Shown: in pieces, positions 1 through 64,000 of the stretch
Numbering within the stretch: the stretch's first letter is position 1
Layout: every line of letters begins with the position of its first letter
NCBI RefSeq assembly: GCF_003719295.1
Contig: NZ_RFLW01000001.1
Location: 744,001-808,000 of the forward strand
Reading direction: 5' to 3'
DNA: 64,000 bases
Source of the DNA: Haliea alexandrii
Lineage (GTDB): Bacteria > Pseudomonadota > Gammaproteobacteria > Pseudomonadales > Halieaceae
Made by a program: the position numbers and the translations under genes
Notes under the pieces: generated by a model
Told to the model about the DNA's origin: nothing
Seen by the model: the letters and a program-made list of their open reading frames with translations, nothing else
Database searches by the model: none

Positions 1-33
1 ACCAAGAGCTTCTGATTACGGCGTGCGGCTTCG

Positions 34-109
34 GGGCTTGCACCCCCGTAGCAAACATGTGGTGTGTTGCAAGCCCAAATGCGAACGACGCGGGTGGAGG
101 CTCGCGTCG
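34..109. repeat. Two inverted repeats at the left edge of the window
   Basis: Two stem-forming repeats lie upstream of the HxlR-type regulator. The first pairs GGGCTTGCA (34-42) with TGCAAGCCC (68-76), a perfect 9 bp stem with a 25-base loop. The second pairs CGACGCG (86-92) with CGCGTCG (103-109), a perfect 7 bp stem with a 10-base loop, followed by a short CTTTC. They could be an operator for the adjacent regulator or the 3' end of a gene outside the window. No U-tract strong enough to call a terminator is present. No gene was recognised in bases 1-174. Confidence 0.35.
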
Positions 110-174
110 CTTTCACCTAAGATGCTCGCCATGAAAACGCCACACTTCACCGTCAATCCTGCCTGTGGCCACGC

Positions 175-1116
175 ATGGACAAACTGAGAACCCGCGCCAG
201 TTCTATCAACCGTGCCCTGGACCAGGTAGGAGACAAATGGTGTCTGCTGATCATCCAGGAAGTGTTCTGGGGCGTGAATACGTTCAGCGGCATGCTCGAG
301 GCCACCGGCGTATCTCGCGGCGTGTTGTCCAACCGGCTCAAATGGTTGCAGGCGCAGGATTGCCTGCGCAAGCGTGTTGCCACAGGGGGAGGCCGTCACC
401 CGGTCTATCACCTCACCCGCAAGTCGGTCGACCTGTACCAGATGTCGCTGATGGCGGTGGCCTGGGAAGAGCGGTATTTTCCGCCGCCAGAGGCGGGCAA
501 GGTGCATTTGCGCCACCGGTCCTGTGGCAACACCCTGCACCCGCGGTTGCGCTGTGGCACCTGCCGGCAGGACGTACACGGGCGTGATGTCGCCTATCAC
601 CCTGGCCCTGGTGCCACCCGCGATATACGCGACAAGAAAGTGCGGCGGCGTTCCTCACTGTCGGCGTCGGACGTGCCGGGGGAGCACAGCGTGTACCGCA
701 ACCTGATCGATCTGGTAGGAGACCGCTGGACGGCAAACCTGATCGCGCTCGCCTTCCACGGTTTGCAGCGCTTCGACGAGTTTCACCAGGAACTGCCGGT
801 GGCGACCAATATTCTTGCCGACCGCATGCGGTTTCTGGTCCAGCAGGGCGTTTTTGTTACACGGCCTTATCAGCAGCGGCCGCTGCGTCAGGGGTATGAG
901 CTCACCGAAAAGGGCTGGGATCTGTTCCCTTACTTCCTGACGTTACTGCAGTGGGGTGATCGCTGGTGTGACCCCAGCGGTGCGGGTCGCCCCATGTGTC
1001 TGACCCATACACTGTGTGGCGAAAACCTGTACGGTGAGGTGGTCTGCAACCACTGTGGTGAAGAGCTCAGCGCCCACTATGTCGATTTCAGTATCGGGCC
1101 AACGCAAGACGTATAG
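175..1116 (+). CDS. Tandem HxlR-type winged-helix transcriptional regulator
   Basis: This 313-residue protein holds two HxlR-type (MarR-like winged helix) domains, at roughly residues 10-100 and 175-265. Usual HxlR proteins are about 110-150 residues with one domain, so this is an internal duplication or fusion. Each domain ends in a similar H-x2-C-x9-C-x2-C pattern (RHRSCG...CGTC near 115-128 and THTLCG...CNHC near 280-294), which suggests a zinc-ribbon tail after each half. HxlR proteins often sense aldehydes, quinones or redox stress. Here the gene precedes an aldehyde dehydrogenase by 74 bp, so local control is plausible but inferred. The ATG at 175 lacks a clear ribosome binding site, so the start is uncertain. 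Confidence 0.8.
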   Translation: MDKLRTRASSINRALDQVGDKWCLLIIQEVFWGVNTFSGMLEATGVSRGVLSNRLKWLQAQDCLRKRVATGGGRHPVYHLTRKSVDLYQMSLMAVAWEERYFPPPEAGKVHLRHRSCGNTLHPRLRCGTCRQDVHGRDVAYHPGPGATRDIRDKKVRRRSSLSASDVPGEHSVYRNLIDLVGDRWTANLIALAFHGLQRFDEFHQELPVATNILADRMRFLVQQGVFVTRPYQQRPLRQGYELTEKGWDLFPYFLTLLQWGDRWCDPSGAGRPMCLTHTLCGENLYGEVVCNHCGEELSAHYVDFSIGPTQDV

Positions 1117-1190
1117 CTCGTTACTTGCATAAACATACTGTGCTGTGACACTGTGCACGGCGAGAACCGTAACAACCCACGGAGAGCCCG

Positions 1191-2882
1191 ATGAGCGCCC
1201 TGTTCACCAAGCACCAGGACCTGTTAAGCAAAGCGCTGGATGCCTGCAGCCACCGTTACGCCTGGAGTGGCTGGCCGGAAAACCCGAGTAGCAAGATTCA
1301 CGGCGACGAAAAGCCTGCGGCAGGATTGGCGCGCTTTGAAGCGCTGCTGGGGCAGGATTTTCCGCTGGTGCAGCCGGGAGAGGTGGCCCGGGTGGGGGAG
1401 GAAGTGTCGCCTTACACGGGTGAGCCGCTTGGCGTGCGCTACCCCCGGGCCGACCCCGAGGTGCTCTTTACGGCCATCAACTCGGCGCGCCCCGCCTGGG
1501 CGGCGGCCACACCGGAAGCGCGGGTCGGCGTGTGCCTGGAAATCCTGCAGCGCTGTGGCGAGCAGCTGTTTGAGAATGCCCATGCCACCATGCACACCTC
1601 CGGGCAGTCCTATGTGATGGCCTTTGCCGGCAGTGGTGCCAACGCCCTGGACCGCGGCCTGGAGGCACTGGCCTATGCGCACAAGGCCATGCAGGATGTA
1701 CCGGCCACCGCGCACTGGGAACGCAAGTTCGGGCGCGATGGTGTTGCCAGCCTGCACAAGCGCTACCGCCTGGTGCCGCGTGGCATCGGTGTGGTGATCT
1801 GCTGTGCCACGTTCCCGCTGTGGAATACCTACCCTGCGCTGTGTGCTTCGCTGGCCACGGGCAACCCGGTGGTGCTGAAACCCCACCCCGCGGCGACTTT
1901 GCCAGTCGCACTCGTGGCGCGGGTTTGCCGCGAGGTGCTCGCGGAAGCCGGCTACGATCCCAACCTGGTCACACTGGCCGCAGATACACGGGCGGAGCCC
2001 GCCACGCTGCCGCTGATTCAGCACCCGGACACCGCGATTATCGATTTCACCGGCAGCCCCCGCTTTGGCAGCTGGCTGGAGCAGAACTGTCCGGGCAAGC
2101 AGGTCTATACGGAAACCGCCGGCTGCAATTCCGTGGTGCTGGAATCCACGGATGACCTGCAGGCAACGGCACGTGCGGTGGCCCACTCGCTGTGCCAGGC
2201 GTCGGCCCAGATGTGCACCAGCGTACAGAACATTCACGTGCCCGCCGCGGGAGTGCGCGTTGCCGGTGAATGGGTGCCGCATGCGGAGGTCGCGGCGGCC
2301 ATCTGCCGCGCCGTGGACGGCTGGCTGGCCGATCCGCGTGCCGCGGCAACCCTTTGCGGCACGTTGTTTGACCCGGCGGTGCAAAGCAACGTTGATCGTT
2401 ACCGCCAGCTGGCTGCCGCGCAGCAGCGGATACTGCGTGACTCCGCGCCCTATGAAAACCCCGGCTTCCCGGCGGCGCGCACGGCAACGCCGCTGGTCAT
2501 TGCCGCCAGCGAGGACGATCGCGACTGGTATCGGGAGGAAGTCTTCGGGCCGGTGTCGTTCCTCATTGCCAACGCCGATGCCGAGGCCTGCCTGCGGGAT
2601 GCCACCGGCAACGCCCGCGACTGCGGCGCCATCACCTCCCATGTGTACTCGACAGATGCAGAGTTTCTTGCCCGGGCCGTGGATGCCTATCACGCGGCGG
2701 GCGCATCGGTTGCCTGCAACCTGACCGGCATGCCGATCAACTTTGCGGCCGCCTACTCGGATTTTCACGTCACCGGCCTGAACCCGGCGGGGAATGCCTG
2801 CCTCGCCGACCTGGCGTTTGTCAGCAACCGGTTCCGCATAGTGCAGAGCAAGTTCATGGGGGTGGCGCCGGCGTCTGCCTGA
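1191..2882 (+). CDS. paaN: PaaN-like NAD(P)-dependent aldehyde dehydrogenase
   Basis: A 563-residue aldehyde dehydrogenase superfamily protein that resembles the PaaN group named after phenylacetate degradation. The presumed catalytic cysteine is Cys342 (AQMCTSVQN) and the conserved glutamate is Glu308 (YTETAG). The nucleotide-binding region includes TGNPVVLKPHP near 223-233. Unlike E. coli PaaZ, it has no C-terminal MaoC hydratase domain. No paaA-E ring-oxygenase genes are in this window, so the natural aldehyde may differ from the phenylacetate ring-opening product. A good ribosome binding site (GGAGAG) precedes the ATG. The next gene, a SnoaL-like protein, begins 26 bp downstream and is probably cotranscribed. 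Confidence 0.75.
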   Translation: MSALFTKHQDLLSKALDACSHRYAWSGWPENPSSKIHGDEKPAAGLARFEALLGQDFPLVQPGEVARVGEEVSPYTGEPLGVRYPRADPEVLFTAINSARPAWAAATPEARVGVCLEILQRCGEQLFENAHATMHTSGQSYVMAFAGSGANALDRGLEALAYAHKAMQDVPATAHWERKFGRDGVASLHKRYRLVPRGIGVVICCATFPLWNTYPALCASLATGNPVVLKPHPAATLPVALVARVCREVLAEAGYDPNLVTLAADTRAEPATLPLIQHPDTAIIDFTGSPRFGSWLEQNCPGKQVYTETAGCNSVVLESTDDLQATARAVAHSLCQASAQMCTSVQNIHVPAAGVRVAGEWVPHAEVAAAICRAVDGWLADPRAAATLCGTLFDPAVQSNVDRYRQLAAAQQRILRDSAPYENPGFPAARTATPLVIAASEDDRDWYREEVFGPVSFLIANADAEACLRDATGNARDCGAITSHVYSTDAEFLARAVDAYHAAGASVACNLTGMPINFAAAYSDFHVTGLNPAGNACLADLAFVSNRFRIVQSKFMGVAPASA

Positions 2883-2908
2883 GCGATGCAGCAGGAGAGG
2901 GTGAGATA

Positions 2909-3337
2909 ATGAGTACAGAGGAACTGCTGAAGATCGCGTATCAGCACGTCGCGGCGGAGGGGGCTCGGGATTACGCGGCCACATTGGCCACGCTGGAGGC
3001 CGATCCGGTCTACGAGCTGTTTCCGGTGGGGTTGCGCATGCGCGGTATGACTGCGGCCGAGCGCTACTATCGGCATTTCTTTGACAACGTTGCCCCCTGT
3101 TTTGACCCGGACAGCATGGTGCTGCACGGCGAGTGGCCGGGTAAAACCGGTGTGGCCATCGAGTACACGGTACGCTACCGCTTCCCCGACGGACGACAGA
3201 AGCCTTTTCGCATTCTCGGTATTCTCACGTACGGCAGCTATGCGCTGACCGGCGAGCGGGTGTATGCGGACGAAGAGCTCCTGCGCATCATGTTTGCCCC
3301 GATCTGGGATGAGATGGAGCCCATCAGCGAGGGCTGA
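2909..3337 (+). CDS. SnoaL/NTF2-like small protein
   Basis: A 142-residue protein with the look of the SnoaL/NTF2-like cone fold: an N-terminal helix, the segment AERYYRHFFDNVAP, then alternating strands. Such proteins act as ester cyclases, isomerases or small hydrolases, or have no known enzyme activity. No family-specific catalytic set was identified by eye. A strong GGAGAGG ribosome binding site and the 26 bp spacing suggest cotranscription with the upstream aldehyde dehydrogenase, which hints at a shared catabolic step. The exact reaction is unknown. Confidence 0.6.
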   Translation: MSTEELLKIAYQHVAAEGARDYAATLATLEADPVYELFPVGLRMRGMTAAERYYRHFFDNVAPCFDPDSMVLHGEWPGKTGVAIEYTVRYRFPDGRQKPFRILGILTYGSYALTGERVYADEELLRIMFAPIWDEMEPISEG

Positions 3338-3359
3338 ACGCGGCGCAGCCTCAGGCCGG

Positions 3360-4862
3360 TCAGGTAGACATCTTGGCCTGCCTGAACGCCAGGGCCTCGG
3401 TGACATGCTGCAGGTCGATGCAGTCGGCACCCTCCATATCCGCCAGCGTCTGCGCCACACGCAGGCTGCGATGCAGGCCGCGCCCGGAAAGCTGCAGCGC
3501 ATCTGCCGCCTGCTCCAGCTGCCGACGCGCCTCGGGCCGCAATACACACCGTGTCGCCAAAGCCTGTGCCGACAGCGCGGCGTTGGTGCATCCCTGACGC
3601 GCCTGCTGTCGTTGTCTAGCCGCCAGTACCCGCTCCCGCACGGCGGCCGACGCTTCTCCTTTTGCGTGTGTTTCCAGCAGCAGACGAGCCGCCAGCCGGT
3701 GCATGCTGACGTGCAGATCAATACGGTCGAGCAGCGGCCCCGACAGGCGGTGCCGGTAGCGCTGGATGTGCTCGCTGGTGCAGCGGCAGCTGTGTTCCGG
3801 GTCGCCATAGTAGCCGCAGGGGCAGGGGTTCATCGCGCCGATCAGTTGAAACCGCGCAGGGTAGGTGAATTTATGTGCGGCGCGGGAGAGTGTGACGGCG
3901 CCGGCCTCCAGCGGCTCACGCAGCATTTCCAGCGCCTGGCGGCTGAACTCGGGCAGTTCGTCGAGGAACAGCACGCCGCCATGGGCAAGGGAGGCCTCGC
4001 CCGGGCGTGGTCGGGCGCCACCGCCAATCAATGCTGCGGCGCTCGCACTGTGGTGGGGGTGGCGAAAGGGCCGCCGCCACAGATGCTCCACGCTGGTGCT
4101 GTCGTGAAAGCTGTGCAGGGCCGCGCAGGTTAAGGCCTCCTGCGTGTCCGGCGGCGGCAACAGGCCGGGCAACCGGCTCGCCAGCAGCGTTTTTCCTGTA
4201 CCCGGTGGGCCCACCAGAAGCAGGTTGTGATTGCCCGAGGCGGCTATTTCAAGTGCACGCCGCGCCAGCGTCTGTCCGGCAACCTCCATCAGGTCGGGGT
4301 AGGGCATGGCAGAATGCGGCGGTGGCCGGTGTTCCTCTACTGTGAGCCTGTGGCGGCCGTTGAGGTGAGCGCACAGTGTGAGCAGGTCCTCTGTGGCGAT
4401 GATGCGACTTCCGGGTACGGCAGCGGCCAGCGCCGCACTCGCCGCCGGGGTTACCAGTGCGCGCCCTGCGGCGCTGCAGGCCAGCGCTGCGGGGATAATG
4501 CCCGGCACCGGTCGCACGGCACCGCTCAGGGCCAGTTCCCCGACAAATTCGTGGTCGGTGAGAGCCGATGCGGGCAGCTGCCCGGAGGCGGCGAGAATGC
4601 CCAGCGCGATGGGCAGGTCGAAGCGGCCACCTTCCTTGGGCAAATCGGCGGGTGCCAGGTTGACGGTGATACGCCGGTCGGGAAACTCGAAGTGGGTCTG
4701 CTGCAGTGCGCAGCGCACGCGGTCGCGGCTCTCGCGCACGGCGGTTTCCGGTAACCCGACAATCTGGAAGGAGGGCAGCCCGTTGCCGAGGTGGGTTTCC
4801 ACCTGAACCAGGGGCGCTTCTATTCCCACCGCAGCGCGGCTGTAAATAACGGACAGTTCCAT
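3360..4862 (-). CDS. comM: YifB/ComM-type AAA+ ATPase (Mg-chelatase-like)
   Basis: A full-length 500-residue YifB/ComM family protein. The N-terminal Lon-like (ChlI) domain spans about 1-180, the AAA+ module carries Walker A GPPGTGKT at 218-225 and a Walker B-like LFLDELPEF near 297, and a Mg-chelatase C-terminal domain covers the last ~100 residues. ComM is a hexameric helicase that promotes branch migration during natural transformation in species studied; in non-competent hosts its role is less clear. It lies 49 bp downstream of ubiK on the same strand, as in Pseudomonas-type neighbourhoods. The window also carries pilU, so transformation machinery is possible. Confidence 0.93.
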   Translation of the reverse strand: MELSVIYSRAAVGIEAPLVQVETHLGNGLPSFQIVGLPETAVRESRDRVRCALQQTHFEFPDRRITVNLAPADLPKEGGRFDLPIALGILAASGQLPASALTDHEFVGELALSGAVRPVPGIIPAALACSAAGRALVTPAASAALAAAVPGSRIIATEDLLTLCAHLNGRHRLTVEEHRPPPHSAMPYPDLMEVAGQTLARRALEIAASGNHNLLLVGPPGTGKTLLASRLPGLLPPPDTQEALTCAALHSFHDSTSVEHLWRRPFRHPHHSASAAALIGGGARPRPGEASLAHGGVLFLDELPEFSRQALEMLREPLEAGAVTLSRAAHKFTYPARFQLIGAMNPCPCGYYGDPEHSCRCTSEHIQRYRHRLSGPLLDRIDLHVSMHRLAARLLLETHAKGEASAAVRERVLAARQRQQARQGCTNAALSAQALATRCVLRPEARRQLEQAADALQLSGRGLHRSLRVAQTLADMEGADCIDLQHVTEALAFRQAKMST

Positions 4863-4911
4863 GGCTCATCCTTGAGCACAGACCCTCATTGCCTGCAAAC
4901 AGTATGACGGG

Positions 4912-5172
4912 TCAGGTTTTTGCCTGTGAGGCCTCGAATTCTTTGGTCAGGGTTTCCAGCTCGGACTCCAGCTGTGCGACGCGCGCCCGGGTTCTGGCCA
5001 GTATCGCGGCCTGGGCATCAAATTCCTCCCGGCTGACAACATCCAGCTTGCCCAGCGCCGACTGCGCCAGGGCGCGGGCTCCCTTGTCGACCTCGGCGCG
5101 CAGGCCGGGACTGCCGACCAGTGCCGACATCTGCTGCAGTACCTCGCCGAGTGGCGGCGGTTTGAGGGCCAT
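4912..5172 (-). CDS. ubiK: Ubiquinone biosynthesis accessory factor UbiK (YqiC/BMFP family)
   Basis: An 86-residue protein of the UbiK/BMFP family, a small coiled-coil factor that binds UbiJ and lipid and helps the aerobic ubiquinone synthesis complex. The N-terminal part (LGEVLQQMSALVGSPG) and the long C-terminal heptad-rich helix (AILARTRARVAQLESELETL) are typical. The start at 5172 (MALKPPPLGE) is chosen because it matches family length; a longer frame upstream adds a leader unlike the family. It sits directly upstream of comM. Confidence 0.88.
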   Translation of the reverse strand: MALKPPPLGEVLQQMSALVGSPGLRAEVDKGARALAQSALGKLDVVSREEFDAQAAILARTRARVAQLESELETLTKEFEASQAKT

Positions 5173-5247
5173 GACGCGTGAATCCTTAGCCAGCCAGAAC
5201 AGGGTGCAGTGTAGAGGAATTGTAAAAAGACGCACAGATCATCTTGG

Positions 5248-5264
5248 TGCACCAATTGAGTGCG
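5248..5264. promoter_or_regulatory. NtrC-like binding site upstream of the porin-glnK-amtB promoter
   Basis: The sequence TGCACC-AATTG-AGTGCG matches the NtrC dyad consensus TGCACC-N5-GGTGCA in spacing and in 10 of 12 half-site positions. A weaker GGTGCG half-site follows at 5277-5282. The site lies about 110 bp upstream of the predicted sigma-54 promoter at 5371-5386, a usual enhancer distance for NtrC. The region 5173-5477 holds no gene other than these control elements and the promoter side of ubiK. Confidence 0.7.
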
Positions 5265-5370
5265 GCGCTCGGTATTGGTGCGCAGTGTGCCCGGTGAGGC
5301 CGGCCCAGAAAGGTGCCGCAGCGGTGCCAAAAATATATAAGCCATTGTAATTAATAGATAAATAGATGAT

Positions 5371-5386
5371 TGGCACAGCACCTGCA
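5371..5386 (+). promoter_or_regulatory. Sigma-54 promoter of the porin-glnK-amtB operon
   Basis: TGGCACA-GCAC-CTGCA closely follows the sigma-54 consensus TGGCACG-N4-TTGCA and has the required GG-N10-GC spacing. It lies 91 bp upstream of the porin start codon and faces the porin, glnK and amtB. Together with the NtrC-like site upstream it indicates induction under nitrogen limitation, the normal control for glnK-amtB. Confidence 0.82.
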
Positions 5387-5477
5387 AAGCTCGGACTGCA
5401 AGAGCGAATTATGCAGATCAGAAAAGTTCCGTGCCGAGCACACATTTTTTTGACTGCCAAACCAAGGAGAATGACAC

Positions 5478-6152
5478 ATGCTGCACAAAAAACTGCTTCC
5501 CGCTTCCGTCGCCGCCGTCCTGTTCGCAGGTGCTGTTTCTGCCCAGGCGGAAATCAGCGGTAACGTCACCCTCGCCACTGACTACGTGTTCCGTGGTATT
5601 TCGCAAACCGACGAGAAGGGCGCCATTCAGGGCGGCTTTGACTGGTCCGGCGATACCGGCCTGTATGCCGGTATCTGGGCCTCCAACGTCGCCTTCGGTG
5701 GTGCCACTACCGAGATGGATTACTACTTCGGCTACGCCGGTGAAACCGACGGCGGCTTCGGCTACGACGTGGGCTTTTTCTACTTCGATTACGAGGGTGA
5801 GTCGTCCCTCGACTACATCGAATACGCCCTGGGCCTGAGCTACGCCGACTTCAGCGTTGGTTTTGTGTACTCGGACGAGTTTGGTGATGGCGGCCCCGAG
5901 TACATGTACTACTCGGCCGGTTATTCCCTGGGCCTGACCGAAGCCCTCAGCGTGGACTTCAACATTGGCTTCACTGATACCGACCAGGACGACTACTGGG
6001 AAGCCGGCGCTGACAGCTACACAGACTATGGCGTCACCTTCGGTTACAGCGCCATGGAGCTGGATTTCGCCCTCGCGTTGATCGGCACTGATCTGGACGA
6101 TGTGGAAGCTGCGGACGACCGCATCGTGTTCTCCATCTCGAAGAGCCTGTAA
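5478..6152 (+). CDS. TorF-family putative outer-membrane porin
   Basis: A 224-residue outer-membrane protein of the TorF putative-porin family. A signal peptide is evident: KK, a hydrophobic core, then cleavage after AVSAQA near residue 24. The mature protein has repeated aromatic/glycine strands such as NVTLATDYVFRGISQTD and ends with a beta-signal-like IVFSISKSL. Proteins of this type are often found beside glnK-amtB; by position it could give ammonium or small N-compounds a route across the outer membrane, but no substrate is established. The AAGGAG ribosome binding site supports the start. It is the first gene after the sigma-54 promoter. Confidence 0.8.
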   Translation: MLHKKLLPASVAAVLFAGAVSAQAEISGNVTLATDYVFRGISQTDEKGAIQGGFDWSGDTGLYAGIWASNVAFGGATTEMDYYFGYAGETDGGFGYDVGFFYFDYEGESSLDYIEYALGLSYADFSVGFVYSDEFGDGGPEYMYYSAGYSLGLTEALSVDFNIGFTDTDQDDYWEAGADSYTDYGVTFGYSAMELDFALALIGTDLDDVEAADDRIVFSISKSL

Positions 6153-6174
6153 GCGTTTCGGGACTGAAACTTAC

Positions 6175-6192
6175 GGCGCCCCACGGGGCGCC
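6175..6192 (+). other. GC-rich hairpin between the porin gene and glnK
   Basis: GGCGCCCC-AC-GGGGCGCC is a perfect 8 bp stem with a 2-base centre, 22 bases after the porin stop and 22 before the glnK start. No U-tract follows, so it is not a standard terminator. It may cap and stabilise the upstream message or set the ratio of porin to GlnK-AmtB. Confidence 0.5.
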
Positions 6193-6199
6193 CTGCTGA

Positions 6200-6553
<354 letters not shown>

Positions 6554-6585
6554 ATCCACCGAGACTAACTACGAGAGTGATTCCC

Positions 6586-7857
6586 ATGGAAAACCAGATA
6601 TTTGAATTACAGTACGCGATGGACACCTTTTATTTCCTGGTGTGCGGCGCCCTCGTGATGTGGATGGCGGCCGGCTTCGCAATGTTGGAGGCGGGCCTGG
6701 TGCGCGCCAAAAACACAACGGAAATTCTGACCAAGAACGTGGCGTTGTACGCCATTGCCTGCACCATGTACCTGATCTGCGGTTACCAGTTCATGTACGA
6801 CGGTGGCTTCTTCCTGTCCGGTGTTACCACCGTGGCGCAGATGGACGATGTGGCAGTCGCCTCCGTGCTGGCAGACTCGGCAGAAGCAGGGTTCGGCGGT
6901 GATTCGGTGTACTCCGGCGCGTCCGACTTCTTCTTCCAGGTGGTGTTTGTCGCCACGGCGATGTCGATTGTGTCCGGTGCGGTTGCCGAGCGCATGAAGT
7001 TGTGGGCGTTCCTGGCCTTTGCCGTCGTCATGACCGGTTTCATCTACCCCATCGAGGGCGGCTGGACCTGGGGTGGCAAGGCAGTTCCGTTCATCGGTGA
7101 GCTGTCCTACAGCGACTACGCCGGCTCGGGCATTGTGCACCTTGCTGGTGCGGCTGCAGCACTTGCGGGTGTTCTGCTGCTCGGTCCGCGCAAGGGCAAA
7201 TACGCGGCTGACGGTTCGGTCAAAGCCATTCCCGGCGCCAACATGCCGCTGGCCACGCTTGGCACCTTCATCCTCTGGATGGGCTGGTTCGGCTTCAACG
7301 GTGGCTCAACCCTCAAGCTGGGTGGTATTGCCGTCGCCAACGAAGTGGCCAACGTGTTCCTGAACACCAACGCCGCTGCTGCCGGTGGCCTGATTGCGGC
7401 ATTGCTGCTGTCACGCCTGATCTTCGGCAAGGCCGATCTGACCATGGCCCTGAACGGCGCGCTCGCCGGCCTGGTGGCCATTACTGCCGAACCGGCTGAT
7501 CCCACGCCGCTGCTGGCGATGATCATCGGTGCCATCGGTGGTGTGATCGTGGTATTCAGCATCGTGGCGATGGACAAGGTGAAGATCGACGATCCGGTGG
7601 GTGCTATCTCGGTACACGGTGTCGTGGGCATCTGGGGCATCTTCGCGGTCCTGCTGTCCGACCCTGACGCGACCTTCATGGGTCAGCTGGTAGGTACTCT
7701 GGTGATCTTTGTCTGGGTCTTCGGCGCCAGCCTCATTACCTGGGCCATCCTCAAGGCGGTCATGGGTGTACGGGTCAGTGAAGAGGAAGAGTACGAAGGT
7801 GTCGACATGTCCGAGTGCGGTATGGAAGCCTACCCGGAGTTTGTGGCACAGAAGTAA
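6586..7857 (+). CDS. amtB: Ammonium transporter AmtB
   Basis: An Amt-family channel of 423 residues with about eleven membrane segments. The pore twin-histidine positions are seen in SGIVHLAGAAAAL and AISVHGVVGIWG. The ATG at 6586 is preferred over an in-frame GTG at 6577 because GAGAG sits about eight bases upstream. There is no obvious cleavable signal peptide beyond the first hydrophobic helix. AmtB takes up ammonium when it is scarce and is blocked by GlnK, whose gene is just upstream. A strong terminator follows. Confidence 0.96.
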   Translation: MENQIFELQYAMDTFYFLVCGALVMWMAAGFAMLEAGLVRAKNTTEILTKNVALYAIACTMYLICGYQFMYDGGFFLSGVTTVAQMDDVAVASVLADSAEAGFGGDSVYSGASDFFFQVVFVATAMSIVSGAVAERMKLWAFLAFAVVMTGFIYPIEGGWTWGGKAVPFIGELSYSDYAGSGIVHLAGAAAALAGVLLLGPRKGKYAADGSVKAIPGANMPLATLGTFILWMGWFGFNGGSTLKLGGIAVANEVANVFLNTNAAAAGGLIAALLLSRLIFGKADLTMALNGALAGLVAITAEPADPTPLLAMIIGAIGGVIVVFSIVAMDKVKIDDPVGAISVHGVVGIWGIFAVLLSDPDATFMGQLVGTLVIFVWVFGASLITWAILKAVMGVRVSEEEEYEGVDMSECGMEAYPEFVAQK

Positions 7858-7894
7858 GCAACAGCTTGCGGGCGCATTGATGCAATGCGTGTTT

Positions 7895-7919
7895 GGGGGC
7901 CTTCGGGCCCCCTTTTTTT
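7895..7919 (+). terminator. Rho-independent terminator after amtB
   Basis: GGGGGCC-TTCG-GGCCCCC (7895-7912) forms a 7 bp GC stem with a UUCG tetraloop, followed at once by seven T residues. It ends the porin-glnK-amtB transcript. The stop codon of the convergent MetX-like hydrolase lies at the edge of the T-tract. Confidence 0.92.
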
Positions 7920-8934
7920 ATTCTCGGGCGGTCGCGGCGAGTAGCTCGCTGACGGCCGCAAAGATGCAACGTGTTTCCTCGGGCAAGCGACCGGGCCCAC
8001 CCGCCACATGGCCAAAGCGCGACGCTATTACCCGGCATTCCATGCCCAGAGAGGCGGCATCGCGCATGGCGTCCTCCGCGGTGAAGTAGAGGTCGCTGCT
8101 GGAAGGCATGAGGATGCCGGGCCCGTGTGAACGTGCTTTTTCACCAGCCGCAGGCAGCAGGTTTGCGCTCTGCCAGGTACGCAGCTGCAGCAGCAGGTCG
8201 TTGGCATCCTGGCTCAGGTGATCTTCCACCCAGTACTGCAGCAGGTCCTCGATGCTGGCAAACCCCAGGTTGCGATAGAGCTCGTCGCGGAAGAACGCCT
8301 GGCTGTAGGCCCAGCCCGCGTAGACCGTTGCGAAGGCGCTCAGTCCACGCGCGGGCGGTGCCTTGTAGTGTCCCTCGGCGAAGCCCGGGTCCGCAGTGAG
8401 TGCGGCTGCCACACCTTCCAGGAAAACCCGGTTGTGGGGATAGCATTTTGCCGTTGCACACACGGCCAGCACGCTGTCCGCGGCGACCGGGTATGCCCGC
8501 GCCCATTGCAAGGCCTGCAATCCACCCATTGACCAACCCATAACCAGGCGCGGGGTGGCGCCGCCAAAGCGCGCTGTCAGGAGCGCCTGCTGAGCGGTGA
8601 CGTTGTCGGCAATACTGGTGAGCGGAAAGTCCGGCCCCGCCTGGGGTGGGGGTGTGTTACTGGGCGAACTGGATTCGCCGGCGCCAAAGAGGCAGGGAAT
8701 GATCACGCAGTAATCGCCGCCCCCCAACGGGCTGGCCGGGTCGTCGACCCAGGGGCGGTTGCCGGCGCCTGTACCACCGTAGTAGGTGGGCAATAGCACG
8801 AGGTTATCTTTTGGTGCGTTCAGTGCACCAAATTGGTGGTAGTGCAGCCGTGCGTTGTGTAACACCGCGCCGCTTTGCAGCACGAAAGCGCCCAGATCAT
8901 GCTCATGCTCCTGCCAATATACCTTATTTATCAA
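7918..8934 (-). CDS. MetX-like alpha/beta-hydrolase (homoserine acetyltransferase family)
   Basis: A 338-residue alpha/beta-hydrolase related to the MetX homoserine O-acetyltransferase group. The nucleophile elbow GWSMGG places the serine at residue 135; the late DLYF segment and FGHVAGGPG near the C-terminus probably give the Asp and His of the triad. The start is TTG at 8934, supported by AAGGAG eight bases upstream and the lack of an ATG. Many relatives are unspecified hydrolases, so a role in methionine synthesis is not assumed. It is divergent from the GlnT-like gene, with 102 bp between the start codons. Its place between nitrogen genes hints at amide or ester hydrolysis for nitrogen, but this is inference. 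Confidence 0.7.
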   Translation of the reverse strand: MINKVYWQEHEHDLGAFVLQSGAVLHNARLHYHQFGALNAPKDNLVLLPTYYGGTGAGNRPWVDDPASPLGGGDYCVIIPCLFGAGESSSPSNTPPPQAGPDFPLTSIADNVTAQQALLTARFGGATPRLVMGWSMGGLQALQWARAYPVAADSVLAVCATAKCYPHNRVFLEGVAAALTADPGFAEGHYKAPPARGLSAFATVYAGWAYSQAFFRDELYRNLGFASIEDLLQYWVEDHLSQDANDLLLQLRTWQSANLLPAAGEKARSHGPGILMPSSSDLYFTAEDAMRDAASLGMECRVIASRFGHVAGGPGRLPEETRCIFAAVSELLAATARE

Positions 8935-8966
8935 TGGGATGACTCCTTTTGTGCGCTTGCGAATTT

Positions 8967-9017
8967 AAACATACATTCTGGCATGTTTCTTGGATGCTTT
9001 CCTGTAGCAAGAAACAT
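8967..9017. promoter_or_regulatory. Operator-like inverted repeats in the divergent hydrolase/GlnT promoter region
   Basis: Three copies of the half-site AAACAT/ATGTTT lie in the 102 bp between the two divergent genes: AAACAT at 8967-8972, ATGTTT at 8983-8988 and AAACAT at 9012-9017. The last two belong to a perfect 10 bp inverted repeat, ATGTTTCTTG (8983-8992) and CAAGAAACAT (9008-9017), with a 15-base spacer. This may be an operator for the TetR-type regulator encoded at 10525, controlling both genes, or an RNA hairpin in the leader of the rightward gene. Confidence 0.55.
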
Positions 9018-9036
9018 TCCCGTCTATGGAGCTCTT

Positions 9037-10389
9037 ATGGAAATTGAACAGTTGAAACAACGGTGCCTGGAACAGGGCGTTAAATACGGCATAGCGAGCT
9101 ACGTGGATATTCACGGCGCGAGCAAGGGCAAGTTCGTGCCGGTTGGCCATTTCAAGCAAATGTTCGCCGGCTCGGAATTGTTCACCGGTGCCGCGCTGGA
9201 TGGCGTGCCACAGGACATCGCCGACAACGAGGTGGCCGCCATGCCGGACATGGCCTCAATGCAGCAGTGCCAATGGAACCCGGAGCTCGCCTGGTTCGCC
9301 AGCGACCTGTATCTGGATGGCAAACCCTTTGAAGCCTGCTCCCGCAGTATTCTCAAGCGACAGTTGGCAAAAGCAGCGTCCATGGGGTTCACCTTTAACC
9401 TGGGGATAGAAACCGAGTTCTTCATCTTGCGCCAGGCTGAGGATGGTCGCCCCGTACCCTTCAGTGACCGCGACACGCTGGGCAAGCCCTGCTACGACAT
9501 TCCCACCATGATGGACAATATCGGCATCATTGATGAATTGGTACAGGCCTTGAGTGGCATGGGTTGGGGTGTTTACTCCTTTGACCACGAGGACGCCAAC
9601 GGTCAGTTCGAGATCGACTTCAACTACGCCGATGCCCTGACCATGGCCGATCGCCTGGTGTATTTCCGCTTGCTGGCCAATGAGATCGCGCGCAAGCACG
9701 GCGCGTTCGCCAGCTTTATGCCCAAGCCCTTTGCCGATCGCACAGGGAGCGGCGCGCACTACAACATGTCGCTGGCCAGCGCGGAATCCGGGCAGAACCT
9801 GTTTGCTGTGTCCGCGGAAGATGACCGCTATGCCTGTGGCGTCTCCGAGCTGGCGTATCAGTTCATCGGGGGTGTGCTGCGCCACGCCAAGGCGATCAGC
9901 GCTGTGGTGGCGCCGACTGTGAACAGTTACAAGCGACTGGTGCGCCAGGGCAGTATGTCCGGCTCCACCTGGGCGCCGGTGTTCTGCTGTTATGGCAACA
10001 ACAATCGCACCAATATGTTGCGCATTCCCAGCGCAGGCGCGCGCGTAGAGTGCCGGGCACCGGATATCGCCTGCAACCCCTATCTGGGTGCTGCGCTGAT
10101 GCTCGCCGCCGGATTGGAGGGTATTGAGCAGGGTATTGACCCGGGCCAGCCACACCGGGAAAACATGTACCACTACAGCGATGCCGAAATCGCCGCGGCG
10201 GGTATCGAGTGCCTGCCCAAGACGCTCTCCGAGGCCACCGATGCCATCGCCGGGGATGAGCTCGCCTATAAGGTGCTCGGTGCCGATATGCACAAGGCCT
10301 TTGTCGACTTCAAACGGGCCGAGTGGGATAGCTACCACAACACCGTATCCGACTGGGAGGTGGCACGTTACCTGCGCCTCTTTGGCTAA
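9037..10389 (+). CDS. glnT: Glutamine synthetase family protein, GlnT/gamma-glutamylmethylamide synthetase type
   Basis: A 450-residue glutamine synthetase homologue. The N-terminal beta-grasp (YGIASYVDIHGASKGKFVPV) and catalytic domain (IETEFFI, NGQFEIDFNYADAL, PKPFADRTGSGAHYNMS) are intact. Its N-terminal pattern GSELFTGAALDGVPQ resembles the GlnT type III ligases, a group that includes gamma-glutamylmethylamide synthetase. It may ligate glutamate with ammonia or with a small amine. The start at 9037 is chosen by alignment with family N-termini; upstream in-frame codons read into the divergent gene. Whether the substrate is ammonia, methylamine or another amine cannot be read from sequence alone. 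Confidence 0.78.
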   Translation: MEIEQLKQRCLEQGVKYGIASYVDIHGASKGKFVPVGHFKQMFAGSELFTGAALDGVPQDIADNEVAAMPDMASMQQCQWNPELAWFASDLYLDGKPFEACSRSILKRQLAKAASMGFTFNLGIETEFFILRQAEDGRPVPFSDRDTLGKPCYDIPTMMDNIGIIDELVQALSGMGWGVYSFDHEDANGQFEIDFNYADALTMADRLVYFRLLANEIARKHGAFASFMPKPFADRTGSGAHYNMSLASAESGQNLFAVSAEDDRYACGVSELAYQFIGGVLRHAKAISAVVAPTVNSYKRLVRQGSMSGSTWAPVFCCYGNNNRTNMLRIPSAGARVECRAPDIACNPYLGAALMLAAGLEGIEQGIDPGQPHRENMYHYSDAEIAAAGIECLPKTLSEATDAIAGDELAYKVLGADMHKAFVDFKRAEWDSYHNTVSDWEVARYLRLFG

Positions 10390-10524
10390 ACACAGTCGGG
10401 CTCCCCGGTGCGGTGCGTTGCATCGGCCGGGGTTCAGTGTGTCCAGGCCTGGTATGCCGGGCGTGTGCTTGCCTTTGGGTGCGGTGCACTTACACTATAG
10501 GCTCTTTCACGGGCGGGGCGAAAC

Positions 10525-11136
10525 ATGAGGCGAACCAAGGAGGATGCGGCAAAAACCCGGCAGAGCCTGGTGGACGCGGCACTCAAGCTCTTTGGCCAGC
10601 GCGGCTACAGCGGCACGACCCTGCGTCTTATTGCGGACGAGGCGGGGTGTTCCCGCGGGCCGATTTACTGGCATTTCGCCAGCAAGGAAGAGTTATTCGA
10701 GGAAATCCTCGCCTATTCGCAGCTGCCTCTGGAGCGTCTGGTCGCCCTGCATCACGAAGCGATTGACCCGCTGGCTGCTGCAGCGGAATTTTCCCGGCAG
10801 TGGTTGCGCATGCTGCTGGATGACAGCTACTTTCGCCAGTCCTTCGAGATCTTCCTCAACAAGACCGAGTTTACCGAGGCGGTATCCAAAACCCTGGCGC
10901 GCGAGCGGGCGCTGACGGCGTCACTGATTACCACTTTCGCTGACTGGGTAGAGCGCTATCGTGCTGAACACGGCGTGACGGGGGCAAGTAGCAGTCGCAC
11001 GGTGGCACTGTCCCTGTATGCCTATCTGATGGGGCTGACGCAAAGCTGGTTGTTCGATTCCGGTATTACGGATCTGGACAACAACCTCGAATTCTTTGTC
11101 GGCGAGTTCCAGCGACTGCTACGTACAGGCGAGTGA
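10525..11136 (+). CDS. TetR/AcrR-family transcriptional repressor
   Basis: A 203-residue TetR-family protein. The helix-turn-helix spans about 10-55 (TRQSLVDAALKLFGQRGYSGTTLR... IYWHFASKEELF), with an AcrR/TtgR-like ligand domain after it. It lies 135 bp after the GlnT-like gene and converges with the ABC ATPase gene, whose 3' end it overlaps by 18 bp. Possible targets are the inverted repeats at 8967-9017 or the leftward nitrogen operon. A TACACTAT stretch just upstream could be a -10 element of its own promoter. Confidence 0.85.
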   Translation: MRRTKEDAAKTRQSLVDAALKLFGQRGYSGTTLRLIADEAGCSRGPIYWHFASKEELFEEILAYSQLPLERLVALHHEAIDPLAAAAEFSRQWLRMLLDDSYFRQSFEIFLNKTEFTEAVSKTLARERALTASLITTFADWVERYRAEHGVTGASSSRTVALSLYAYLMGLTQSWLFDSGITDLDNNLEFFVGEFQRLLRTGE

Positions 11137-11913
11137 TTGCGAGCGCATCATCTGGCGTATCTTGCGCTCCAGGTAACGGTACTCTTCGAAGTCCAGTATG
11201 GCATCGCGGTCATCGCTGCTTTTTTCCAGCCCGGGGCGAATGGTCTCGAGAATACGACCTGGCCGCGTGCCCATGAAGAACACCACGTCACCCAGGTAAA
11301 GTGCTTCTTCGATGTCGTGCGACACCATGAGTACGGTGGTGCGCTCCTGGTGCACGATTTCCAGCAGCAGGCTCTGCATCTGCCAGCGGGTTTCCGGGTC
11401 CAGGGCGCCGAAGGGTTCGTCCATCAGCAGCAGTGAGGGGTTGCTGGCCAGACTGCGCGCGATGGCAACGCGCTGCTGCATGCCACCGGAGAGCTGGTGT
11501 GGGTAGGCGCGTTCGAAGCCGCCCAGTTTCACCGCCTTGATGAAATACGGCACCACGCCTTCACGCAGGCTGAGCGCTTCCCCGCGGGCCTTGAGGCCGA
11601 ACGCCACATTCTCCTCGACGGTCAGCCAGGGGAAGGAACTGTAGTTCTGGAACACCATGCCCCGGTCGATGCCGGGGCCGTGAACGGCGCTGCCGTCGAC
11701 GACGATCTCACCGGCGTCCTGCGTTTCCAGGCCGGCGATAATCCGCAACAGTGTGGATTTGCCGCAACCGGAGGGGCCGAGCAACACCCCGACACCGGTT
11801 TTTGGCAGTTCGAAGTTGATGTTGTCCAGGGCGGTCAGGGTCTGCCCCGAGCGCAGCAGGAAATGCTTGCTGACGCCCGAGACAGTAAGTCCGCTGTGTG
11901 TCGCGTCGCTCAT
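11119..11913 (-). CDS. ABC transporter ATPase, NrtD/TauB/SsuB type
   Basis: A 264-residue ABC ATPase of the nitrate/sulfonate/taurine class. It has Walker [11 protein letters not shown]-loop FQNYSSFPW, signature [16 protein letters not shown] and Walker [13 protein letters not shown]. The ATG at 11913 overlaps the stop codon of the substrate-binding gene by one base (TAATG), so translation is probably coupled. It is the last gene of the five-gene leftward operon that begins at 15655. Substrate is unknown; class members move small N- or S-containing organic ions. Confidence 0.92.
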
Positions 11914-12935
11914 TATTTCAGCGCCGCTGCCAGCGGGGTGGTGTCGACGCCGGCTGCCATCGGCATCGCCTTGTCGATGAAGCCGAACTTCAGCCACCAG
12001 TCGGTGGTGACATCCCAGTGGTTCTGCATGCCGTCGGAGACGATACCCAGCGGTAATTCACCGGCTTTCAACCCCATGAAAATGGCGGCCTGGTCGCGAT
12101 CGAATACAAAGATACCCCCTTTGAGGATCTCTCCGGTGCTGCCCAGTACCTGCTCCACATCGGCAACGGTAAATTGCAGGCCGTCGGCGATAATCTGGTT
12201 CGCCTCTGCGGTGTTGGCCTTCCAGAAATCAACGGCGTTGAAGTAAGCGCGCGTGAGCTTCGCGGCATCCTCAGGGCGTTCTGCCATGAAGGCCGTGCTC
12301 ATGTACAGTGCATCGCCCAGCATCGCCGTGGTGATGTACTTCTCTTCGGTGGAATCTGCCGCGACGGTCGCACCTGGCATCGCTTCAAGTACTTGCGAGC
12401 CAAAGGGTTCCCAGAATTCGGCGGCCGCTGCGGTGCCGCCGACCATGGCGCCCACCGCATCATCCATGATCAGGTTGGTGAAGGTGACTTCATCAATGCC
12501 GACGCCGTTGTCCGTGAGCCACTCGGCCATGAAAATCTGCGTCAGACCGCCTTCCAGCACGGCGACTGTCTCGCCTTTGAGTTGCTCCGCGCTGGTGATG
12601 CCCGGTGCGAGGACGATCTTGTCTGTGCCGTAGGACGGGTTGGTATAGGTGACCAGTTTGATGCCAACGTCTTTGTCGGCGGCGATGGGGCCGTATTCCG
12701 CCGTGCTTGAGGTGGCGTGTAATTCACCTGCCGTCATCAGGGCAAAACTTTGGTAGGGGTCTTCGATGATGCTGATATCGAGCTCCAGGCCTTCAGTGAG
12801 GCCTTTCTCCTTGGCGATGAACCAGAAGCCGTAGCCGGGCCAGGAAAAAAGCGACAGTTTTACAGGATCTGCCGCTTGCGTGGCGGACCCCAGGGCGAGG
12901 GCCAGAATGGCAATGCCGGATCGAATGTAGTGCAT
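11913..12935 (-). CDS. ABC transporter periplasmic substrate-binding protein, NrtA/TauA type
   Basis: A 340-residue periplasmic binding protein. A signal peptide is plain (MHYIRSGIAILALALGSATQAA, cleavage near residue 22). The mature part begins PVKLSLFSWPGYGFWFIAKE, typical of the NrtA/SsuA/TauA group. AGGAG stands well placed before the ATG at 12935; longer in-frame extensions run into the upstream permease gene. It shows little obvious similarity at its N-terminus to the second binding protein at 16226, so the two transporters probably have different ligands. Confidence 0.88.
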   Translation of the reverse strand: MHYIRSGIAILALALGSATQAADPVKLSLFSWPGYGFWFIAKEKGLTEGLELDISIIEDPYQSFALMTAGELHATSSTAEYGPIAADKDVGIKLVTYTNPSYGTDKIVLAPGITSAEQLKGETVAVLEGGLTQIFMAEWLTDNGVGIDEVTFTNLIMDDAVGAMVGGTAAAAEFWEPFGSQVLEAMPGATVAADSTEEKYITTAMLGDALYMSTAFMAERPEDAAKLTRAYFNAVDFWKANTAEANQIIADGLQFTVADVEQVLGSTGEILKGGIFVFDRDQAAIFMGLKAGELPLGIVSDGMQNHWDVTTDWWLKFGFIDKAMPMAAGVDTTPLAAALK

Positions 12936-12963
12936 GGTGGTACTCCTTTGCGGTTGAGTGCTG

Positions 12964-13770
12964 CTAGTGGGACTCGAGGTAACGAAACGCAGTGCGATGC
13001 AGCAGTTTGAACAATGCGTCAAAAAGCAGGCCCAGCAGGCCAATAACCAGAATGCCGGCCATGATGTCGTCGATGTGCACGAAGCGTTTGGCACGCATCA
13101 TCATGGCGCCGATGCCGTCGGTGGCTGCGACGATCTCGGCAATCACAAGGTAGGTCCAGCTCACCGCGAGCATCTGCCGCAGCACATCGAGGTAGCCGGG
13201 CAAGCTGGACCGCAGGGTCACAGACAGCAGGATCTGGGGCGCGCGCAACCCGAGGGTGCGAGCCGTTTCTATATAGACCCTGGGTACCAGTCGAGTGACG
13301 TCGGCGAGCATGATGATGAGGAAGAACAGCACGCCGATCACCAGCAGGGCGATCTTCTGCTCGTCTCCGGTGCCCAGCCACATGAGCAGCAGGGGAATAA
13401 AGGCCGGGGCGGGCAGGTAGCGGAAGGCGCTGGCCAGGGGGCCGATAACCCGATCCACCGGGCGATAGGCGCCCATCAACAAGCCGAGTGGCAGGGCGAT
13501 CGACACGGCGATACCAAAGCTCAACAGAATGCGCTTCACGCTCGCCCAGATGTCGCTGGCGAAGTCCTTTTCCACCAGCAGCTCATAGAGGCTGGTGAAG
13601 ACTTTTTCCGGGCCCGGGAACAGACGCGGCGGGGCGATCTCGGCGTGGGCGGCGAGCCACCAGCCACCAATGAAAAGCATCCAGCCCAGTGCGCCAAGCA
13701 GTGTTCGCGAGCCGAGCACGGCTGCGGCCTTGTCGCTCATGCGGGCAGTTTTGTCGTTGGCTTCGGTCAT
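12964..13770 (-). CDS. ABC transporter permease, NrtB/TauC/SsuC type
   Basis: A 268-residue inner-membrane permease with about six membrane segments and the EAA-loop region ETARTLGLRAPQILLSVTLRSSLPGYLDVLR that docks to the ATPase. It begins six bases after the stop of the desaturase-like gene and is followed by the binding protein and the ATPase, giving a complete importer. An early hydrophilic N-terminus (MTEANDKTARMSDK) precedes the first helix; an internal ATG at residue 11 is an alternative start. Confidence 0.9.
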   Translation of the reverse strand: MTEANDKTARMSDKAAAVLGSRTLLGALGWMLFIGGWWLAAHAEIAPPRLFPGPEKVFTSLYELLVEKDFASDIWASVKRILLSFGIAVSIALPLGLLMGAYRPVDRVIGPLASAFRYLPAPAFIPLLLMWLGTGDEQKIALLVIGVLFFLIIMLADVTRLVPRVYIETARTLGLRAPQILLSVTLRSSLPGYLDVLRQMLAVSWTYLVIAEIVAATDGIGAMMMRAKRFVHIDDIMAGILVIGLLGLLFDALFKLLHRTAFRYLESH

Positions 13771-13776
13771 CGTGAC

Positions 13777-14790
13777 TTAAAACGCCGTGAGAAAGCTGAG
13801 TGCATCGACGCCCACGGCACGGCCTTCCCTGAGAGACGCCTTGACCTCATCGGCGCCGTACTCCTCGGCGTAAATCCGCGACACACGGTGCTTGTGAAAA
13901 GCGCGTGCCTGCTCGGCGAAGCCCAGGGTCTGTGCCTCCACGGCCGGCTGCAGGGTGCTGTGCAGCTCAGGCAGCCGGTACCAGCCCAGCGTAGGCTTTT
14001 CGTGGTGTGCATTGTGGTAACAGAAGTTGAGCACCAGCAGGTTGATAGCAGGAAAACGATGGGAGAGCAGGTTGCTGTAGGTGTTGGCCTGCTCGTACTC
14101 GGCATCACCCTTGTGCGGGAACACGGTGTCGGTGTCGTCGAGGTTGAAAATGACTTCGTAATTGTGCTGGTAGCAATCCATGAAGCGCAGCGCGGTAAAC
14201 AGCAGCAGTTGGGCGAGCGCGTAGAGCAGGAAAGCCACGGGGCTGATGACCAGTACCAGGGCCAGAATGGCGCTGCGTATCAGCAGTACCCGCAGTACAC
14301 GCCCGCGCTGCGCCCGCTTGGATTCGATCACCCAGGGCGCAATGACGAGCATGGTGTGCATCATGATTTCAACGGCGGGGATATAGGCCCACTCCGCTGC
14401 GTGTACCACCTTGGCCAGTGCGGGGTGACGCTTGAGGAAGCTGCGATAATCCCACACTACGGGGTCGTAATTGTCGACGTGATGGCGCATGTGCTTGTAG
14501 CGGATATCCTCGAAGCGGCCATAGCAGCTGCCGGCTACCCAGTTCAGCACCTTGCCCAGGGCGGCGTTCGCTTTCGCCGACATGAATACCGCGTTGTGGC
14601 CGCAGTCGTGGAGAAGGTATGCGGCGATGAGCATGCTGTGTGCGAGCGCGATAACGCCCACCGCATTGACGGCGGCGTTTGCCTGGAACAGGGCGAGCCA
14701 GCCGCCTGTGTAGGCGAGTGCAATGTAGGCCAGAACCAGAACGGTGTAGTGCGCGCCCGCAGGGTCGCGCAGTTTGAAGACGTCACGCAT
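13777..14790 (-). CDS. Membrane fatty-acid-desaturase-like diiron oxygenase
   Basis: A 337-residue integral membrane protein of the fatty acid desaturase/alkane hydroxylase fold. Its three histidine boxes are HDCGH (61-65), HMRHH (100-104) and HNAHH (259-263), with a further His at about 209, so the diiron ligands look complete. Membrane segments fall near 15-60 and 135-205. Despite its name it need not act on lipids; related proteins hydroxylate alkanes, sterols and other small molecules. It sits inside a sigma-54-driven operon with an NrtA-type importer, so a role in oxidising an imported nitrogen compound is proposed. Its start overlaps the upstream gene by 8 bp. Confidence 0.8.
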   Translation of the reverse strand: MRDVFKLRDPAGAHYTVLVLAYIALAYTGGWLALFQANAAVNAVGVIALAHSMLIAAYLLHDCGHNAVFMSAKANAALGKVLNWVAGSCYGRFEDIRYKHMRHHVDNYDPVVWDYRSFLKRHPALAKVVHAAEWAYIPAVEIMMHTMLVIAPWVIESKRAQRGRVLRVLLIRSAILALVLVISPVAFLLYALAQLLLFTALRFMDCYQHNYEVIFNLDDTDTVFPHKGDAEYEQANTYSNLLSHRFPAINLLVLNFCYHNAHHEKPTLGWYRLPELHSTLQPAVEAQTLGFAEQARAFHKHRVSRIYAEEYGADEVKASLREGRAVGVDALSFLTAF

Positions 14791-15655
14791 GACGGGCCTC
14801 CTTGTGGGCAGGGGTTTGTGACCAGAGCGCGAAGTGCCTCTGTTCCTCGGCGCCGATCCAGCGGTTGAGATCCCACAGGTCGGCGATGGGTGCGTTGGTG
14901 AAGGGGAGGTGGTGCAGGTAGCCGTCCGGGCCGAACTCCGGCGTGAGTGTGGTTTCGTCGTAGCCACGCGCCTGTTGCGCGGACCAGATGGCCTCCCAGC
15001 AGCGTTGATGGCTGGCCAGTGCCTCGGCGTACTCGGGCGCGCCGGGGTGCGGCACCTGCGGCCCCTGGTCGTAGCCCACCCGGCCGTGTACGTGGTGGGC
15101 GTGTTCAGCGGCGAGGGTGATGGCATCCCATTCGCTGTCCATCAGGCGCTCGCTCACAACCACCCAGTGGCTGAAGTCGCAGGTGATTTTGATGTCCGGC
15201 AACTGCTCTAAAATGGCTACCGTGTTCCAGGGGCAGTAGAAGCTGCGCCCGCGGTGGGTCTCGAAAGAGCAGAGCACCCCGTGTTTGTCGGCGATGTCCA
15301 TGGCGGCCTGGAAGAAGCGCACACTGTCTTCGATCGGCCAGGCATCGCAGCCCCCCATGACATTGATGAAGCGGGGCGCGAGTGGTTTGCCGAGGACGAT
15401 CTGGGCCTCGAGGTCTTCCAGGTGTTCACTGATGCTGGCACGTCGGCGCGGCACATAGGAGCCTGCAGTACAGATCTCCTGGATCCACTCCAGTCCGTGC
15501 GCTTCCAGCGCCGCAGCCAGTGTCTTCAGGTGGCCGGGCGCGCTGTGCAAGGCGGGCGCCTCGAGCCCGGCGAAGCCGGCGGCCCGGGCCAGCTGGGCGC
15601 CCTGGTCGATGCTGCCGGTATGTCCCCACAGGGTTTTAAAGGTACGTAATTGCAT
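14783..15655 (-). CDS. Xylose-isomerase-like TIM-barrel protein
   Basis: A 290-residue sugar phosphate isomerase/epimerase-like (AP endonuclease family 2 fold) TIM-barrel protein. Possible metal ligands are seen in CSFETHRGR, ITCDFSHWV, HHVHGRVGYD and TLTPEFGPDG, in the order expected for the fold. Family members include sugar epimerases, endonuclease IV and hydrolases, so the reaction is not set by the fold. It is the first gene of the leftward operon, 35 bases from the sigma-54 element, and its end overlaps the desaturase-like gene. The pairing of these two gene types in a nitrogen-type operon is unusual. Confidence 0.72.
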   Translation of the reverse strand: MQLRTFKTLWGHTGSIDQGAQLARAAGFAGLEAPALHSAPGHLKTLAAALEAHGLEWIQEICTAGSYVPRRRASISEHLEDLEAQIVLGKPLAPRFINVMGGCDAWPIEDSVRFFQAAMDIADKHGVLCSFETHRGRSFYCPWNTVAILEQLPDIKITCDFSHWVVVSERLMDSEWDAITLAAEHAHHVHGRVGYDQGPQVPHPGAPEYAEALASHQRCWEAIWSAQQARGYDETTLTPEFGPDGYLHHLPFTNAPIADLWDLNRWIGAEEQRHFALWSQTPAHKEARHA

Positions 15656-15690
15656 GCTCTGGTCCTGGCTTTGGTGCTTGCTTAAGGGCG

Positions 15691-15706
15691 AGCAACTTCC
15701 ATGCCA
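15691..15706 (-). promoter_or_regulatory. Sigma-54 promoter of the leftward operon
   Basis: Read on the minus strand, TGGCATG-GAAG-TTGCT matches TGGCACG-N4-TTGCW with one mismatch in the -24 box and exact GG-N10-GC spacing. Transcription would start about 12 bases beyond the GC, near 15679, leaving a leader of roughly 24 bases before the ATG at 15655. This points to nitrogen-limitation control of the TIM-barrel, desaturase-like and ABC transporter genes. Confidence 0.82.
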
Positions 15707-15791
15707 AGATGTATGTATAATTCTAACGTATTGATATTAATGAATAAAATAGAATTCTGGCGGAGTCTGGAAAAAACAGCGCTGCGCTGTT

Positions 15792-15947
15792 GTGCACCGT
15801 GTGGTGCACACGGTGCGTCTGTTTTGGTGCACGGCGCCAGACGCACCGGACGGTGTGCAAGGTCGATGTTCGTCAGGGTCGGCAGCCGTCTGCACCGCAG
15901 TGCACCGGAATGGGGCGGCGCATGAAAACGGTGCGTTTTACGGTGCG
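15792..15947. promoter_or_regulatory. Cluster of NtrC-like half-sites between two divergent sigma-54 promoters
   Basis: About ten copies of a GGTGC/GCACC core occur in 156 bases: near 15792-15799, 15803-15809, 15811-15817, 15825-15832, 15841-15848, 15851-15859, 15890-15897, 15900-15907, 15929-15936 and 15940-15947. The pair TGCACC-GTGT-GGTGCA (15793-15808) is a perfect dyad but with a 4-base spacer, one short of the usual NtrC N5. TGCACC-GGAAT-GGGGCG (15901-15917) has the N5 spacing with a weaker right half. The cluster lies 50-210 bp upstream of the rightward promoter and 85-260 bp upstream of the leftward one. Confidence 0.65.
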
Positions 15948-15999
15948 CGATGGCTCTCGGGGGTTTATCATTGCCCCTGTCGTTGGGCTTTTCAGGACA

Positions 16000-16015
16000 T
16001 GGCACGGTTCCTGCT
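16000..16015 (+). promoter_or_regulatory. Sigma-54 promoter of the guanidine operon
   Basis: TGGCACG-GTTC-CTGCT has a perfect -24 box and a near-perfect -12 box with GG-N10-GC spacing. Transcription would start near 16026, about 40 bases upstream of the guanidine-I riboswitch, so the riboswitch lies wholly within the transcript. The NtrC-like cluster lies just upstream. Confidence 0.87.
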
Positions 16016-16065
16016 TTGACCTTGCTGTCCGTACTCCTGACAAGACGCGACACGCAAACCAATAG

Positions 16066-16162
16066 AGCGCTAGGGTTCCGACCGCAAGCATTGCGGTGAC
16101 TGGTCCGAGAGCACTCGACCTTTCGGTGAAGGGTTACACGGCGGGACAAAAGCCCGGGAGAA
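16066..16162 (+). ncRNA. Guanidine-I riboswitch (ykkC subtype 1)
   Basis: The conserved blocks of the ykkC guanidine-I aptamer are present in order: CTAGGGTTCCG (16070-16080), ACTGGTCCGAGAG (16099-16111), and ACACGGCGGGACAAAAG followed by CCCGGGAGA (about 16136-16161). This RNA binds guanidinium and turns on downstream genes. The region between aptamer and start codon holds GTACTCT (16183-16189), which could pair with AGAGGTAC (16215-16222) at the ribosome binding site; translational control is therefore possible but unproven. No strong U-tract terminator is seen. The riboswitch is the main evidence that the operon handles guanidine rather than urea. Confidence 0.95.
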
Positions 16163-16225
16163 CTGAAGGCGAAATGCCGGGGGTACTCTGTGATTAACCG
16201 ACCAAACCCGACTGAGAGGTACACC

Positions 16226-17266
16226 ATGAAGCGTATTAGTTTATTCCTGCTCCTGTTGCTGTTGTCGACCACAGCCTCGGCCCGCGACAGTTTCAAGATC
16301 TGCTGGTCGATCTATGTTGGCTGGGTACCCTGGGCCTACGGTGCCGATCAGGGCATTGTCGACAAGTGGGCCGACAAGTACGGCATCGATATCGAGGTGG
16401 TGCAGATCAACGACTACATCGAATCCATCAACCAGTACAGCATGGGTGAGTTCGATGCCTGCACCATGACCAACATGGATGCGCTGACCATCCCTGCCGC
16501 TGGTGGCGTTGACAGTACGGCGCTGATCGTTGGTGACTTCTCCAACGGCAACGACGGCATTGTGCTCAAGGGCAAGGACTCACTGGCGGATATCAAGGGC
16601 CAGACCGTCAACCTGGTGGAGTTGAGCGTGTCTCACTATCTGCTGGCGCGCGGCCTGGAAAGTGTCGGCCTGACGGAGCGTGATGTTGAGGTCGTGAATA
16701 CCTCGGATGCCGATATGGTGGCGGTGTATGCCACACCCGGTGTGACCGCAGTGGCAACCTGGAACCCGCTGCTGAGTGAAGTGGCCGCCATGCCAGACAG
16801 CCATCGCGTGTTCGATTCCTCGCAGATTCCCGGCGAAGTGATCGACCTGCTGATCATCAACACGGAAACACTGGCGGCGAACCCGGCACTGGGCAAGGCG
16901 CTTACCGGCGCCTGGTACGAAATCATGGCGCACATGAGCGGTGGCGATGAGCGTGCAACCGCCGCCAAGACCTTCCTCGCAGAGCTTTCCGGTACTGACC
17001 TGCCGGGCTTTGAGTCGCAGCTGGCCAGCACCGAAATGTTCTACACCCCCGCAGAAGCGCTGGCGCTGACCAATAGCGAGCAGGTTAAAGAAACCATGCA
17101 GACCGTTGCCGAGTTCTCACACAAGCACGGCTTGCTGGGTGAGGGCGCACCGGATGCCACCTTCATCGGTGTCGAGACCCCGGCGGGTGTGTACGGCGAC
17201 AGCAACAATATCAAGCTGCGCTTTGATCCAACCTACATGCAAATGGCTCTGGACGGCGAACTCTAG
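16226..17266 (+). CDS. Guanidine ABC transporter substrate-binding protein, NrtA/TauA-like
   Basis: A 346-residue periplasmic binding protein with a signal peptide (MKRISLFLLLLLLSTTASA, cleavage near residue 19). The mature part begins FKICWSIYVGWVPWAYGADQG, and the aromatic residues here are suited to a cationic ligand. The ATG at 16226 follows GAGAGGT. It is the first gene under the guanidine-I riboswitch and is followed by its permease and ATPase. The riboswitch and downstream guanidine enzymes point to guanidine as ligand; this is inferred from context. Confidence 0.87.
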   Translation: MKRISLFLLLLLLSTTASARDSFKICWSIYVGWVPWAYGADQGIVDKWADKYGIDIEVVQINDYIESINQYSMGEFDACTMTNMDALTIPAAGGVDSTALIVGDFSNGNDGIVLKGKDSLADIKGQTVNLVELSVSHYLLARGLESVGLTERDVEVVNTSDADMVAVYATPGVTAVATWNPLLSEVAAMPDSHRVFDSSQIPGEVIDLLIINTETLAANPALGKALTGAWYEIMAHMSGGDERATAAKTFLAELSGTDLPGFESQLASTEMFYTPAEALALTNSEQVKETMQTVAEFSHKHGLLGEGAPDATFIGVETPAGVYGDSNNIKLRFDPTYMQMALDGEL

Positions 17267-17325
17267 GCACATCGCTGTGCGCGGGGGCATGGTGCCCCCG
17301 CGACCCGCTCTCGCAAGGAAGGATC

Positions 17326-18144
17326 ATGAAGCGCCTCATCAACCAGACACCTGCGCCGATGCTGCGCGTGCTGCTGGGCCTGCTGCCCTTTGTGCTGCTG
17401 GTGCTGCTGTACATGTTCGCCTCGGAGGCGCGGCTGACAGAGAACCCCTCTGACAAGCTGCTGCCAAGCTTTACCCAGATTGGCGATGCCATTGAGCGCA
17501 TGGCTTTCGAGCCCAGCAAGCGCAGTGGAGATTACCTGTTCTGGGAGGACACCCTGAGCAGCCTCACCCGTCTTGGGATGGGCGTGCTCATTGCGTCTGC
17601 GATCGGACTCGCGCTGGGCCTGTTTACCGGGGCCTTGCCGCTGGTGTCCGCCTCTGCCAGCCCGCTGCTCACGGTCGTCTCGTTGATTCCGCCGCTGGCG
17701 ATTCTGCCGGTGCTGTTCATTGTGTTCGGTCTCGGTGAGCTGTCTAAGGTGGCCTTGATCGCCATTGGCATTACCCCGTTCATCGCGCGCGACATACAAC
17801 GGCGCACGCAGGAGATTCCCTCTGAGCAGCTGGTGAAGGCGCAAACCCTCGGCGCCAACACCAGCCAGATTATCTGTCGGGTGCTGCTGCCGCAGTTGAT
17901 GCCGCGCCTGGTGGATGCCGTGCGGCTGTCGCTGGGTGCCGGCTGGCTGTTTCTCATCGCGGCGGAAGCCATCGCGGCGACTGAGGGGCTGGGCTATCGC
18001 ATCTTTCTGGTGCGGCGCTATATGGCGATGGACGTCATCCTGCCCTACGTGGCCTGGATAACGCTGCTGGCGTTTGTGATCGACGCGCTGCTCGCAACCC
18101 TCAGCCGTCGCCTGTTTCCGTGGCACCATCACGGAGGCCAGTGA
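17326..18144 (+). CDS. Guanidine ABC transporter permease
   Basis: A 272-residue inner-membrane permease of the NrtB/SsuC/TauC family with about six membrane segments. The cytoplasmic EAA loop is seen around LVKAQTLGANTSQIICRVLLPQLMPRLVD. AAGGAAGGA precedes the ATG by a few bases. It follows the binding protein by 59 bp and its stop overlaps the ATPase start (ATGA-type), so the two are probably translationally coupled. Confidence 0.9.
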   Translation: MKRLINQTPAPMLRVLLGLLPFVLLVLLYMFASEARLTENPSDKLLPSFTQIGDAIERMAFEPSKRSGDYLFWEDTLSSLTRLGMGVLIASAIGLALGLFTGALPLVSASASPLLTVVSLIPPLAILPVLFIVFGLGELSKVALIAIGITPFIARDIQRRTQEIPSEQLVKAQTLGANTSQIICRVLLPQLMPRLVDAVRLSLGAGWLFLIAAEAIAATEGLGYRIFLVRRYMAMDVILPYVAWITLLAFVIDALLATLSRRLFPWHHHGGQ

Positions 18145-18920
18145 TGATTGAAGCGCGCAATCTGTGGAAGAAGTTCGGCGACAAGGTGGTGCTGGAACGC
18201 ATCAATCTGCAGGTGCAGGAGGGTGAGTTCGTTACCCTGGTGGGCACCTCCGGTTGCGGCAAGAGCACCTTCCTCAACATGCTGCTGGGCACCGAGCCTG
18301 TCAGCAGCGGCGAATTGCTGCTGCACGGCAAGCCGGTGCCGGGTGAGCCAGGGCCGGATCGCGGCATCGTGTTCCAGCAGTACTCGGTATTCCCGCACAT
18401 GACCGTGCTGCAAAATGTCATGGCGGCACGCGGCTTTGCCCGCCGCAGCCTCACCGGTGCACTGTTTGGCAGCGCGCGCCGCGAGGCGCGGGAAGAGGCT
18501 CTGGGGCTGCTCGAAGAAGTGGGCCTGTCCCACGCGCAGGGCCTCTATCCGGCAGAATTGTCCGGTGGCATGCGCCAGCGCCTGGCGATAGCCCAGGCGC
18601 TGCTCGGTCGCCCTGGTATTCTCCTGCTCGACGAGCCTTTCGGGGCGCTCGATCCCGGCATCCGCGCCGACATGCACGACCTGGTCTTGCGGCTCTGGCG
18701 CCAGTACCGGCTCACGGTATTCATGGTGACGCACGACCTGAAAGAAGGCTTCTACCTTGGCACCCGTTTGTGGGTGTTTGACAAGACGCGGCACGACCCG
18801 CAGGCGCCGAATGCCTACGGGGCCACCATCACCTACGACCTCCCGGTAGGCAAGATTGACCGGGATACCCTTTCCGATATCGATCGCGACCTGGCGCGCG
18901 CAGTCACAGAGACGGCCTGA
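18144..18920 (+). CDS. Guanidine ABC transporter ATPase
   Basis: A 258-residue ABC ATPase with Walker A GTSGCGKST, Q-loop FQQYSVFPH, signature LSGGMRQRLAIAQALL and Walker [13 protein letters not shown]. The ATG at 18144 overlaps the permease stop by one base and has GGAGG upstream. It supplies energy for the importer. A longer C-terminal part (WVFDKTRHDPQAPNAYGATITYD) follows the catalytic core, as in many NrtD-like ATPases from urea/guanidine operons. Confidence 0.92.
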   Translation: MIEARNLWKKFGDKVVLERINLQVQEGEFVTLVGTSGCGKSTFLNMLLGTEPVSSGELLLHGKPVPGEPGPDRGIVFQQYSVFPHMTVLQNVMAARGFARRSLTGALFGSARREAREEALGLLEEVGLSHAQGLYPAELSGGMRQRLAIAQALLGRPGILLLDEPFGALDPGIRADMHDLVLRLWRQYRLTVFMVTHDLKEGFYLGTRLWVFDKTRHDPQAPNAYGATITYDLPVGKIDRDTLSDIDRDLARAVTETA

Positions 18921-18921
18921 C

Positions 18922-19641
18922 ATGATGAACGCATGGGATTACGAAACCGAAATCGCCCCCGGGGGCCATTGGTCACTGCGCCTGCGCAGAGGCACCGAAA
19001 TGCGGCTTACCGACCTGGCGGGCAACGCCAACCTCGGCATGCTTTTTTACAACCCGGAGAACCTGCTGGAACGGTATAACGCCCCCGACACGCTGAAATG
19101 CCAGCACACCTTCAAGCTGACCCGGGGTCACTGCCTGTATTCGGATATGGGCCGTATATTCGCCTCTGTCATCGAAGATTCGGCTGGCTGGCATGAAACG
19201 GTCTGCGGCAATTCACACGCCGAGCATGTGGCGGCGCGGTGGGGTGGACGCGACTATCAGGCAGACCGCAATGACTGGCACCAGAACGGTCACGATGCCT
19301 TCCTCGTTGAACTGGCCAAATACGGGCTTGGCGCAGCGGACATGGCGGCGAACATCAACTGGTTCAGCCGGGTGGCCACCGATGCCAGTGGCAACCTGCG
19401 CTTGCTGCAGGACCACAGCCCTGCCGGCAGCCACGTGAAGCTGCGTTTTGAAATGGACACACTGGTGTTGCTGCATGCCTGCCCACACCCCCTGAGTCAG
19501 GCGTTGGCTTACCCGCGCAGCCCTGTGCGCATTGCCCTGGGCAAGGCGGACCCGGTAGCGGAAGACGACGCTTGCCTGAACCACTGCGAAGAGAACCGTC
19601 GGGGCTTTCGCAACAATATGCTGTATCACCTGGGACGTTGA
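18922..19641 (+). CDS. Carboxyguanidine deiminase subunit (DUF1989, first 'urea carboxylase-associated' protein)
   Basis: A 239-residue DUF1989 protein, of the type long called urea amidolyase-associated protein 1. With its partner, the next gene, such proteins were shown in other bacteria to form carboxyguanidine deiminase (CgdAB), which converts carboxyguanidine to allophanate and ammonia. Typical elements are [21 protein letters not shown], the cysteine-bearing [19 protein letters not shown] and [14 protein letters not shown]. The start could be 18922 or the next ATG at 18925. It is one base from the ATPase stop. Which Cgd letter applies is left open. Confidence 0.85.
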
Positions 19642-19651
19642 GGAGCCCGTC

Positions 19652-20293
19652 ATGTTGACTGAAAGTGCACGTCTTCCCGAAGAAGCAAGCGATCGCACCA
19701 CCGTGCCGGCGGGTGATTATTACCTGGGGCGCCTGAACGCCGGTCAGACTCTGCGCATCCTGGATAGCGAAGGCAACCAGGCGGCCGATACGCTGTTTTA
19801 CAGCGCCGACGACAGCAGTGAGCGCTACAGCGCCGCCGACACCATTCGGGAGCAGGGCAATGTCTACCTGACCGCGGGGTCGGTACTGCGTTCCACCCGC
19901 AATACCCCCATGCTGGAAATTGTTGCCGACACCTGCGGCCGCCACGACACGCTGGGGGGGGCTTGCGCCAGCGAGAGCAACACGGTGCGCTACGACCTGG
20001 AAAAACGCTGCATGCACTCCTGTCGCGATAGCTGGATGCTGGCCATTGCCGAACACCCGGAATACGGCATTGGCAAGCGCGACATTGGCCACAATATCAA
20101 TTTCTTCATGAACGTGCCGGTGACGGAAGCGGGCGGGCTCACCTTCGAGGACGGTATTTCCGCGCCGGGTAAATATGTGGAAATGACCGCATTGATGGAC
20201 GTGGTGGTGCTCATATCCAACTGCCCGCAGCTGAATAACCCCTGCAACGGTTTCAATCCGACACCCGTTGAGGTGTTGGTCTGGGATCACTGA
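19652..20293 (+). CDS. Carboxyguanidine deiminase subunit (DUF1989, second 'urea carboxylase-associated' protein)
   Basis: A 213-residue DUF1989 protein, partner of the preceding gene. Shared elements are [46 protein letters not shown] and [19 protein letters not shown]. Several Cys and His residues suit a metal-bound deiminase site. GAGGAG overlaps the upstream stop codon and supports the ATG at 19652. The heterodimer would act between the carboxylase and allophanate hydrolase in guanidine breakdown. Confidence 0.87.
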
Positions 20294-20362
20294 ATTCGAT
20301 AACCCCTGTGGTGGACGACCACAACAGGTAGCGACAAGACGGGACGACCCGCGCCAGGTTTG

Positions 20363-23300
20363 ATGATGTTCGACACAGTACTTGTAGCCAACCGCGGAGC
20401 TATCGCCACCCGCATCCTGCGCACGCTGCGCCGACTGGAGATCCGCTCTGTCGCGGTGTATGCGGCGTGCGATGCCGAAAGCCTGCACGTGCGTCAGGCG
20501 GACCAGGCCTTCTGTCTGGGTGAGGGCGGCGCCGCAGACACCTACCTCAACATGGACCGCATTCTGGAAGTGGCGCGCGAATGCGGCGCCCAGGCAATTC
20601 ATCCCGGCTACGGCTTCCTCAGTGAGAACGCCACCTTCGTCGCGCGTTGCGAGGCAGAGGGCATCGCGTTTATCGGTCCGACGGCGGAGCAGATGCAGGC
20701 CTTTGGCCTCAAGCACCGGGCGCGGGCGCTGGCGGAGGAGGCGGGCGTGCCGTTGCTGCCGGGCTCCGGATTGCTCGACAACCTCGCCGCGGCCGAGCAG
20801 GAGGCGGCGCGCATTGGCTACCCGGTGATGCTGAAAAGCACGGCTGGCGGCGGCGGCATCGGCATGCAGCTCTGCCACGATGCGCAGGAACTGGTGGGTG
20901 CCTTTGATTCCGTGCGTCGCCTGGGTGCCAACAACTTCGCCGATGACAGTGTGTTCCTGGAAAAATTCATCGCCTCGGCCCGTCACATCGAGGTACAGAT
21001 CGTGGGTGATGGCCAGGGTAAGGCGCTGGCGCTGGGGGAACGCGATTGCTCCAGTCAGCGCCGCAACCAGAAAGTGGTAGAGGAGTGTCCGGCCCCCAAC
21101 CTGGACGACGCCACACGCACCGCCCTGCACAGTACCGCCGAGCGCCTGCTTTCCAGTGTGGCCTACCGCAACGCGGGCACCGTTGAATTCATCTTTGACG
21201 CCGAAACTGCGGCATTTTATTTTCTCGAAGTGAATACGCGCCTGCAGGTCGAGCACGGCGTCACGGAGGAAGTGTTCGGGGTCGACCTGGTCGAGTGGAT
21301 GTTGCGCATTGCGGCCGGAACACCGCCAGAGCTGGACGCCGAGCGGGCGCTGCTGGCGCCGTCCGGACACGCGATTCAGGTGCGCGTCTACGCCGAGGAC
21401 CCCTGGCTGGACTTTCAGCCCTGTGCCGGGTTGCTCAGCCACGTGCAGTTTCCCGCCGGCGATGGCGTACGTATAGACCACTGGATTGAATCCGGCATTG
21501 AGGTTCCGCCCTTTTTCGACCCCATGCTGGCCAAGGTCATCGTGCATGCCGATGATCGCGCCGCGGCGCTGCAGAAGCTGCAGCACACGCTGGACGCCAT
21601 TGAGCTGTATGGCAGTGAGACCAATTTGGACTACCTGCGTGCCCTGAGCCGCGATGCAACGCTGGCGCGGGGTGAGGTGACCACGCGTTACCTGAATCGT
21701 TTCAGCCACACCCCCGCCCGCGTGGACGTGCTGCAGGGTGGCACCCAAACTACCCTGCAGGACTACCCGGGCCGCCAGGGGCACTGGGATGTGGGTGTGC
21801 CACCCTCCGGCCCCTTCGACAGCTACTCGTTCCGCCTTGCCAATCGCCTGTTGCAGAATGCGGCGGACGCGAGTGCCCTGGAAATCACCCTGCAGGGACC
21901 ACAGCTGCGTTTTGCCGTGGCGACACAGATAGTGATTGCCGGCGCCGAGATCGAGGCCACGCTCGATGAGCAATCGGTGCCCCAGTGGCAGGTGGTTACC
22001 GTGGGCGCGGGCCAGACGCTGCACCTGGGTCGCGTGCGCGATTCCGGTGCGCGTGCCTATCTTGCCGTGCGCGGGGGGTTTCAGTGTCCAGAGTACCTCG
22101 GTTCACGCTCCACATTTACGCTGGGCCAGTTTGGTGGCCACAACGGGCGGGCCCTGCGCGCCGGGGATGTGCTGCAGCTGACTGCGGGCCCGGTTGCTGC
22201 GCCGGCGCAGGAGTTGCCCGCCGCGCTGCGTCCCGACATCAACCGGCAGTGGCAGGTGAGGGTGATCTATGGGCCCCACGGCGCCCCCGATTTCTTCACC
22301 GATGCGGATATCGCCACGTTTTTTGCCACTGATTGGGAAGTGCACTACAACTCCAGTCGAACCGGCGTGCGCCTGATCGGGCCTAAGCCCCAGTGGGCAC
22401 GCGCTGACGGCGGTGAAGCGGGCCTGCATCCCTCGAATATCCACGACAACGGTTACGCTTTCGGCACCGTGGATTTCACCGGTGACATGCCGGTTATCCT
22501 CGGCCCGGATGGCCCTTCACTGGGCGGCTTCGTATGCCCCGCAACCGTCATCACCGCGGATTTGTGGAAGCTGGGGCAACTGCGTGCCGGCGACAGCCTG
22601 CGTTTCGTCGCCGTCTCCGTGGCACAGGCCGTGGCACTGGAAGCCGCCCAGAGCGAGGCGATAGACGCCCTGGCTGCGGTGCCTTGCGAGTGGCAACCGG
22701 CTGCGCCGGAGTCGCCGGTTCTGGCGCGTTTTCCTGCCGAGGTGTTCGGTGACGAAATTGTCTGTCGCGCGGCGGGGGATCACTTCCTGCTGGTGGAATA
22801 CGGTGAACAGGCCCTCGATATTCGCCTGCGCTTCCGCGCCCATGCGCTGATGCAGTGGCTGCAGGCCTATGCGCTTCCCGGGTTGCGCGAGTTGATCCCG
22901 GGCATCCGCTCGCTGCAGATCCATTTCGACAGCCAGGTCCTCAGCCACGCAGCGCTGCTGTCGCATCTGGAGCGGGGAGAGCGGGACCTGTCCACACAGC
23001 TCGCGCAGCTGAGCGTGCCTTCGCGCATCGTGCACCTGCCGCTCTCCTGGGATGATGAGGCCTGCCGGCTCGCTATTGAGAAGTACACGCAGTCCGTGCG
23101 CAAGGATGCGCCCTGGTGCCCGAGCAACCTGGAATTCATTCGCCGCATCAACGGCCTGGAGGATATCGAGGCCGTGAAGCGCATTGTTTTCGATGCCTCT
23201 TATCTGGTCATGGGCCTGGGCGATGTTTACCTCGGCGCACCGGTGGCCACGCCGGTAGACCCCCGACACCGTCTGGTGACCACCAAGTACAACCCGGCAC

Positions 23301-23973
23301 GTACCTGGACGGCGGAAAACTCCGTGGGCATTGGCGGCTCCTACCTCTGTGTGTACGGCATGGAGGGGCCGGGCGGCTACCAGTTTGTCGGCCGCACCCT
23401 GCAGATGTGGAATCGTTACCGGCGCACCGCGGAGTTCGAGCAGCCCTGGCTATTGCGCTTCTTCGACCAGATCCGCTTCTACGAGGTGAGTCACGCTGAG
23501 CTTGAGCAAATCCGCCGCGATTTTCCGCAGGGGCGCTATCCGCTGAAGATAGAAGAGACACAGTTTTCGTTGGCGGATTACGAGGACTTTGTCGCCAGTA
23601 ATGCGGGCGCCATCGACAGCTTCCGCGACCACCGTCAGCAGGCTTTTGCCGCCGAACTGGCCCAATGGCATGCCAACGGTCAGTTCAATTTTGCTGAAGA
23701 AGATGTGCCGGAAGCGGTGACCGAGCAGAGCTGGCCCGACACGGCAACGGTGGTAGACAGCCCGGTTTCCGGCAGCGTCTGGCAGCTGAACGTGCAGGTA
23801 GGCGACAGTGTGCGCCGCGGTGAGCCGCTGGTGGTGCTGGAGTCGATGAAGATGGAGATAGCGGTCTTTGCGCCCTGTGATGCTGTTGTCAGCCAGGTTT
23901 TGCTGTCACCCGGTAGTCGGGTCGCTGCAGGGCAGGCCCTGGTGGTCCTTGAAGACAGTGAAGGAGCTTCGCT

Positions 23974-23977
<4 letters not shown>
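20363..23977 (+). CDS. Biotin-dependent guanidine carboxylase (urea-carboxylase family)
   Basis: A 1204-residue multidomain biotin carboxylase. Residues 1-450 form the biotin carboxylase (FDTVLVANRGAIA; glycine-rich STAGGGGIGMQL). Residues about 455-980 are KipA/KipI-like (AHS2/AHS1) carboxyltransferase domains, followed by a family-specific region with YNPARTWTAENSVGIGGSY. The C-terminal biotinyl domain has ESMKMEI with the modified Lys at about 1163. The family holds both urea and guanidine carboxylases. The riboswitch and deiminase genes favour guanidine, which is carboxylated with ATP and bicarbonate. ATG 20363 or 20366 is the start. The last four bases overlap the hydrolase gene (ATGA). 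Confidence 0.9.
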
Positions 23978-26210
<2,233 letters not shown>

Positions 26211-26220
26211 AATGCCAGTC

Positions 26221-26248
26221 GGGGGCGCCTAGCCGGGGGCGCCTAGCC
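26221..26248. repeat. Tandem duplication of a 14-base unit
   Basis: The unit GGGGGCGCCTAGCC occurs twice in direct succession (26221-26234 and 26235-26248), between the second glnK and the yigB-like gene. The stop codon of the latter (CTA on the plus strand at 26243-26245) lies in the second copy; the same stop codon is duplicated in the first. It marks the right edge of the nitrogen block and may reflect slippage or a junction scar. Confidence 0.8.
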
Positions 26249-26953
26249 GGCCGTACCCAGTCCCGCGATGGCGGCAGGCAGGTCGCGCAGTGCGGTCACC
26301 TCGGCATCCGCCCGGTAGTCCGCAGGTTCCCAAGGCGCGCTGGCAAGATTCACCCAGACGGTGCGCAGGCCAACCTGCTGCGCGCCGAGAATATCGTGCT
26401 CCGGATTGTCGCCCACGTGCACAATTTCGCCGGCCGCCGCACCGGTGCGCGCCAGCGCCGCGTGGAACATGTCGGCCGCCGGCTTGCTCGCCCCCACATC
26501 CTCGGCGAGAAAAGCGAAATCGAAATACTCCGCTGCATCGGTTTTGTAGATGTCTGCATTGCCGTTGGTCAGCGCCCCCAACCGGTAGTCACGGGCCAGT
26601 CGCTGCAGTACCTCCAGGGCCTCTGCGTACAACTCCACCTTGTGGCGCTCCTGCAAAAAAGCGGCGAAGGCCTCGCGCGCCCCGGCCTCGCTGTCGGCCT
26701 CGCTGTAGCCCGCTGCGCGCTGCAGCTCGAACAACATGCGCACACGCATCTGACTGACGTGATGAGCCAGCTCCGGGTGCTGTTTCCACACCCGCTTCTT
26801 GAATTCCCACAGGCTGTCGTGGTCGTGCTGTTCGATGCTCCCCGGGCGGTGTTGCAGCAGCCACTCACGCTGCGTCTGTTCGGCACGCAGCAGTGCGGGC
26901 TCTACATCCCACAGGGTGTTGTCGAGGTCGAAGGTAATTACGCGTATGGCCAT
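26243..26953 (-). CDS. yigB: HAD-family phosphatase, YigB type
   Basis: A 236-residue HAD subfamily IA hydrolase. Motif I is DLDNTLW with Asp9 and Asp11; LTNGNAD carries the motif II threonine; HVGDNPEHDILGAQQVG is motif IV. YigB in E. coli dephosphorylates a riboflavin-pathway intermediate (5-amino-6-ribitylamino-uracil phosphate). The gene order xerC-yigB is the same as in E. coli, which supports the name. It starts four bases after the xerC stop. Confidence 0.85.
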   Translation of the reverse strand: MAIRVITFDLDNTLWDVEPALLRAEQTQREWLLQHRPGSIEQHDHDSLWEFKKRVWKQHPELAHHVSQMRVRMLFELQRAAGYSEADSEAGAREAFAAFLQERHKVELYAEALEVLQRLARDYRLGALTNGNADIYKTDAAEYFDFAFLAEDVGASKPAADMFHAALARTGAAAGEIVHVGDNPEHDILGAQQVGLRTVWVNLASAPWEPADYRADAEVTALRDLPAAIAGLGTAG

Positions 26954-26957
26954 CGGC

Positions 26958-27872
26958 TCAGTCTCCGCCGGGCTTGCGCCGGCGCGCACGCGGGTGCGCT
27001 GCATCGTAGACCTTGGCCAGGTGCTGGAAGTCCAGATGCGTGTAGATCTGGGTGGTGGCGATATTGGCATGCCCCAACAACTCCTGCACGGCACGCAGGT
27101 CACCACTGGACTCCAGCATGTGGCTGGCGAAGGAGTGGCGCAGCATGTGCGGATGCACATCCTGATACATGCCCGCGCGCCGGCCCTGCAGCCGCAAGCG
27201 ATCCTGAATATTGCGCACGCTGATACGCGAGCCTCGCTGGCTCAGGAACAGGGCCGGGTCGGTACTCTGCGGGCGCACCTGCAACCAGCGTTCTACCGCG
27301 GCGAGCGCTACCGCGCCGACGGGCACTGTGCGTGTCTTGCGCCCCTTGCCGGTGACAGTCAGCAATTGTTCGTGGCGATCAATGTCGCCAACGTTGACGG
27401 CGGCCAGCTCAGCCAGGCGCAGGCCGGAAGAATAGAAGAGTTCGGCAATAGCGCTGTCGCGGCGCGCGGTGAGGTCATCGTCACTGAATTGCAGATAGCG
27501 GTTGACCTGATCGGTATCCAGTGTCCGCGGCAGGCGGCGCGGTTGCCGGGGTGCCTGCACGGCGGCGGCCGGGTTGCGGCTGTGCCCTTGTTCCCGGCCC
27601 AGATAGGTAAAAAAGGAGCGTACCGCGGAGAGCGCGCGCTGGATACTGCTGCCGGCAAGGCCCTGGCGGCGCAGCTGGCTCACCCAGGCGCGAATATCGG
27701 CCTCGTGCAATTCGGCAGGGTCGGTGCGCCTGCGCTCGTCACAGCAGGCGATCAGGCTCGCCAGATCGCGCTGATAGTTGCTTACGGTGTGTGGTGACAG
27801 CTGGCGCACATCGCGCAGGTAGCGAATAAACGCCTCACTGGCCGTTTGCAGCGCCGTTGTCTCCGCTGTCAT
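26958..27872 (-). CDS. xerC: Tyrosine recombinase XerC
   Basis: A 304-residue tyrosine recombinase. The N-terminal SAM-like domain binds DNA (SPHTVSNYQRDL). The catalytic residues are in SGLRLAEL (Arg), TGKGRKTRTVP (Lys), HMLRHSFASHM (His and Arg), LGHANI (His) and TQIYTHLD (Tyr). With XerD it resolves chromosome dimers at dif, as its housekeeping context suggests; it is not an element-borne integrase. Its start overlaps the DUF484 gene by four bases. Confidence 0.95.
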   Translation of the reverse strand: MTAETTALQTASEAFIRYLRDVRQLSPHTVSNYQRDLASLIACCDERRRTDPAELHEADIRAWVSQLRRQGLAGSSIQRALSAVRSFFTYLGREQGHSRNPAAAVQAPRQPRRLPRTLDTDQVNRYLQFSDDDLTARRDSAIAELFYSSGLRLAELAAVNVGDIDRHEQLLTVTGKGRKTRTVPVGAVALAAVERWLQVRPQSTDPALFLSQRGSRISVRNIQDRLRLQGRRAGMYQDVHPHMLRHSFASHMLESSGDLRAVQELLGHANIATTQIYTHLDFQHLAKVYDAAHPRARRRKPGGD

Positions 27873-28576
27873 GCCCGCGCCGGCGCTTCCAGGCGGGGCA
27901 GAAGCCGCACCAGGACCTCGGCAATGTGTTGCAGGAACAGGGTGCCCATGGCGCTGGTGTAGTGGTGGGCATCCGAGCTGCCCACGGCAATGACCCCGAT
28001 CTCTTCCTCGCCGAGTAGCGGCATCACGGCTGCGGAACCCACGCTGCCAGCCCCCTCGAAGAGGAAGTCGAGTTCTTCCCGGCGCAGGGGGCCGCAGACT
28101 GCCTTGCGGCCGCGGAGTAGCGCGCCGACGGCGGCCTGGGCGGTTTCCGCAGGCACCACGCGCACACCATCAGACGCGCTGGCCGGGTCGCCGAAGAGGA
28201 TGATGCTTGTATGCTCAACATCAAAGTCGTCCTGCATGGCACGGCGATAAGCCGCGCAGAGCGCAGGCACGGACTCGGCCTCCAGCAGCGCCAGCACCAG
28301 GTGCCGGGTCTGCTCGTACAGCTTGTCGTTACTGCGCGCATTGGCGGTGAGCGCATTGAGTCGCTGGCGCATCTCGGTGTTGCGCTCGCGCAGTACGCTG
28401 ACCTGTTTTTCCACCAGAGATACCGCGCTGCCCGAGGCGTGGTTCACGTGCAGGAAGTCCAGCATGTCCGGGTGGCGCTGCAAAAAGTCGCTGTGATTCT
28501 TCAGGTATTCGCGAACGCTGTCGTCGGTCAGTGCGTTGCTGTCGGCAGTGATGGCCGGTTCCTTCCTGGCTGACAT
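27869..28576 (-). CDS. DUF484 family protein (YigA-like)
   Basis: A 235-residue DUF484 protein. It begins with a conserved N-terminus (SVREYLKNHSDFLQRHPDMLDFLHVNHASGSAVSLVEKQV), a short coiled coil near 65-80, and a GAF-like domain over the rest. It is always near dapF and xerC in gammaproteobacteria, but its function is unknown. The ATGA overlap with xerC suggests coupled translation. Confidence 0.88.
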   Translation of the reverse strand: MSARKEPAITADSNALTDDSVREYLKNHSDFLQRHPDMLDFLHVNHASGSAVSLVEKQVSVLRERNTEMRQRLNALTANARSNDKLYEQTRHLVLALLEAESVPALCAAYRRAMQDDFDVEHTSIILFGDPASASDGVRVVPAETAQAAVGALLRGRKAVCGPLRREELDFLFEGAGSVGSAAVMPLLGEEEIGVIAVGSSDAHHYTSAMGTLFLQHIAEVLVRLLPRLEAPARA

Positions 28577-28615
28577 GGTCTGGTCTCCGTTATCCCCGGC
28601 GCGCCTGTGCCGCCG

Positions 28616-29446
28616 TCATATTCTGATACTGCCCTCGAACACAACGGCTGTCGGGCCGGTCATGGTCACCGGCTTGCCGGGGCCCGGCCAGTGTATCTCA
28701 AGCTTACCGCCAGGCAGGTGAACTGTCACGGTATCACGCAGCCAGCCGCGCAACATGCCATAGACCGCCGCCGCGCAGGCGCCCGTGCCACAGGCCAGCG
28801 TTTCGCCCGCTCCGCGCTCGTAAACGCGCAGCTTGATCTCCTGCTCTGAAAGAACCTGCATGAAGCCGGCATTGGCCCGCTGCGGGAAGCGCGGGTGCCG
28901 TTCGATGGCCGGGCCAAGCGTGGCGACCGGTGCAGCGGCCGTGTCGTCGACGCGCACTATGGCGTGGGGGTTGCCCATCGACAGCGCGCCGATCTCCAGT
29001 GGCTGGCCGTTTACCTCCAGTACGTAGTGGTCTGCCGTGGCATTCGCTATCAGGGGAATGCGCGCGGGCTCGAAAATCGGGGCGCCCATATCGACTTCCA
29101 CATGATGCTTGTCGCGCAGCCGCAACTCCAGCACACCGCCGGCGGTCTGCACGCGGATAACGCGCTTGCCGGTCAGCTGTTTGTCGCGCACGAAGCGCGC
29201 GAAGCAGCGGGCGCCATTGCCACAGTTCTCCACCTCGCTGCCATCGGCGTTGAAGATACGATAGCGAAAGTCCACCTCGGGGCTGTCTGGCGTCTCCACC
29301 AGCAGCACCTGGTCGCAGCCGATGCCGAAGTGCCGGTCGGCAAGACGCCGTATGTCGTCTTCACGCGGTTGGTAGCGCTGCGTGATCAGGTCGATGACCA
29401 CAAAGTCATTCCCCGCGCCGTGCATCTTGGTGAACTTGAGCAACAT
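28616..29446 (-). CDS. dapF: Diaminopimelate epimerase
   Basis: A 276-residue DapF that converts LL- to meso-diaminopimelate for lysine and peptidoglycan. The two catalytic cysteines are Cys75 (ENCGNGARC) and Cys219 (ACGTGACAA). [19 protein letters not shown] is the family N-terminus and fixes the start at 29446. lysA lies 13 bp upstream, and DUF484, xerC and yigB follow, as in many gammaproteobacteria. Confidence 0.96.
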
Positions 29447-29459
29447 TGCCGAGTATTCC

Positions 29460-30710
29460 TCAGGCCGGCAGGCGGCATTCGCGCCGCAACAGGTCTTCAA
29501 GGGTTTCGCGCGCGCCCACAACGTGCACGGCGTCACCATCCACCATTACCTCTGCGGCGCGCGGCCGGCTGTTGTAATTGGAGCTCATGCTGAAGCCATA
29601 GGCGCCGGCACCGAACATGGCCAACAGGCTGCCTTCGCGCAGACACAGGGTGCGCTGCTTGCCAAGAAAGTCCCCGGTTTCGCACACGGGCCCGACGATA
29701 TCCCAGGTGGCGTTGATGCCTTCAGCCGCCGCATGACTCGGCTGGATATCCAGCCACGCCTGGTAGAGCGCAGGGCGGATCATGTCATTCATGCCCGCAT
29801 CGACCAGTGCGAAATTGTGCTCGGGGGTCTGCTTGAGGTACTCCACCCGGGTCAGCAGAAGGCCGGCTTCCGCGGCAATCGAACGCCCCGGCTCGAATAT
29901 CAGCGGTAACCGGCGTTCGCCCAGCGCTTCGCGTATGGCCCCGATATAGTCGGCGATAGCGGGCGGCTGTTCGTCGCGGTAGCGCACCCCGAGGCCGCCA
30001 CCGAGGTCGAGGTGGCGGATTTCGATGCCTTCGTCTGCCAGCGTATCGACCAGCAGGAGCAGGCGCCGCAGGGCGTCAATAAAAGGGCTGAGCTCGGTCA
30101 GCTGCGAGCCGATATGACAGTCCAGGCCGCGCACGTCGATGTGCGGCAGCGCCACAGCGCGACGGTAGAGCGGCAGTGCTTCGTCGACACCCAGGCCGAA
30201 CTTGTTTTCGCGCAACCCCGTGGAAATGTAGGGATGGGTGCGCGCATCCACGTCGGGGTTCACCCGAATGGAAACCGGCGCCTGCAGGTTCATCTGCGCG
30301 GCGACGCGGTTGAGCACCTCGAGCTCCGCCGCGGATTCCACGTTGAAACAGTGGATGCCCAGCTCCAGCGCTCTGGCCATCTCCTCGGCCGTTTTGGCCA
30401 CGCCGGAAAACACGGTTTTCGCCGGGTCACCACCGGCGGCAATCACGCGCTCCAGTTCGCCCACGGACACGATGTCAAAGCCTGCGCCGAGCCGTGCCAG
30501 CACATCGAGTACCGCGAGGTTGGAGTTGGCCTTGACCGCGTAGCAAATGAGGTGGGGCCAGTCAGCCAGGGCATCCTGGTAGGCCCGCAGCGCCGTTTCG
30601 AGGGCGGCGCGTGAATACACATAGCATGGCGTGCCGTACTGCTGGGCGATGGCGTCTGCGGTGACGTCTTCGGCATGCAAGATGCCGTCACGGAACTGGA
30701 AAAAACTCAT
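29460..30710 (-). CDS. lysA: Diaminopimelate decarboxylase
   Basis: A 416-residue PLP enzyme of the alanine-racemase fold that makes lysine from meso-diaminopimelate. Lys60 in [10 protein letters not shown] binds [29 protein letters not shown] and CETGDFLG are family motifs. The ATG at 30710 ([16 protein letters not shown]) matches typical starts; the upstream frame runs through the lptM region. It lies 14 bp after lptM and before dapF. Confidence 0.95.
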
Positions 30711-30724
30711 GGCTCTCTGCGTAC

Positions 30725-30889
30725 TCAATCGGTTGCGGAAGAAGGTGCTGTGCCAGCCGGCGGTGCACCAGCGGCGGGCGCTGGCGGAACGCTGACGGCG
30801 TCCGGGGGCGGCAGCTGCAGCGGGCCTGTTTGCCCGCAGCCCGCCAGTAGCGCCAGGGCGAGCAGCCAGTGAAGGCGCGTGTGAAGCAT
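30725..30889 (-). CDS. lptM: Small lipoprotein LptM (YifL-like)
   Basis: A 54-residue lipoprotein. The signal peptide ends in the lipobox LLAGC, and the mature start CGQTGPLQLPP is the LptM/YifL signature. LptM helps oxidative maturation of the LptD-LptE lipopolysaccharide translocon. The low-complexity Pro/Ala tail is usual for this family. Its place just before lysA is conserved. Confidence 0.87.
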   Translation of the reverse strand: MLHTRLHWLLALALLAGCGQTGPLQLPPPDAVSVPPAPAAGAPPAGTAPSSATD

Positions 30890-31048
30890 AACAAGGGTTC
30901 CGCTGTGAAAAGCGCGCAGTATACCCGAATTGACGTCGCGTTCTTGTGCGATAGAGGGTCGAATTGCACGCGGGATCATGGCAGGATTCCAGGCCCATGC
31001 TTCGTCGCGAGGCGCAGCCAGCTCTGAATCGTCCACGAGGGCCCACGC

Positions 31049-32053
31049 GTGCGTGTCATAGTTCCCCCGCTGTTATCGACACGGCAGTTCATCGGCTGCG
31101 GCCTGCTCGTCCTGTCGCTGTTACTGGACAACGCCGCACAGGCCGTTGAACCCCTCTACGGCAAGAACCTGACGCCGGTGGCTGGCCTTTTCGGTATGCC
31201 CTCGGCGCGCAGCGCGGCGCTGCTGTCCACGGGTGATGTGGCGTTCGCCGCGCACGGCGCTCTGGCCAGTCACGCCGTTTTTGATGCCTCAGCCTTCGAG
31301 GCGCTGCGCCTGGACGGTGAAACCCACCGTCTCGCCCTCGAGTGGCGCTATGCCTTTGCGCCGGGCTGGGAGCTCCAGGTGGAGCTGCCCTGGGTGAGCC
31401 ACAGCGGTGGCTCGCTTGATTCGCTGATCGACGGCTGGCACAGCCTGTGGGGTATGCCGGATGGCGGCCGCGATACGGTGCCCCGGGACCAGCTGGATTT
31501 TCGTTACCAGTCCACCGCTGCGTCTCTGTCACTGCGCGACAGTGCCTCGGGGGCGGGTGATGTCACGCTCGCGCTGCAGCGCGCACTCGTCGATGACAAT
31601 GAGTGGCAGGTGAGCGCGGGGCTCGGTTACAAGCTGGCGACAGGAGAAGACCGCGAGCTCCTCGGCAGCGGTGCGGAAGATGCTTTCGCGGTGCTGCGGG
31701 CCAACTGGGCGCCAGCCGGGAGTCGCGGGCAACTGTTCGGGCAGGCCGGCTACTTGCGCGCGGGCCAGATTGCAGGCCTGCAGGCCGTGCAGGAGCGAGA
31801 CCTCTGGTTTGCCGGGCTGGGTATCGGCTGGGCAGTGCATGAGCGCGTGACCTTGCTGGCCCAGATTGATGCCCAGTCAGCGCCCTTGCAGAGTGATTTG
31901 ACGGCCTTGGGCGCCACGGCACTGCTGCTGAATGTGGGTGCGCGCTGGCAGGTGAGCCCCCGCTGGGCGCTGGAGGCCGGGTTTATTGAGGATATTCGCG
32001 TAGAGACAGCCCCCGATGTCACCTTTCAGGCCAGCCTGCGCTTTACCCCTTGA
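31049..32053 (+). CDS. DUF3187 family outer-membrane protein
   Basis: A 334-residue protein with a signal peptide (cleavage near AQA, residue 32) and a beta-rich mature part. Repeated strands such as LALEWRYAFAPGWELQVELPWVSHSGG and the ending VTFQASLRFTP suggest an outer-membrane barrel. It resembles DUF3187 proteins, which have no known function. It is divergent from the lptM-lysA genes and convergent with argH, so it is probably monocistronic. Confidence 0.68.
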   Translation: MRVIVPPLLSTRQFIGCGLLVLSLLLDNAAQAVEPLYGKNLTPVAGLFGMPSARSAALLSTGDVAFAAHGALASHAVFDASAFEALRLDGETHRLALEWRYAFAPGWELQVELPWVSHSGGSLDSLIDGWHSLWGMPDGGRDTVPRDQLDFRYQSTAASLSLRDSASGAGDVTLALQRALVDDNEWQVSAGLGYKLATGEDRELLGSGAEDAFAVLRANWAPAGSRGQLFGQAGYLRAGQIAGLQAVQERDLWFAGLGIGWAVHERVTLLAQIDAQSAPLQSDLTALGATALLLNVGARWQVSPRWALEAGFIEDIRVETAPDVTFQASLRFTP

Positions 32054-32093
32054 TGCGCCCGCGGCTGCACCGGGGCAGGCAACGGTGGCGCGC

Positions 32094-33497
32094 TTACGCC
32101 GGCCGTGCGTCGAGACGCTGCAGAGCAGTGCCGGCCGCGGCCTGCACCTGACGCGGTGCGGTACCCCCCAGGTGGTCGCGTGCGGCAACGGACCCCTCCA
32201 GGGTCAGCACATCGAACACATCCGCGGCGATGTCGGCGTGGAAGCTCTGCAGTGTGGCAAGTGACATCTCCGCCAGGTCGGCGCCGCTGGCCACACCGTG
32301 GGCGACGGCCTTGCCCACCACTTCGTGGGCATCGCGAAAGGGCAGGCCCTTGCGCACCAGATAGTCGGCGAGGTCCGTGGCGGTGGAAAACCCACGGCGT
32401 GCCGCTTCGCGCATCTGCTCGCTGCGGGGCCGGATGGCGGGGACCATGTCGGCGAAGGCGCGCAGGCTGCCCAGCACCGTATCGATCGTGTCGAACAGCG
32501 GCTCCTTGTCCTCCTGGTTGTCCTTGTTGTACGCCAGCGGCTGGCTTTTCATCAGGGTGAGCAGGGAGATCAGGTGCCCATTGACCCGGCCCACCTTGCC
32601 CCGCACCAGTTCGGGCACATCCGGGTTTTTCTTCTGCGGCATGATGGATGAACCGGTGCAGAAGCGGTCCGGCAGCTCAATGAAGTTGAACTGGGCCGAT
32701 GTCCACAGCACCAGCTCCTCGGACATGCGCGACAGGTGGGTCATGAGCAGCGCGGCAAAGCTGCAGAATTCGATGGCGAAGTCTCGGTCTGACACCGAAT
32801 CCAGCGAGTTGGCGGTGGGGCGGTCGAAGCCCAGGGCGCGCGCGGTCATATCGCGGTCGATGGGGTAGGTGGTGCCCGCGAGGGCGGCGGCACCCAGCGG
32901 CGACTGGTTGAGGCGCGCGCGGCAGTCCATGAGCCGGCCGTAATCGCGCTCCAGCATCTCGTTCCAGGCCAGCAAATGATGGCCGAACACCACCGGCTGT
33001 GCGGTCTGCAGGTGGGTAAAGCCGGGCATGATGGTGTTGCACTGGGCTGCGGCGAGCTCGATGGTGCCGCGCTGCAGGCGGGTGAGCTCTCCCGCAATGA
33101 GGTCAATGGCGGCGCGCAGGTGCAGTCGGATGTCGGTGGCAACCTGGTCGTTGCGCGAGCGGCCAGTGTGCAGTTTCTTGCCGGTATTGCCGATCAGCTC
33201 GGTCAGGCGCGCCTCGATGTTCATGTGCACGTCTTCGCGCTCGATAGACCAGCCGAAGTCACCCCGGGCAATCTCCGCTTCGACCTGATCAAGCCCGGCC
33301 TGGATCTGTTCGCGTTCCTCTGCTGTGAGCACACCCACCGCGCAGAGCATGTCGGCGTGGGCGCGCGAGCCCTGGATATCTTCCCGGGCCATGCGCTGGT
33401 CGAATTGGACCGATGCGGTAAAACGCTGCACGAATTGATCGGTGGGTTCGGCGAAGCGGCCGCCCCAGAGGGTGTTGGTGTCTGTCTGCTTGCTCAT
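32094..33497 (-). CDS. argH: Argininosuccinate lyase
   Basis: A 467-residue ArgH that splits argininosuccinate to arginine and fumarate. The fumarase/ASL signature [12 protein letters not shown] is intact near residue 280, and [12 protein letters not shown] and HLQTAQPV are typical. It is divergent from algZ, an arrangement shared with Pseudomonas. It is the only arginine-synthesis gene in the window. Confidence 0.96.
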
Positions 33498-33610
33498 GTT
33501 GATCCGTATCTGGTTGGGGGCCCGCTGCAGGCCATGGCTGGCGTTCTGGCGCTTGTGCCGGTCGCGCTTGGGTGCAAGTATACCACCGGGGTGGACAAGG
33601 GTTGGTGCAC

Positions 33611-34669
33611 ATGCAGGATGTGGGGGAGCAACAGCTGGCGGCGCGAGCGCAGGCCTCGGGTGCGTTCTTCATTCCGGATCTCTGTGCACCGCGTGCACTC
33701 CTGTTTCTGGTTCTGCTCGCCGAGCTTATGGTGCTGATGTACACCCTGGCGGTCAGTAGTCTGCCGCGCTTCGACTGGACGGTGCTGGCGACCGGCTCGG
33801 TGCTGGTGCAATGGCTGGTGCTGGCGAGCGCCGTGGCCCTGTGCCTGTTGCGCGGCTGGTTTTCGCGCCACAGTCTGTGGTTGGCGGCGGCCGGCAGCAT
33901 ACTGCTCGTGGTGATAGTGACGGGCCTCTCCAGCGAGTTGATCCTGCGGTTTTACCCGGCGCTGATGGCGGATGCCGACGACCGTTGGTGGGTGTTGCGC
34001 AATACCCTGGTCGCCGCGCTGGTTGCCGGTATCGCCCTGCGGTATTTCTACCTGCAGCAGCAGCTGACCCTGCGCGAGCACTCGGAACTGCAGGCCCGCA
34101 TTGATTCGCTGCAGGCCCGTATTCGCCCGCACTTTTTGTTCAACACCCTGAACAGTATTGCCAGTCTTATTGCTTCGCATCCCGAGCGCGCCGAGGCCGC
34201 CGTCGAAGATCTGGCAGAGCTGTTCCGCGCTAGCCTGCGTCATTCCGGACCGGGCGACACCGTCGCCGAAGAGGTGCATCGCTGCGAGCTGTACCTTGGT
34301 ATCGAGCGCCTGCGCCTCGGCGACCGCCTGCAGGTGGACTGGCAGGTGGCTGAGGGCGTGGGCGCGCTGCCCATGCCCAGCCTCATCCTGCAGCCGCTGG
34401 TGGAAAACGCCGTGTATCACGGCATATCACTGTTGCCGGGGGGCGGGCTTGTTCGCGTTGTTGTGGCAGAGGATAACGGCGATGTGCATGTGGTGATCGA
34501 AAACCCGCGACCGGAGCCGCCCGCTGCCAGCCGTGGTGAGCGCATGGCGTTGACCAACATCGAGCAGCGCCTGCTGGCGCTCTACGGTGAGGCAGCAAGT
34601 TTGCGCCCGTGGGAAGCCCACGGGCACTTTCGCGTGGAATTACGCTACCCGGTGGAGTCGCTGGTGTGA
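33611..34669 (+). CDS. algZ: AlgZ/FimS-type sensor histidine kinase (LytS family)
   Basis: A 352-residue LytS/YehU-class kinase. Four or so hydrophobic segments fill residues 25-145, followed by the His_kinase domain with His174 in [11 protein letters not shown] and an ATPase region ([14 protein letters not shown]). It pairs with the LytTR response regulator downstream. In Pseudomonas the AlgZ-AlgR pair governs alginate, type IV pili and virulence; here pilU elsewhere in the window is a possible target. The ATG at 33611 is the most likely start. Its stop overlaps the algR start. Confidence 0.88.
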
Positions 34670-35394
34670 AAGTCCTGCTGGTTGATGACGAGCCGCTGGC
34701 GCGCGAGCGCCTGCGTCGATTGTTGCAGCGACTGCGCCCCGAGGCCTGCGTCATTGAGGCGGATTCGGGAGAGGCGGCACTGGCGCTGTTGGCGCGTGAG
34801 GATCCCGCACTGGTGTTGCTGGATGTGCGTATGCCCGGCATGGATGGTATTGAGGTGGCGGCGGCCATGGACCGCTTGCCGGCACCGCCCGCCGTGATTT
34901 TTTGCACCGCGTACGATGAATATGCGCTCGACGCCCTGCGTCATCAGGCGGTTGCCTACCTGCTGAAACCCGTGCGTGAGTCGGAGCTCGCCCGGGCGCT
35001 GGCCACGGCCGGACGGGTCAATCGCGTGCAGCTGGCCGCATTGTCCGATGGTGAGCCAGCGGGTCGTTCCCAGGTGAGTAGCCAGGGGCACCGCGGCCTG
35101 GAGACATTGCCCATTGCCGAGGTCCGCTGCTTTATCGCGGAGCAGAAGTATGTGACGGCAGTCGCTCCCGGGCGTGAACTCCTGATTCAGGACGCGTTGA
35201 AGGATCTGGAGCAGGAGTTCGCCGCAGACTTCCTGCGCGTGCATCGCAACGCCCTGGTAGCCCGGCGCCACATCCAGCGCTTGCGGCGCGATACGCAAGG
35301 CGGCTGGTCGGTCGAGCTGGATGGCGTGGCCCTGCGACCGCAGGTCAGCCGCCGGCACCTGGCGGCCGTGAAGGCACGGTTACAGCAGAGCTGA
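34666..35394 (+). CDS. algR: AlgR-type LytTR response regulator
   Basis: A 242-residue response regulator. The receiver domain (1-120) has the phospho-acceptor Asp53 (LVLLDVRMPG) and Lys in LLKPVRE. A LytTR DNA-binding domain fills about 140-242 (EVRCFIAEQKYVTAV..., FLRVHRNALVARRHI). The GTG at 34666 overlaps the kinase stop (GTGA), giving translational coupling, and begins exactly at the receiver domain. Next is hemC, as in Pseudomonas. Confidence 0.92.
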   Translation: MKVLLVDDEPLARERLRRLLQRLRPEACVIEADSGEAALALLAREDPALVLLDVRMPGMDGIEVAAAMDRLPAPPAVIFCTAYDEYALDALRHQAVAYLLKPVRESELARALATAGRVNRVQLAALSDGEPAGRSQVSSQGHRGLETLPIAEVRCFIAEQKYVTAVAPGRELLIQDALKDLEQEFAADFLRVHRNALVARRHIQRLRRDTQGGWSVELDGVALRPQVSRRHLAAVKARLQQS

Positions 35395-35484
35395 GAACGC
35401 AGCCGCCGCTGCGGGCGGCCGGGCAAAGTCGCAGCGCCGGGACGTGGCTGGTATCATCGCGCCTCGCTCTGCAGGAACCTGTTC

Positions 35485-36417
35485 ATGTCCCGTACCATTA
35501 CCATCGCTACCCGAGAAAGTCCGCTCGCGCTGTGGCAGGCCGAGTTTGTTCGCGACGCCTTGCAACAAACCCATCCGGGCCTTGACGTACAGCTGCTGGG
35601 CATGACATCCCGCGGCGACCAGCTGCTGGATGTGCCGCTGGCCAAGGTGGGCGGCAAGGGACTGTTCGTGAAAGAGCTGGAAACCGCATTGCTCGATGGC
35701 AGCGCGGATATCGCCGTGCATTCGATGAAGGATGTCCCGATGGAATTCCCCGAGGGCCTCTGCCTCGGCGTGATCTGTGAGCGCGAGGATCCCCGGGATG
35801 CCTTTGTCAGCAACCACTATGATAATGTGGCTACGCTGCCGCCGGGCAGCATTGTCGGTACCTCCAGCCTGCGTCGGGAGTGCCAGCTGCGGGCGGCGCG
35901 CCCCGACCTTGAGGTGCGCTTTCTGCGCGGGAATGTGAACACGCGCTTGCGCAAGCTCGATGCGGGCGAGTACGACGCCATTATCCTCGCGACCGCCGGG
36001 CTGCTGCGCTTGCAGATGGACGAGCGCATTCGGCAGCGCATGCCGGTGACCGAGTCACTGCCCGCTGGCGGGCAGGGTGCGGTGGGCATCGAGCTGCGCA
36101 GCAGCGACCAGGAGCTGCTGACGCTGTTGCAGCCCTTACACAACGTGCCCACGGCGCTGCGGGTGACCGCGGAGCGTGCCCTGAACCGTCGCCTGGAGGG
36201 CGGCTGCCAGGTCCCGATTGCCTGCTACGCGGAACTGGAGTCGGGCAATGAAATGCTGTGGCTGCGCGGCCTGGTGGGCCGGCCGGATGGTGGCCTGCTG
36301 CTGCGCGCCGAGGCCCGGGCACCGGTGGCCGAGGCGGAGGCGCTGGGCATTGCCGTGGCGGAAGACCTGTTGGGGCAGGGCGCGGGCGCTATTCTGGCCG
36401 AGGTCTATGGTCGCTAG
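35485..36417 (+). CDS. hemC: Hydroxymethylbilane synthase (porphobilinogen deaminase)
   Basis: A 310-residue HemC that joins four porphobilinogens in heme synthesis. Cys241 ([13 protein letters not shown]) holds the dipyrromethane cofactor. [17 protein letters not shown] at the N-terminus and [12 protein letters not shown] are family motifs. It lies 90 bp after algR and overlaps hemD by 11 bp. Confidence 0.97.
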
Positions 36418-37183
36418 ATCGGTGCTGGTCACCCGTCCCGCCGGGCAGGGCGAGCACCTGTGTTCTGCGCTGGCGGCGCGTGGGTTCACCGCGCATCACC
36501 TGCCCTTTTTGCAGCTGCAGCCCTTGACGCCCCTGCCCGTCGCCGAGCGGCTCCGTGTGCAGGCGCTCGATCGTGTGCAGCATGTCATTTTTGTCAGTGC
36601 CAATGCAGTCGGTTTTGGCATGCCGGTCATTGAGCGCTATTGGCCTCAATTGCCGGTTGGCCTGCACTGGTATGCGGTGGGCGAAGGGACGGCCCGCGCG
36701 CTCGCCGGTTTTGATGTAGTGGCTATGACACCCGGCGAGAACATGAGTAGTGAGGGTTTGCTCAATCTGCCAGGCCTGCGTGACTGTGCCGGAGAGCAGG
36801 TGTTGATCGTGAAGGGGCAGGGAGGGCGCGACACGTTGCGGCGTGAGCTCACCCGGCGCGGTGCCCATGTCGAGACCCTTGCGTGCTATCGTCGCCTCAG
36901 TCCATCCATGGCGCCGGGGGCTCTCGCCACCGCGCTGGCCGATTGGCAGATCGAGGTGATTTGCATCAGCAGCGGTGACGGCCTGAACACGATGCTGGCG
37001 TTGCTTAGCCCCGAAGAAACCACTAAGTTACAGGGAGTCACCTTGCTATTGCCCTCGCGGCGCGTTGCGGATGCGGCGATGGCAGCGGGATTCAAGCATT
37101 GTCTGGTTGCGGACAATGCCTCCGACGGTGCCATGTTGCGCGCCCTGGAGCACTGGAGCCCGGTGAAGGGAGAGAAGAAGTGA
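36407..37183 (+). CDS. hemD: Uroporphyrinogen-III synthase
   Basis: A 258-residue HemD that closes hydroxymethylbilane to uroporphyrinogen III. The family is poorly conserved, but [44 protein letters not shown] and CYRR are typical, and it follows hemC. The ATG at 36407 lies inside the hemC end, an 11 bp overlap. hemX follows with a GTGA overlap. Confidence 0.92.
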
Positions 37184-38379
37184 GTGATGAAAAAGACCTG
37201 ACTGAAACATCCCCCCCAGTGGCAGCCGAGCCACCCCGGGGAGAGCCCGATGCCGCGCCTGAGCCGGCGCCCGAACAGCCCGCATCCCAGCTGGAGGCCG
37301 CTCCCCGGGCGCGCAGCGGCGGCGCCGTCGCCTGGTTCGCTCTGTTGCTGGTGCTCGGTCTTGCCGCGGCGGCCGCGTGGCTGGTGCTGCAGGCGCAGTC
37401 GCGTGAAGCCGCGGTGCTGCAACGTCTGGTGGAACTGGAAGAGGTCGATCACAGTGCCCAGGTGGTCGCCGCGGACGACGCGGAGATTCGTGCCGAGCTG
37501 CGTGCGCTTGAACGCAGCGTGCAGGATACGCTGGAGCAGCGCCTGAATACGGTACAGCCACAACTGCAGCGCCAGGCCGCGTCGGTGCGGGAGCAGGCTT
37601 CCCGCCTGCAGGCCCTGGAAACACGCCTGGCAGAGCAGCGCGCGGAGCTCGCGCAACTGCGCGGTGGCGATCGCGACAGTTGGCTGCTGGCTGAAGTTGA
37701 GTACCTGTTGCGGCTCGCCAACCAGCGGCTGATCATGGCCGGGGATGCCGTCTCGGCGCGGCGCTTGCTGCAAAGCGCGGACGGTATTCTGCGCCAGCTC
37801 GACAGCACGGCGCTACACCCGGTGCGGCGTGCGGTGGCGGAGGACCTCGCGGCATTGCGCGCACTGCCGGAGCTGGATGTCGAGGGTTTGTACCTGCGTC
37901 TCGGTGCACTGGTTGACCAGGTGGCCGGGCTGGTGATTTTCGAGCTGCCGGAGCGGTCGGACGGCCCCGAGGCAGCAGCGGCTGACACCTGGCAACAGCG
38001 CCTGCAGCAGGGCTATCAGCAGGCGCTGGCGACCCTGTCCAAATACATTGTGGTGCGCCGCCGTGAGGTGCCGGTCGAGGCGCTGGTGGATCCGCAGTGG
38101 GAAGGCCTGCTGCGCCAGAATCTGGTCATGCTGTTGCAGCAGGCACAGGTGGCGTTGTTATCGGGAAATCAGCCCCTGTACGAGGCGAGCCTGCAGCGCG
38201 CCCAGCGCTGGCTGACCGAGTTTTTCCTGGCGGACGAGGCGGCGGCAAGTGCCGTGGCAAACGAACTGGAGGATCTCTCCCATGAGGTCATTGCCGTGCC
38301 GCTGCCGGACATCTCCGCATCGCTGGCGGCGCTGAAGACTTACACCGAGCCGCGCCTGCAGCGCGACGGAGCGCAATAG
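37180..38379 (+). CDS. hemX: HemX-like protein
   Basis: A 399-residue HemX. A Pro/Glu/Ala-rich cytoplasmic head (1-45) precedes one membrane helix (about 48-70), a coiled coil (about 75-160) and a HemX domain (LAEVEYLLRLANQRLIMAGD). It is named from the hem operon, but has no proven enzyme activity; it may organise a membrane complex with HemY. The GTG at 37180 overlaps the hemD stop and is preferred because there is no in-frame ATG nearby. Confidence 0.9.
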   Translation: MSDEKDLTETSPPVAAEPPRGEPDAAPEPAPEQPASQLEAAPRARSGGAVAWFALLLVLGLAAAAAWLVLQAQSREAAVLQRLVELEEVDHSAQVVAADDAEIRAELRALERSVQDTLEQRLNTVQPQLQRQAASVREQASRLQALETRLAEQRAELAQLRGGDRDSWLLAEVEYLLRLANQRLIMAGDAVSARRLLQSADGILRQLDSTALHPVRRAVAEDLAALRALPELDVEGLYLRLGALVDQVAGLVIFELPERSDGPEAAAADTWQQRLQQGYQQALATLSKYIVVRRREVPVEALVDPQWEGLLRQNLVMLLQQAQVALLSGNQPLYEASLQRAQRWLTEFFLADEAAASAVANELEDLSHEVIAVPLPDISASLAALKTYTEPRLQRDGAQ

Positions 38380-38381
38380 TC

Positions 38382-39629
38382 ATGCGTGGGCTGTTGATGG
38401 TGGCGCTGCTCGCGCTGTTGCTGGGAGTCGGGGTCGTTGCGCTGATCGAAAGCCAGCCCGGTTATGTGCTGGTGGCTTACGGGCATTACACCGTGGAGAC
38501 CAGCCTGTGGGTGGGGCTGGTGCTGCTGGCGCTACTCGCCGTGCTGCTGTATGCGGCGATCGGCCTGCTGCGCAAGCTGCTTTCCGGTCAGCGCTCCATC
38601 GCCGGTTGGCTGGGCCAGCGCAAGACGCGCCGCGCGGCCCGGCTCACCCATCGCGGGCTGATCAACTTTATCGAGGGCAACTGGGAGCGTGCGCGGCGTC
38701 AGCTGATTGGCGGTGCCGAACACAGCGAGGTTCCGCTGCTCAATTACCTTATCGCTGCCCGCGCCAGCTTTCAGCTGAGCGAGCCGGACAAGATGCGCGA
38801 GTACCTGGGTGTGGCGGAGCAAGCGGGGTCGGATGCCGGTATCGCAGTGGAGCTCACCCAGGCCGAGTTGAAGTTACAGGGCGGGCAGTACGAACAGGCG
38901 GTCGCCACGCTGGAACGCGCGCGGCGCAATGCAGGCCGCCACCCGTACGTGCTGAAGCTGCTGCACAAGGCGTATTTCGGACTGGAGGACTGGGACGCGC
39001 TGCTCAAGCTGTTGCCGGAGTTGCGCAAACACGCCGTATTGGATGAGCCTGCATTGCTTGAGCTGGAGCGTACGGTGCATATCCGCCTGTTGGAGCACTG
39101 CGCCACGGCAGAGTCCGGCGATGTCCCGGCCGCGTTGCATCAGCGCTGGCAGGCAACCCCCACGACGCTGCGTCAGGACAAGGTGATTCTGCGCAACTAT
39201 GTGGGCGCTTTGATTCATGCCGGCGATGCCAGTGGCGCGGCCAAGGTGATTCAGCGCGCACTGAAGCAGGACTGGGACGCCGATCTGGCGCGCCTGTTTG
39301 GTTACGTGGAGTTGCCGGATGCCGGACGTCAGCTGGCCCAGGCTGAAGCCTGGCTGCTAGACCACCCGCGCGATCATCAGTTGCTGCTGACCCTGGGGCG
39401 GCTGGCCTGTCGTCACGAACTGTGGGGCAAGGCGAGAGATTACTTTGAAGGCAGTTACCGGCAGCGGCGCACGGCGGAAGTGTGTGCGGAGTTGGGTCGA
39501 TTGCTGGCCGCTCTGGGCGAAGACCGTGAGAGCGCTACGTACTTCCGAGAAGGCCTGTTGCTGCGTGAAAAAAGCCTGCCGTTGCTGCCGCAGCCGAAGC
39601 AGCACGCCCCCGCGCTCGCCGCCTCTTAG
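38382..39629 (+). CDS. hemY: HemY-like TPR membrane protein
   Basis: A 415-residue HemY_N family protein. Two membrane helices lie near 3-20 and 38-65, followed by TPR-like helical repeats. It is the proteobacterial HemY of the hemCDXY operon, not the protoporphyrinogen oxidase of the same name. Its role is unclear; it is thought to help late heme or tetrapyrrole steps. It begins two bases after the hemX stop and ends the operon, convergent with ubiD. Confidence 0.9.
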   Translation: MRGLLMVALLALLLGVGVVALIESQPGYVLVAYGHYTVETSLWVGLVLLALLAVLLYAAIGLLRKLLSGQRSIAGWLGQRKTRRAARLTHRGLINFIEGNWERARRQLIGGAEHSEVPLLNYLIAARASFQLSEPDKMREYLGVAEQAGSDAGIAVELTQAELKLQGGQYEQAVATLERARRNAGRHPYVLKLLHKAYFGLEDWDALLKLLPELRKHAVLDEPALLELERTVHIRLLEHCATAESGDVPAALHQRWQATPTTLRQDKVILRNYVGALIHAGDASGAAKVIQRALKQDWDADLARLFGYVELPDAGRQLAQAEAWLLDHPRDHQLLLTLGRLACRHELWGKARDYFEGSYRQRRTAEVCAELGRLLAALGEDRESATYFREGLLLREKSLPLLPQPKQHAPALAAS

Positions 39630-39637
39630 GCGCCGCG

Positions 39638-41143
39638 CTAACGCGGCTTGCCCTGCGGCGGCAGGTCGATGCCCAGTTCGTCCCACAACGCATCCACCCG
39701 CGCCTTGACCTCGCTGCTCATGACGATGGGGCTGCCCCACTCGCGGGTGGTTTCGCCCGGCCATTTGTTGGTCGCATCAAAGCCGACTTTTGAACCCAGG
39801 CCGGCCACCGGCGAGGCAAAGTCCAGGTAGTCGATGGGCGTGTTTTCGATGAACACACTGTCGCGTTGCGGGTCCATGCGGGTGGTCATCGCCCAGATTA
39901 CATCCTGCCAGTCGCGGGCGTTGACGTCCTCGTCGGTGACAATCACAAACTTCGTGTACATGAACTGGCGCAGGAATGACCACACGCCCAGCATCACGCG
40001 CTTGGCGTGCCCCGGGTACTCCTTGCGCATGGTGACGATTGCCATACGGTAGGAGCAGCCCTCGGGTGGCAGGTAGAAGTCGACGATTTCCGGGAACTGC
40101 TTCTGCAGGATAGGCACGAAGACTTCGTTCAGCGCCAGGCCGAGAATGGCGGGCTCGTCTGGCGGCCGGCCGGTATAGGTGCTGTGGTAAATCGGGTCTT
40201 CGCGGTGCGTGATGGCCTCCACGGTGAATACCGGAAAGCGCTCGACTTCATTATAGTAGCCCGTGTGATCGCCGAAGGGGCCCTCATCGGCCATTTCGCC
40301 CGGCTCCAGATAACCTTCCAGGATGATCTCGGCGCTGGCCGGAACCTGTAGCCCGTGATCGCGGCAACCTGCGGTATAGCACTCGGCGAGTTCAGTTTTG
40401 GCGCCGCGCAGTAATCCGGCGAAGGCGTACTCGGACAGGCTGTCCGGTACCGGGGTAACGGCACCCAGCGTCGTGGCGGGGTCTGCCCCCAGGGCGATGG
40501 CAACCGGATAGCGCTGGCCGGGGTGCTGCAGCTGCCAGTCGCGATAGTCCAGGGCGCCGCCGCGATGCGACAGCCAGCGCAGGATCAGCTTATTGCGGCC
40601 GATAAGCTGCATGCGATAGATGCCGAGATTCTGCCGCGTCTTGTTGGGCCCGCGGGTGATCACTAGCGGCCAGGTGACCAGCGGGCCTGCGTCGCCGGGC
40701 CAGCAGGTTTGTATGGGGAGCTGGTAGAGGTCCACATCGTCACCACTTTTGGCGTGGAACTGGCACGGCGCATTGCGTACCACCTTGGGCCCCATGTTCA
40801 TCACCTGCTTCAGCAGCGGCGCTTTCTCCCAGGCATCGCGCAGCCCCTTGGGCGGGTCGGGTTGACGCAGGTAGGCCAGTATCTCTCCGATCTCGCGCAG
40901 GGCCTGCACGTTCTCCGCGCCCATGCCCAGGGCCACGCGTGTCTGTGTGCCGAACAGGTTGGCCAGCACCGGAATGCGGCTGCCTTTAGGGTTCTCGAAC
41001 AGCAGTGCGGGGCCACCGGCGCGCAAGGTGCGGTCGGCGATCTCGGTCATTTCAAGGTTGGGGTCCACTTCGTGGCGAATACGTATCAGTTCACCGCGTT
41101 GTTCCAGTACCGCAATGAAGTCACGAAGGTCTTTGTAGTTCAC
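39638..41143 (-). CDS. ubiD: UbiD, prenylated-FMN-dependent 4-hydroxy-3-polyprenylbenzoate decarboxylase
   Basis: A 501-residue UbiD that decarboxylates the ring precursor in ubiquinone synthesis, using prenylated FMN made by UbiX. The N-terminus [20 protein letters not shown] is standard. The GTG at 41143, with AGGAC upstream, fits the family length; longer in-frame starts run into the rho 3' hairpin. It lies downstream of rho on the same strand. Confidence 0.94.
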
Positions 41144-41187
41144 AGGCTGTCCTGGCGGGTGTTGCGGGCGAAGGGACAGTATAGCGT

Positions 41188-41219
41188 GTTGCGAAGCCGG
41201 CTCCTGCCGGCTCCGCAAC
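41188..41219 (-). other. Long hairpin after rho
   Basis: GTTGCGAAGCCGGC and GCCGGCTCCGCAAC form a 14 bp stem with one mismatch and a TCCT loop, four bases beyond the rho stop codon. No U-tract follows on the minus strand, so it is not a classic terminator. It may protect the rho message or separate it from ubiD. Confidence 0.7.
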
Positions 41220-41223
41220 AACG

Positions 41224-42492
41224 TTATTTACGTTTCATGGACATGAAGAATTCATCGTTGGTCTTGGTGTCCCTGAGCTTGTCGAGCAGGAATTCGATAG
41301 CCGGGCCATCTTCCATGCTGTGCAGCAGCTTGCGCAGAATCCACATGCGTTGCAGCTCTTCCTCGCCGGTAAGCAATTCCTCACGGCGTGTGCCGGAACG
41401 GCGGATGTTGATGGCGGGATAGACGCGCTTCTCGGCAATCTTGCGGTCCAGGTGCAGTTCCATGTTGCCGGTGCCTTTGAATTCTTCGTAGATCACTTCG
41501 TCCATCTTTGATCCGGTGTCGACCAGCGCGGTGGCGATGATGGACAGGCTGCCGCCTTCTTCGATGTTGCGCGCCGCGCCGAAGAAACGCTTGGGGCGTT
41601 CCAGCGCGTGGGCATCTACACCGCCGGTGAGTACCTTGCCGGAGCTGGGCACCACGGTGTTGTAGGCGCGCGCCAGTCGCGTGATGGAGTCGAGCAGAAT
41701 CACCACGTCGCGCTTGTGCTCCACCAGCCGCTTGGCTTTCTCGATTACCATATCGGCAACCTGTACGTGGCGTGAGGGCGGTTCGTCGAAGGTGGAGGCA
41801 ACCACTTCTGCGCCGCGCACGCCAACGGTGCGTTGCATATCGGTCACCTCTTCCGGGCGCTCATCAATCAGCAGCACAATGATGTAGCACTCGGGGTTGT
41901 TGGTCAGGATCGCCTGCGCGATGCTCTGCATGATTACCGTTTTGCCCGCTTTCGGCGGTGCCACCAACAGGCCGCGCTGGCCCTTGCCGATGGGGGCGAC
42001 GAGGTCGATTACGCGGCCGATCAGGTCTTCGCTGCTGCCATTGCCTTTTTCCAGCATCAGGCGCTTGTCGGCGAACAGCGGCGTCAGGTTTTCAAACAGA
42101 ATCTTGTGCTTGGCATTTTCCGGGCGATTGAAGTTGATCTCGCTGACTTTGAGCAGCGCGAAATAACGTTCGCTGTCTTTCGGGGGGCGTATCTTGCCCG
42201 AAATGCTGTCGCCGGTGCGCAGGTTGAAGCGGCGAATCTGGCTGGGCGATACGTAGATATCGTCGGGCCCGGCGAGATAGGAGCTGTCGGAAGAGCGCAG
42301 GAAACCAAAGCCATCCTGCAGGATTTCCAGTACACCATCGCCCGAGATGTCTTCGCCACTTTTGGCATGACGCTTCAGAATGGCAAAAATGATGTCCTGC
42401 TTGCGGGACCGGGCCATGTTTTCCAGGCCGATTTCCTTCGCAATATCAATCAGTTCCTGCGTGGATTTGGTTTTGAGGTCAGTTAGATTCAT
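41224..42492 (-). CDS. rho: Transcription termination factor Rho
   Basis: A 422-residue Rho. It has the N-terminal helix bundle ([21 protein letters not shown]), the RNA-binding cold-shock-like domain ([21 protein letters not shown]) and the RecA-like ATPase with Walker A PPKAGKT. Length and motifs are standard with no insert. It terminates many transcripts as a hexamer. The 245 bp leader up to trxA (42493-42737) holds no gene; rho leaders in other species carry autogenous attenuation signals, but none could be fixed here by eye. Confidence 0.98.
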
Positions 42493-42737
42493 AGAAGAGC
42501 GCTGAGTTGTTGTTCGGGGAAGATGATCAATGCAAACGGGAGCGCTGCCGGGAAGCCGGACAGAGGCAACATGAATGCAGCGTTAAGTCGTTGGGTGGCA
42601 GAGTTATTATCGCGGCACGGGGCCGTGCAACGAAAACGAATGTAGCACGCTGTGTGAGAGGCGTCTAGGTTTTTTGCGGCTCGCCGCGCCGTGCATCCCG
42701 GGGTGGGTTACGGTGTGGCAAGCCGCTGCATTGCGTC

Positions 42738-43064
42738 CTAGATGGCTTCCTTGATGAAGTCCACGAGCTGGCTCTTGGACAGGGCGCCGACCTTGGTGGC
42801 CTCGGCGCTGCCGCCCTTGAACAGGATCAGGGTGGGAATACCGCGAATGCCGAACTTGGGCGGGATGTCGGGATTGGCATCGACATCGACTTTGCACACC
42901 TTGAGCTTGCCGGCGTATTCGGTGGCAATTTCATCGAGTACCGGTGCAATCATCTTGCAGGGGCCGCACCACTCTGCCCAGAAATCAACCAGTACCGGCA
43001 GGTCGGCATTGAGGACGTCGGCATCAAAACTTGCGTCGCTGACGTGTACGATATGTTCGCTCAT
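42738..43064 (-). CDS. trxA: Thioredoxin 1
   Basis: A 108-residue thioredoxin with the active site WCGPC (Cys33 and Cys36) and the cis-proline IPTL. It is the main cytoplasmic disulfide reductant. The start at 43064 matches family length; the longer frame adds an unrelated leader. It stands upstream of rho in the same direction, a conserved arrangement. Confidence 0.97.
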
Positions 43065-43223
43065 GGTGCTCTCCAGTTGCTTTGGCGTGGTTACGACAGC
43101 CTGTGTGCTGCGGTTCACCGCCTGTCATAGAGGCGCAATGATACCATTGGGTCATGCGCGCACAACCGGCGAGCAGGAGTTTTTCGTTATGACCTTATAT
43201 CACCTGATGCGGAATGTGCGCCG

Positions 43224-43490
43224 GTGACGGCCTGGGTGGTTTATCTGCTGCAGTGCGTTGATGGCAGCCTCTATACCGGCGTTACCGTCGACGTGCAGCG
43301 CCGGCTTGCCCAGCATAACGGTGAGCGCAGTGGCGGGCCCCGGTATACCCGCGGCCGGCGTCCGGTGCAGCTGCTCTGGTCGGAACCTGCTGATAGCCGC
43401 GCCGCCGCCCAGCGCCGTGAGGCGGCGATAAAACGCCTGCCACGCAACGCCAAACTCGCGCTGTGCCAGCGTGTCAGTTCGGTGGAGTGA
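43224..43490 (+). CDS. GIY-YIG nuclease family protein
   Basis: An 88-residue stand-alone GIY-YIG domain (WVVYLLQCVDGSLYTGVTVDVQRRLAQHN), of the YhbQ-like type. The motif here is VYLL/YTG, and the catalytic Arg lies in VQRRLAQH. Such small proteins are DNA nucleases of uncertain role. Its 3' end overlaps that of the convergent ABC-F gene by 17 bp. An alternative GTG start may exist upstream. Confidence 0.88.
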   Translation: MTAWVVYLLQCVDGSLYTGVTVDVQRRLAQHNGERSGGPRYTRGRRPVQLLWSEPADSRAAAQRREAAIKRLPRNAKLALCQRVSSVE

Positions 43491-45372
43491 TGGCTTCCAG
43501 CTCTTCCTGCTGCGCCAGCCACAACGCTTCCAGCCGGGCCTGTTCCGCTTGCAGTGCGCCTTCCTGTTTCACCAGTTCCGCCACCTCGCCGGCGCTGTCG
43601 CCCTCGTAGAGCGCAGGGTCGGCAAGGCGGGCCTGCAGTGCCTGCAACCCCTGCTCAGCCTGCTCCATGGCTTTTTCGGTCTGCGTGACTTCGCGTTGCA
43701 GGGGCCGCAGCCGCTCGCGCTGCGCCGCCGCTTGCTGACGGCGCTCTTTGGCTGATGCCTCCGTGGCAGCCGGCGCACTCGCGGTGGGTGCATCACTGGA
43801 ACGATAGCTGGCAAGAACCCATTTTTCATACGCGCGCAGGTCATCGTCGTAGTCCTCTACCACACCATCGTGCACCAGCAGCAATTCATCCGCCGTGTTG
43901 CGCAGCAGGTGGCGGTCGTGACTGACCAGAATCAGCGCGCCTTCATAGCCCTGCAGGGCCATTTCCATGGCGTTGCGCATGTCGAGGTCGAGGTGGTTGG
44001 TGGGCTCGTCCAGCACCAGCAGATTGGGCCGCTGCCAGACGACCAGCGCCAGTGCCAGGCGGGCCTTTTCACCGCCGGAGAAGGGGGCGATCGGCTGTGT
44101 GGCGCCGTCACCGCGAAAGTTGAAGCCGCCGAGGAAGTTGAGAATCTCCTGTTCTCTTGCCTCGGGGCTGAGGCGCTGTACATGCAGCGCGGCGCTGGCG
44201 CTCAGGTCCAGCGCTTCCAGCTGTTGCTGGTCAAAATAGCCGGTGCGGCAGTGTTCGCCGGCCTGGCGTGTGCCATTGAGCAGCGGCAGGCGGCCGATCA
44301 GGCTCTTCAGCAGGGTTGATTTACCAGCGCCATTCTTGCCCAGCAGGCCAATGCGTGAGCCCGGGCGCAGGACCAGGGTGACGTTGCTGAGTACCGGCGC
44401 CCCGGCATACCCCAGCTGCGCCTCATCCAGGCGCAACAGGGGGTCGCTGCTCTTGCCGGCCGCCGGGAAGACGAAATTGAACGGCGAGTCGATGTGCGCA
44501 GGCGCCAGTTGCTGCATGCGCTCCAGCTCCTTCAGCCGGCTTTGTGCCTGGCGCGCCTTGGTCGCCTTGTAGCGGAAGCGGCGCACGAAATCTTCGATGT
44601 GCGCGATGCGTTGCTGCTGCTTCTCAAAGCTGGCCTGCTGGTTGGCAAGCATTTCTGCACGCAGGCGCTCGTAGTCGGAGTAGTTGCCCTTCCAGGTCTG
44701 CAGCTGCTGGTTTTCGATGCTGAGAATGCGCTCGCAGGTGGCATCGATGAAATCCCGGTCGTGGGAAATCATCAGCAGCGTGCCGGGGTAGGCCTGCAGC
44801 CATTGCTCCAGCCACAGCGTTGCATCGAGGTCCAGGTGGTTAGTGGGCTCGTCCAGCAGCAGCATGTCCGAGGGCGTCATGAGGGCTCGCGCCAGGTTTA
44901 GGCGGATGCGCCAGCCCCCGGAAAAGTCGCTGACCGGGCGTGCCTCGGCTCCCGGTGCAAAGCCCAGGCCCTGCAGCAGGCGCTGTACGTGGCTGGCCGC
45001 GCTGTAGCCATCGGCTTCATCCATGGCGCTGTGCAAGGCTGCGGCGCGCTGGAAGTCGCCGGCCTTCTCGGCCGCTTCAAGCTCCGCACACAGGGTGGCG
45101 AGTTCGGCGTTACCCTGCAGCACGTAGCGCCCCGCGGTCTCCTGTGTGGTAGCCACTTCCTGGGCCATGTGCGCGAGTCGCAGGTTGTTCATGCCTTCGA
45201 TATCGCCGCCATCGGCTTGCAGCGTACCCAGTAACATGGCGAACAGGCTGGATTTGCCACTGCCATTGGCACCGATCAGGGCCAGCTTCTGCCCCGGTTG
45301 CAGTGTCGCGTTGGCACGTTCGAGCAGCAACTTGCTGCCGCGCCGCAGTTCGATGTCGCGTAGTATGATCAT
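43474..45372 (-). CDS. ABC-F family ATPase (YheS-like)
   Basis: A 632-residue soluble protein with two ABC domains. Walker A motifs are GANGSGKSS (34-42) and GKNGAGKST; the signatures are FSGGWRIRLNLARAL and FSGGEKARLALALVV. A linker of charged helix joins them, and the C-terminal ~100 residues form a coiled coil. ABC-F proteins act on the ribosome to relieve stalls. YheS is the nearest by its N-terminus (MIILRDIELRRGSKLLL), which also fixes the start at 45372; an ATG four codons upstream is possible. Confidence 0.92.
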   Translation of the reverse strand: MIILRDIELRRGSKLLLERANATLQPGQKLALIGANGSGKSSLFAMLLGTLQADGGDIEGMNNLRLAHMAQEVATTQETAGRYVLQGNAELATLCAELEAAEKAGDFQRAAALHSAMDEADGYSAASHVQRLLQGLGFAPGAEARPVSDFSGGWRIRLNLARALMTPSDMLLLDEPTNHLDLDATLWLEQWLQAYPGTLLMISHDRDFIDATCERILSIENQQLQTWKGNYSDYERLRAEMLANQQASFEKQQQRIAHIEDFVRRFRYKATKARQAQSRLKELERMQQLAPAHIDSPFNFVFPAAGKSSDPLLRLDEAQLGYAGAPVLSNVTLVLRPGSRIGLLGKNGAGKSTLLKSLIGRLPLLNGTRQAGEHCRTGYFDQQQLEALDLSASAALHVQRLSPEAREQEILNFLGGFNFRGDGATQPIAPFSGGEKARLALALVVWQRPNLLVLDEPTNHLDLDMRNAMEMALQGYEGALILVSHDRHLLRNTADELLLVHDGVVEDYDDDLRAYEKWVLASYRSSDAPTASAPAATEASAKERRQQAAAQRERLRPLQREVTQTEKAMEQAEQGLQALQARLADPALYEGDSAGEVAELVKQEGALQAEQARLEALWLAQQEELEAITPPN

Positions 45373-45423
45373 CAGGACGCGCATTCTACGCGCAGCCCGT
45401 TTCTCTCACCAGCCGGGGCCGTG

Positions 45424-45912
45424 ATGAATAATCCGCTGTGGGTGTTTTCCTTGCATCTTTATGAGCAACCCGGCGTTGCCGACGCCTGCCTCGCAGCGCA
45501 GGACCTGTGCGGTGCCGATGTGAACCTGCTGTTGTACGCGGCCTGGTTGTCAAACAACGGCCTCAACCTGCCGGCAGAGCAATGGCCGGCGCTGGATGCC
45601 CGTGTGGCAGAGTGGCGCCAGCGCGTGGTCACGCCGCTGCGTAGTCTGCGTCGCGACTGGCGAGCGCTGCCCGGGGCCGAACAGCTTCGAGAACAGGTCA
45701 AGACGCTGGAGCTGGCGGCGGAGCGGGCACAGCAGGCGGCGATGTGGGCCTGGCATGAGCAGCACGCCCAGTGTGTGCCCGCGGCCCGGCCGGCAGCGGA
45801 GCTGACCGCGGTGCTGGCGCGCCTGCTACCCACTGGAAACCTGGCGCCGGCTGCGCGGAATGCCCTGCAGCAGCGGCTGGCGCGGCTGCTCGCGGGGCCG
45901 GGGGTGGCATAG
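45424..45912 (+). CDS. TIGR02444-type conserved protein
   Basis: A 162-residue protein with the pattern of the TIGR02444 family: LWVFSLHLYEQPGVADACLAAQD, DVNLLLYAAWL and a helical remainder. No enzymatic motif is visible and the function is unknown. The start could be GTG 45421 or ATG 45424. It is divergent from the ABC-F gene, an arrangement common in Pseudomonas-like genomes. Confidence 0.75.
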   Translation: MNNPLWVFSLHLYEQPGVADACLAAQDLCGADVNLLLYAAWLSNNGLNLPAEQWPALDARVAEWRQRVVTPLRSLRRDWRALPGAEQLREQVKTLELAAERAQQAAMWAWHEQHAQCVPAARPAAELTAVLARLLPTGNLAPAARNALQQRLARLLAGPGVA

Positions 45913-45988
45913 TGGTGGCTCGCGGTAGTATGATCTGCCGCCTGTCGGTTTTTCCGCATGTCCATTTATCTGACTCTTGGAATCCATT

Positions 45989-46756
45989 ATGAAGAAATAC
46001 GCATTGCCGCTTGCCCTGGTCGCTACTGTGACCTTGCAGGCCTGTAATCAGCAGTCTGCCCCCGAAGCGGTAGACAGCGCTGCGACTGTAACGCTGGAAG
46101 ACAGCAACGAGCGCCTGAGCTATGGCATCGCCTTCGGGTTGGGCCAGCGCATGGCCGCAGATGGTGTACCCATGGACGTTGATGCGTTCAGCGCCGGTCT
46201 GCGCGATGCCATGGAAGGTGCCGAGCCGCGTATGACGCAGGAAGAAATCCAGACGGAGATGCAGGCCTACCAGGAGCGTGCCATGGCTGAACAGCAGGCG
46301 GCGATCGCTGCTGCGGGTGAAGCAAACCTGGCGGCCTCCGAGGCCTTCCTCGCAGAGAACGCGACGCGCGAAGGCGTTGTGGTTACCGAATCTGGCCTGC
46401 AATACGAAGTCATTGAAGCCGGCGAAGGCGCGAGCCCGAATGCCGAAGATACCGTGGAAGTCCACTACCGCGGTACGCTGGTTGATGGCACTGAATTCGA
46501 CTCGTCCTACAAGCGCGGCGAGACGGTCAGCTTCGGTGTAGGTCAGGTCATCGCGGGCTGGACCGAAGCGCTGCAGCTGATGTCACCGGGTGCGAAGTGG
46601 AAGCTGTTTATTCCGGCGGACCTGGCCTACGGCCCCGGTGGTGCCGGCAACCTGATCGGCCCGAACGCGGCACTGGTGTTTGAAGTGGAGCTGGTGTCCG
46701 TTACCGAGGCGGGTGATGACGCCGCGGACCCCGCTGCGGAAGGCACCGAGGGCTGA
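45989..46756 (+). CDS. FKBP-type peptidyl-prolyl isomerase lipoprotein
   Basis: A 255-residue secreted FKBP. The signal peptide ends in LQAC (Cys15), so it is probably a lipoprotein. An FkpA-like N-terminal dimer region (about 35-125) is followed by the FKBP domain (about 130-235) with VEVHYRGTLVDGTEFDSSYKRGE and WKLFIPADLAYGPGGAG. An acidic tail ends the protein. It would fold envelope proteins in the periplasm. Its stop abuts the convergent rsd gene. Confidence 0.9.
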   Translation: MKKYALPLALVATVTLQACNQQSAPEAVDSAATVTLEDSNERLSYGIAFGLGQRMAADGVPMDVDAFSAGLRDAMEGAEPRMTQEEIQTEMQAYQERAMAEQQAAIAAAGEANLAASEAFLAENATREGVVVTESGLQYEVIEAGEGASPNAEDTVEVHYRGTLVDGTEFDSSYKRGETVSFGVGQVIAGWTEALQLMSPGAKWKLFIPADLAYGPGGAGNLIGPNAALVFEVELVSVTEAGDDAADPAAEGTEG

Positions 46757-47245
46757 TCAGCCTGTACCCTCCGGCGCCTCCTGCATCTGGCGCCGGTGAT
46801 TGCTGTGAAGGCCGGCGATGAGGCGGTCTTCCAGTACAAAGCGAGACTCCAGTAGCTCCCCCAGGGCAGACAGATCCCTGATCAGCGTTTCGGGGTATTG
46901 ATCCCCACTGCCATATTTCTGCTCATAGGCAAGAATCACATCGGTTGTATCTGCAATATCCCCGATGAGTTTGGTGGCCAGCGCGCTGCCGTCGTCGCCG
47001 AAGGCTTCCGCTTCGTGCAGCAACTCGTTATAGACCTCGAAATGGCCCACTGAGACATAGTCCACCAGCAATTCGCATAGCTGACGCTGGCGCTGGGTAA
47101 TGGATGCCGAGCCGGGTAGGTCATCACTCGCCACCACCAGGGCGGTGTAGCGGGCGAGCACGGCACGGCGTTCGCTGAGCCAGTTGGTGAGAAGAGATTC
47201 CACCGCATGAAATTGTTCGGCGGGGTTGTGATTGCGCTGTGGCAT
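46757..47245 (-). CDS. rsd: Rsd/AlgQ-family anti-sigma-70 regulator
   Basis: A 162-residue Rsd/AlgQ protein. Family traits include VESLLTNWLSERRAVLARYTALV, the helical core RQLCELLVDYVSVGHFEVYNELL, and ERRA/H residues. Rsd binds the housekeeping sigma factor and shifts RNA polymerase toward other sigmas; AlgQ has this role in Pseudomonas. The start at 47245 matches family length. dsbB lies upstream on the same strand, as algQ and dsbH do in Pseudomonas. Confidence 0.9.
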   Translation of the reverse strand: MPQRNHNPAEQFHAVESLLTNWLSERRAVLARYTALVVASDDLPGSASITQRQRQLCELLVDYVSVGHFEVYNELLHEAEAFGDDGSALATKLIGDIADTTDVILAYEQKYGSGDQYPETLIRDLSALGELLESRFVLEDRLIAGLHSNHRRQMQEAPEGTG

Positions 47246-47329
47246 GCGGTCTGCTCTTGTGTTGCGAGTGATGGGTGCACCAACTATAGGCACAGGCCCG
47301 TGCCTCCCGCAAGCACGGGCCGCGGTGGA

Positions 47330-47824
47330 TCAGCTGCGCCGCAGTGTCTGCCAGAGACTGGCGGCGGTGATCGCGATGAACAGCATCAGGGTCTGCTCCG
47401 GAATGCTCAGTCCCAGCAGTGTCCAGTGGGTTTCCGCACAATTGCCGTCGCCCATGAGCACCATGCTCAGGGTGTCCTTGAACGGCAGGGTTTCCAGCAT
47501 ATATTCCAGGCTGGGTCCGCAGGCGGGCACCTGGTCCGGCGGCAGGTGCTGCAGCCAGACATGACGCGCTGCCACGGCGCCACCGCCGATGGCGATCAGG
47601 GCGCACAGTGCGCCATAAACACGACGGCCCCAGTTGCGCGGATTGTGCAGTGCAGCCAGCAGCGCGATTACGCCACCGGCGATGACAAACACGCGCTGGG
47701 TCATGCACAGGGGGCAGGGGTTGAGCCCCACCTGGTATTCCAGATACCAGGCAAACAGCATGGCACAGAGTGCCAGTGCGGCCAGGCCGAAGTAGACCAG
47801 ACGTGGAGTGAGCAGTGCGAGCAT
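47330..47824 (-). CDS. dsbB: Disulfide bond formation protein DsbB
   Basis: A 164-residue membrane protein with four helices. The quinone-linked cysteine pair is NPCPLC (Cys37 and Cys40), and the second pair is in VPACGPS and GDGNCAE. DsbB reoxidises DsbA by passing electrons to ubiquinone. The start at 47824 gives the usual length. It lies 34 bp after gshA on the same strand. Confidence 0.94.
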   Translation of the reverse strand: MLALLTPRLVYFGLAALALCAMLFAWYLEYQVGLNPCPLCMTQRVFVIAGGVIALLAALHNPRNWGRRVYGALCALIAIGGGAVAARHVWLQHLPPDQVPACGPSLEYMLETLPFKDTLSMVLMGDGNCAETHWTLLGLSIPEQTLMLFIAITAASLWQTLRRS

Positions 47825-47858
47825 GGGTGTGAATCCTTGTGCGGCCGGTGCCGTCATT

Positions 47859-49448
47859 CTAGAACAGTGTGCGGTACTGGCCAAAGAAGCGCGCCAGGTA
47901 TTCCTCGAAAGTCAGCTCGTCGCCGGCTTCAAGTTGCTGTTGCGCCGCCAGTGATTGCCGGGTTTCCTGCTCGAAACGCTGGCGGCAGGTATCCGACAGC
48001 GCCTGTGCGCGGAAGTGCCGTGCCCAGTGTTCACTGTAGGCCATCGCCAGGCGGAAGAACGGTAGATCGCGGTCACGCATCTCCGCGAGCACGCGTGCGG
48101 AGGGTGTGAGCGCACTGTCCTGCACTTTGGCCTGTTGTGCTGCCAGTGCGGCGCAGTAGCTTTCACTGGCGTGAGCGTTATCCAGCAGCTCGGCGATCCC
48201 CGTCATGTCGCGCAGCAGCTCGCCGGCCAGCTCTTCGAGGGAAGCATCACCCACAGCAGTGCGCAGCCGAAGCCCGGGTTCCCTGCCGCGATTGACCACG
48301 GTGCTGAGGTTGGCAGCCTGTAGTGCGCGTTCCGTATCGTCACAGACCGGGCTGTCCTCCAGCAGGCAGTGCAGCAGGAACGTGTCGAGGAAACGGATCT
48401 GGCTGGCGTCTATGCCCACCGGTGTGAAGGGGCTGACGTCGATGCAGCGGATCTCCACATATTCGATACCGGCGCGGCGCAGTGCCGCCAGCGGCGCCTC
48501 GCCGGGCTGGGTGACCCGCTTGGGCCGGATGGTGCTGTAGAACTCGTTCTCGATCTGCAGCAGGCTGTCGTTGAGCTGCTGGTAGTCGCCATTCTGGCCG
48601 GCAGGAAAGGCCTGATACGGGGGGTGCGGGTGCATGATGGCGTCCCGCAGTGCCAGCACGTAATTGTCCAGTGAGTTGTAGCAGACATTGAGGCCCTTCT
48701 GCGCCTCGCTGTTGTAGCCCAAGTCGCCCATGCGCAGGGCGGTGCCCCAGGGGCGATGCAAGGTGCGGCCGGTTGCGTCGAAGGGTTCCAGGCCCTGGGT
48801 GTCACGGCCGCGCAGGAAGCTGGCACACACCGCGGGCGACGCGCCGAACAGGTAGATCAGCAACCAGGAGTGGCGGTGGAAATTGCGTATCAGGCCCAGG
48901 TAGCGTTCCGTGACGTAGTCCTGCAGGGTGCCGGGATTGCCGGCATCATCCCAGGCGCGCTGCCAGTAGTTCGCTGGCAGAGAAAAGTTGTAGTGAATAC
49001 CGGCGATGGTCTGCATCAGGCGGCCGTAGCGGTGGCCGAGGCCGTAGCGGTAGACCTTTTTCATGCGCGCGACATTGGCGCTGCCATACTCGGCGACCGG
49101 TATGCTGTCGTCTCCGTTGACGACGCAGGGCATGCTGGTCGCCCAGAGCAGCTCATCACCCAGCTGGCTGTAGGTGAAGCGGTGAATGTCCGCCAGTGTC
49201 TCCAGGCTTTCTTCAATGCCCGTATCCACGGGTGTGATGAATTCCATCAGCGCTTCAGAGTAGTCGGTGGTGATCGAGGCATGGGTGAGTGCCGACCCGA
49301 GGCCGGTGGGATGCGTTGTCTGGGCGAGGCGGCCCTCCGGCGTGATGCGCAGGCTTTCTTTTTCCAGGCCGCGCTGGATGCGCCGCAGCAGGTCAGCGTA
49401 GCCGGGCCCGGCCAGGGTCTGCAATTGGCTTTGCAAATGAGGGGTCAA
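47859..49448 (-). CDS. gshA: Glutamate-cysteine ligase
   Basis: A 529-residue GshA of the E. coli type (about 518). The TTG at 49448 (reading MTPHLQSQLQTL) is chosen because AAGGAG lies six bases upstream and no ATG fits; the frame farther upstream shows no homology. Motifs include GLEKESLRITPEGRLA, ITTDYSEALMEFITPV and AGIHYNFS. It makes gamma-glutamylcysteine, the first step to glutathione. The TTG start may hold expression down. Confidence 0.95.
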   Translation of the reverse strand: MTPHLQSQLQTLAGPGYADLLRRIQRGLEKESLRITPEGRLAQTTHPTGLGSALTHASITTDYSEALMEFITPVDTGIEESLETLADIHRFTYSQLGDELLWATSMPCVVNGDDSIPVAEYGSANVARMKKVYRYGLGHRYGRLMQTIAGIHYNFSLPANYWQRAWDDAGNPGTLQDYVTERYLGLIRNFHRHSWLLIYLFGASPAVCASFLRGRDTQGLEPFDATGRTLHRPWGTALRMGDLGYNSEAQKGLNVCYNSLDNYVLALRDAIMHPHPPYQAFPAGQNGDYQQLNDSLLQIENEFYSTIRPKRVTQPGEAPLAALRRAGIEYVEIRCIDVSPFTPVGIDASQIRFLDTFLLHCLLEDSPVCDDTERALQAANLSTVVNRGREPGLRLRTAVGDASLEELAGELLRDMTGIAELLDNAHASESYCAALAAQQAKVQDSALTPSARVLAEMRDRDLPFFRLAMAYSEHWARHFRAQALSDTCRQRFEQETRQSLAAQQQLEAGDELTFEEYLARFFGQYRTLF

Positions 49449-49613
49449 AAGGAACTCCTTGTGGTGGCTGGGGGCACGCCGGGAAAGTGTCCCGCCGCCG
49501 GGGCGCGTGAAAGTGTAGCCGCCATTGCAAGGCGAGTACAGATTGCACTGCGATGTGATCGAAAGCCCGGTTGGGCATTGTTGTTGCGCGAACTTTGTGG
49601 CTATCCTGCAATC

Positions 49614-51350
49614 ATGATACGCCGCGTCGACATCGCCACTTGCCTGCGTGTGCCTTGCCAGGTGTTCTGGCGCGGGTGCCTTTTGCTGGCATTTGTAGCC
49701 GGCAACGCGCACGGGCAGGGCGCTGCGCCTGCCTGCAGGCAGGCCCCGCAGCAGAGCGATTCGGCGAGCTTTCGCTTTGAGCCGGTGCCACAGATGGAAG
49801 CATTTCTGGCCACGATACCGGCGGGCGCGCGCATCGGCACTATCCGCCAGCGGCGTTTTGCCGTGTTCGATGCCGAGGATCCCCGGGAAGACAATGCGCT
49901 CTATCGCTGGGCCAATGACTTTCACAGCGTGACCCGGCACTGGGTCATTGAGGATCATCTGCTGGTGGCACCCGGTGAGGCCTACAGCGCCCCGCGTGTC
50001 GCGGAATCAGAGCGCATCCTGCGCAACCTGGGCTTCATTTACGACGCCCGGGTGCGGCCCTGGCGGGTGTGTGGCGAGATCGTGGACCTCGAAGTCATTA
50101 CCCGGGACATCTGGACCTTTACCCCCATGCTTTCCGTGTCACGGCGCGGTGGTGAAAACACCTTTGCCTTCGGTTTTCGCGATGCCAATTTCCTGGGGAC
50201 TGGCAAACAGGTGGTGGTACAGCGCGATAGCGATGAAGAGCGCGCCGGCACCACCTTGCGCTATTTCGACCCTGCGCTTGCCGGTTCGCGCTGGCGACTG
50301 CGTCTCTCGGTCGCCGATAACGACGATGGCTATGAACAGGGTGTAAGCCTCGTGCGGCCGTTCTTTTCCGTTTACGAACGGTGGTCGGCGGGCGCCAACC
50401 TGAATCGCTCCAAGCTGGAGGAGACACTCTGGTTTCGCGGTGATGAGCAGAACGAGTTTGACCACGAAATCGAATTTGCCAATGTGTTTGGTGGCATCGC
50501 CGCAGACAGCGGGGATCATGGTCGTGTGGGGCGCTGGTTGTTTGGCTACACCCTGGAAACCCACAGCTTCGCACTCAGTGATTCCGCGCTGCCCCCGGAT
50601 ACCCTGCCGGAGGATCGGGAATACAGCTATCCCTACATCGGTTACGAGTCCACCGAAGACCAGTTTGTGGAATTGCACAACTTCAACTACCTGGGCCGCA
50701 CCGAGGATGTGTACGTCGGTGAGCGCTATTCCTGGGCGCTGGGCTGGTCCGCCGATACGCTGGGGGCCAGCCGTGACCAGCTGGTACTGCGCGGCAGCTA
50801 TGCCAACACGCTGCTGGTCGATGCGCGCCGCCTCTGGCAGGTCGACAGCAGCGTCAGCGGTTTTCTCGGCGTGGATGGCAGCGGTTTTGAGAACCTGCTG
50901 TGGAGCAGCGAGACCCGCTATCACCATAAGCAATCCAGACAGTGGGTGTTGTTCAGCCGCCTGCGCCTCGACGTGGCCGATGGTCTGACCGGAGAGCGTC
51001 AGCTGACCCTGGGGGGCGACAACGGCCTGCGCGGCTATGACCTCTTCTATCAGACGGGGGATCGCGGTTTTGTGTGGAATCTGGAGCAACGCTATTACTC
51101 CGACTGGCATCCGTTTCGCCTGTTTCAGGTGGGCCTGGCAGCCTTTGTCGATGTGGGGCGTGCCTGGTTCGAGGGTGAGGATAATGGCGCCAATGGCGGG
51201 GTGCTGGCGAATGCGGGGATTGGCCTGCGGCTGAATTCCAGCCGCGCTGAAAAGAGCTCGGTGGTACACGTGGATATCGCATTTCCCTTTATGCGCGACG
51301 ATAGCGTCAGTAGCCCCCAGATCCTGTTCACGGTCAGGGACCGGTTTTAG
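49614..51350 (+). CDS. BamA/TamA-like outer-membrane protein
   Basis: A 578-residue outer-membrane protein. It has a signal peptide (cleavage near NAHGQ, residue 35), a short periplasmic part with one POTRA-like stretch (about 110-160, AESERILRNLGFIYDARVR), then an Omp85-like beta-barrel with LTLGGDNGLRGYD (the conserved loop-6 region) and a final Phe (FTVRDRF). It is shorter than BamA (about 800) and lacks its five POTRAs. A specialised role in membrane assembly or surface lipid handling is possible. It is divergent from gshA. Confidence 0.75.
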   Translation: MIRRVDIATCLRVPCQVFWRGCLLLAFVAGNAHGQGAAPACRQAPQQSDSASFRFEPVPQMEAFLATIPAGARIGTIRQRRFAVFDAEDPREDNALYRWANDFHSVTRHWVIEDHLLVAPGEAYSAPRVAESERILRNLGFIYDARVRPWRVCGEIVDLEVITRDIWTFTPMLSVSRRGGENTFAFGFRDANFLGTGKQVVVQRDSDEERAGTTLRYFDPALAGSRWRLRLSVADNDDGYEQGVSLVRPFFSVYERWSAGANLNRSKLEETLWFRGDEQNEFDHEIEFANVFGGIAADSGDHGRVGRWLFGYTLETHSFALSDSALPPDTLPEDREYSYPYIGYESTEDQFVELHNFNYLGRTEDVYVGERYSWALGWSADTLGASRDQLVLRGSYANTLLVDARRLWQVDSSVSGFLGVDGSGFENLLWSSETRYHHKQSRQWVLFSRLRLDVADGLTGERQLTLGGDNGLRGYDLFYQTGDRGFVWNLEQRYYSDWHPFRLFQVGLAAFVDVGRAWFEGEDNGANGGVLANAGIGLRLNSSRAEKSSVVHVDIAFPFMRDDSVSSPQILFTVRDRF

Positions 51351-51542
51351 CGGTTTTCGCCGGCGCCACTGCGGTGACGTGGGTCGTCGTGGTGGGCAGG
51401 CCGCCGTTTGAACCGCTGACCCGCAGCCTGTGCTTGTCGAATGCGTGCGGGATGCTAGAGTGGTGCTTCGCCTGAGCGGAAGGCGGGGTTGAAGGATGAG
51501 TGTGCCGGTCGCGCGGCGGATCTTCCGGGGGGATAGTACAGC

Positions 51543-52685
51543 GTGCGTATTGCAGAATGGCTCAAGACACTGGCGAAAGAGCAGGGCTCCGACCTCTACC
51601 TGAGTACCGGGGCGCCACCCTGCGCAAAATTCCAGGGCAAGCTGCGCCCCATTGCGCGGGAAACGCTCAAACCCGGTGAAATCCGGGAAATTGCCTGCGA
51701 GTTGATGGATGCCACGCAGCAGGCGGACTTCGCGCAGGAGCTGGAGATGAACCTGGCGCTATCCCTGCCGGGGTTCGGGCGCTTCCGCGTCAATATTTTC
51801 ATGCAGCGTAATGAGGTCAGTATTGTCGCGCGGAATATCGTGGCCGAAATTCCCCACTGGAAAGACCTGCGACTCCCCGAAAGCCTGACCGAAGTTGTCA
51901 TGCGCAAACGTGGCCTCGTGCTGTTTGTCGGCGCGACCGGGTCGGGCAAGTCGACCTCGCTGGCCGCCCTCATCGACTACCGCAACAGCAACAGCGCCGG
52001 CCACATCGTGACCATCGAAGATCCGGTGGAGTATGTACACAATCACAAGAAATCCATCGTCAATCAGCGCGAGGTCGGCGTTGACACCCGCAACTGGCAC
52101 AATGCCCTGAAGAACACCCTGCGCCAGGCGCCGGACGTGATTCTGATTGGCGAAATCCGTGACCGTGAAACCATGGAGCACGCCATCGCCTTCGCCGAAA
52201 CCGGCCACCTGTGCATTTCCACTCTGCACGCCAACAACGCCAACCAGGCGCTGGATCGCATTATCAATTTCTTCCCTGAAGCCAAGCGCCAGCAGCTGCT
52301 GATGGACCTGTCACTGAACCTGCAGGCCTTTGTTTCCCAGCGCCTGATTCCCACCGTGGACGGCAAGCGCTGCGCGGCGATCGAGATTCTGTTGGGCACG
52401 CCGATGGTGGCCGACCTGATTCTCAAGGGCGAGATCGACGGTATCAAGGAAGTGATGGCGAAATCCGAGAATCAGGGGATGAAAACGTTCGACAGCGCGC
52501 TGCTGGAACTGTTTGCGGAAGGACTGATTTCCGAGGATGAAGCGCTGCGCAACGCCGACTCCCCCAACAATGTGCGCCTGAAGATCAAGTTCGCGCGCGA
52601 GGGGCAGCAGCGCGATTCAGGTGGCGCGTTCAAGCTCAGTGTGGAAGGCCTGGAAGAAGAGGACGAACCGCCCTCCATTTTTTAG
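51543..52685 (+). CDS. pilU: Type IV pilus retraction ATPase PilU
   Basis: A 380-residue PilT/PilU-class ATPase. Walker A GATGSGKST is at 130-138; Walker B VILIGEIRDRETM, the Asp box and His box (GHLCISTLHANN) are intact. Length and the acidic C-terminus (LEEEDEPPSIF) match PilU rather than the shorter PilT. It aids pilus retraction, so pili are probably made, though other pil genes are outside the window. The start is GTG at 51543. The 192 bp before it hold no gene. Confidence 0.93.
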   Translation: MRIAEWLKTLAKEQGSDLYLSTGAPPCAKFQGKLRPIARETLKPGEIREIACELMDATQQADFAQELEMNLALSLPGFGRFRVNIFMQRNEVSIVARNIVAEIPHWKDLRLPESLTEVVMRKRGLVLFVGATGSGKSTSLAALIDYRNSNSAGHIVTIEDPVEYVHNHKKSIVNQREVGVDTRNWHNALKNTLRQAPDVILIGEIRDRETMEHAIAFAETGHLCISTLHANNANQALDRIINFFPEAKRQQLLMDLSLNLQAFVSQRLIPTVDGKRCAAIEILLGTPMVADLILKGEIDGIKEVMAKSENQGMKTFDSALLELFAEGLISEDEALRNADSPNNVRLKIKFAREGQQRDSGGAFKLSVEGLEEEDEPPSIF

Positions 52686-52704
52686 GGAGGGTACTGCGCG
52701 GCAG

Positions 52705-52911
52705 TCAGGACATCAGCTTGGATACCAGCAACCCGGCGAAAATTGCCCACAGCGCGACGACCAGCACCAGTTGTCGTTTGCGTGACTTGGGTGGCGCCTT
52801 CGCCGGAGCCTTGCCGCCGATGTGAATGTCCGGTGAGCCGCAGGCGGGGCAGTAGCCGCGCTCGTCCAACCGGTTCCCCCGATAGCTGCATTGCCTGCAG
52901 TGATAACTCAT
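52705..52911 (-). CDS. Small zinc-ribbon membrane protein
   Basis: A 68-residue protein with two CxxC knuckles (YHCRQCSYRG and GYCPACGSPD) forming a zinc ribbon, a basic linker and one C-terminal membrane helix (QLVLVVALWAIFAGLLV). The ATG at 52911 is preferred; a GTG two codons upstream is possible. It follows the VWA gene by 7 bp and is the last gene of the moaA-MoxR-VWA operon. Its function is unknown. Confidence 0.7.
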   Translation of the reverse strand: MSYHCRQCSYRGNRLDERGYCPACGSPDIHIGGKAPAKAPPKSRKRQLVLVVALWAIFAGLLVSKLMS

Positions 52912-52918
52912 GTTCACC

Positions 52919-54373
52919 CTACCGATTCATTTTCAGCAGTTGGTCCACAATGCGCTCCAGCTGCGTCAGGTTGTTGCACTCCGCAGCAAAATGGCAGGCG
53001 CTCAGGTAGCGCGGCATTTCCGAGTCACCCGTCCCCCAGGCCCGGCGCGACTCGGGATTTAGCCAGATCACCCGGCGGCTGCGCTGGTAAATGCTGCGCA
53101 TGATGTCCAGTTGCGGGTCGCCGTGGTTATTCCTTGCATCACCTAGCATGATCACGGTGGTGCTGCTGTTGATGTCATCCAGCGCCAAGCGGGCGAAGTC
53201 CTGCAGGCTTTTGCCATAATCGGTCGCCCCGCCATAGCGCCAGTTGACCAGCTCTATCGCCTTGTCCACCGGGTGTTGCGCAAACAGCTCGCTCACTTCG
53301 CCGAGGTGGCTGGAAAACGCGAAGCTGCGCACTTTCGGCAGTACATCCTGCAAACTGTAGAGAAACAGCAGCAGGAACTTGGCGTAGGCTGCCACCGAGC
53401 CACTGACGTCGCAGATCGCCAGCAGCTGCGGCTTGTTTTTCTGGGTCCGCTTCCAGTGAGTATGGAACAGGATGCCGTCGTTGGCGATACCCCGGCGCAG
53501 GGTGCGGCCCATGTCGAGCTTGCCGCGGCGGTAGGTGCGCCGCTTGCGCGCATGGCGTTCGGCCAGTTTGCGCGCCATTCTCTGCACCAGCTCCTGCACC
53601 CGATGCTGGTAACGCAGCTCCAGGTTGCTGAGCCGTGTGCGGCGCAGCAGGTCATCCATGAAGCGGGCATTTTCGCCCTCCGCCTGTAACAGGTATTGTC
53701 GCTCCACATAGTCGCGGACCTGTTCGCGGAGGATGTCCCGGTAGCGGCGCAAGGGCTCCAGCGCGGGGCTGTCTTCCTGATCCAGGCGGACCAGGGTCCG
53801 GCGCAGTTGATCTTCACCCATGGCGTCCAGCATGCGGCGCGTGAACTGGCCTTTTTGAGTAAACATGCGAATCTGGCTCAGGCCGACGCTGGCCGCCGCC
53901 TCGCCCATGGCCAGGTTGAGCGCGGCGCTGTCATTGTCCTGTAGCTGCCGCAATAGCGGAGATGTCAGCAATGCCTGCAAATCGGCGTCAGTCTGTGCGG
54001 CCGTTTCCAGTAGCTGCGCGGCACTGTGGTCGGCATCGCCTTTTGGCATGCTCGCGGCTTCCGGACCGGACGGTGCCTCCTGCTCCCCTGTTTGGGTGGC
54101 GCGCTCTTCCCGGGTGCTGCTGAAGTCGGCCAGCCGTTGGTCGAAAAAGCGACTAAAACAATGCTGGAAAATGGCTTCCTCTGCTGGCGTTTTTGCCAGC
54201 GCCGCGGCCAGGCCATCGCGCAGCCGGTCGCGCCGGGCGTAGCCGAGCGTTGCGGCCACGTCCATGGCATCCAGTGTTTCCGCTGGCGATACACGGACAT
54301 CGTGGCTGCGCAGCAGGCCAATGAAGTTGACCAGGTGGCTCTGCATGGCGCTGGACTGCGTGGGCTCAGCCAT
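52919..54373 (-). CDS. VWA-domain protein, CoxE-like partner of MoxR ATPase
   Basis: A 484-residue protein with a long helical N-terminal half and a C-terminal von Willebrand A domain. The metal-binding MIDAS is DVSGS, and VIMLGDARNN lies later in the domain. CoxE-like proteins work with MoxR/CoxD AAA+ ATPases as chaperones that insert or activate metal cofactors. The start at 54373 overlaps the MoxR gene by 8 bp. Clients are unknown here. Confidence 0.84.
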   Translation of the reverse strand: MAEPTQSSAMQSHLVNFIGLLRSHDVRVSPAETLDAMDVAATLGYARRDRLRDGLAAALAKTPAEEAIFQHCFSRFFDQRLADFSSTREERATQTGEQEAPSGPEAASMPKGDADHSAAQLLETAAQTDADLQALLTSPLLRQLQDNDSAALNLAMGEAAASVGLSQIRMFTQKGQFTRRMLDAMGEDQLRRTLVRLDQEDSPALEPLRRYRDILREQVRDYVERQYLLQAEGENARFMDDLLRRTRLSNLELRYQHRVQELVQRMARKLAERHARKRRTYRRGKLDMGRTLRRGIANDGILFHTHWKRTQKNKPQLLAICDVSGSVAAYAKFLLLFLYSLQDVLPKVRSFAFSSHLGEVSELFAQHPVDKAIELVNWRYGGATDYGKSLQDFARLALDDINSSTTVIMLGDARNNHGDPQLDIMRSIYQRSRRVIWLNPESRRAWGTGDSEMPRYLSACHFAAECNNLTQLERIVDQLLKMNR

Positions 54374-55307
54374 GCGCGGGCCGCGGCAGCAGCTCGCGCA
54401 GCGCACTTTCCGCCGTGTTGATGTCGTCCTCGAATTTGAGCAGCACATTGAGGGTGCTTTGAATCACCTGAGCATCCAGCTCACGGGCATGCAATAGCAG
54501 CAGGCTGCGCGCCCAGTCGATGGTTTCGGATATGGCCGGTGACTTTTTCAGGTCGAGATCGCGCAGCGAGTGGACGAATTCAACCAGTTGGTGCCGCAAT
54601 TGCTGGTCGATATCCGGCACCCGGCTGAGCACGATCCGCTCCTCCAATGCCACACTGGGGAAGGGGATGTACAGGTGCAGGCAGCGACGCTTCAGCGCAT
54701 CACTGATGTCCCGCGTATTGTTGCTGGTGAGGAAAACCATGGGTGTGACCCGCGCCTGCACCGTACCGATTTCGGGAATCGACACCTGATAGTCAGACAG
54801 AATTTCCAGCAACAGCGATTCGAATTCATAGTCGGATTTGTCGACTTCATCAATCAGCAGTATCGCGCCGCGCTCCTGCTGCATGGCCTTGAGCAGCGGC
54901 CTGGGCTCGAGAAACTCCTCCGAATAGAAGGTGTCGCCGAACTGGTGCAGGCGCTCCACGGACTCGGCGAGGCCCTGCGCTCCTTGCAACAAATCCCCGA
55001 GTTTTTCCTTGAGCACCTGCGTGTACAGCAGCTGCTTGCCGTATTTCCATTCATACAGTGCCTTGGCCTCGTCCAGGCCTTCGTAGCACTGCAGCCGAAT
55101 CAGGGGCACATCCAGCAGCATGGCGGTGGTTTTTGCCAGCTCTGTTTTACCCACACCCGGGGGGCCTTCGACCAGAATCGGCTTGCGCAGCTGGAAGGCC
55201 AGAAAGACGGCGGTGGCAATCTTCGGGCTGCAGATGTAGCCAAAGGATTCAAAACCCTGCTCAATGGCCTCGATGGAGGCCAGCTGCGGAAAATCCTGGG
55301 TATGCAC
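54366..55307 (-). CDS. MoxR-family AAA+ ATPase (CoxD-like)
   Basis: A 313-residue MoxR ATPase. Walker A is GPPGVGKTE, Walker B ILLIDEVDK, and the sensor region is VFLTSNNTRDISDALKRRC. The start is GTG at 55307 with GAGGAC upstream. With the following VWA protein it forms a typical MoxR-VWA chaperone pair. moaA lies 21 bp upstream, so molybdoenzyme maturation is a possible role. Confidence 0.9.
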   Translation of the reverse strand: MHTQDFPQLASIEAIEQGFESFGYICSPKIATAVFLAFQLRKPILVEGPPGVGKTELAKTTAMLLDVPLIRLQCYEGLDEAKALYEWKYGKQLLYTQVLKEKLGDLLQGAQGLAESVERLHQFGDTFYSEEFLEPRPLLKAMQQERGAILLIDEVDKSDYEFESLLLEILSDYQVSIPEIGTVQARVTPMVFLTSNNTRDISDALKRRCLHLYIPFPSVALEERIVLSRVPDIDQQLRHQLVEFVHSLRDLDLKKSPAISETIDWARSLLLLHARELDAQVIQSTLNVLLKFEDDINTAESALRELLPRPAHG

Positions 55308-55328
55308 GGTGTGTCCTCGTCAGGGCGG

Positions 55329-56339
55329 TCAGCCGCCGGTGGCGTTCATGAAACGGAGAATCTCCGGTTCATCGCTGTGGGTGAAATGGTGTTTTTCCGG
55401 CTTCAGTGCGAGTGCGGCAACCAGCGCGCGGGCTATGTCGTCGCGGTTGCTGCCCGGTCGGCGCAACAGCGGGCGCAGGTCGACGGCGTGTTCGTTGCCA
55501 AGGCACAGCAACAGGCGGCCTTCCACCGTAAGTCGCACGCGGTTGCAGAGGTGACAAAAGTTGTTGCTGTGCGGCGAGATGAAACCGACCCGCGTGGCGC
55601 TACCCGGCATGCTGAAGTAGCGGGCCGGCCCGGCACTGCCCGTGGGTTCGCCCAGTGCCGTCAGCGGGTAGCGCTCTGCGATCCTGTGGCGCAGCGCCTC
55701 ACTGCTGCAGAAACTCAGTGGCCTGCTGTGTTCGTCAATGCGCCCCAGCGGCATTTCCTCGATAAAGGCAATGTCGATAGCGCGTTCGCGGGCGAAGTCC
55801 ACCAGGTCCAGCGCCTCGTCGTCATTGCGTCCGTTGAGAATCACGGCGTTCAGTTTGATGCGCGCAAAACCGGCGCCGGTCGCCGCATCGATGCCCGCCA
55901 GTACCTGATGCAGGTTGCCGGTGCGGGTCAGCTCGCGGAAGCGCTTGGGTTGCAGGCTGTCGAGGCTGATGTTGAGCGCGTTTACCCCCGCCCGTTGCAA
56001 GGCGTCTGCCATGCTGACCAGCCGCGAGCCGTTGGTGGTCAAGGCCAGTGTCTGCAGCCCGGGGAGGGCACCCAATCGTTCCACCAGTGAAAGCACATTG
56101 CGCCGCACCAGGGGCTCGCCGCCGGTCAGCCGTATCTTGCTGATGCCCAGGCCCACCCCTGCCTCCGCCACTCGGAACAGCTCCTCCAGGGAGAGCACCT
56201 CCGAGCGTGGCACGAACTGCATGTCCTCCGCCATACAATACACACAGCGGAAGTCGCAGCGGTCGGTGACCGACAGGCGCAGGTAGTTGATCCGGCGCTG
56301 GAAGGGGTCGACCAGAGGAGTCGGGCGTTCGGGCTTCAT
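55329..56339 (-). CDS. moaA: GTP 3',8-cyclase MoaA
   Basis: A 336-residue radical SAM enzyme that starts molybdenum cofactor synthesis. The N-terminal cluster is CDFRCVYC (Cys28, 32, 35). The C-terminal cluster is FCHLCN with a later Cys (LLLCLGN). The protein ends in the essential Gly-Gly. The ATG at 56339 follows an in-frame GTG at 56342. It leads a four-gene operon with MoxR, VWA and zinc-ribbon genes. Confidence 0.95.
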
Positions 56340-56448
56340 CACCGCAGTGTACTGGCTGTCGCGGCTTCTCTCTAGTCATGTTGCCTGTCGGGCTTTACAC
56401 GGCGATGGGCTGTGGGCAGGATGCGAGCTGCAACTCCCGGAGACGACT

Positions 56449-57519
56449 ATGCGCATAACAACCCTGCTGGCCTGGTCACTGGCTGCGCTGCCTGGCTTCT
56501 TTGCCCTGCCGCTGGTGGCCAGCGAGCACTGTGAACGGGTGGACGGTATCGTGTCCATCTGTGGTCTGGCCGCCCCGGAGGACCTGGTGCCTGCCCCCAA
56601 CGGGCGCGACCTGATATTCGGGCAGATGGCAGGAAGCGGTGGCCTGTACCTGCTGGATACTCGGGACGACTCGGTCCACCCTCTGCTCGCGGTGCAGGAA
56701 GCCGACGCGCCGCGCGAGCTGTGGGGTGACCCGGCCTGCGTGCAGCCCACATCGCGGCTGGAAGCGCACGGCCTGGACATTCGCCGCCGTGCCGACGGTC
56801 GCTGGCAGGTGCTGGTGGTGAACCACGCCGAACGTGAATCCGTGGAGTTCTACGAGTTGCAGGCGCCCACCAGCGATCGGCCCCAGGCTCGCTGGCGCGG
56901 TTGCGCAGAGGCCCCTGCCGCGGCCAACTTCAATGATGTGGCCGGCCTGGCCGACGGCAGCCTGCTGGTCACCCACATGGCGGACCGGCGCTGGCAACTG
57001 GTCAACGCGCTGCTCGCCGCGCTGGGTCGCAACACCGGGTTTGTTTATCACTGGAGCCGCGACGACGGCTTCACGCCACTGTCTGCCACCCGGGCAGCGC
57101 ACCCCAATGGCATTCTGCTGGCGCCCGATGAACAAAGCTTCTTCCTCAATGTTTACCTGGGCAACGCGCTGCAGCACCATGCGCTGCCCGGGGGCGCTTT
57201 GCTGGGGGCGGTGGCCGTGCCGAAACCGGATAACGCCAGTTGGGCGAAGGATGGGCAACTGCTGGTGGCCTCCCACGAAGGCAGCCTGTGGGAGATTTTT
57301 CGCAGCCTGTCGCAGGGCCATGAACGGCCCAGTGAGCTGCCTTTCAGCATTCTCTCGATAGACCCCGTTACGCTTTCGCAATCCACGCTGTTGCAGCGCT
57401 CCGGGCCGCCCCTGGGTGCCGGCACCGTTGCCCTGCAGCGGGGTGATGACCTGTATATTGGCTCTTACGTGGGTGATCGCATCATCCGCCTGCCCCTGCC
57501 GGAGCCGCAGCGCCCTTGA
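56449..57519 (+). CDS. SMP-30/gluconolactonase-like secreted beta-propeller protein
   Basis: A 356-residue protein with a signal peptide (cleavage near LVASE, residue 25) and a six-bladed propeller look: repeated VPAPNGRDLIFGQM, AHPNGILLAPDEQSFFLNVY and GDDLYIGSYVGDRI. It resembles SMP-30/gluconolactonase or strictosidine-synthase-like proteins. Metal and substrate residues could not be assigned. GGAG precedes the ATG. Its last bases overlap the transporter gene, so the two are coupled. Confidence 0.7.
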   Translation: MRITTLLAWSLAALPGFFALPLVASEHCERVDGIVSICGLAAPEDLVPAPNGRDLIFGQMAGSGGLYLLDTRDDSVHPLLAVQEADAPRELWGDPACVQPTSRLEAHGLDIRRRADGRWQVLVVNHAERESVEFYELQAPTSDRPQARWRGCAEAPAAANFNDVAGLADGSLLVTHMADRRWQLVNALLAALGRNTGFVYHWSRDDGFTPLSATRAAHPNGILLAPDEQSFFLNVYLGNALQHHALPGGALLGAVAVPKPDNASWAKDGQLLVASHEGSLWEIFRSLSQGHERPSELPFSILSIDPVTLSQSTLLQRSGPPLGAGTVALQRGDDLYIGSYVGDRIIRLPLPEPQRP

Positions 57520-58895
57520 TAGTCCTGCGTCGCCTTCTGCTCTGGGGCACACCGCCACTGGTGATCTGCTTCGCATTGTTGTTGCTCGCGGCGGGGTACA
57601 GCCAGGATATCGCGGTAGTCGCCATGGTCGCTCTGTGGTGTGTGCTCTGGTGGGTGTTTGAGCCGGTGCCGATCCCCGTGACATCCCTGCTGCCTATCGC
57701 GCTGCTGCCTCTGCTGGGGGTGTTGACGCCGGCACAGGTTGGACAGGCCTACGGTTCCCCCCTGATCCTGCTGCTGTTGGGCGGCTTCCTGTTATCCAAG
57801 GCGATGGAACACTCCGGTGCACACCGGCGGATCGCGCTGGGCATGGTGCGGCTGGTCGGCGCAGACAGCGGTCCGCGGCTGGTGCTGGGTTTCATGATCG
57901 CCGCCGCCAGCCTGAGTATGTGGATATCCAATACGGCAACCACCCTGATGCTCCTGCCGGTTGCGCTGGCGGTGCTGGAAGCCACCGACCGGCGCCGGGA
58001 GCTGGCCGTGCCGCTGTTGCTGGGCGTGGCCTATGCCGCCAGTGTGGGCGGTATCGGCACGCCTATCGGTACGCCGCCCAACCTCATTTTCATGCAAGTT
58101 TATGAACAGACCACCGGTCAAGCCATCAGCTTCACACGCTGGATGGGCTGGGCGGTACCGGTGGTGCTGGTGATGATCCCGCTGATGGCGCTGGCACTCA
58201 CCCGCGGCCTGTCCGGCTCGGTGGCTGTGCAGCTGCCGACCACCGGTGCGTGGCGCAGCGAAGAGAAGCGGGTGCTGTGGGTATTCGGCCTCACCGCACT
58301 GGCCTGGATCACACGCAGTGAACCATTCGGTGGCTGGCAGGTGTGGCTGGACCTGCCTCAGGCCAATGATGCGTCGGTGGCGCTGCTGGCTGTTGTCGTG
58401 ATGTTCGTGTTGCCCAACGGTTCCGGCGGGCGACTGTTGGACTGGGAGCGTGCAAGCACCATTCCCTGGGGTGTGCTGCTGCTGTTTTCGGGCGGTATCT
58501 GCCTGGCCAGTGGCTTCGTTGCCTCCGGTCTCAGCGACATCATGGGCGAAGCGCTGGCAGGCCTGACCGGTATACCGGTGTGGCTGCTGCTGTTGCTGGT
58601 GTGCCTGGCTGTGACATTCATGACGGAGACCACATCCAACACTGCCAGCACCACCTTGCTGATGCCGGTACTGGCGGCTGCCGCGGTGGCGGCCGACTTG
58701 CCGCCCGAGCTGATGATGGTGCCGGCGGCGATGAGCGCCAGTTGTGCGTTCATGTTGCCGGTGGCGACGGCGCCCAATTCTGTCGTCTATGGCAGCGGGC
58801 TGATTACCACGGCGCAGATGGCCAGAGAGGGGCTGTTGTTGAATGTGTTGGGTGCCGTGGTAATAAGCACCCTGTGCTTCATGCTGGTGCGCTAG
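57516..58895 (+). CDS. SLC13/DASS-family anion transporter
   Basis: A 459-residue membrane protein with about twelve helices. The DASS hairpin motif SNTATTLMLLPVALAV and the later ETTSNTASTTLLMPVL, each with SNT, are the Na+ and substrate sites of the divalent anion:Na+ symporters. Likely substrates are dicarboxylates, citrate or sulfate. The TTG at 57516 overlaps the previous stop (TTGA). Its link with the propeller protein may mean import of a product such as an aldonate or dicarboxylate. Confidence 0.88.
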   Translation: MIVLRRLLLWGTPPLVICFALLLLAAGYSQDIAVVAMVALWCVLWWVFEPVPIPVTSLLPIALLPLLGVLTPAQVGQAYGSPLILLLLGGFLLSKAMEHSGAHRRIALGMVRLVGADSGPRLVLGFMIAAASLSMWISNTATTLMLLPVALAVLEATDRRRELAVPLLLGVAYAASVGGIGTPIGTPPNLIFMQVYEQTTGQAISFTRWMGWAVPVVLVMIPLMALALTRGLSGSVAVQLPTTGAWRSEEKRVLWVFGLTALAWITRSEPFGGWQVWLDLPQANDASVALLAVVVMFVLPNGSGGRLLDWERASTIPWGVLLLFSGGICLASGFVASGLSDIMGEALAGLTGIPVWLLLLLVCLAVTFMTETTSNTASTTLLMPVLAAAAVAADLPPELMMVPAAMSASCAFMLPVATAPNSVVYGSGLITTAQMAREGLLLNVLGAVVISTLCFMLVR

Positions 58896-58938
58896 CGCCT
58901 GTGGCCGGCGTGCGCGGCCACAGGGCGCCGGGCGTGCC

Positions 58939-59418
58939 CTAGAGCAGCGCCATCATGCTCTCGGCGGAGCTGACGTCTACGCCGGCACCCGGTTCCACGT
59001 TCAGGTGGGTGACGGTGCCGTCATCCACCAGCATGGCGAAGCGCTGGCTGCGCTTGCCCAGGCCAAAACCGGTGCCGTCGAGTTCCAGGCCCAGGGCAGC
59101 GGTAAAGTCGCCGTTGCCATCGCCCAGCATCAGCAGTGCCTCTGCGTTCTGCGCCTTGCCCCAGGCGTCCATGACGAACGCATCGTTCACCGCCATGCAG
59201 GCGATGGTGTCTACGCCCTTCGCCTTGATCTTGTCGGCGTTTACGACATAGCCGGGCAGGTGAGTGAGGCTGCAGCCCGGTGTGAATGCGCCGGGCACCG
59301 CGAACAGCAGGACTTTCTTGCCGGCAAAAATCTCATCGGTGCTGATGTTGACCGGGCCTTCGGCGCCCATGGTCTTGAGGGTTACTGCGGGGATCTTGTC
59401 GCCAACCTTGATGGTCAT
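58939..59418 (-). CDS. Peroxiredoxin, Prx5-like
   Basis: A 159-residue peroxiredoxin. The peroxidatic Cys49 lies in VPGAFTPGCSLTHLPGY, the Prx5 motif. No glutaredoxin domain is fused. It would reduce hydroperoxides, probably using glutathione/glutaredoxin or thioredoxin, both of which have genes here (gshA, trxA). It is monocistronic, convergent with the transporter gene. Confidence 0.93.
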   Translation of the reverse strand: MTIKVGDKIPAVTLKTMGAEGPVNISTDEIFAGKKVLLFAVPGAFTPGCSLTHLPGYVVNADKIKAKGVDTIACMAVNDAFVMDAWGKAQNAEALLMLGDGNGDFTAALGLELDGTGFGLGKRSQRFAMLVDDGTVTHLNVEPGAGVDVSSAESMMALL

Positions 59419-59469
59419 GTTACTCTCCTTGTCCCGAACGGGTTTGCCGTGGAGCGTGGATCATACCAG

Positions 59470-60153
59470 ATGCACCGTGACTTGCACTGCCCACTCTGCG
59501 GCGCAGGCAGTGGGGCTTTCCATCAGGACCGCAAGCGCAGCTACCTGCGCTGCGAGCGCTGCTTCCTGGTGTTTGTGCCGCCCGAATTTCATCTGCCAGC
59601 CGAGGCTGAAAAAGCCGAGTACGACCTGCACCAAAACCGCATTGATGACCCGCGCTACCGCGCTTTCCTCGGACGACTGGCAACGCCACTGCTGGCGCTG
59701 CTGACGCCGGGTTCACGCGGCCTCGAGTTTGGCTGCGGCCCCGGCCCCGCGCTGGCTGCCCTGTTGCGCGAAGCGGGGCATCAGCTGGCCCTGTATGACC
59801 CGTTTTATTATCCCGATGTTTGTGTGCTGCAGCCCGGCTACGATTTCATCACCGCAACCGAGGTCGTGGAGCACCTGCACCAGCCGGGGGCTGAGCTGGA
59901 CAGGCTCTGGGCGTTGCTTGCGCCCGGCGGGCTGCTCGGTGTGATGACCAAGCTGGTGACGGACCCCGAGGCGTTTGCCGGCTGGCACTACAAAAACGAT
60001 GCCACGCATGTGTGTTTTTTCAGCCGCGAGACCTGGACCTGGTGGGGCCGCGTTCGGGGCGCCGAGCCCGTATTCGAGGCGGCGGATGTCATTCTGCTGC
60101 GCAAACCCTGCGATCACAGGCCGCTGCCCCTCAATCCTCCTGCAGCTGGCTGA
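59470..60153 (+). CDS. Zinc-ribbon class I SAM methyltransferase
   Basis: A 227-residue protein with an N-terminal zinc knuckle (HCPLCG and RCERC; Cys7, 10, 28, 31) and a class I methyltransferase domain. Motif I is LEFGCGPGPALAAL, and ATEVVEHLHQPGAEL is the post-motif region. The acceptor is unknown. A Cys-ribbon before a methyltransferase is known in tRNA/rRNA and small-molecule enzymes. The 3' end overlaps the convergent TetR gene by 23 bp. Confidence 0.82.
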   Translation: MHRDLHCPLCGAGSGAFHQDRKRSYLRCERCFLVFVPPEFHLPAEAEKAEYDLHQNRIDDPRYRAFLGRLATPLLALLTPGSRGLEFGCGPGPALAALLREAGHQLALYDPFYYPDVCVLQPGYDFITATEVVEHLHQPGAELDRLWALLAPGGLLGVMTKLVTDPEAFAGWHYKNDATHVCFFSRETWTWWGRVRGAEPVFEAADVILLRKPCDHRPLPLNPPAAG

Positions 60154-60793
60154 TCATGCCCTCGAAAATGGCCTGGCAATCCCGGTAGAAGGCCAACTGG
60201 GCATCGCCCAGGTAGGGCGCCACCATGGTGAGTAGCTGCAGCACGCCCTGATGCACAACGATGTGTGGCGCGCGGGGGGCGTGCAGCAGCTGGTCGTAAC
60301 TCAGCCAGAACGTCAGCACCAGCGTCATGTTGTCCACGAGGCTCAGCAGCTGGTCGTCATCGGTATTGATGACCGCCTGTTCCAGCAGTTTGTGGCAGAT
60401 GGCCAGCAAAGCGGAGCGTTGCAGTTGCAGCAAGCGACGGAAACCCTTGCGGATCGCGGGATAGCGCTGCTGAAGATCATCCAGGTTGTGGTACAGGAAG
60501 CGGTATTGCCACATCTCTTCCAGCACAACGTAGAGGTAGTACCAGTTGTCTTCTACCCGGCTGGGGTCGTTGCCCAACGGGCCCTCCAGCGGCGCTGTCA
60601 GCGTATCGGTCAGCGCCACCTCATATTGTTGGAACAGTTCGCCGATGATCTCGTCTTTCCCCTTGAAGTGGTAGTACAGGTTTCCGGGGCTGATATCGAG
60701 CTCATTGGCGATGTCGATCGTGGTCGTGTGCGCTTCACCCTCCTCATTGAACAGGGCCAGACTGGTGACCAGTATGCGGTCGCGCGTTTTCAC
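60131..60793 (-). CDS. TetR-family regulator next to phasin genes
   Basis: A 220-residue TetR-family protein. The helix-turn-helix is at about 1-50 (RDRILVTSLALFNEEGEAHTTTIDIANELDISPGNLYYHFKGKDEI), and a large helical ligand domain follows. It lies 22 bp downstream of a phasin gene on the same strand. TetR regulators of this kind often sit in polyhydroxyalkanoate loci; control of the phasins or of PHA synthesis is inferred. Confidence 0.85.
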   Translation of the reverse strand: MKTRDRILVTSLALFNEEGEAHTTTIDIANELDISPGNLYYHFKGKDEIIGELFQQYEVALTDTLTAPLEGPLGNDPSRVEDNWYYLYVVLEEMWQYRFLYHNLDDLQQRYPAIRKGFRRLLQLQRSALLAICHKLLEQAVINTDDDQLLSLVDNMTLVLTFWLSYDQLLHAPRAPHIVVHQGVLQLLTMVAPYLGDAQLAFYRDCQAIFEGMISQLQED

Positions 60794-60815
60794 CCTGTCG
60801 CTGTCGGGTGCGTCT

Positions 60816-61289
60816 TCAGGCGGGCTTGCGGCCGGCCGCAGGCTTGCTCTTCACGGCGGCGCGCCGTGTGGCGGCCTTCTTGCGGGCGGCTGGCTTGCGT
60901 GCGGGTTTGCCCTGGGCTGCGAGTGCGGCGCTCAAGTCGTCCACCTTGCGGGTCAGGCGATCGATTTTTTCGTGCAGGGCGAGCAGGTCTTCTCCCCGGG
61001 CGGGCAGCTGCATGTGAAAGCTCTCCCGCACCCGGTGAATGCGCTCCTCAACCGAGTTGCGAGCACTGCGGCCGCTGCTCAAGCCTTTGCGCGCCTCGTC
61101 CTCCAGCGCGGCGCCGGCCTTGACCAGGTCGCGGAACAGCTTGGGTGTTTCCACCCCGGCTTTCTCCATACGGTCCTGTGCCTCGTCGACGGCGCGTCCG
61201 TACGCGCCCACGCCGGCAAGCCAGATATTGCGGGCAATTTCGCCCGCCTTGTCAGTGACTTTGCTTTTATCGTTTTTATCATCGCTCAC
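60816..61289 (-). CDS. Phasin-family polyhydroxyalkanoate granule protein with basic C-terminal tail
   Basis: A 157-residue phasin of the PhaI/PhaF type. The phasin helix (AGEIARNIWLAGVGAYGRAVDEAQDRMEK) is followed by a coiled coil and, from about residue 125, a Lys/Ala/Arg-rich tail (PARKPAARKKAATRRAA) like the DNA-binding tail of PhaF. GGAGGA stands five bases before the GTG at 61289, so that start is preferred over the ATG at 61301, which has none. Confidence 0.85.
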   Translation of the reverse strand: MSDDKNDKSKVTDKAGEIARNIWLAGVGAYGRAVDEAQDRMEKAGVETPKLFRDLVKAGAALEDEARKGLSSGRSARNSVEERIHRVRESFHMQLPARGEDLLALHEKIDRLTRKVDDLSAALAAQGKPARKPAARKKAATRRAAVKSKPAAGRKPA

Positions 61290-61398
61290 GTCGTCCTCCA
61301 TTGCGCGGGGCGCATCGGGCCATCGGCCGGCCATTTAAGCAGAAAACCCGCAATCCGTGCCAGTCGTCAATTCTGTCCCCGGCGCGAATCTCAAGAGC

Positions 61399-61423
61399 AA
61401 AAAAAAGGGCCACAATGTGGCCC
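61399..61423 (-). terminator. Rho-independent terminator of the second phasin gene
   Basis: On the minus strand GGGCCAC-ATT-GTGGCCC (61423-61407) is followed by eight T residues (61406-61399). It ends the phasin gene at 61462-62037 and separates it from the next phasin gene on the same strand, which must have its own promoter in 61290-61398. Confidence 0.93.
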
Positions 61424-61461
61424 GAAAATCTCCCTGACAGGCAGGGAGTAGGGAACGTGGT

Positions 61462-62037
61462 TCAGGCTGCTGAGCGGAAGCTCACGGAGCCGCGCAGTTC
61501 GGCAAAGCGGCTGCGGGCCTGTTCCAGGCGCGCTTCCAGCTTCTTGCGGTCTTTCAGGGCGTCGAGTTCCAGCTTGGGCAGCTCAATATCGCCAATAATG
61601 TCTTTGGCGTCTTTCTCGATTTTGGTGCCACGCTTGACCAGGTCAGCGTAGGCCACTTCTGCGGCCTTGCCGCGCGCATCCAGACGAGCCTGCAGCTTGT
61701 CGAGGCGATCCTGCATTTCGTCGAAGGCCTTGCCGTAGAAGCCGAGGCTGGCGAGGAATGCATTGCGGCTTACCGTGCGTGCGCGGTCGCCGAGGCGGGC
61801 CGCTGACTTCTCGGTCTCCTTGGTTACCTTGGTTGCGCGGCGCTTGTAGGTGCGCACTTTCTTTTCGGCTTGAGCCACAGTGCTCTTGCTGGCGGCACGG
61901 CGTTTCGCCGGTGCCTTGCTGGCGGTGGCGGCCTTCTTCGGAGCAGCCTTGCGCTTGGCGGTCGCACGCTTGGGTGCCGCGGCCTGCGTGGATGCCGCAG
62001 TGCTGTTGGTAGCGGTGTTGGTGGTTTCGTCAGCCAT
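61462..62037 (-). CDS. Phasin-family protein with Ala/Lys-rich N-terminal tail
   Basis: A 191-residue phasin. Residues 1-70 are a low-complexity Ala/Lys/Thr tail (AAPKRATAKRKAAPKKAA), then a phasin helix (ARTVSRNAFLASLGFYGKAFDEMQDRLDKLQARLD) and a C-terminal helix. Its tail is at the N-terminus, whereas the paralogue next to it has the tail at the C-terminus. AAGGAG precedes the ATG at 62037. It has its own terminator. It coats PHA granules and may tie them to DNA. Confidence 0.85.
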   Translation of the reverse strand: MADETTNTATNSTAASTQAAAPKRATAKRKAAPKKAATASKAPAKRRAASKSTVAQAEKKVRTYKRRATKVTKETEKSAARLGDRARTVSRNAFLASLGFYGKAFDEMQDRLDKLQARLDARGKAAEVAYADLVKRGTKIEKDAKDIIGDIELPKLELDALKDRKKLEARLEQARSRFAELRGSVSFRSAA

Positions 62038-62264
62038 GTCTCTACTCCTTGTGTGTTGGTTACGGTGCGTCTCTACACCGAACACGGGGCAAGGTACTGA
62101 AGAAAATTAGAATGTTCCTACTAGAAGCGACAAATTCCCCTTTTCCGCATCCGCGATGGGTTCCGGTGCGTAAATGCCGGAACAGGAGTAGCATTGCGCT
62201 GTCCAGATATTATCTTCTTTTTTACGGCGGTCGCAGGGTCGCTCACTTGCCCATCAGGTGATTC

Positions 62265-63458
62265 ATGGATTGGAAAAACGCTCGCCCAGTGCTCGCGGCA
62301 GGGGTTGTCTTCGTGGCTGGTATTGGACTGTCGTGGTTGCTGCTCACCGGAAAGTCCGCGCCGGAGCCGCAGGATGTGCCGGAGCAAGCGGCGCCCATGG
62401 TCGACGTGGTGACGGTCGACCCCGTCCCACTCGCGCTGTCCGTGAGTACGCAGGGTACGGTGCAGCCGCAGCGCGAGATTGACCTGGTGAGCAGGGTGTC
62501 GGGCCGCATTGATACGGTGGCGCCGGACTTCGCCGCCGGCAGTTTCTTTCGCGAGGGCAGCCTCCTGGTCGGCATCGAGGATGTCGACTACCAGCTCATG
62601 ATTGCGCGCATGGAGTCGCAGGTAGCCGCCGCGCGCCAACGCGTTGCCGAGGAGGAGGGCCGGGCACTGCAGGCGAAGCGGGAATGGCGCGACCTGGGCA
62701 ACACCCAGGCAAACGCGCTGTTTCTGCGCGAACCGCAGCTGGCCTCGGCGCAGGCCGCGGTACGCGCCGCCGAAGCGGAACTCGCGGCGGCACAGCTGGA
62801 CCTTGATCGCACACGGATTACGGCGCCGTTTGATGGCCGTATCAGCGAAAAATTTGTCGATGCGGGTCAGTATGTGGTGCCCGGCGCACGCCTGGCCCGT
62901 GTGTATGCTACGGAGTCCATGGAGGTTCGCCTGCCGCTGACGGACCGGCAGGTGGCGCTGATCGACCTGCCCTTGCACTTCCGCGCCGGCGATACGGCAG
63001 CGGTGCTGCCCGAGGTGCAGCTGCGTGCCACGTTCGGCGGGCGCGAGTGGACCTGGCAGGGGCGCATCGTACGCACCGATGCCAGCATTGATGCCCAGAC
63101 ACGCGTGGTCTACGCGGTGGCGGAGGTCACGGCTCCTTTCGCACCGGGGCCCGGGGGTGACCGCCCCCCACTGGTGCCCGGCCTGTTCGTGCATGCAACC
63201 ATCGAAGGGCGCAGCCTGCCGGCGGTGGCGGGCCTGCCGCGCTCTGCGCTGCGCAGTGATGACACGGTGATGGTGGTGGATGCCCGCCAGCAGGTGGCTG
63301 CCAAGCCGGTAGCCGTGCTGCAGAGCGAAAGCGGGCAGATATGGGTGCAGGGGCTCAGCCGGGGCGATCGGGTGATTGTCCGCGAGCCCACGGCCACGAT
63401 TGCCGGCATGCGGGTGGAGGTGAATGAAGTGGCGCGTGTCGCCGGTGCGGGGCGCTGA
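62265..63458 (+). CDS. RND efflux periplasmic adaptor (membrane fusion protein)
   Basis: A 397-residue HlyD/AcrA-family adaptor. An N-terminal membrane anchor (VLAAGVVFVAGIGLSWLLL) is followed by a lipoyl-like half (VQPQREIDLVSRVSGRIDTVAPDF), a coiled-coil hairpin (about 115-190) and the second lipoyl half (ITAPFDGRISEKFVDAGQYV). AGGTG precedes the ATG. It joins the inner-membrane RND pump, encoded two bases downstream, to an outer-membrane channel. The 227 bp upstream hold only promoter sequence shared with the divergent phasin. Confidence 0.92.
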   Translation: MDWKNARPVLAAGVVFVAGIGLSWLLLTGKSAPEPQDVPEQAAPMVDVVTVDPVPLALSVSTQGTVQPQREIDLVSRVSGRIDTVAPDFAAGSFFREGSLLVGIEDVDYQLMIARMESQVAAARQRVAEEEGRALQAKREWRDLGNTQANALFLREPQLASAQAAVRAAEAELAAAQLDLDRTRITAPFDGRISEKFVDAGQYVVPGARLARVYATESMEVRLPLTDRQVALIDLPLHFRAGDTAAVLPEVQLRATFGGREWTWQGRIVRTDASIDAQTRVVYAVAEVTAPFAPGPGGDRPPLVPGLFVHATIEGRSLPAVAGLPRSALRSDDTVMVVDARQQVAAKPVAVLQSESGQIWVQGLSRGDRVIVREPTATIAGMRVEVNEVARVAGAGR

Positions 63459-63460
63459 GG

Positions 63461-64000
63461 ATGGGCGGTCCGGTTCGCTGGTTTATTCACAATCCCATCG
63501 CGGCAAACCTGCTGATGATTTTTCTGGTGGTAGGGGGGCTACTCAGTGTCCCCGCGCTGGACAAGCAGTTCTTTCCGCAGATTGAACTCAACCGGGTGAG
63601 CATTTCGCTGGTGTACCCCGGTGCCGGCCCGCGCGAAGTGGAGGAGCAGATTTGCGTGCGGGTGGAAGAGGCGGTGCACGACTTGAGCGGCGTGCGCGAG
63701 ATCCGCTGCACGGCGCGTGAGGGCATGGGCACGGTGCTGGTCGAGGCAGAGCCAGATTACAATATGCAGCGCCTCTCGTCAGAGATCAAAACCCGGGTCG
63801 ATGCCATCAACACCTTCCCGGTCGAAGCCGAGCGGCCTGTGGTCACCGAACTCGCTTATCGGCACTACATGGCGGCGGTGTCGCTGGCTGGCAACCTCGG
63901 CGAGCGGGACCTGAAGGGCCTGGGTGAACGGTTGCGCGATGATCTGGCCGCTCAGCCCCATGTATCGGTAGTGGAGTTGGATACGCCGCGCCCCTATGAG
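63461..64000 (+). CDS. RND efflux transporter, 5' part (runs off window)
   Basis: The first 180 codons of an AcrB/HAE1-like RND permease; the gene continues beyond the window. The first membrane helix (WFIHNPIAANLLMIFLVVGGLLSV) is followed by FFPQIELNRVSISLVYPGAGPREVEEQI, the standard N-terminal porter domain. The ATG overlaps GAGG at the end of the adaptor gene. It would export drugs or other lipophilic compounds; the substrate is unknown. Confidence 0.93.
   Translation, partial: MGGPVRWFIHNPIAANLLMIFLVVGGLLSVPALDKQFFPQIELNRVSISLVYPGAGPREVEEQICVRVEEAVHDLSGVREIRCTAREGMGTVLVEAEPDYNMQRLSSEIKTRVDAINTFPVEAERPVVTELAYRHYMAAVSLAGNLGERDLKGLGERLRDDLAAQPHVSVVELDTPRPYE

What the first reader, a model, noticed from the sequence alone, without database searches (positions are those of the whole stretch)
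11119..15706. Sigma-54-driven operon of unknown substrate: TIM-barrel, desaturase-like diiron enzyme and NrtA-type importer
Seen: five genes in one direction, mostly overlapping or close-packed, behind an exact sigma-54 element (TGGCATG-GAAG-TTGCT) and divergent from the guanidine operon. The membrane desaturase-like protein keeps all three histidine boxes. Known: sigma-54 with NtrC governs nitrogen scavenging, and NrtA/TauA importers carry small N or S compounds. Inference: the operon imports an N-rich compound and oxidises it. Release of guanidine from an alkylguanidine by hydroxylation would explain the pairing with guanidine assimilation. I know of no described system with this gene set.
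Basis: partly seen in the sequence, partly recalled or inferred. Interest (0 to 1): 0.87.

Follow-up and report, generated by a model that had tools for sequence, protein, structure and literature searches.

The report
Likely methylguanidine-demethylating nitrogen scavenging operon
A marine bacterium carries an operon with a nitrogen-starvation type promoter that probably imports a small alkylated guanidine and clips off its alkyl group with a membrane iron enzyme and a partner protein, handing guanidine to the neighbouring guanidine-eating genes; I found no description of these two enzymes in this role.

Summary
In detail: five packed minus-strand genes (TIM barrel, desaturase-like DES with three histidine boxes, NrtA-type ABC importer) lie behind a sigma-54 site, divergent from a riboswitch-controlled guanidine-carboxylase operon. 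(1) Guanidine-II riboswitches sit about 8-16 nt before the DES start in four relatives; 11 of 46 distinct DES loci scanned have a guanidine riboswitch before DES or its operon. (2) DES and TIM trade partners with the enzymes shown in 2025 to demethylate methylguanidine (dioxygenase MgdH, lyase MgdL): all four oxygenase-lyase pairs exist, and 12 of 12 TIM genes in 99 Pseudomonadaceae genomes lie with one of the two oxygenases. (3) 23 of 23 genomes with the window-type pair encode carboxyguanidine deiminase, against 5 of 22 hand-picked DES-negative genomes. (4) The sigma-54 site is kept in 30 of 31 loci. Best reading: DES hydroxylates an N-alkylguanidine, most likely methylguanidine; TIM splits the carbinolamine into guanidine and aldehyde. 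Substrate and chemistry are inferred. The window's genome also has an MgdH-MgdL locus, so the substrate may differ. New variant of a known kind.

The parts
15691..15706 (-). sigma-54 (-24/-12) promoter element TGGCATGGAAGTTGCT
   Evidence: only match in window; conserved in 30 of 31 window-type loci
14783..15655 (-). TIM: xylose-isomerase-like TIM barrel, proposed carbinolamine (N-hydroxyalkylguanidine) lyase
   Evidence: PF01261 above cut-off; predicted fold mean pLDDT 86.7, nearest to metal-dependent sugar epimerases and isomerases; partner exchange with MgdL; E132, D160, H163, H188, E240 kept in DES-linked and MgdH-linked groups
13777..14790 (-). DES: membrane di-iron desaturase/hydroxylase-like enzyme, proposed N-alkylguanidine hydroxylase
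   Evidence: PF00487 110.9 bits; His boxes invariant in 61 of 61 aligned sequences; guanidine riboswitches before homologues
12964..13770 (-). NitT/TauT-type ABC permease
   Evidence: PF00528; SaoP/TauC/SsuC-like but below each listed NCBIfam cut-off
11913..12935 (-). NrtA/SsuA-type periplasmic binding protein
   Evidence: PF09084, PF13379; below each listed NCBIfam cut-off
11119..11913 (-). ABC ATPase of the importer
   Evidence: PF00005
10525..11136 (+). TetR-type regulator, kept beside the operon in many relatives; a 51% homologue lies in the Marinobacter salinexigens guanidine locus
   Evidence: PF00440
8875..10389 (+). type III glutamine synthetase-like ligase (GSIII), a recurrent partner of DES
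   Evidence: TIGR03105 561.8 bits, cut-off 469.6
7918..8934 (-). MetX-like alpha/beta hydrolase, kept beside GSIII
   Evidence: (PRK07581 302.7 bits, below its cut-off 332)
16059..16162 (+). guanidine-I riboswitch of the divergent operon
   Evidence: RF00442, 96.7 bits
16190..25779 (+). guanidine import and guanidine-carboxylase operon (binding protein, permease, ATPase, two DUF1989-type proteins, 'urea' carboxylase, allophanate hydrolase)
   Evidence: TIGR03427, TIGR03425, TIGR02712 above cut-off; permease, ATPase, second DUF1989-type protein and allophanate hydrolase assigned by eye, not scanned

Best explanation
The operon is a nitrogen-scavenging module for an N-alkylated guanidine, most likely methylguanidine. 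The NrtA-type ABC transporter imports it. DES, an integral-membrane non-haem di-iron enzyme, hydroxylates the carbon attached to the guanidine nitrogen. TIM, a metal-dependent TIM barrel, breaks the stable carbinolamine (for methylguanidine, N-hydroxymethylguanidine) into free guanidine and an aldehyde (formaldehyde). The divergent guanidine-carboxylase operon, switched on by the guanidine so released through its riboswitch, turns the guanidine into ammonia. Shown here: gene content, sigma-54 site, riboswitches in relatives, partner exchange with MgdH/MgdL, co-occurrence with the guanidine pathway, the predicted fold of TIM. Inferred: the reaction, the substrate, the transporter's ligand, the lyase role and metal dependence of TIM. 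I put the general claim (oxidative dealkylation of an N-alkylguanidine) near 0.8 and methylguanidine itself near 0.5.
Against: No experiment; no structure of DES. The window genome also has an MgdH-MgdL pair beside a guanidine-type binding protein (L173), so DES-TIM may be redundant or act on another guanidine. A creatininase gene above its curated cut-off (TIGR04448, 377.9 bits, cut-off 235) lies in the L092 DES operon, with relatives in others, pointing also to creatine or creatinine. MgdH-linked TIMs beside amino-acid-type transporters differ at several positions (A105 to R, H190 to Q, E60 to I/T). The formaldehyde genes occur in 1 locus only, in a genome without a deiminase hit. Eleven of 60 distinct DES loci have neither TIM, its distant c15 relative nor MgdL within 10 kb (some contigs end early). 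G094 has both lyases in one genome, each with its own oxygenase. None of 18 window-type loci scanned has a guanidine riboswitch before its DES operon. That L128/L130 holds the published MgdH/MgdL rests on gene order and the D49/R51 positions, not on a name.
Confidence: 0.65

Rival explanations
1. Same chemistry, different guanidine: DES hydroxylates creatine, creatinine or guanidinoacetate, and TIM releases methylguanidine or guanidine plus glyoxylate or formaldehyde.
For: Creatininase-family genes within 10 kb of DES in L033 (= L069), L061, L064, L086, L087, L090, L091, L092; the L092 one passes the creatininase cut-off. The L171/L172 TIM-MgdH loci carry an agmatinase-family ureohydrolase and a GhrA-like glyoxylate reductase (below its cut-off, 194.1 vs 403). 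The window genome has MgdH-MgdL as well.
Against: No creatininase gene in the window-type loci within 10 kb; the L033 one is below the creatininase cut-off (129.5 vs 235). The guanidine-II switch before DES fits guanidine or methylguanidine.
Confidence: 0.2
2. DES acts on a longer alkylguanidine or on arginine or agmatine, like plant homoarginine hydroxylases or the cyanobacterial transmembrane enzyme GntB.
For: GntB is described as a transmembrane enzyme that makes the linear precursor cyclised to enduracididine (PMC10367076, passage; that this is gamma-hydroxyarginine is recalled). The MgdH type is nearest in the PDB to a protein named ethylene/succinate-forming enzyme; ethylene-forming enzyme releases guanidine from arginine (PMC12186494 passage).
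Against: Importer is of the NitT/TauT type, not an amino-acid type; I saw no linked genes for a semialdehyde or amino-acid product in the window-type loci (by eye).
Confidence: 0.08
3. The operon imports and oxidises a sulfonate or lipid-like compound, and its place beside guanidine genes is accidental.
For: Binding protein and permease score with SsuA/TauC families; FA_desaturase family; most window-type loci outside Haliea are not beside guanidine genes.
Against: Riboswitch placement, operon membership and partner exchange with MgdH/MgdL; 23 of 23 co-occurrence; transporter scores below the listed cut-offs.
Confidence: 0.05

Closest known systems
MgdH/MgdL methylguanidine demethylation (Vreelandella boliviensis; PMC12508155)
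   Same: Oxygenase plus lyase pair attached to a guanidine-carboxylase pathway; the two systems exchange partners in other genomes.
   Different: The window operon has a membrane desaturase-like enzyme in place of the 2-oxoglutarate dioxygenase and a TIM barrel in place of MgdL (a beta-barrel in the paper's model); it has its own importer and a sigma-54 promoter.
Guanidine-carboxylase (urea amidolyase-associated) operon
   Same: Adjacent and divergent here; DES and TIM are inside such operons in L033 and L091.
   Different: Separate transcription unit in the window; separate importer.
Membrane fatty acid desaturase/hydroxylase superfamily (PF00487)
   Same: Three histidine boxes, membrane protein.
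   Different: Far below the equivalog cut-offs of DesA, CrtR and CrtW; no PDB relative at E 0.1 with an alignment profile; placed by context with a small polar cation.
L-ribulose/D-allulose/D-tagatose 3-epimerases and IolE-like isomerases
   Different: 12-20% identity in the alignments; no sugar genes in the operon.
GntB, guanitoxin pathway
   Same: Transmembrane enzyme in the metabolism of a guanidino compound (PMC10367076 passage).
   Different: Biosynthetic; its sequence was not compared; that it hydroxylates arginine and is desaturase-like is recalled.

Membership tests
MgdH/MgdL system | 2-oxoglutarate dioxygenase homologous to MgdH in the operon | tested here: not met
   The window operon has PF00487 instead; the genome's MgdH homologue is elsewhere, G000:C6
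MgdH/MgdL system | MgdL-type lyase in the operon | tested here: not met
   TIM barrel PF01261 instead; the own-genome MgdL-like genes are on C6
MgdH/MgdL system | Linked guanidine-carboxylase pathway | tested here: met
   Divergent neighbour; 23 of 23 genomes with the pair encode the deiminase
MgdH/MgdL system | Conversion of methylguanidine to guanidine and formaldehyde | not testable with these tools
   Needs enzymes
Membrane fatty acid desaturase superfamily | PF00487 above gathering score and three histidine boxes | tested here: met
   110.9 vs 29.7 bits; boxes invariant in 61 of 61 aligned sequences
Delta-5 fatty acid desaturase DesA | NF052548 equivalog cut-off | tested here: not met
   33.1 vs 500 bits
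Xylose-isomerase-like TIM barrel | PF01261 above gathering score, TIM-barrel fold, acidic and histidine metal-site residues | tested here: met
   41.5 vs 31.1 bits; predicted fold; E132, D160, H163, H188, E240 kept; that such residues are the metal site is recalled from the superfamily, no metal was tested
NrtA/TauA-type importer | NMT1-type binding protein, permease and ATPase | tested here: met
Nitrate, taurine, sulfonate or urea/guanidine importer | NCBIfam cut-off | tested here: not met
   Below cut-off, e.g. SsuA_fam 76.0 vs 163.5, ABC_peri_uca 38.8 vs 333.9, TauC 116.1 vs 342
Sigma-54-dependent operon | Conserved -24/-12 element before the first gene | tested here: met
Sigma-54-dependent operon | NtrC or other activator binding and response to nitrogen limitation | not tested
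   No activator site search or expression data

The most novel reading that the evidence does not exclude
DES is an integral-membrane, desaturase-like di-iron enzyme that oxidatively dealkylates small soluble guanidines, and TIM founds a family of metal-dependent carbinolamine lyases. With MgdH and MgdL they form a mix-and-match kit (two unrelated oxygenases by two unrelated lyases) by which bacteria open up alkylguanidines as nitrogen sources, with members tuned to methylguanidine, creatine or guanidinoacetate.
Probability: 0.55. Interest if true: 0.85.

Novelty: new variant of a known kind. Interest (0 to 1): 0.74.

Why it matters
Guanidine riboswitches are widespread, yet the sources of guanidine in nature are poorly known. 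This operon suggests that part of it comes from alkylguanidines broken down by enzymes that match only the general families 'fatty acid desaturase' and 'xylose isomerase-like TIM barrel', in marine Halieaceae, Marinobacter, Alcanivorax and Methylophaga among others. It gives two poorly described protein groups a concrete, cheap test (LC-MS of methylguanidine and N-hydroxymethylguanidine).

Tried and rejected
A lipid or sulfonate role was considered and rejected on riboswitch, operon and partner-exchange evidence. DES acting on guanidine itself was thought unlikely because genomes with the deiminase and no DES hit exist (G134, G019, G093). The idea that TIM and MgdL exclude each other genome-wide failed: G094 has both, though each with its own oxygenase. 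DES and MgdH are not exclusive across the 293 order genomes (21 with DES, 16 with close MgdH, 3 with both, 1.1 expected, p 0.10). Formaldehyde-gene linkage is a single case (L067), and the same dehydrogenase is present in 7 of 8 genomes searched, three DES-negative ones included, so it says little beyond that locus. No guanidine riboswitch was found in the MgdH-TIM loci L134, L169-L172 or in L173, L175, nor in L196-L198, L016, L022, L021. PDB sequence searches with TIM and DES alignments found nothing; a fold comparison of the TIM model gave only the general epimerase/isomerase superfamily. In the TIM tree (49 rows) the five MgdH-linked TIMs form one clade (100/99) inside the DES-linked ones, but the fork that encloses them is only 89/95 and one row (L027, branch length 10, probably a wrong frame) should not have been in the build; I do not lean on it. 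Paper searches for the gene combinations gave no description; listings and abstract starts only, apart from the papers named in the report.

Three genomes (G094, G122, G147) appear in both the MgdH set and the Pseudomonadaceae TIM set.
Full report
What is there. The minus-strand operon TIM-DES-permease-binding protein-ATPase (11119-15655) is real and tightly packed. Its sigma-54 element at 15691-15706 is the only match to the strict pattern in the window, and a TGGCAY-N6-TGC site is kept within 150 bp upstream of TIM in 30 of 31 loci of the window type, while the bases between the two blocks vary. The window's genome is a close relative of Haliea salexigens (L004: DES 94% identical; TIM 97%). 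The divergent operon is a guanidine-carboxylase operon (carboxylase TIGR02712 1837.9 bits, UAAP1 322.8, binding protein TIGR03427 549.5, all above cut-off) behind a guanidine-I riboswitch. The title of Schneider et al. [quoted passage not shown] that these are the UAAP proteins is recalled.

How widespread. DES relatives at E 1e-40 or better were found in 41 of 140 genomes of the family, 21 of 293 of the order, 11 of 369 of the class sample and 7 of 398 of the phylum sample (the samples overlap and each includes the window's genome). A separate scan of named genomes gave 32 loci. Methylophaga has the TIM-DES pair without the importer within 10 kb. In the DES tree (58 rows) the window type forms a clade with Halieaceae, Methylophaga, Alcanivoracaceae and Marinobacter; other clades carry the operons with riboswitches or fused guanidine genes. 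The long branches of L068 and L070 meet, so their exact place is unsure.

Link to guanidine. (a) In L033 (same contig as L069) the order is binding protein, permease, ATPase, creatininase-like, GSIII, DES, TIM, NikR-like regulator, UAAP1, UAAP2, carboxylase, allophanate hydrolase on one strand; L091 is alike without the regulator, and L070 has DES without TIM. (b) Of 46 distinct DES loci scanned with Rfam, 11 have a guanidine riboswitch before DES or before the operon that contains it (L061, L064, L068, L070, L084, L085, L087, L088, L090, L091, L092); in L068, L084, L088 and L091 a guanidine-II aptamer ends about 8-16 nt before the DES start. None of the 18 window-type loci scanned has one before its DES operon; the window's own switch belongs to the divergent operon. 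(c) All 23 genomes searched that hold the window-type pair (the window's, L006-L012, L014-L026, L030, and L031, which lies just outside that clade in the tree) encode the deiminase; 5 of 22 DES-negative genomes do, 1 of 12 in the same family (Fisher p 2e-8, not corrected for relatedness; controls hand-picked). Six further genomes with distant DES: 2 yes (G029, G104), 4 no (G280, G009, G113, G279). (d) In Marinobacter salinexigens the guanidine locus carries homologues of the window's TetR (51%) and GSIII (70%) (L138).

The key comparison. Sinn et al. (PMC12508155; abstract and sections 6, 8 and 10 read) showed that a 2-oxoglutarate dioxygenase, MgdH, hydroxylates methylguanidine and that a lyase, MgdL (essential D49, R51), breaks the long-lived N-hydroxymethylguanidine into guanidine and formaldehyde. 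Locus L130 has an arrangement like the one published (guanidine ABC genes, UAAP1, UAAP2, carboxylase, dioxygenase, small protein), and the small protein has D at 49 and R at 51, counted on the translation printed. Using these two proteins (and an MgdL homologue from L092) as probes, all four pairings exist. MgdH-MgdL: L130, L132, L133 and the window's own genome, L173. MgdH-TIM: 30 loci were examined out of the hits in 41 genomes; the 16 closest (53% identity or more to the query) split into 5 with TIM directly upstream and 11 with an MgdL-family protein directly downstream (in L152 and L153 only a partial match), never both, never neither; the 14 weaker loci have neither, and a second G057 copy (48%) was not examined. 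DES-TIM: 41 of 60 distinct DES loci, plus 3 with a more distant TIM (c15). DES-MgdL: 5 of 60 (L061, L064, L085, L087, L092), all with the D-L-R motif. No DES locus has both lyases within 10 kb; 11 have none (L027 is a short contig). L085 and L088 are sister DES genes, one with MgdL, the other with TIM. As a control on TIM, 12 of 99 Pseudomonadaceae genomes have it; 11 of those 12 lie directly beside DES (2) or an MgdH-type gene (9), and the twelfth is followed by a guanidine-type binding protein and then an MgdH-type gene. In that locus (L196) a small protein of the c13 family diverges from TIM as in the DES operons L197 and L198, so MgdH stands where DES stands elsewhere. In a hand-chosen set of 33 genomes TIM occurs in 11: beside or near DES in nine, beside MgdH in G094, beside UAAP1 in G059.

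What speaks against. No assay; the window genome owns a second, MgdH-MgdL, locus; creatininase-family genes in several DES operons allow creatine or creatinine; most window-type operons outside Haliea are not next to guanidine genes and none scanned is under a guanidine riboswitch; the roles of GSIII, the MetX-like hydrolase, the lactonase-like metallo-beta-lactamase-fold protein and the EamA transporter are unexplained. The DES structure job had not finished.

Novelty. No paper found in the held library describes a desaturase-like or TIM-barrel protein in guanidine metabolism (searches; the 'desaturase' passages seen in PMC12186494 and PMC11410670 concern arginine 4,5-desaturase NapI; the main text of PMC12508155 has neither 'desaturase' nor 'TIM barrel'). 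Subscription journals and supplements were not searched. The pathway logic is known since 2025; the enzymes are different, hence a new variant of a known kind.

Noticed in passing
L173 (G000:C6:194000-213000), 5501-10093: The window's own genome has an MgdH-MgdL pair with a guanidine-type binding protein downstream (one uncharacterised reading frame between) and an EamA transporter gene converging: a second, parallel alkylguanidine system.
   Followed up: partly
L129 (G000:C6:226000-242000), 7334-10926: Rieske-oxygenase-like gene (my reading of its first residues), SDR, creatininase-type gene (55% to L092) and an MgdL-like gene whose D-L-R motif reads D-L-S: perhaps a third oxidative route for a guanidino or creatinine-like compound.
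   Followed up: no
L171, L172 (G065, G125): Agmatinase-family gene, TIM, MgdH-type dioxygenase, amino-acid-type ABC importer, class II aldolase-like and GhrA-like genes in a row; MgdH-linked TIMs have R105 and Q190. Might break guanidinoacetate into guanidine and glyoxylate.
   Followed up: partly
L031, L054, L055, L065, L196-L198: A small conserved protein of about 120-150 aa (c13), HTH-like by eye, without a Pfam match for the L065 copy, diverges from TIM: candidate regulator.
   Followed up: no
L056, L063, L082, L084, L085, L086, L087, L090, L092; near the operon in L006, L014: A lactonase-like metallo-beta-lactamase-fold protein is a recurrent neighbour of DES, directly downstream of it in several loci; role unknown.
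   Followed up: partly
L061, L064, L087, L090, L092: DES operons behind guanidine-I riboswitches that also carry SDRs, a creatininase-family and a biuret-hydrolase-like isochorismatase-fold gene, hinting at creatinine or biuret-like substrates.
   Followed up: partly
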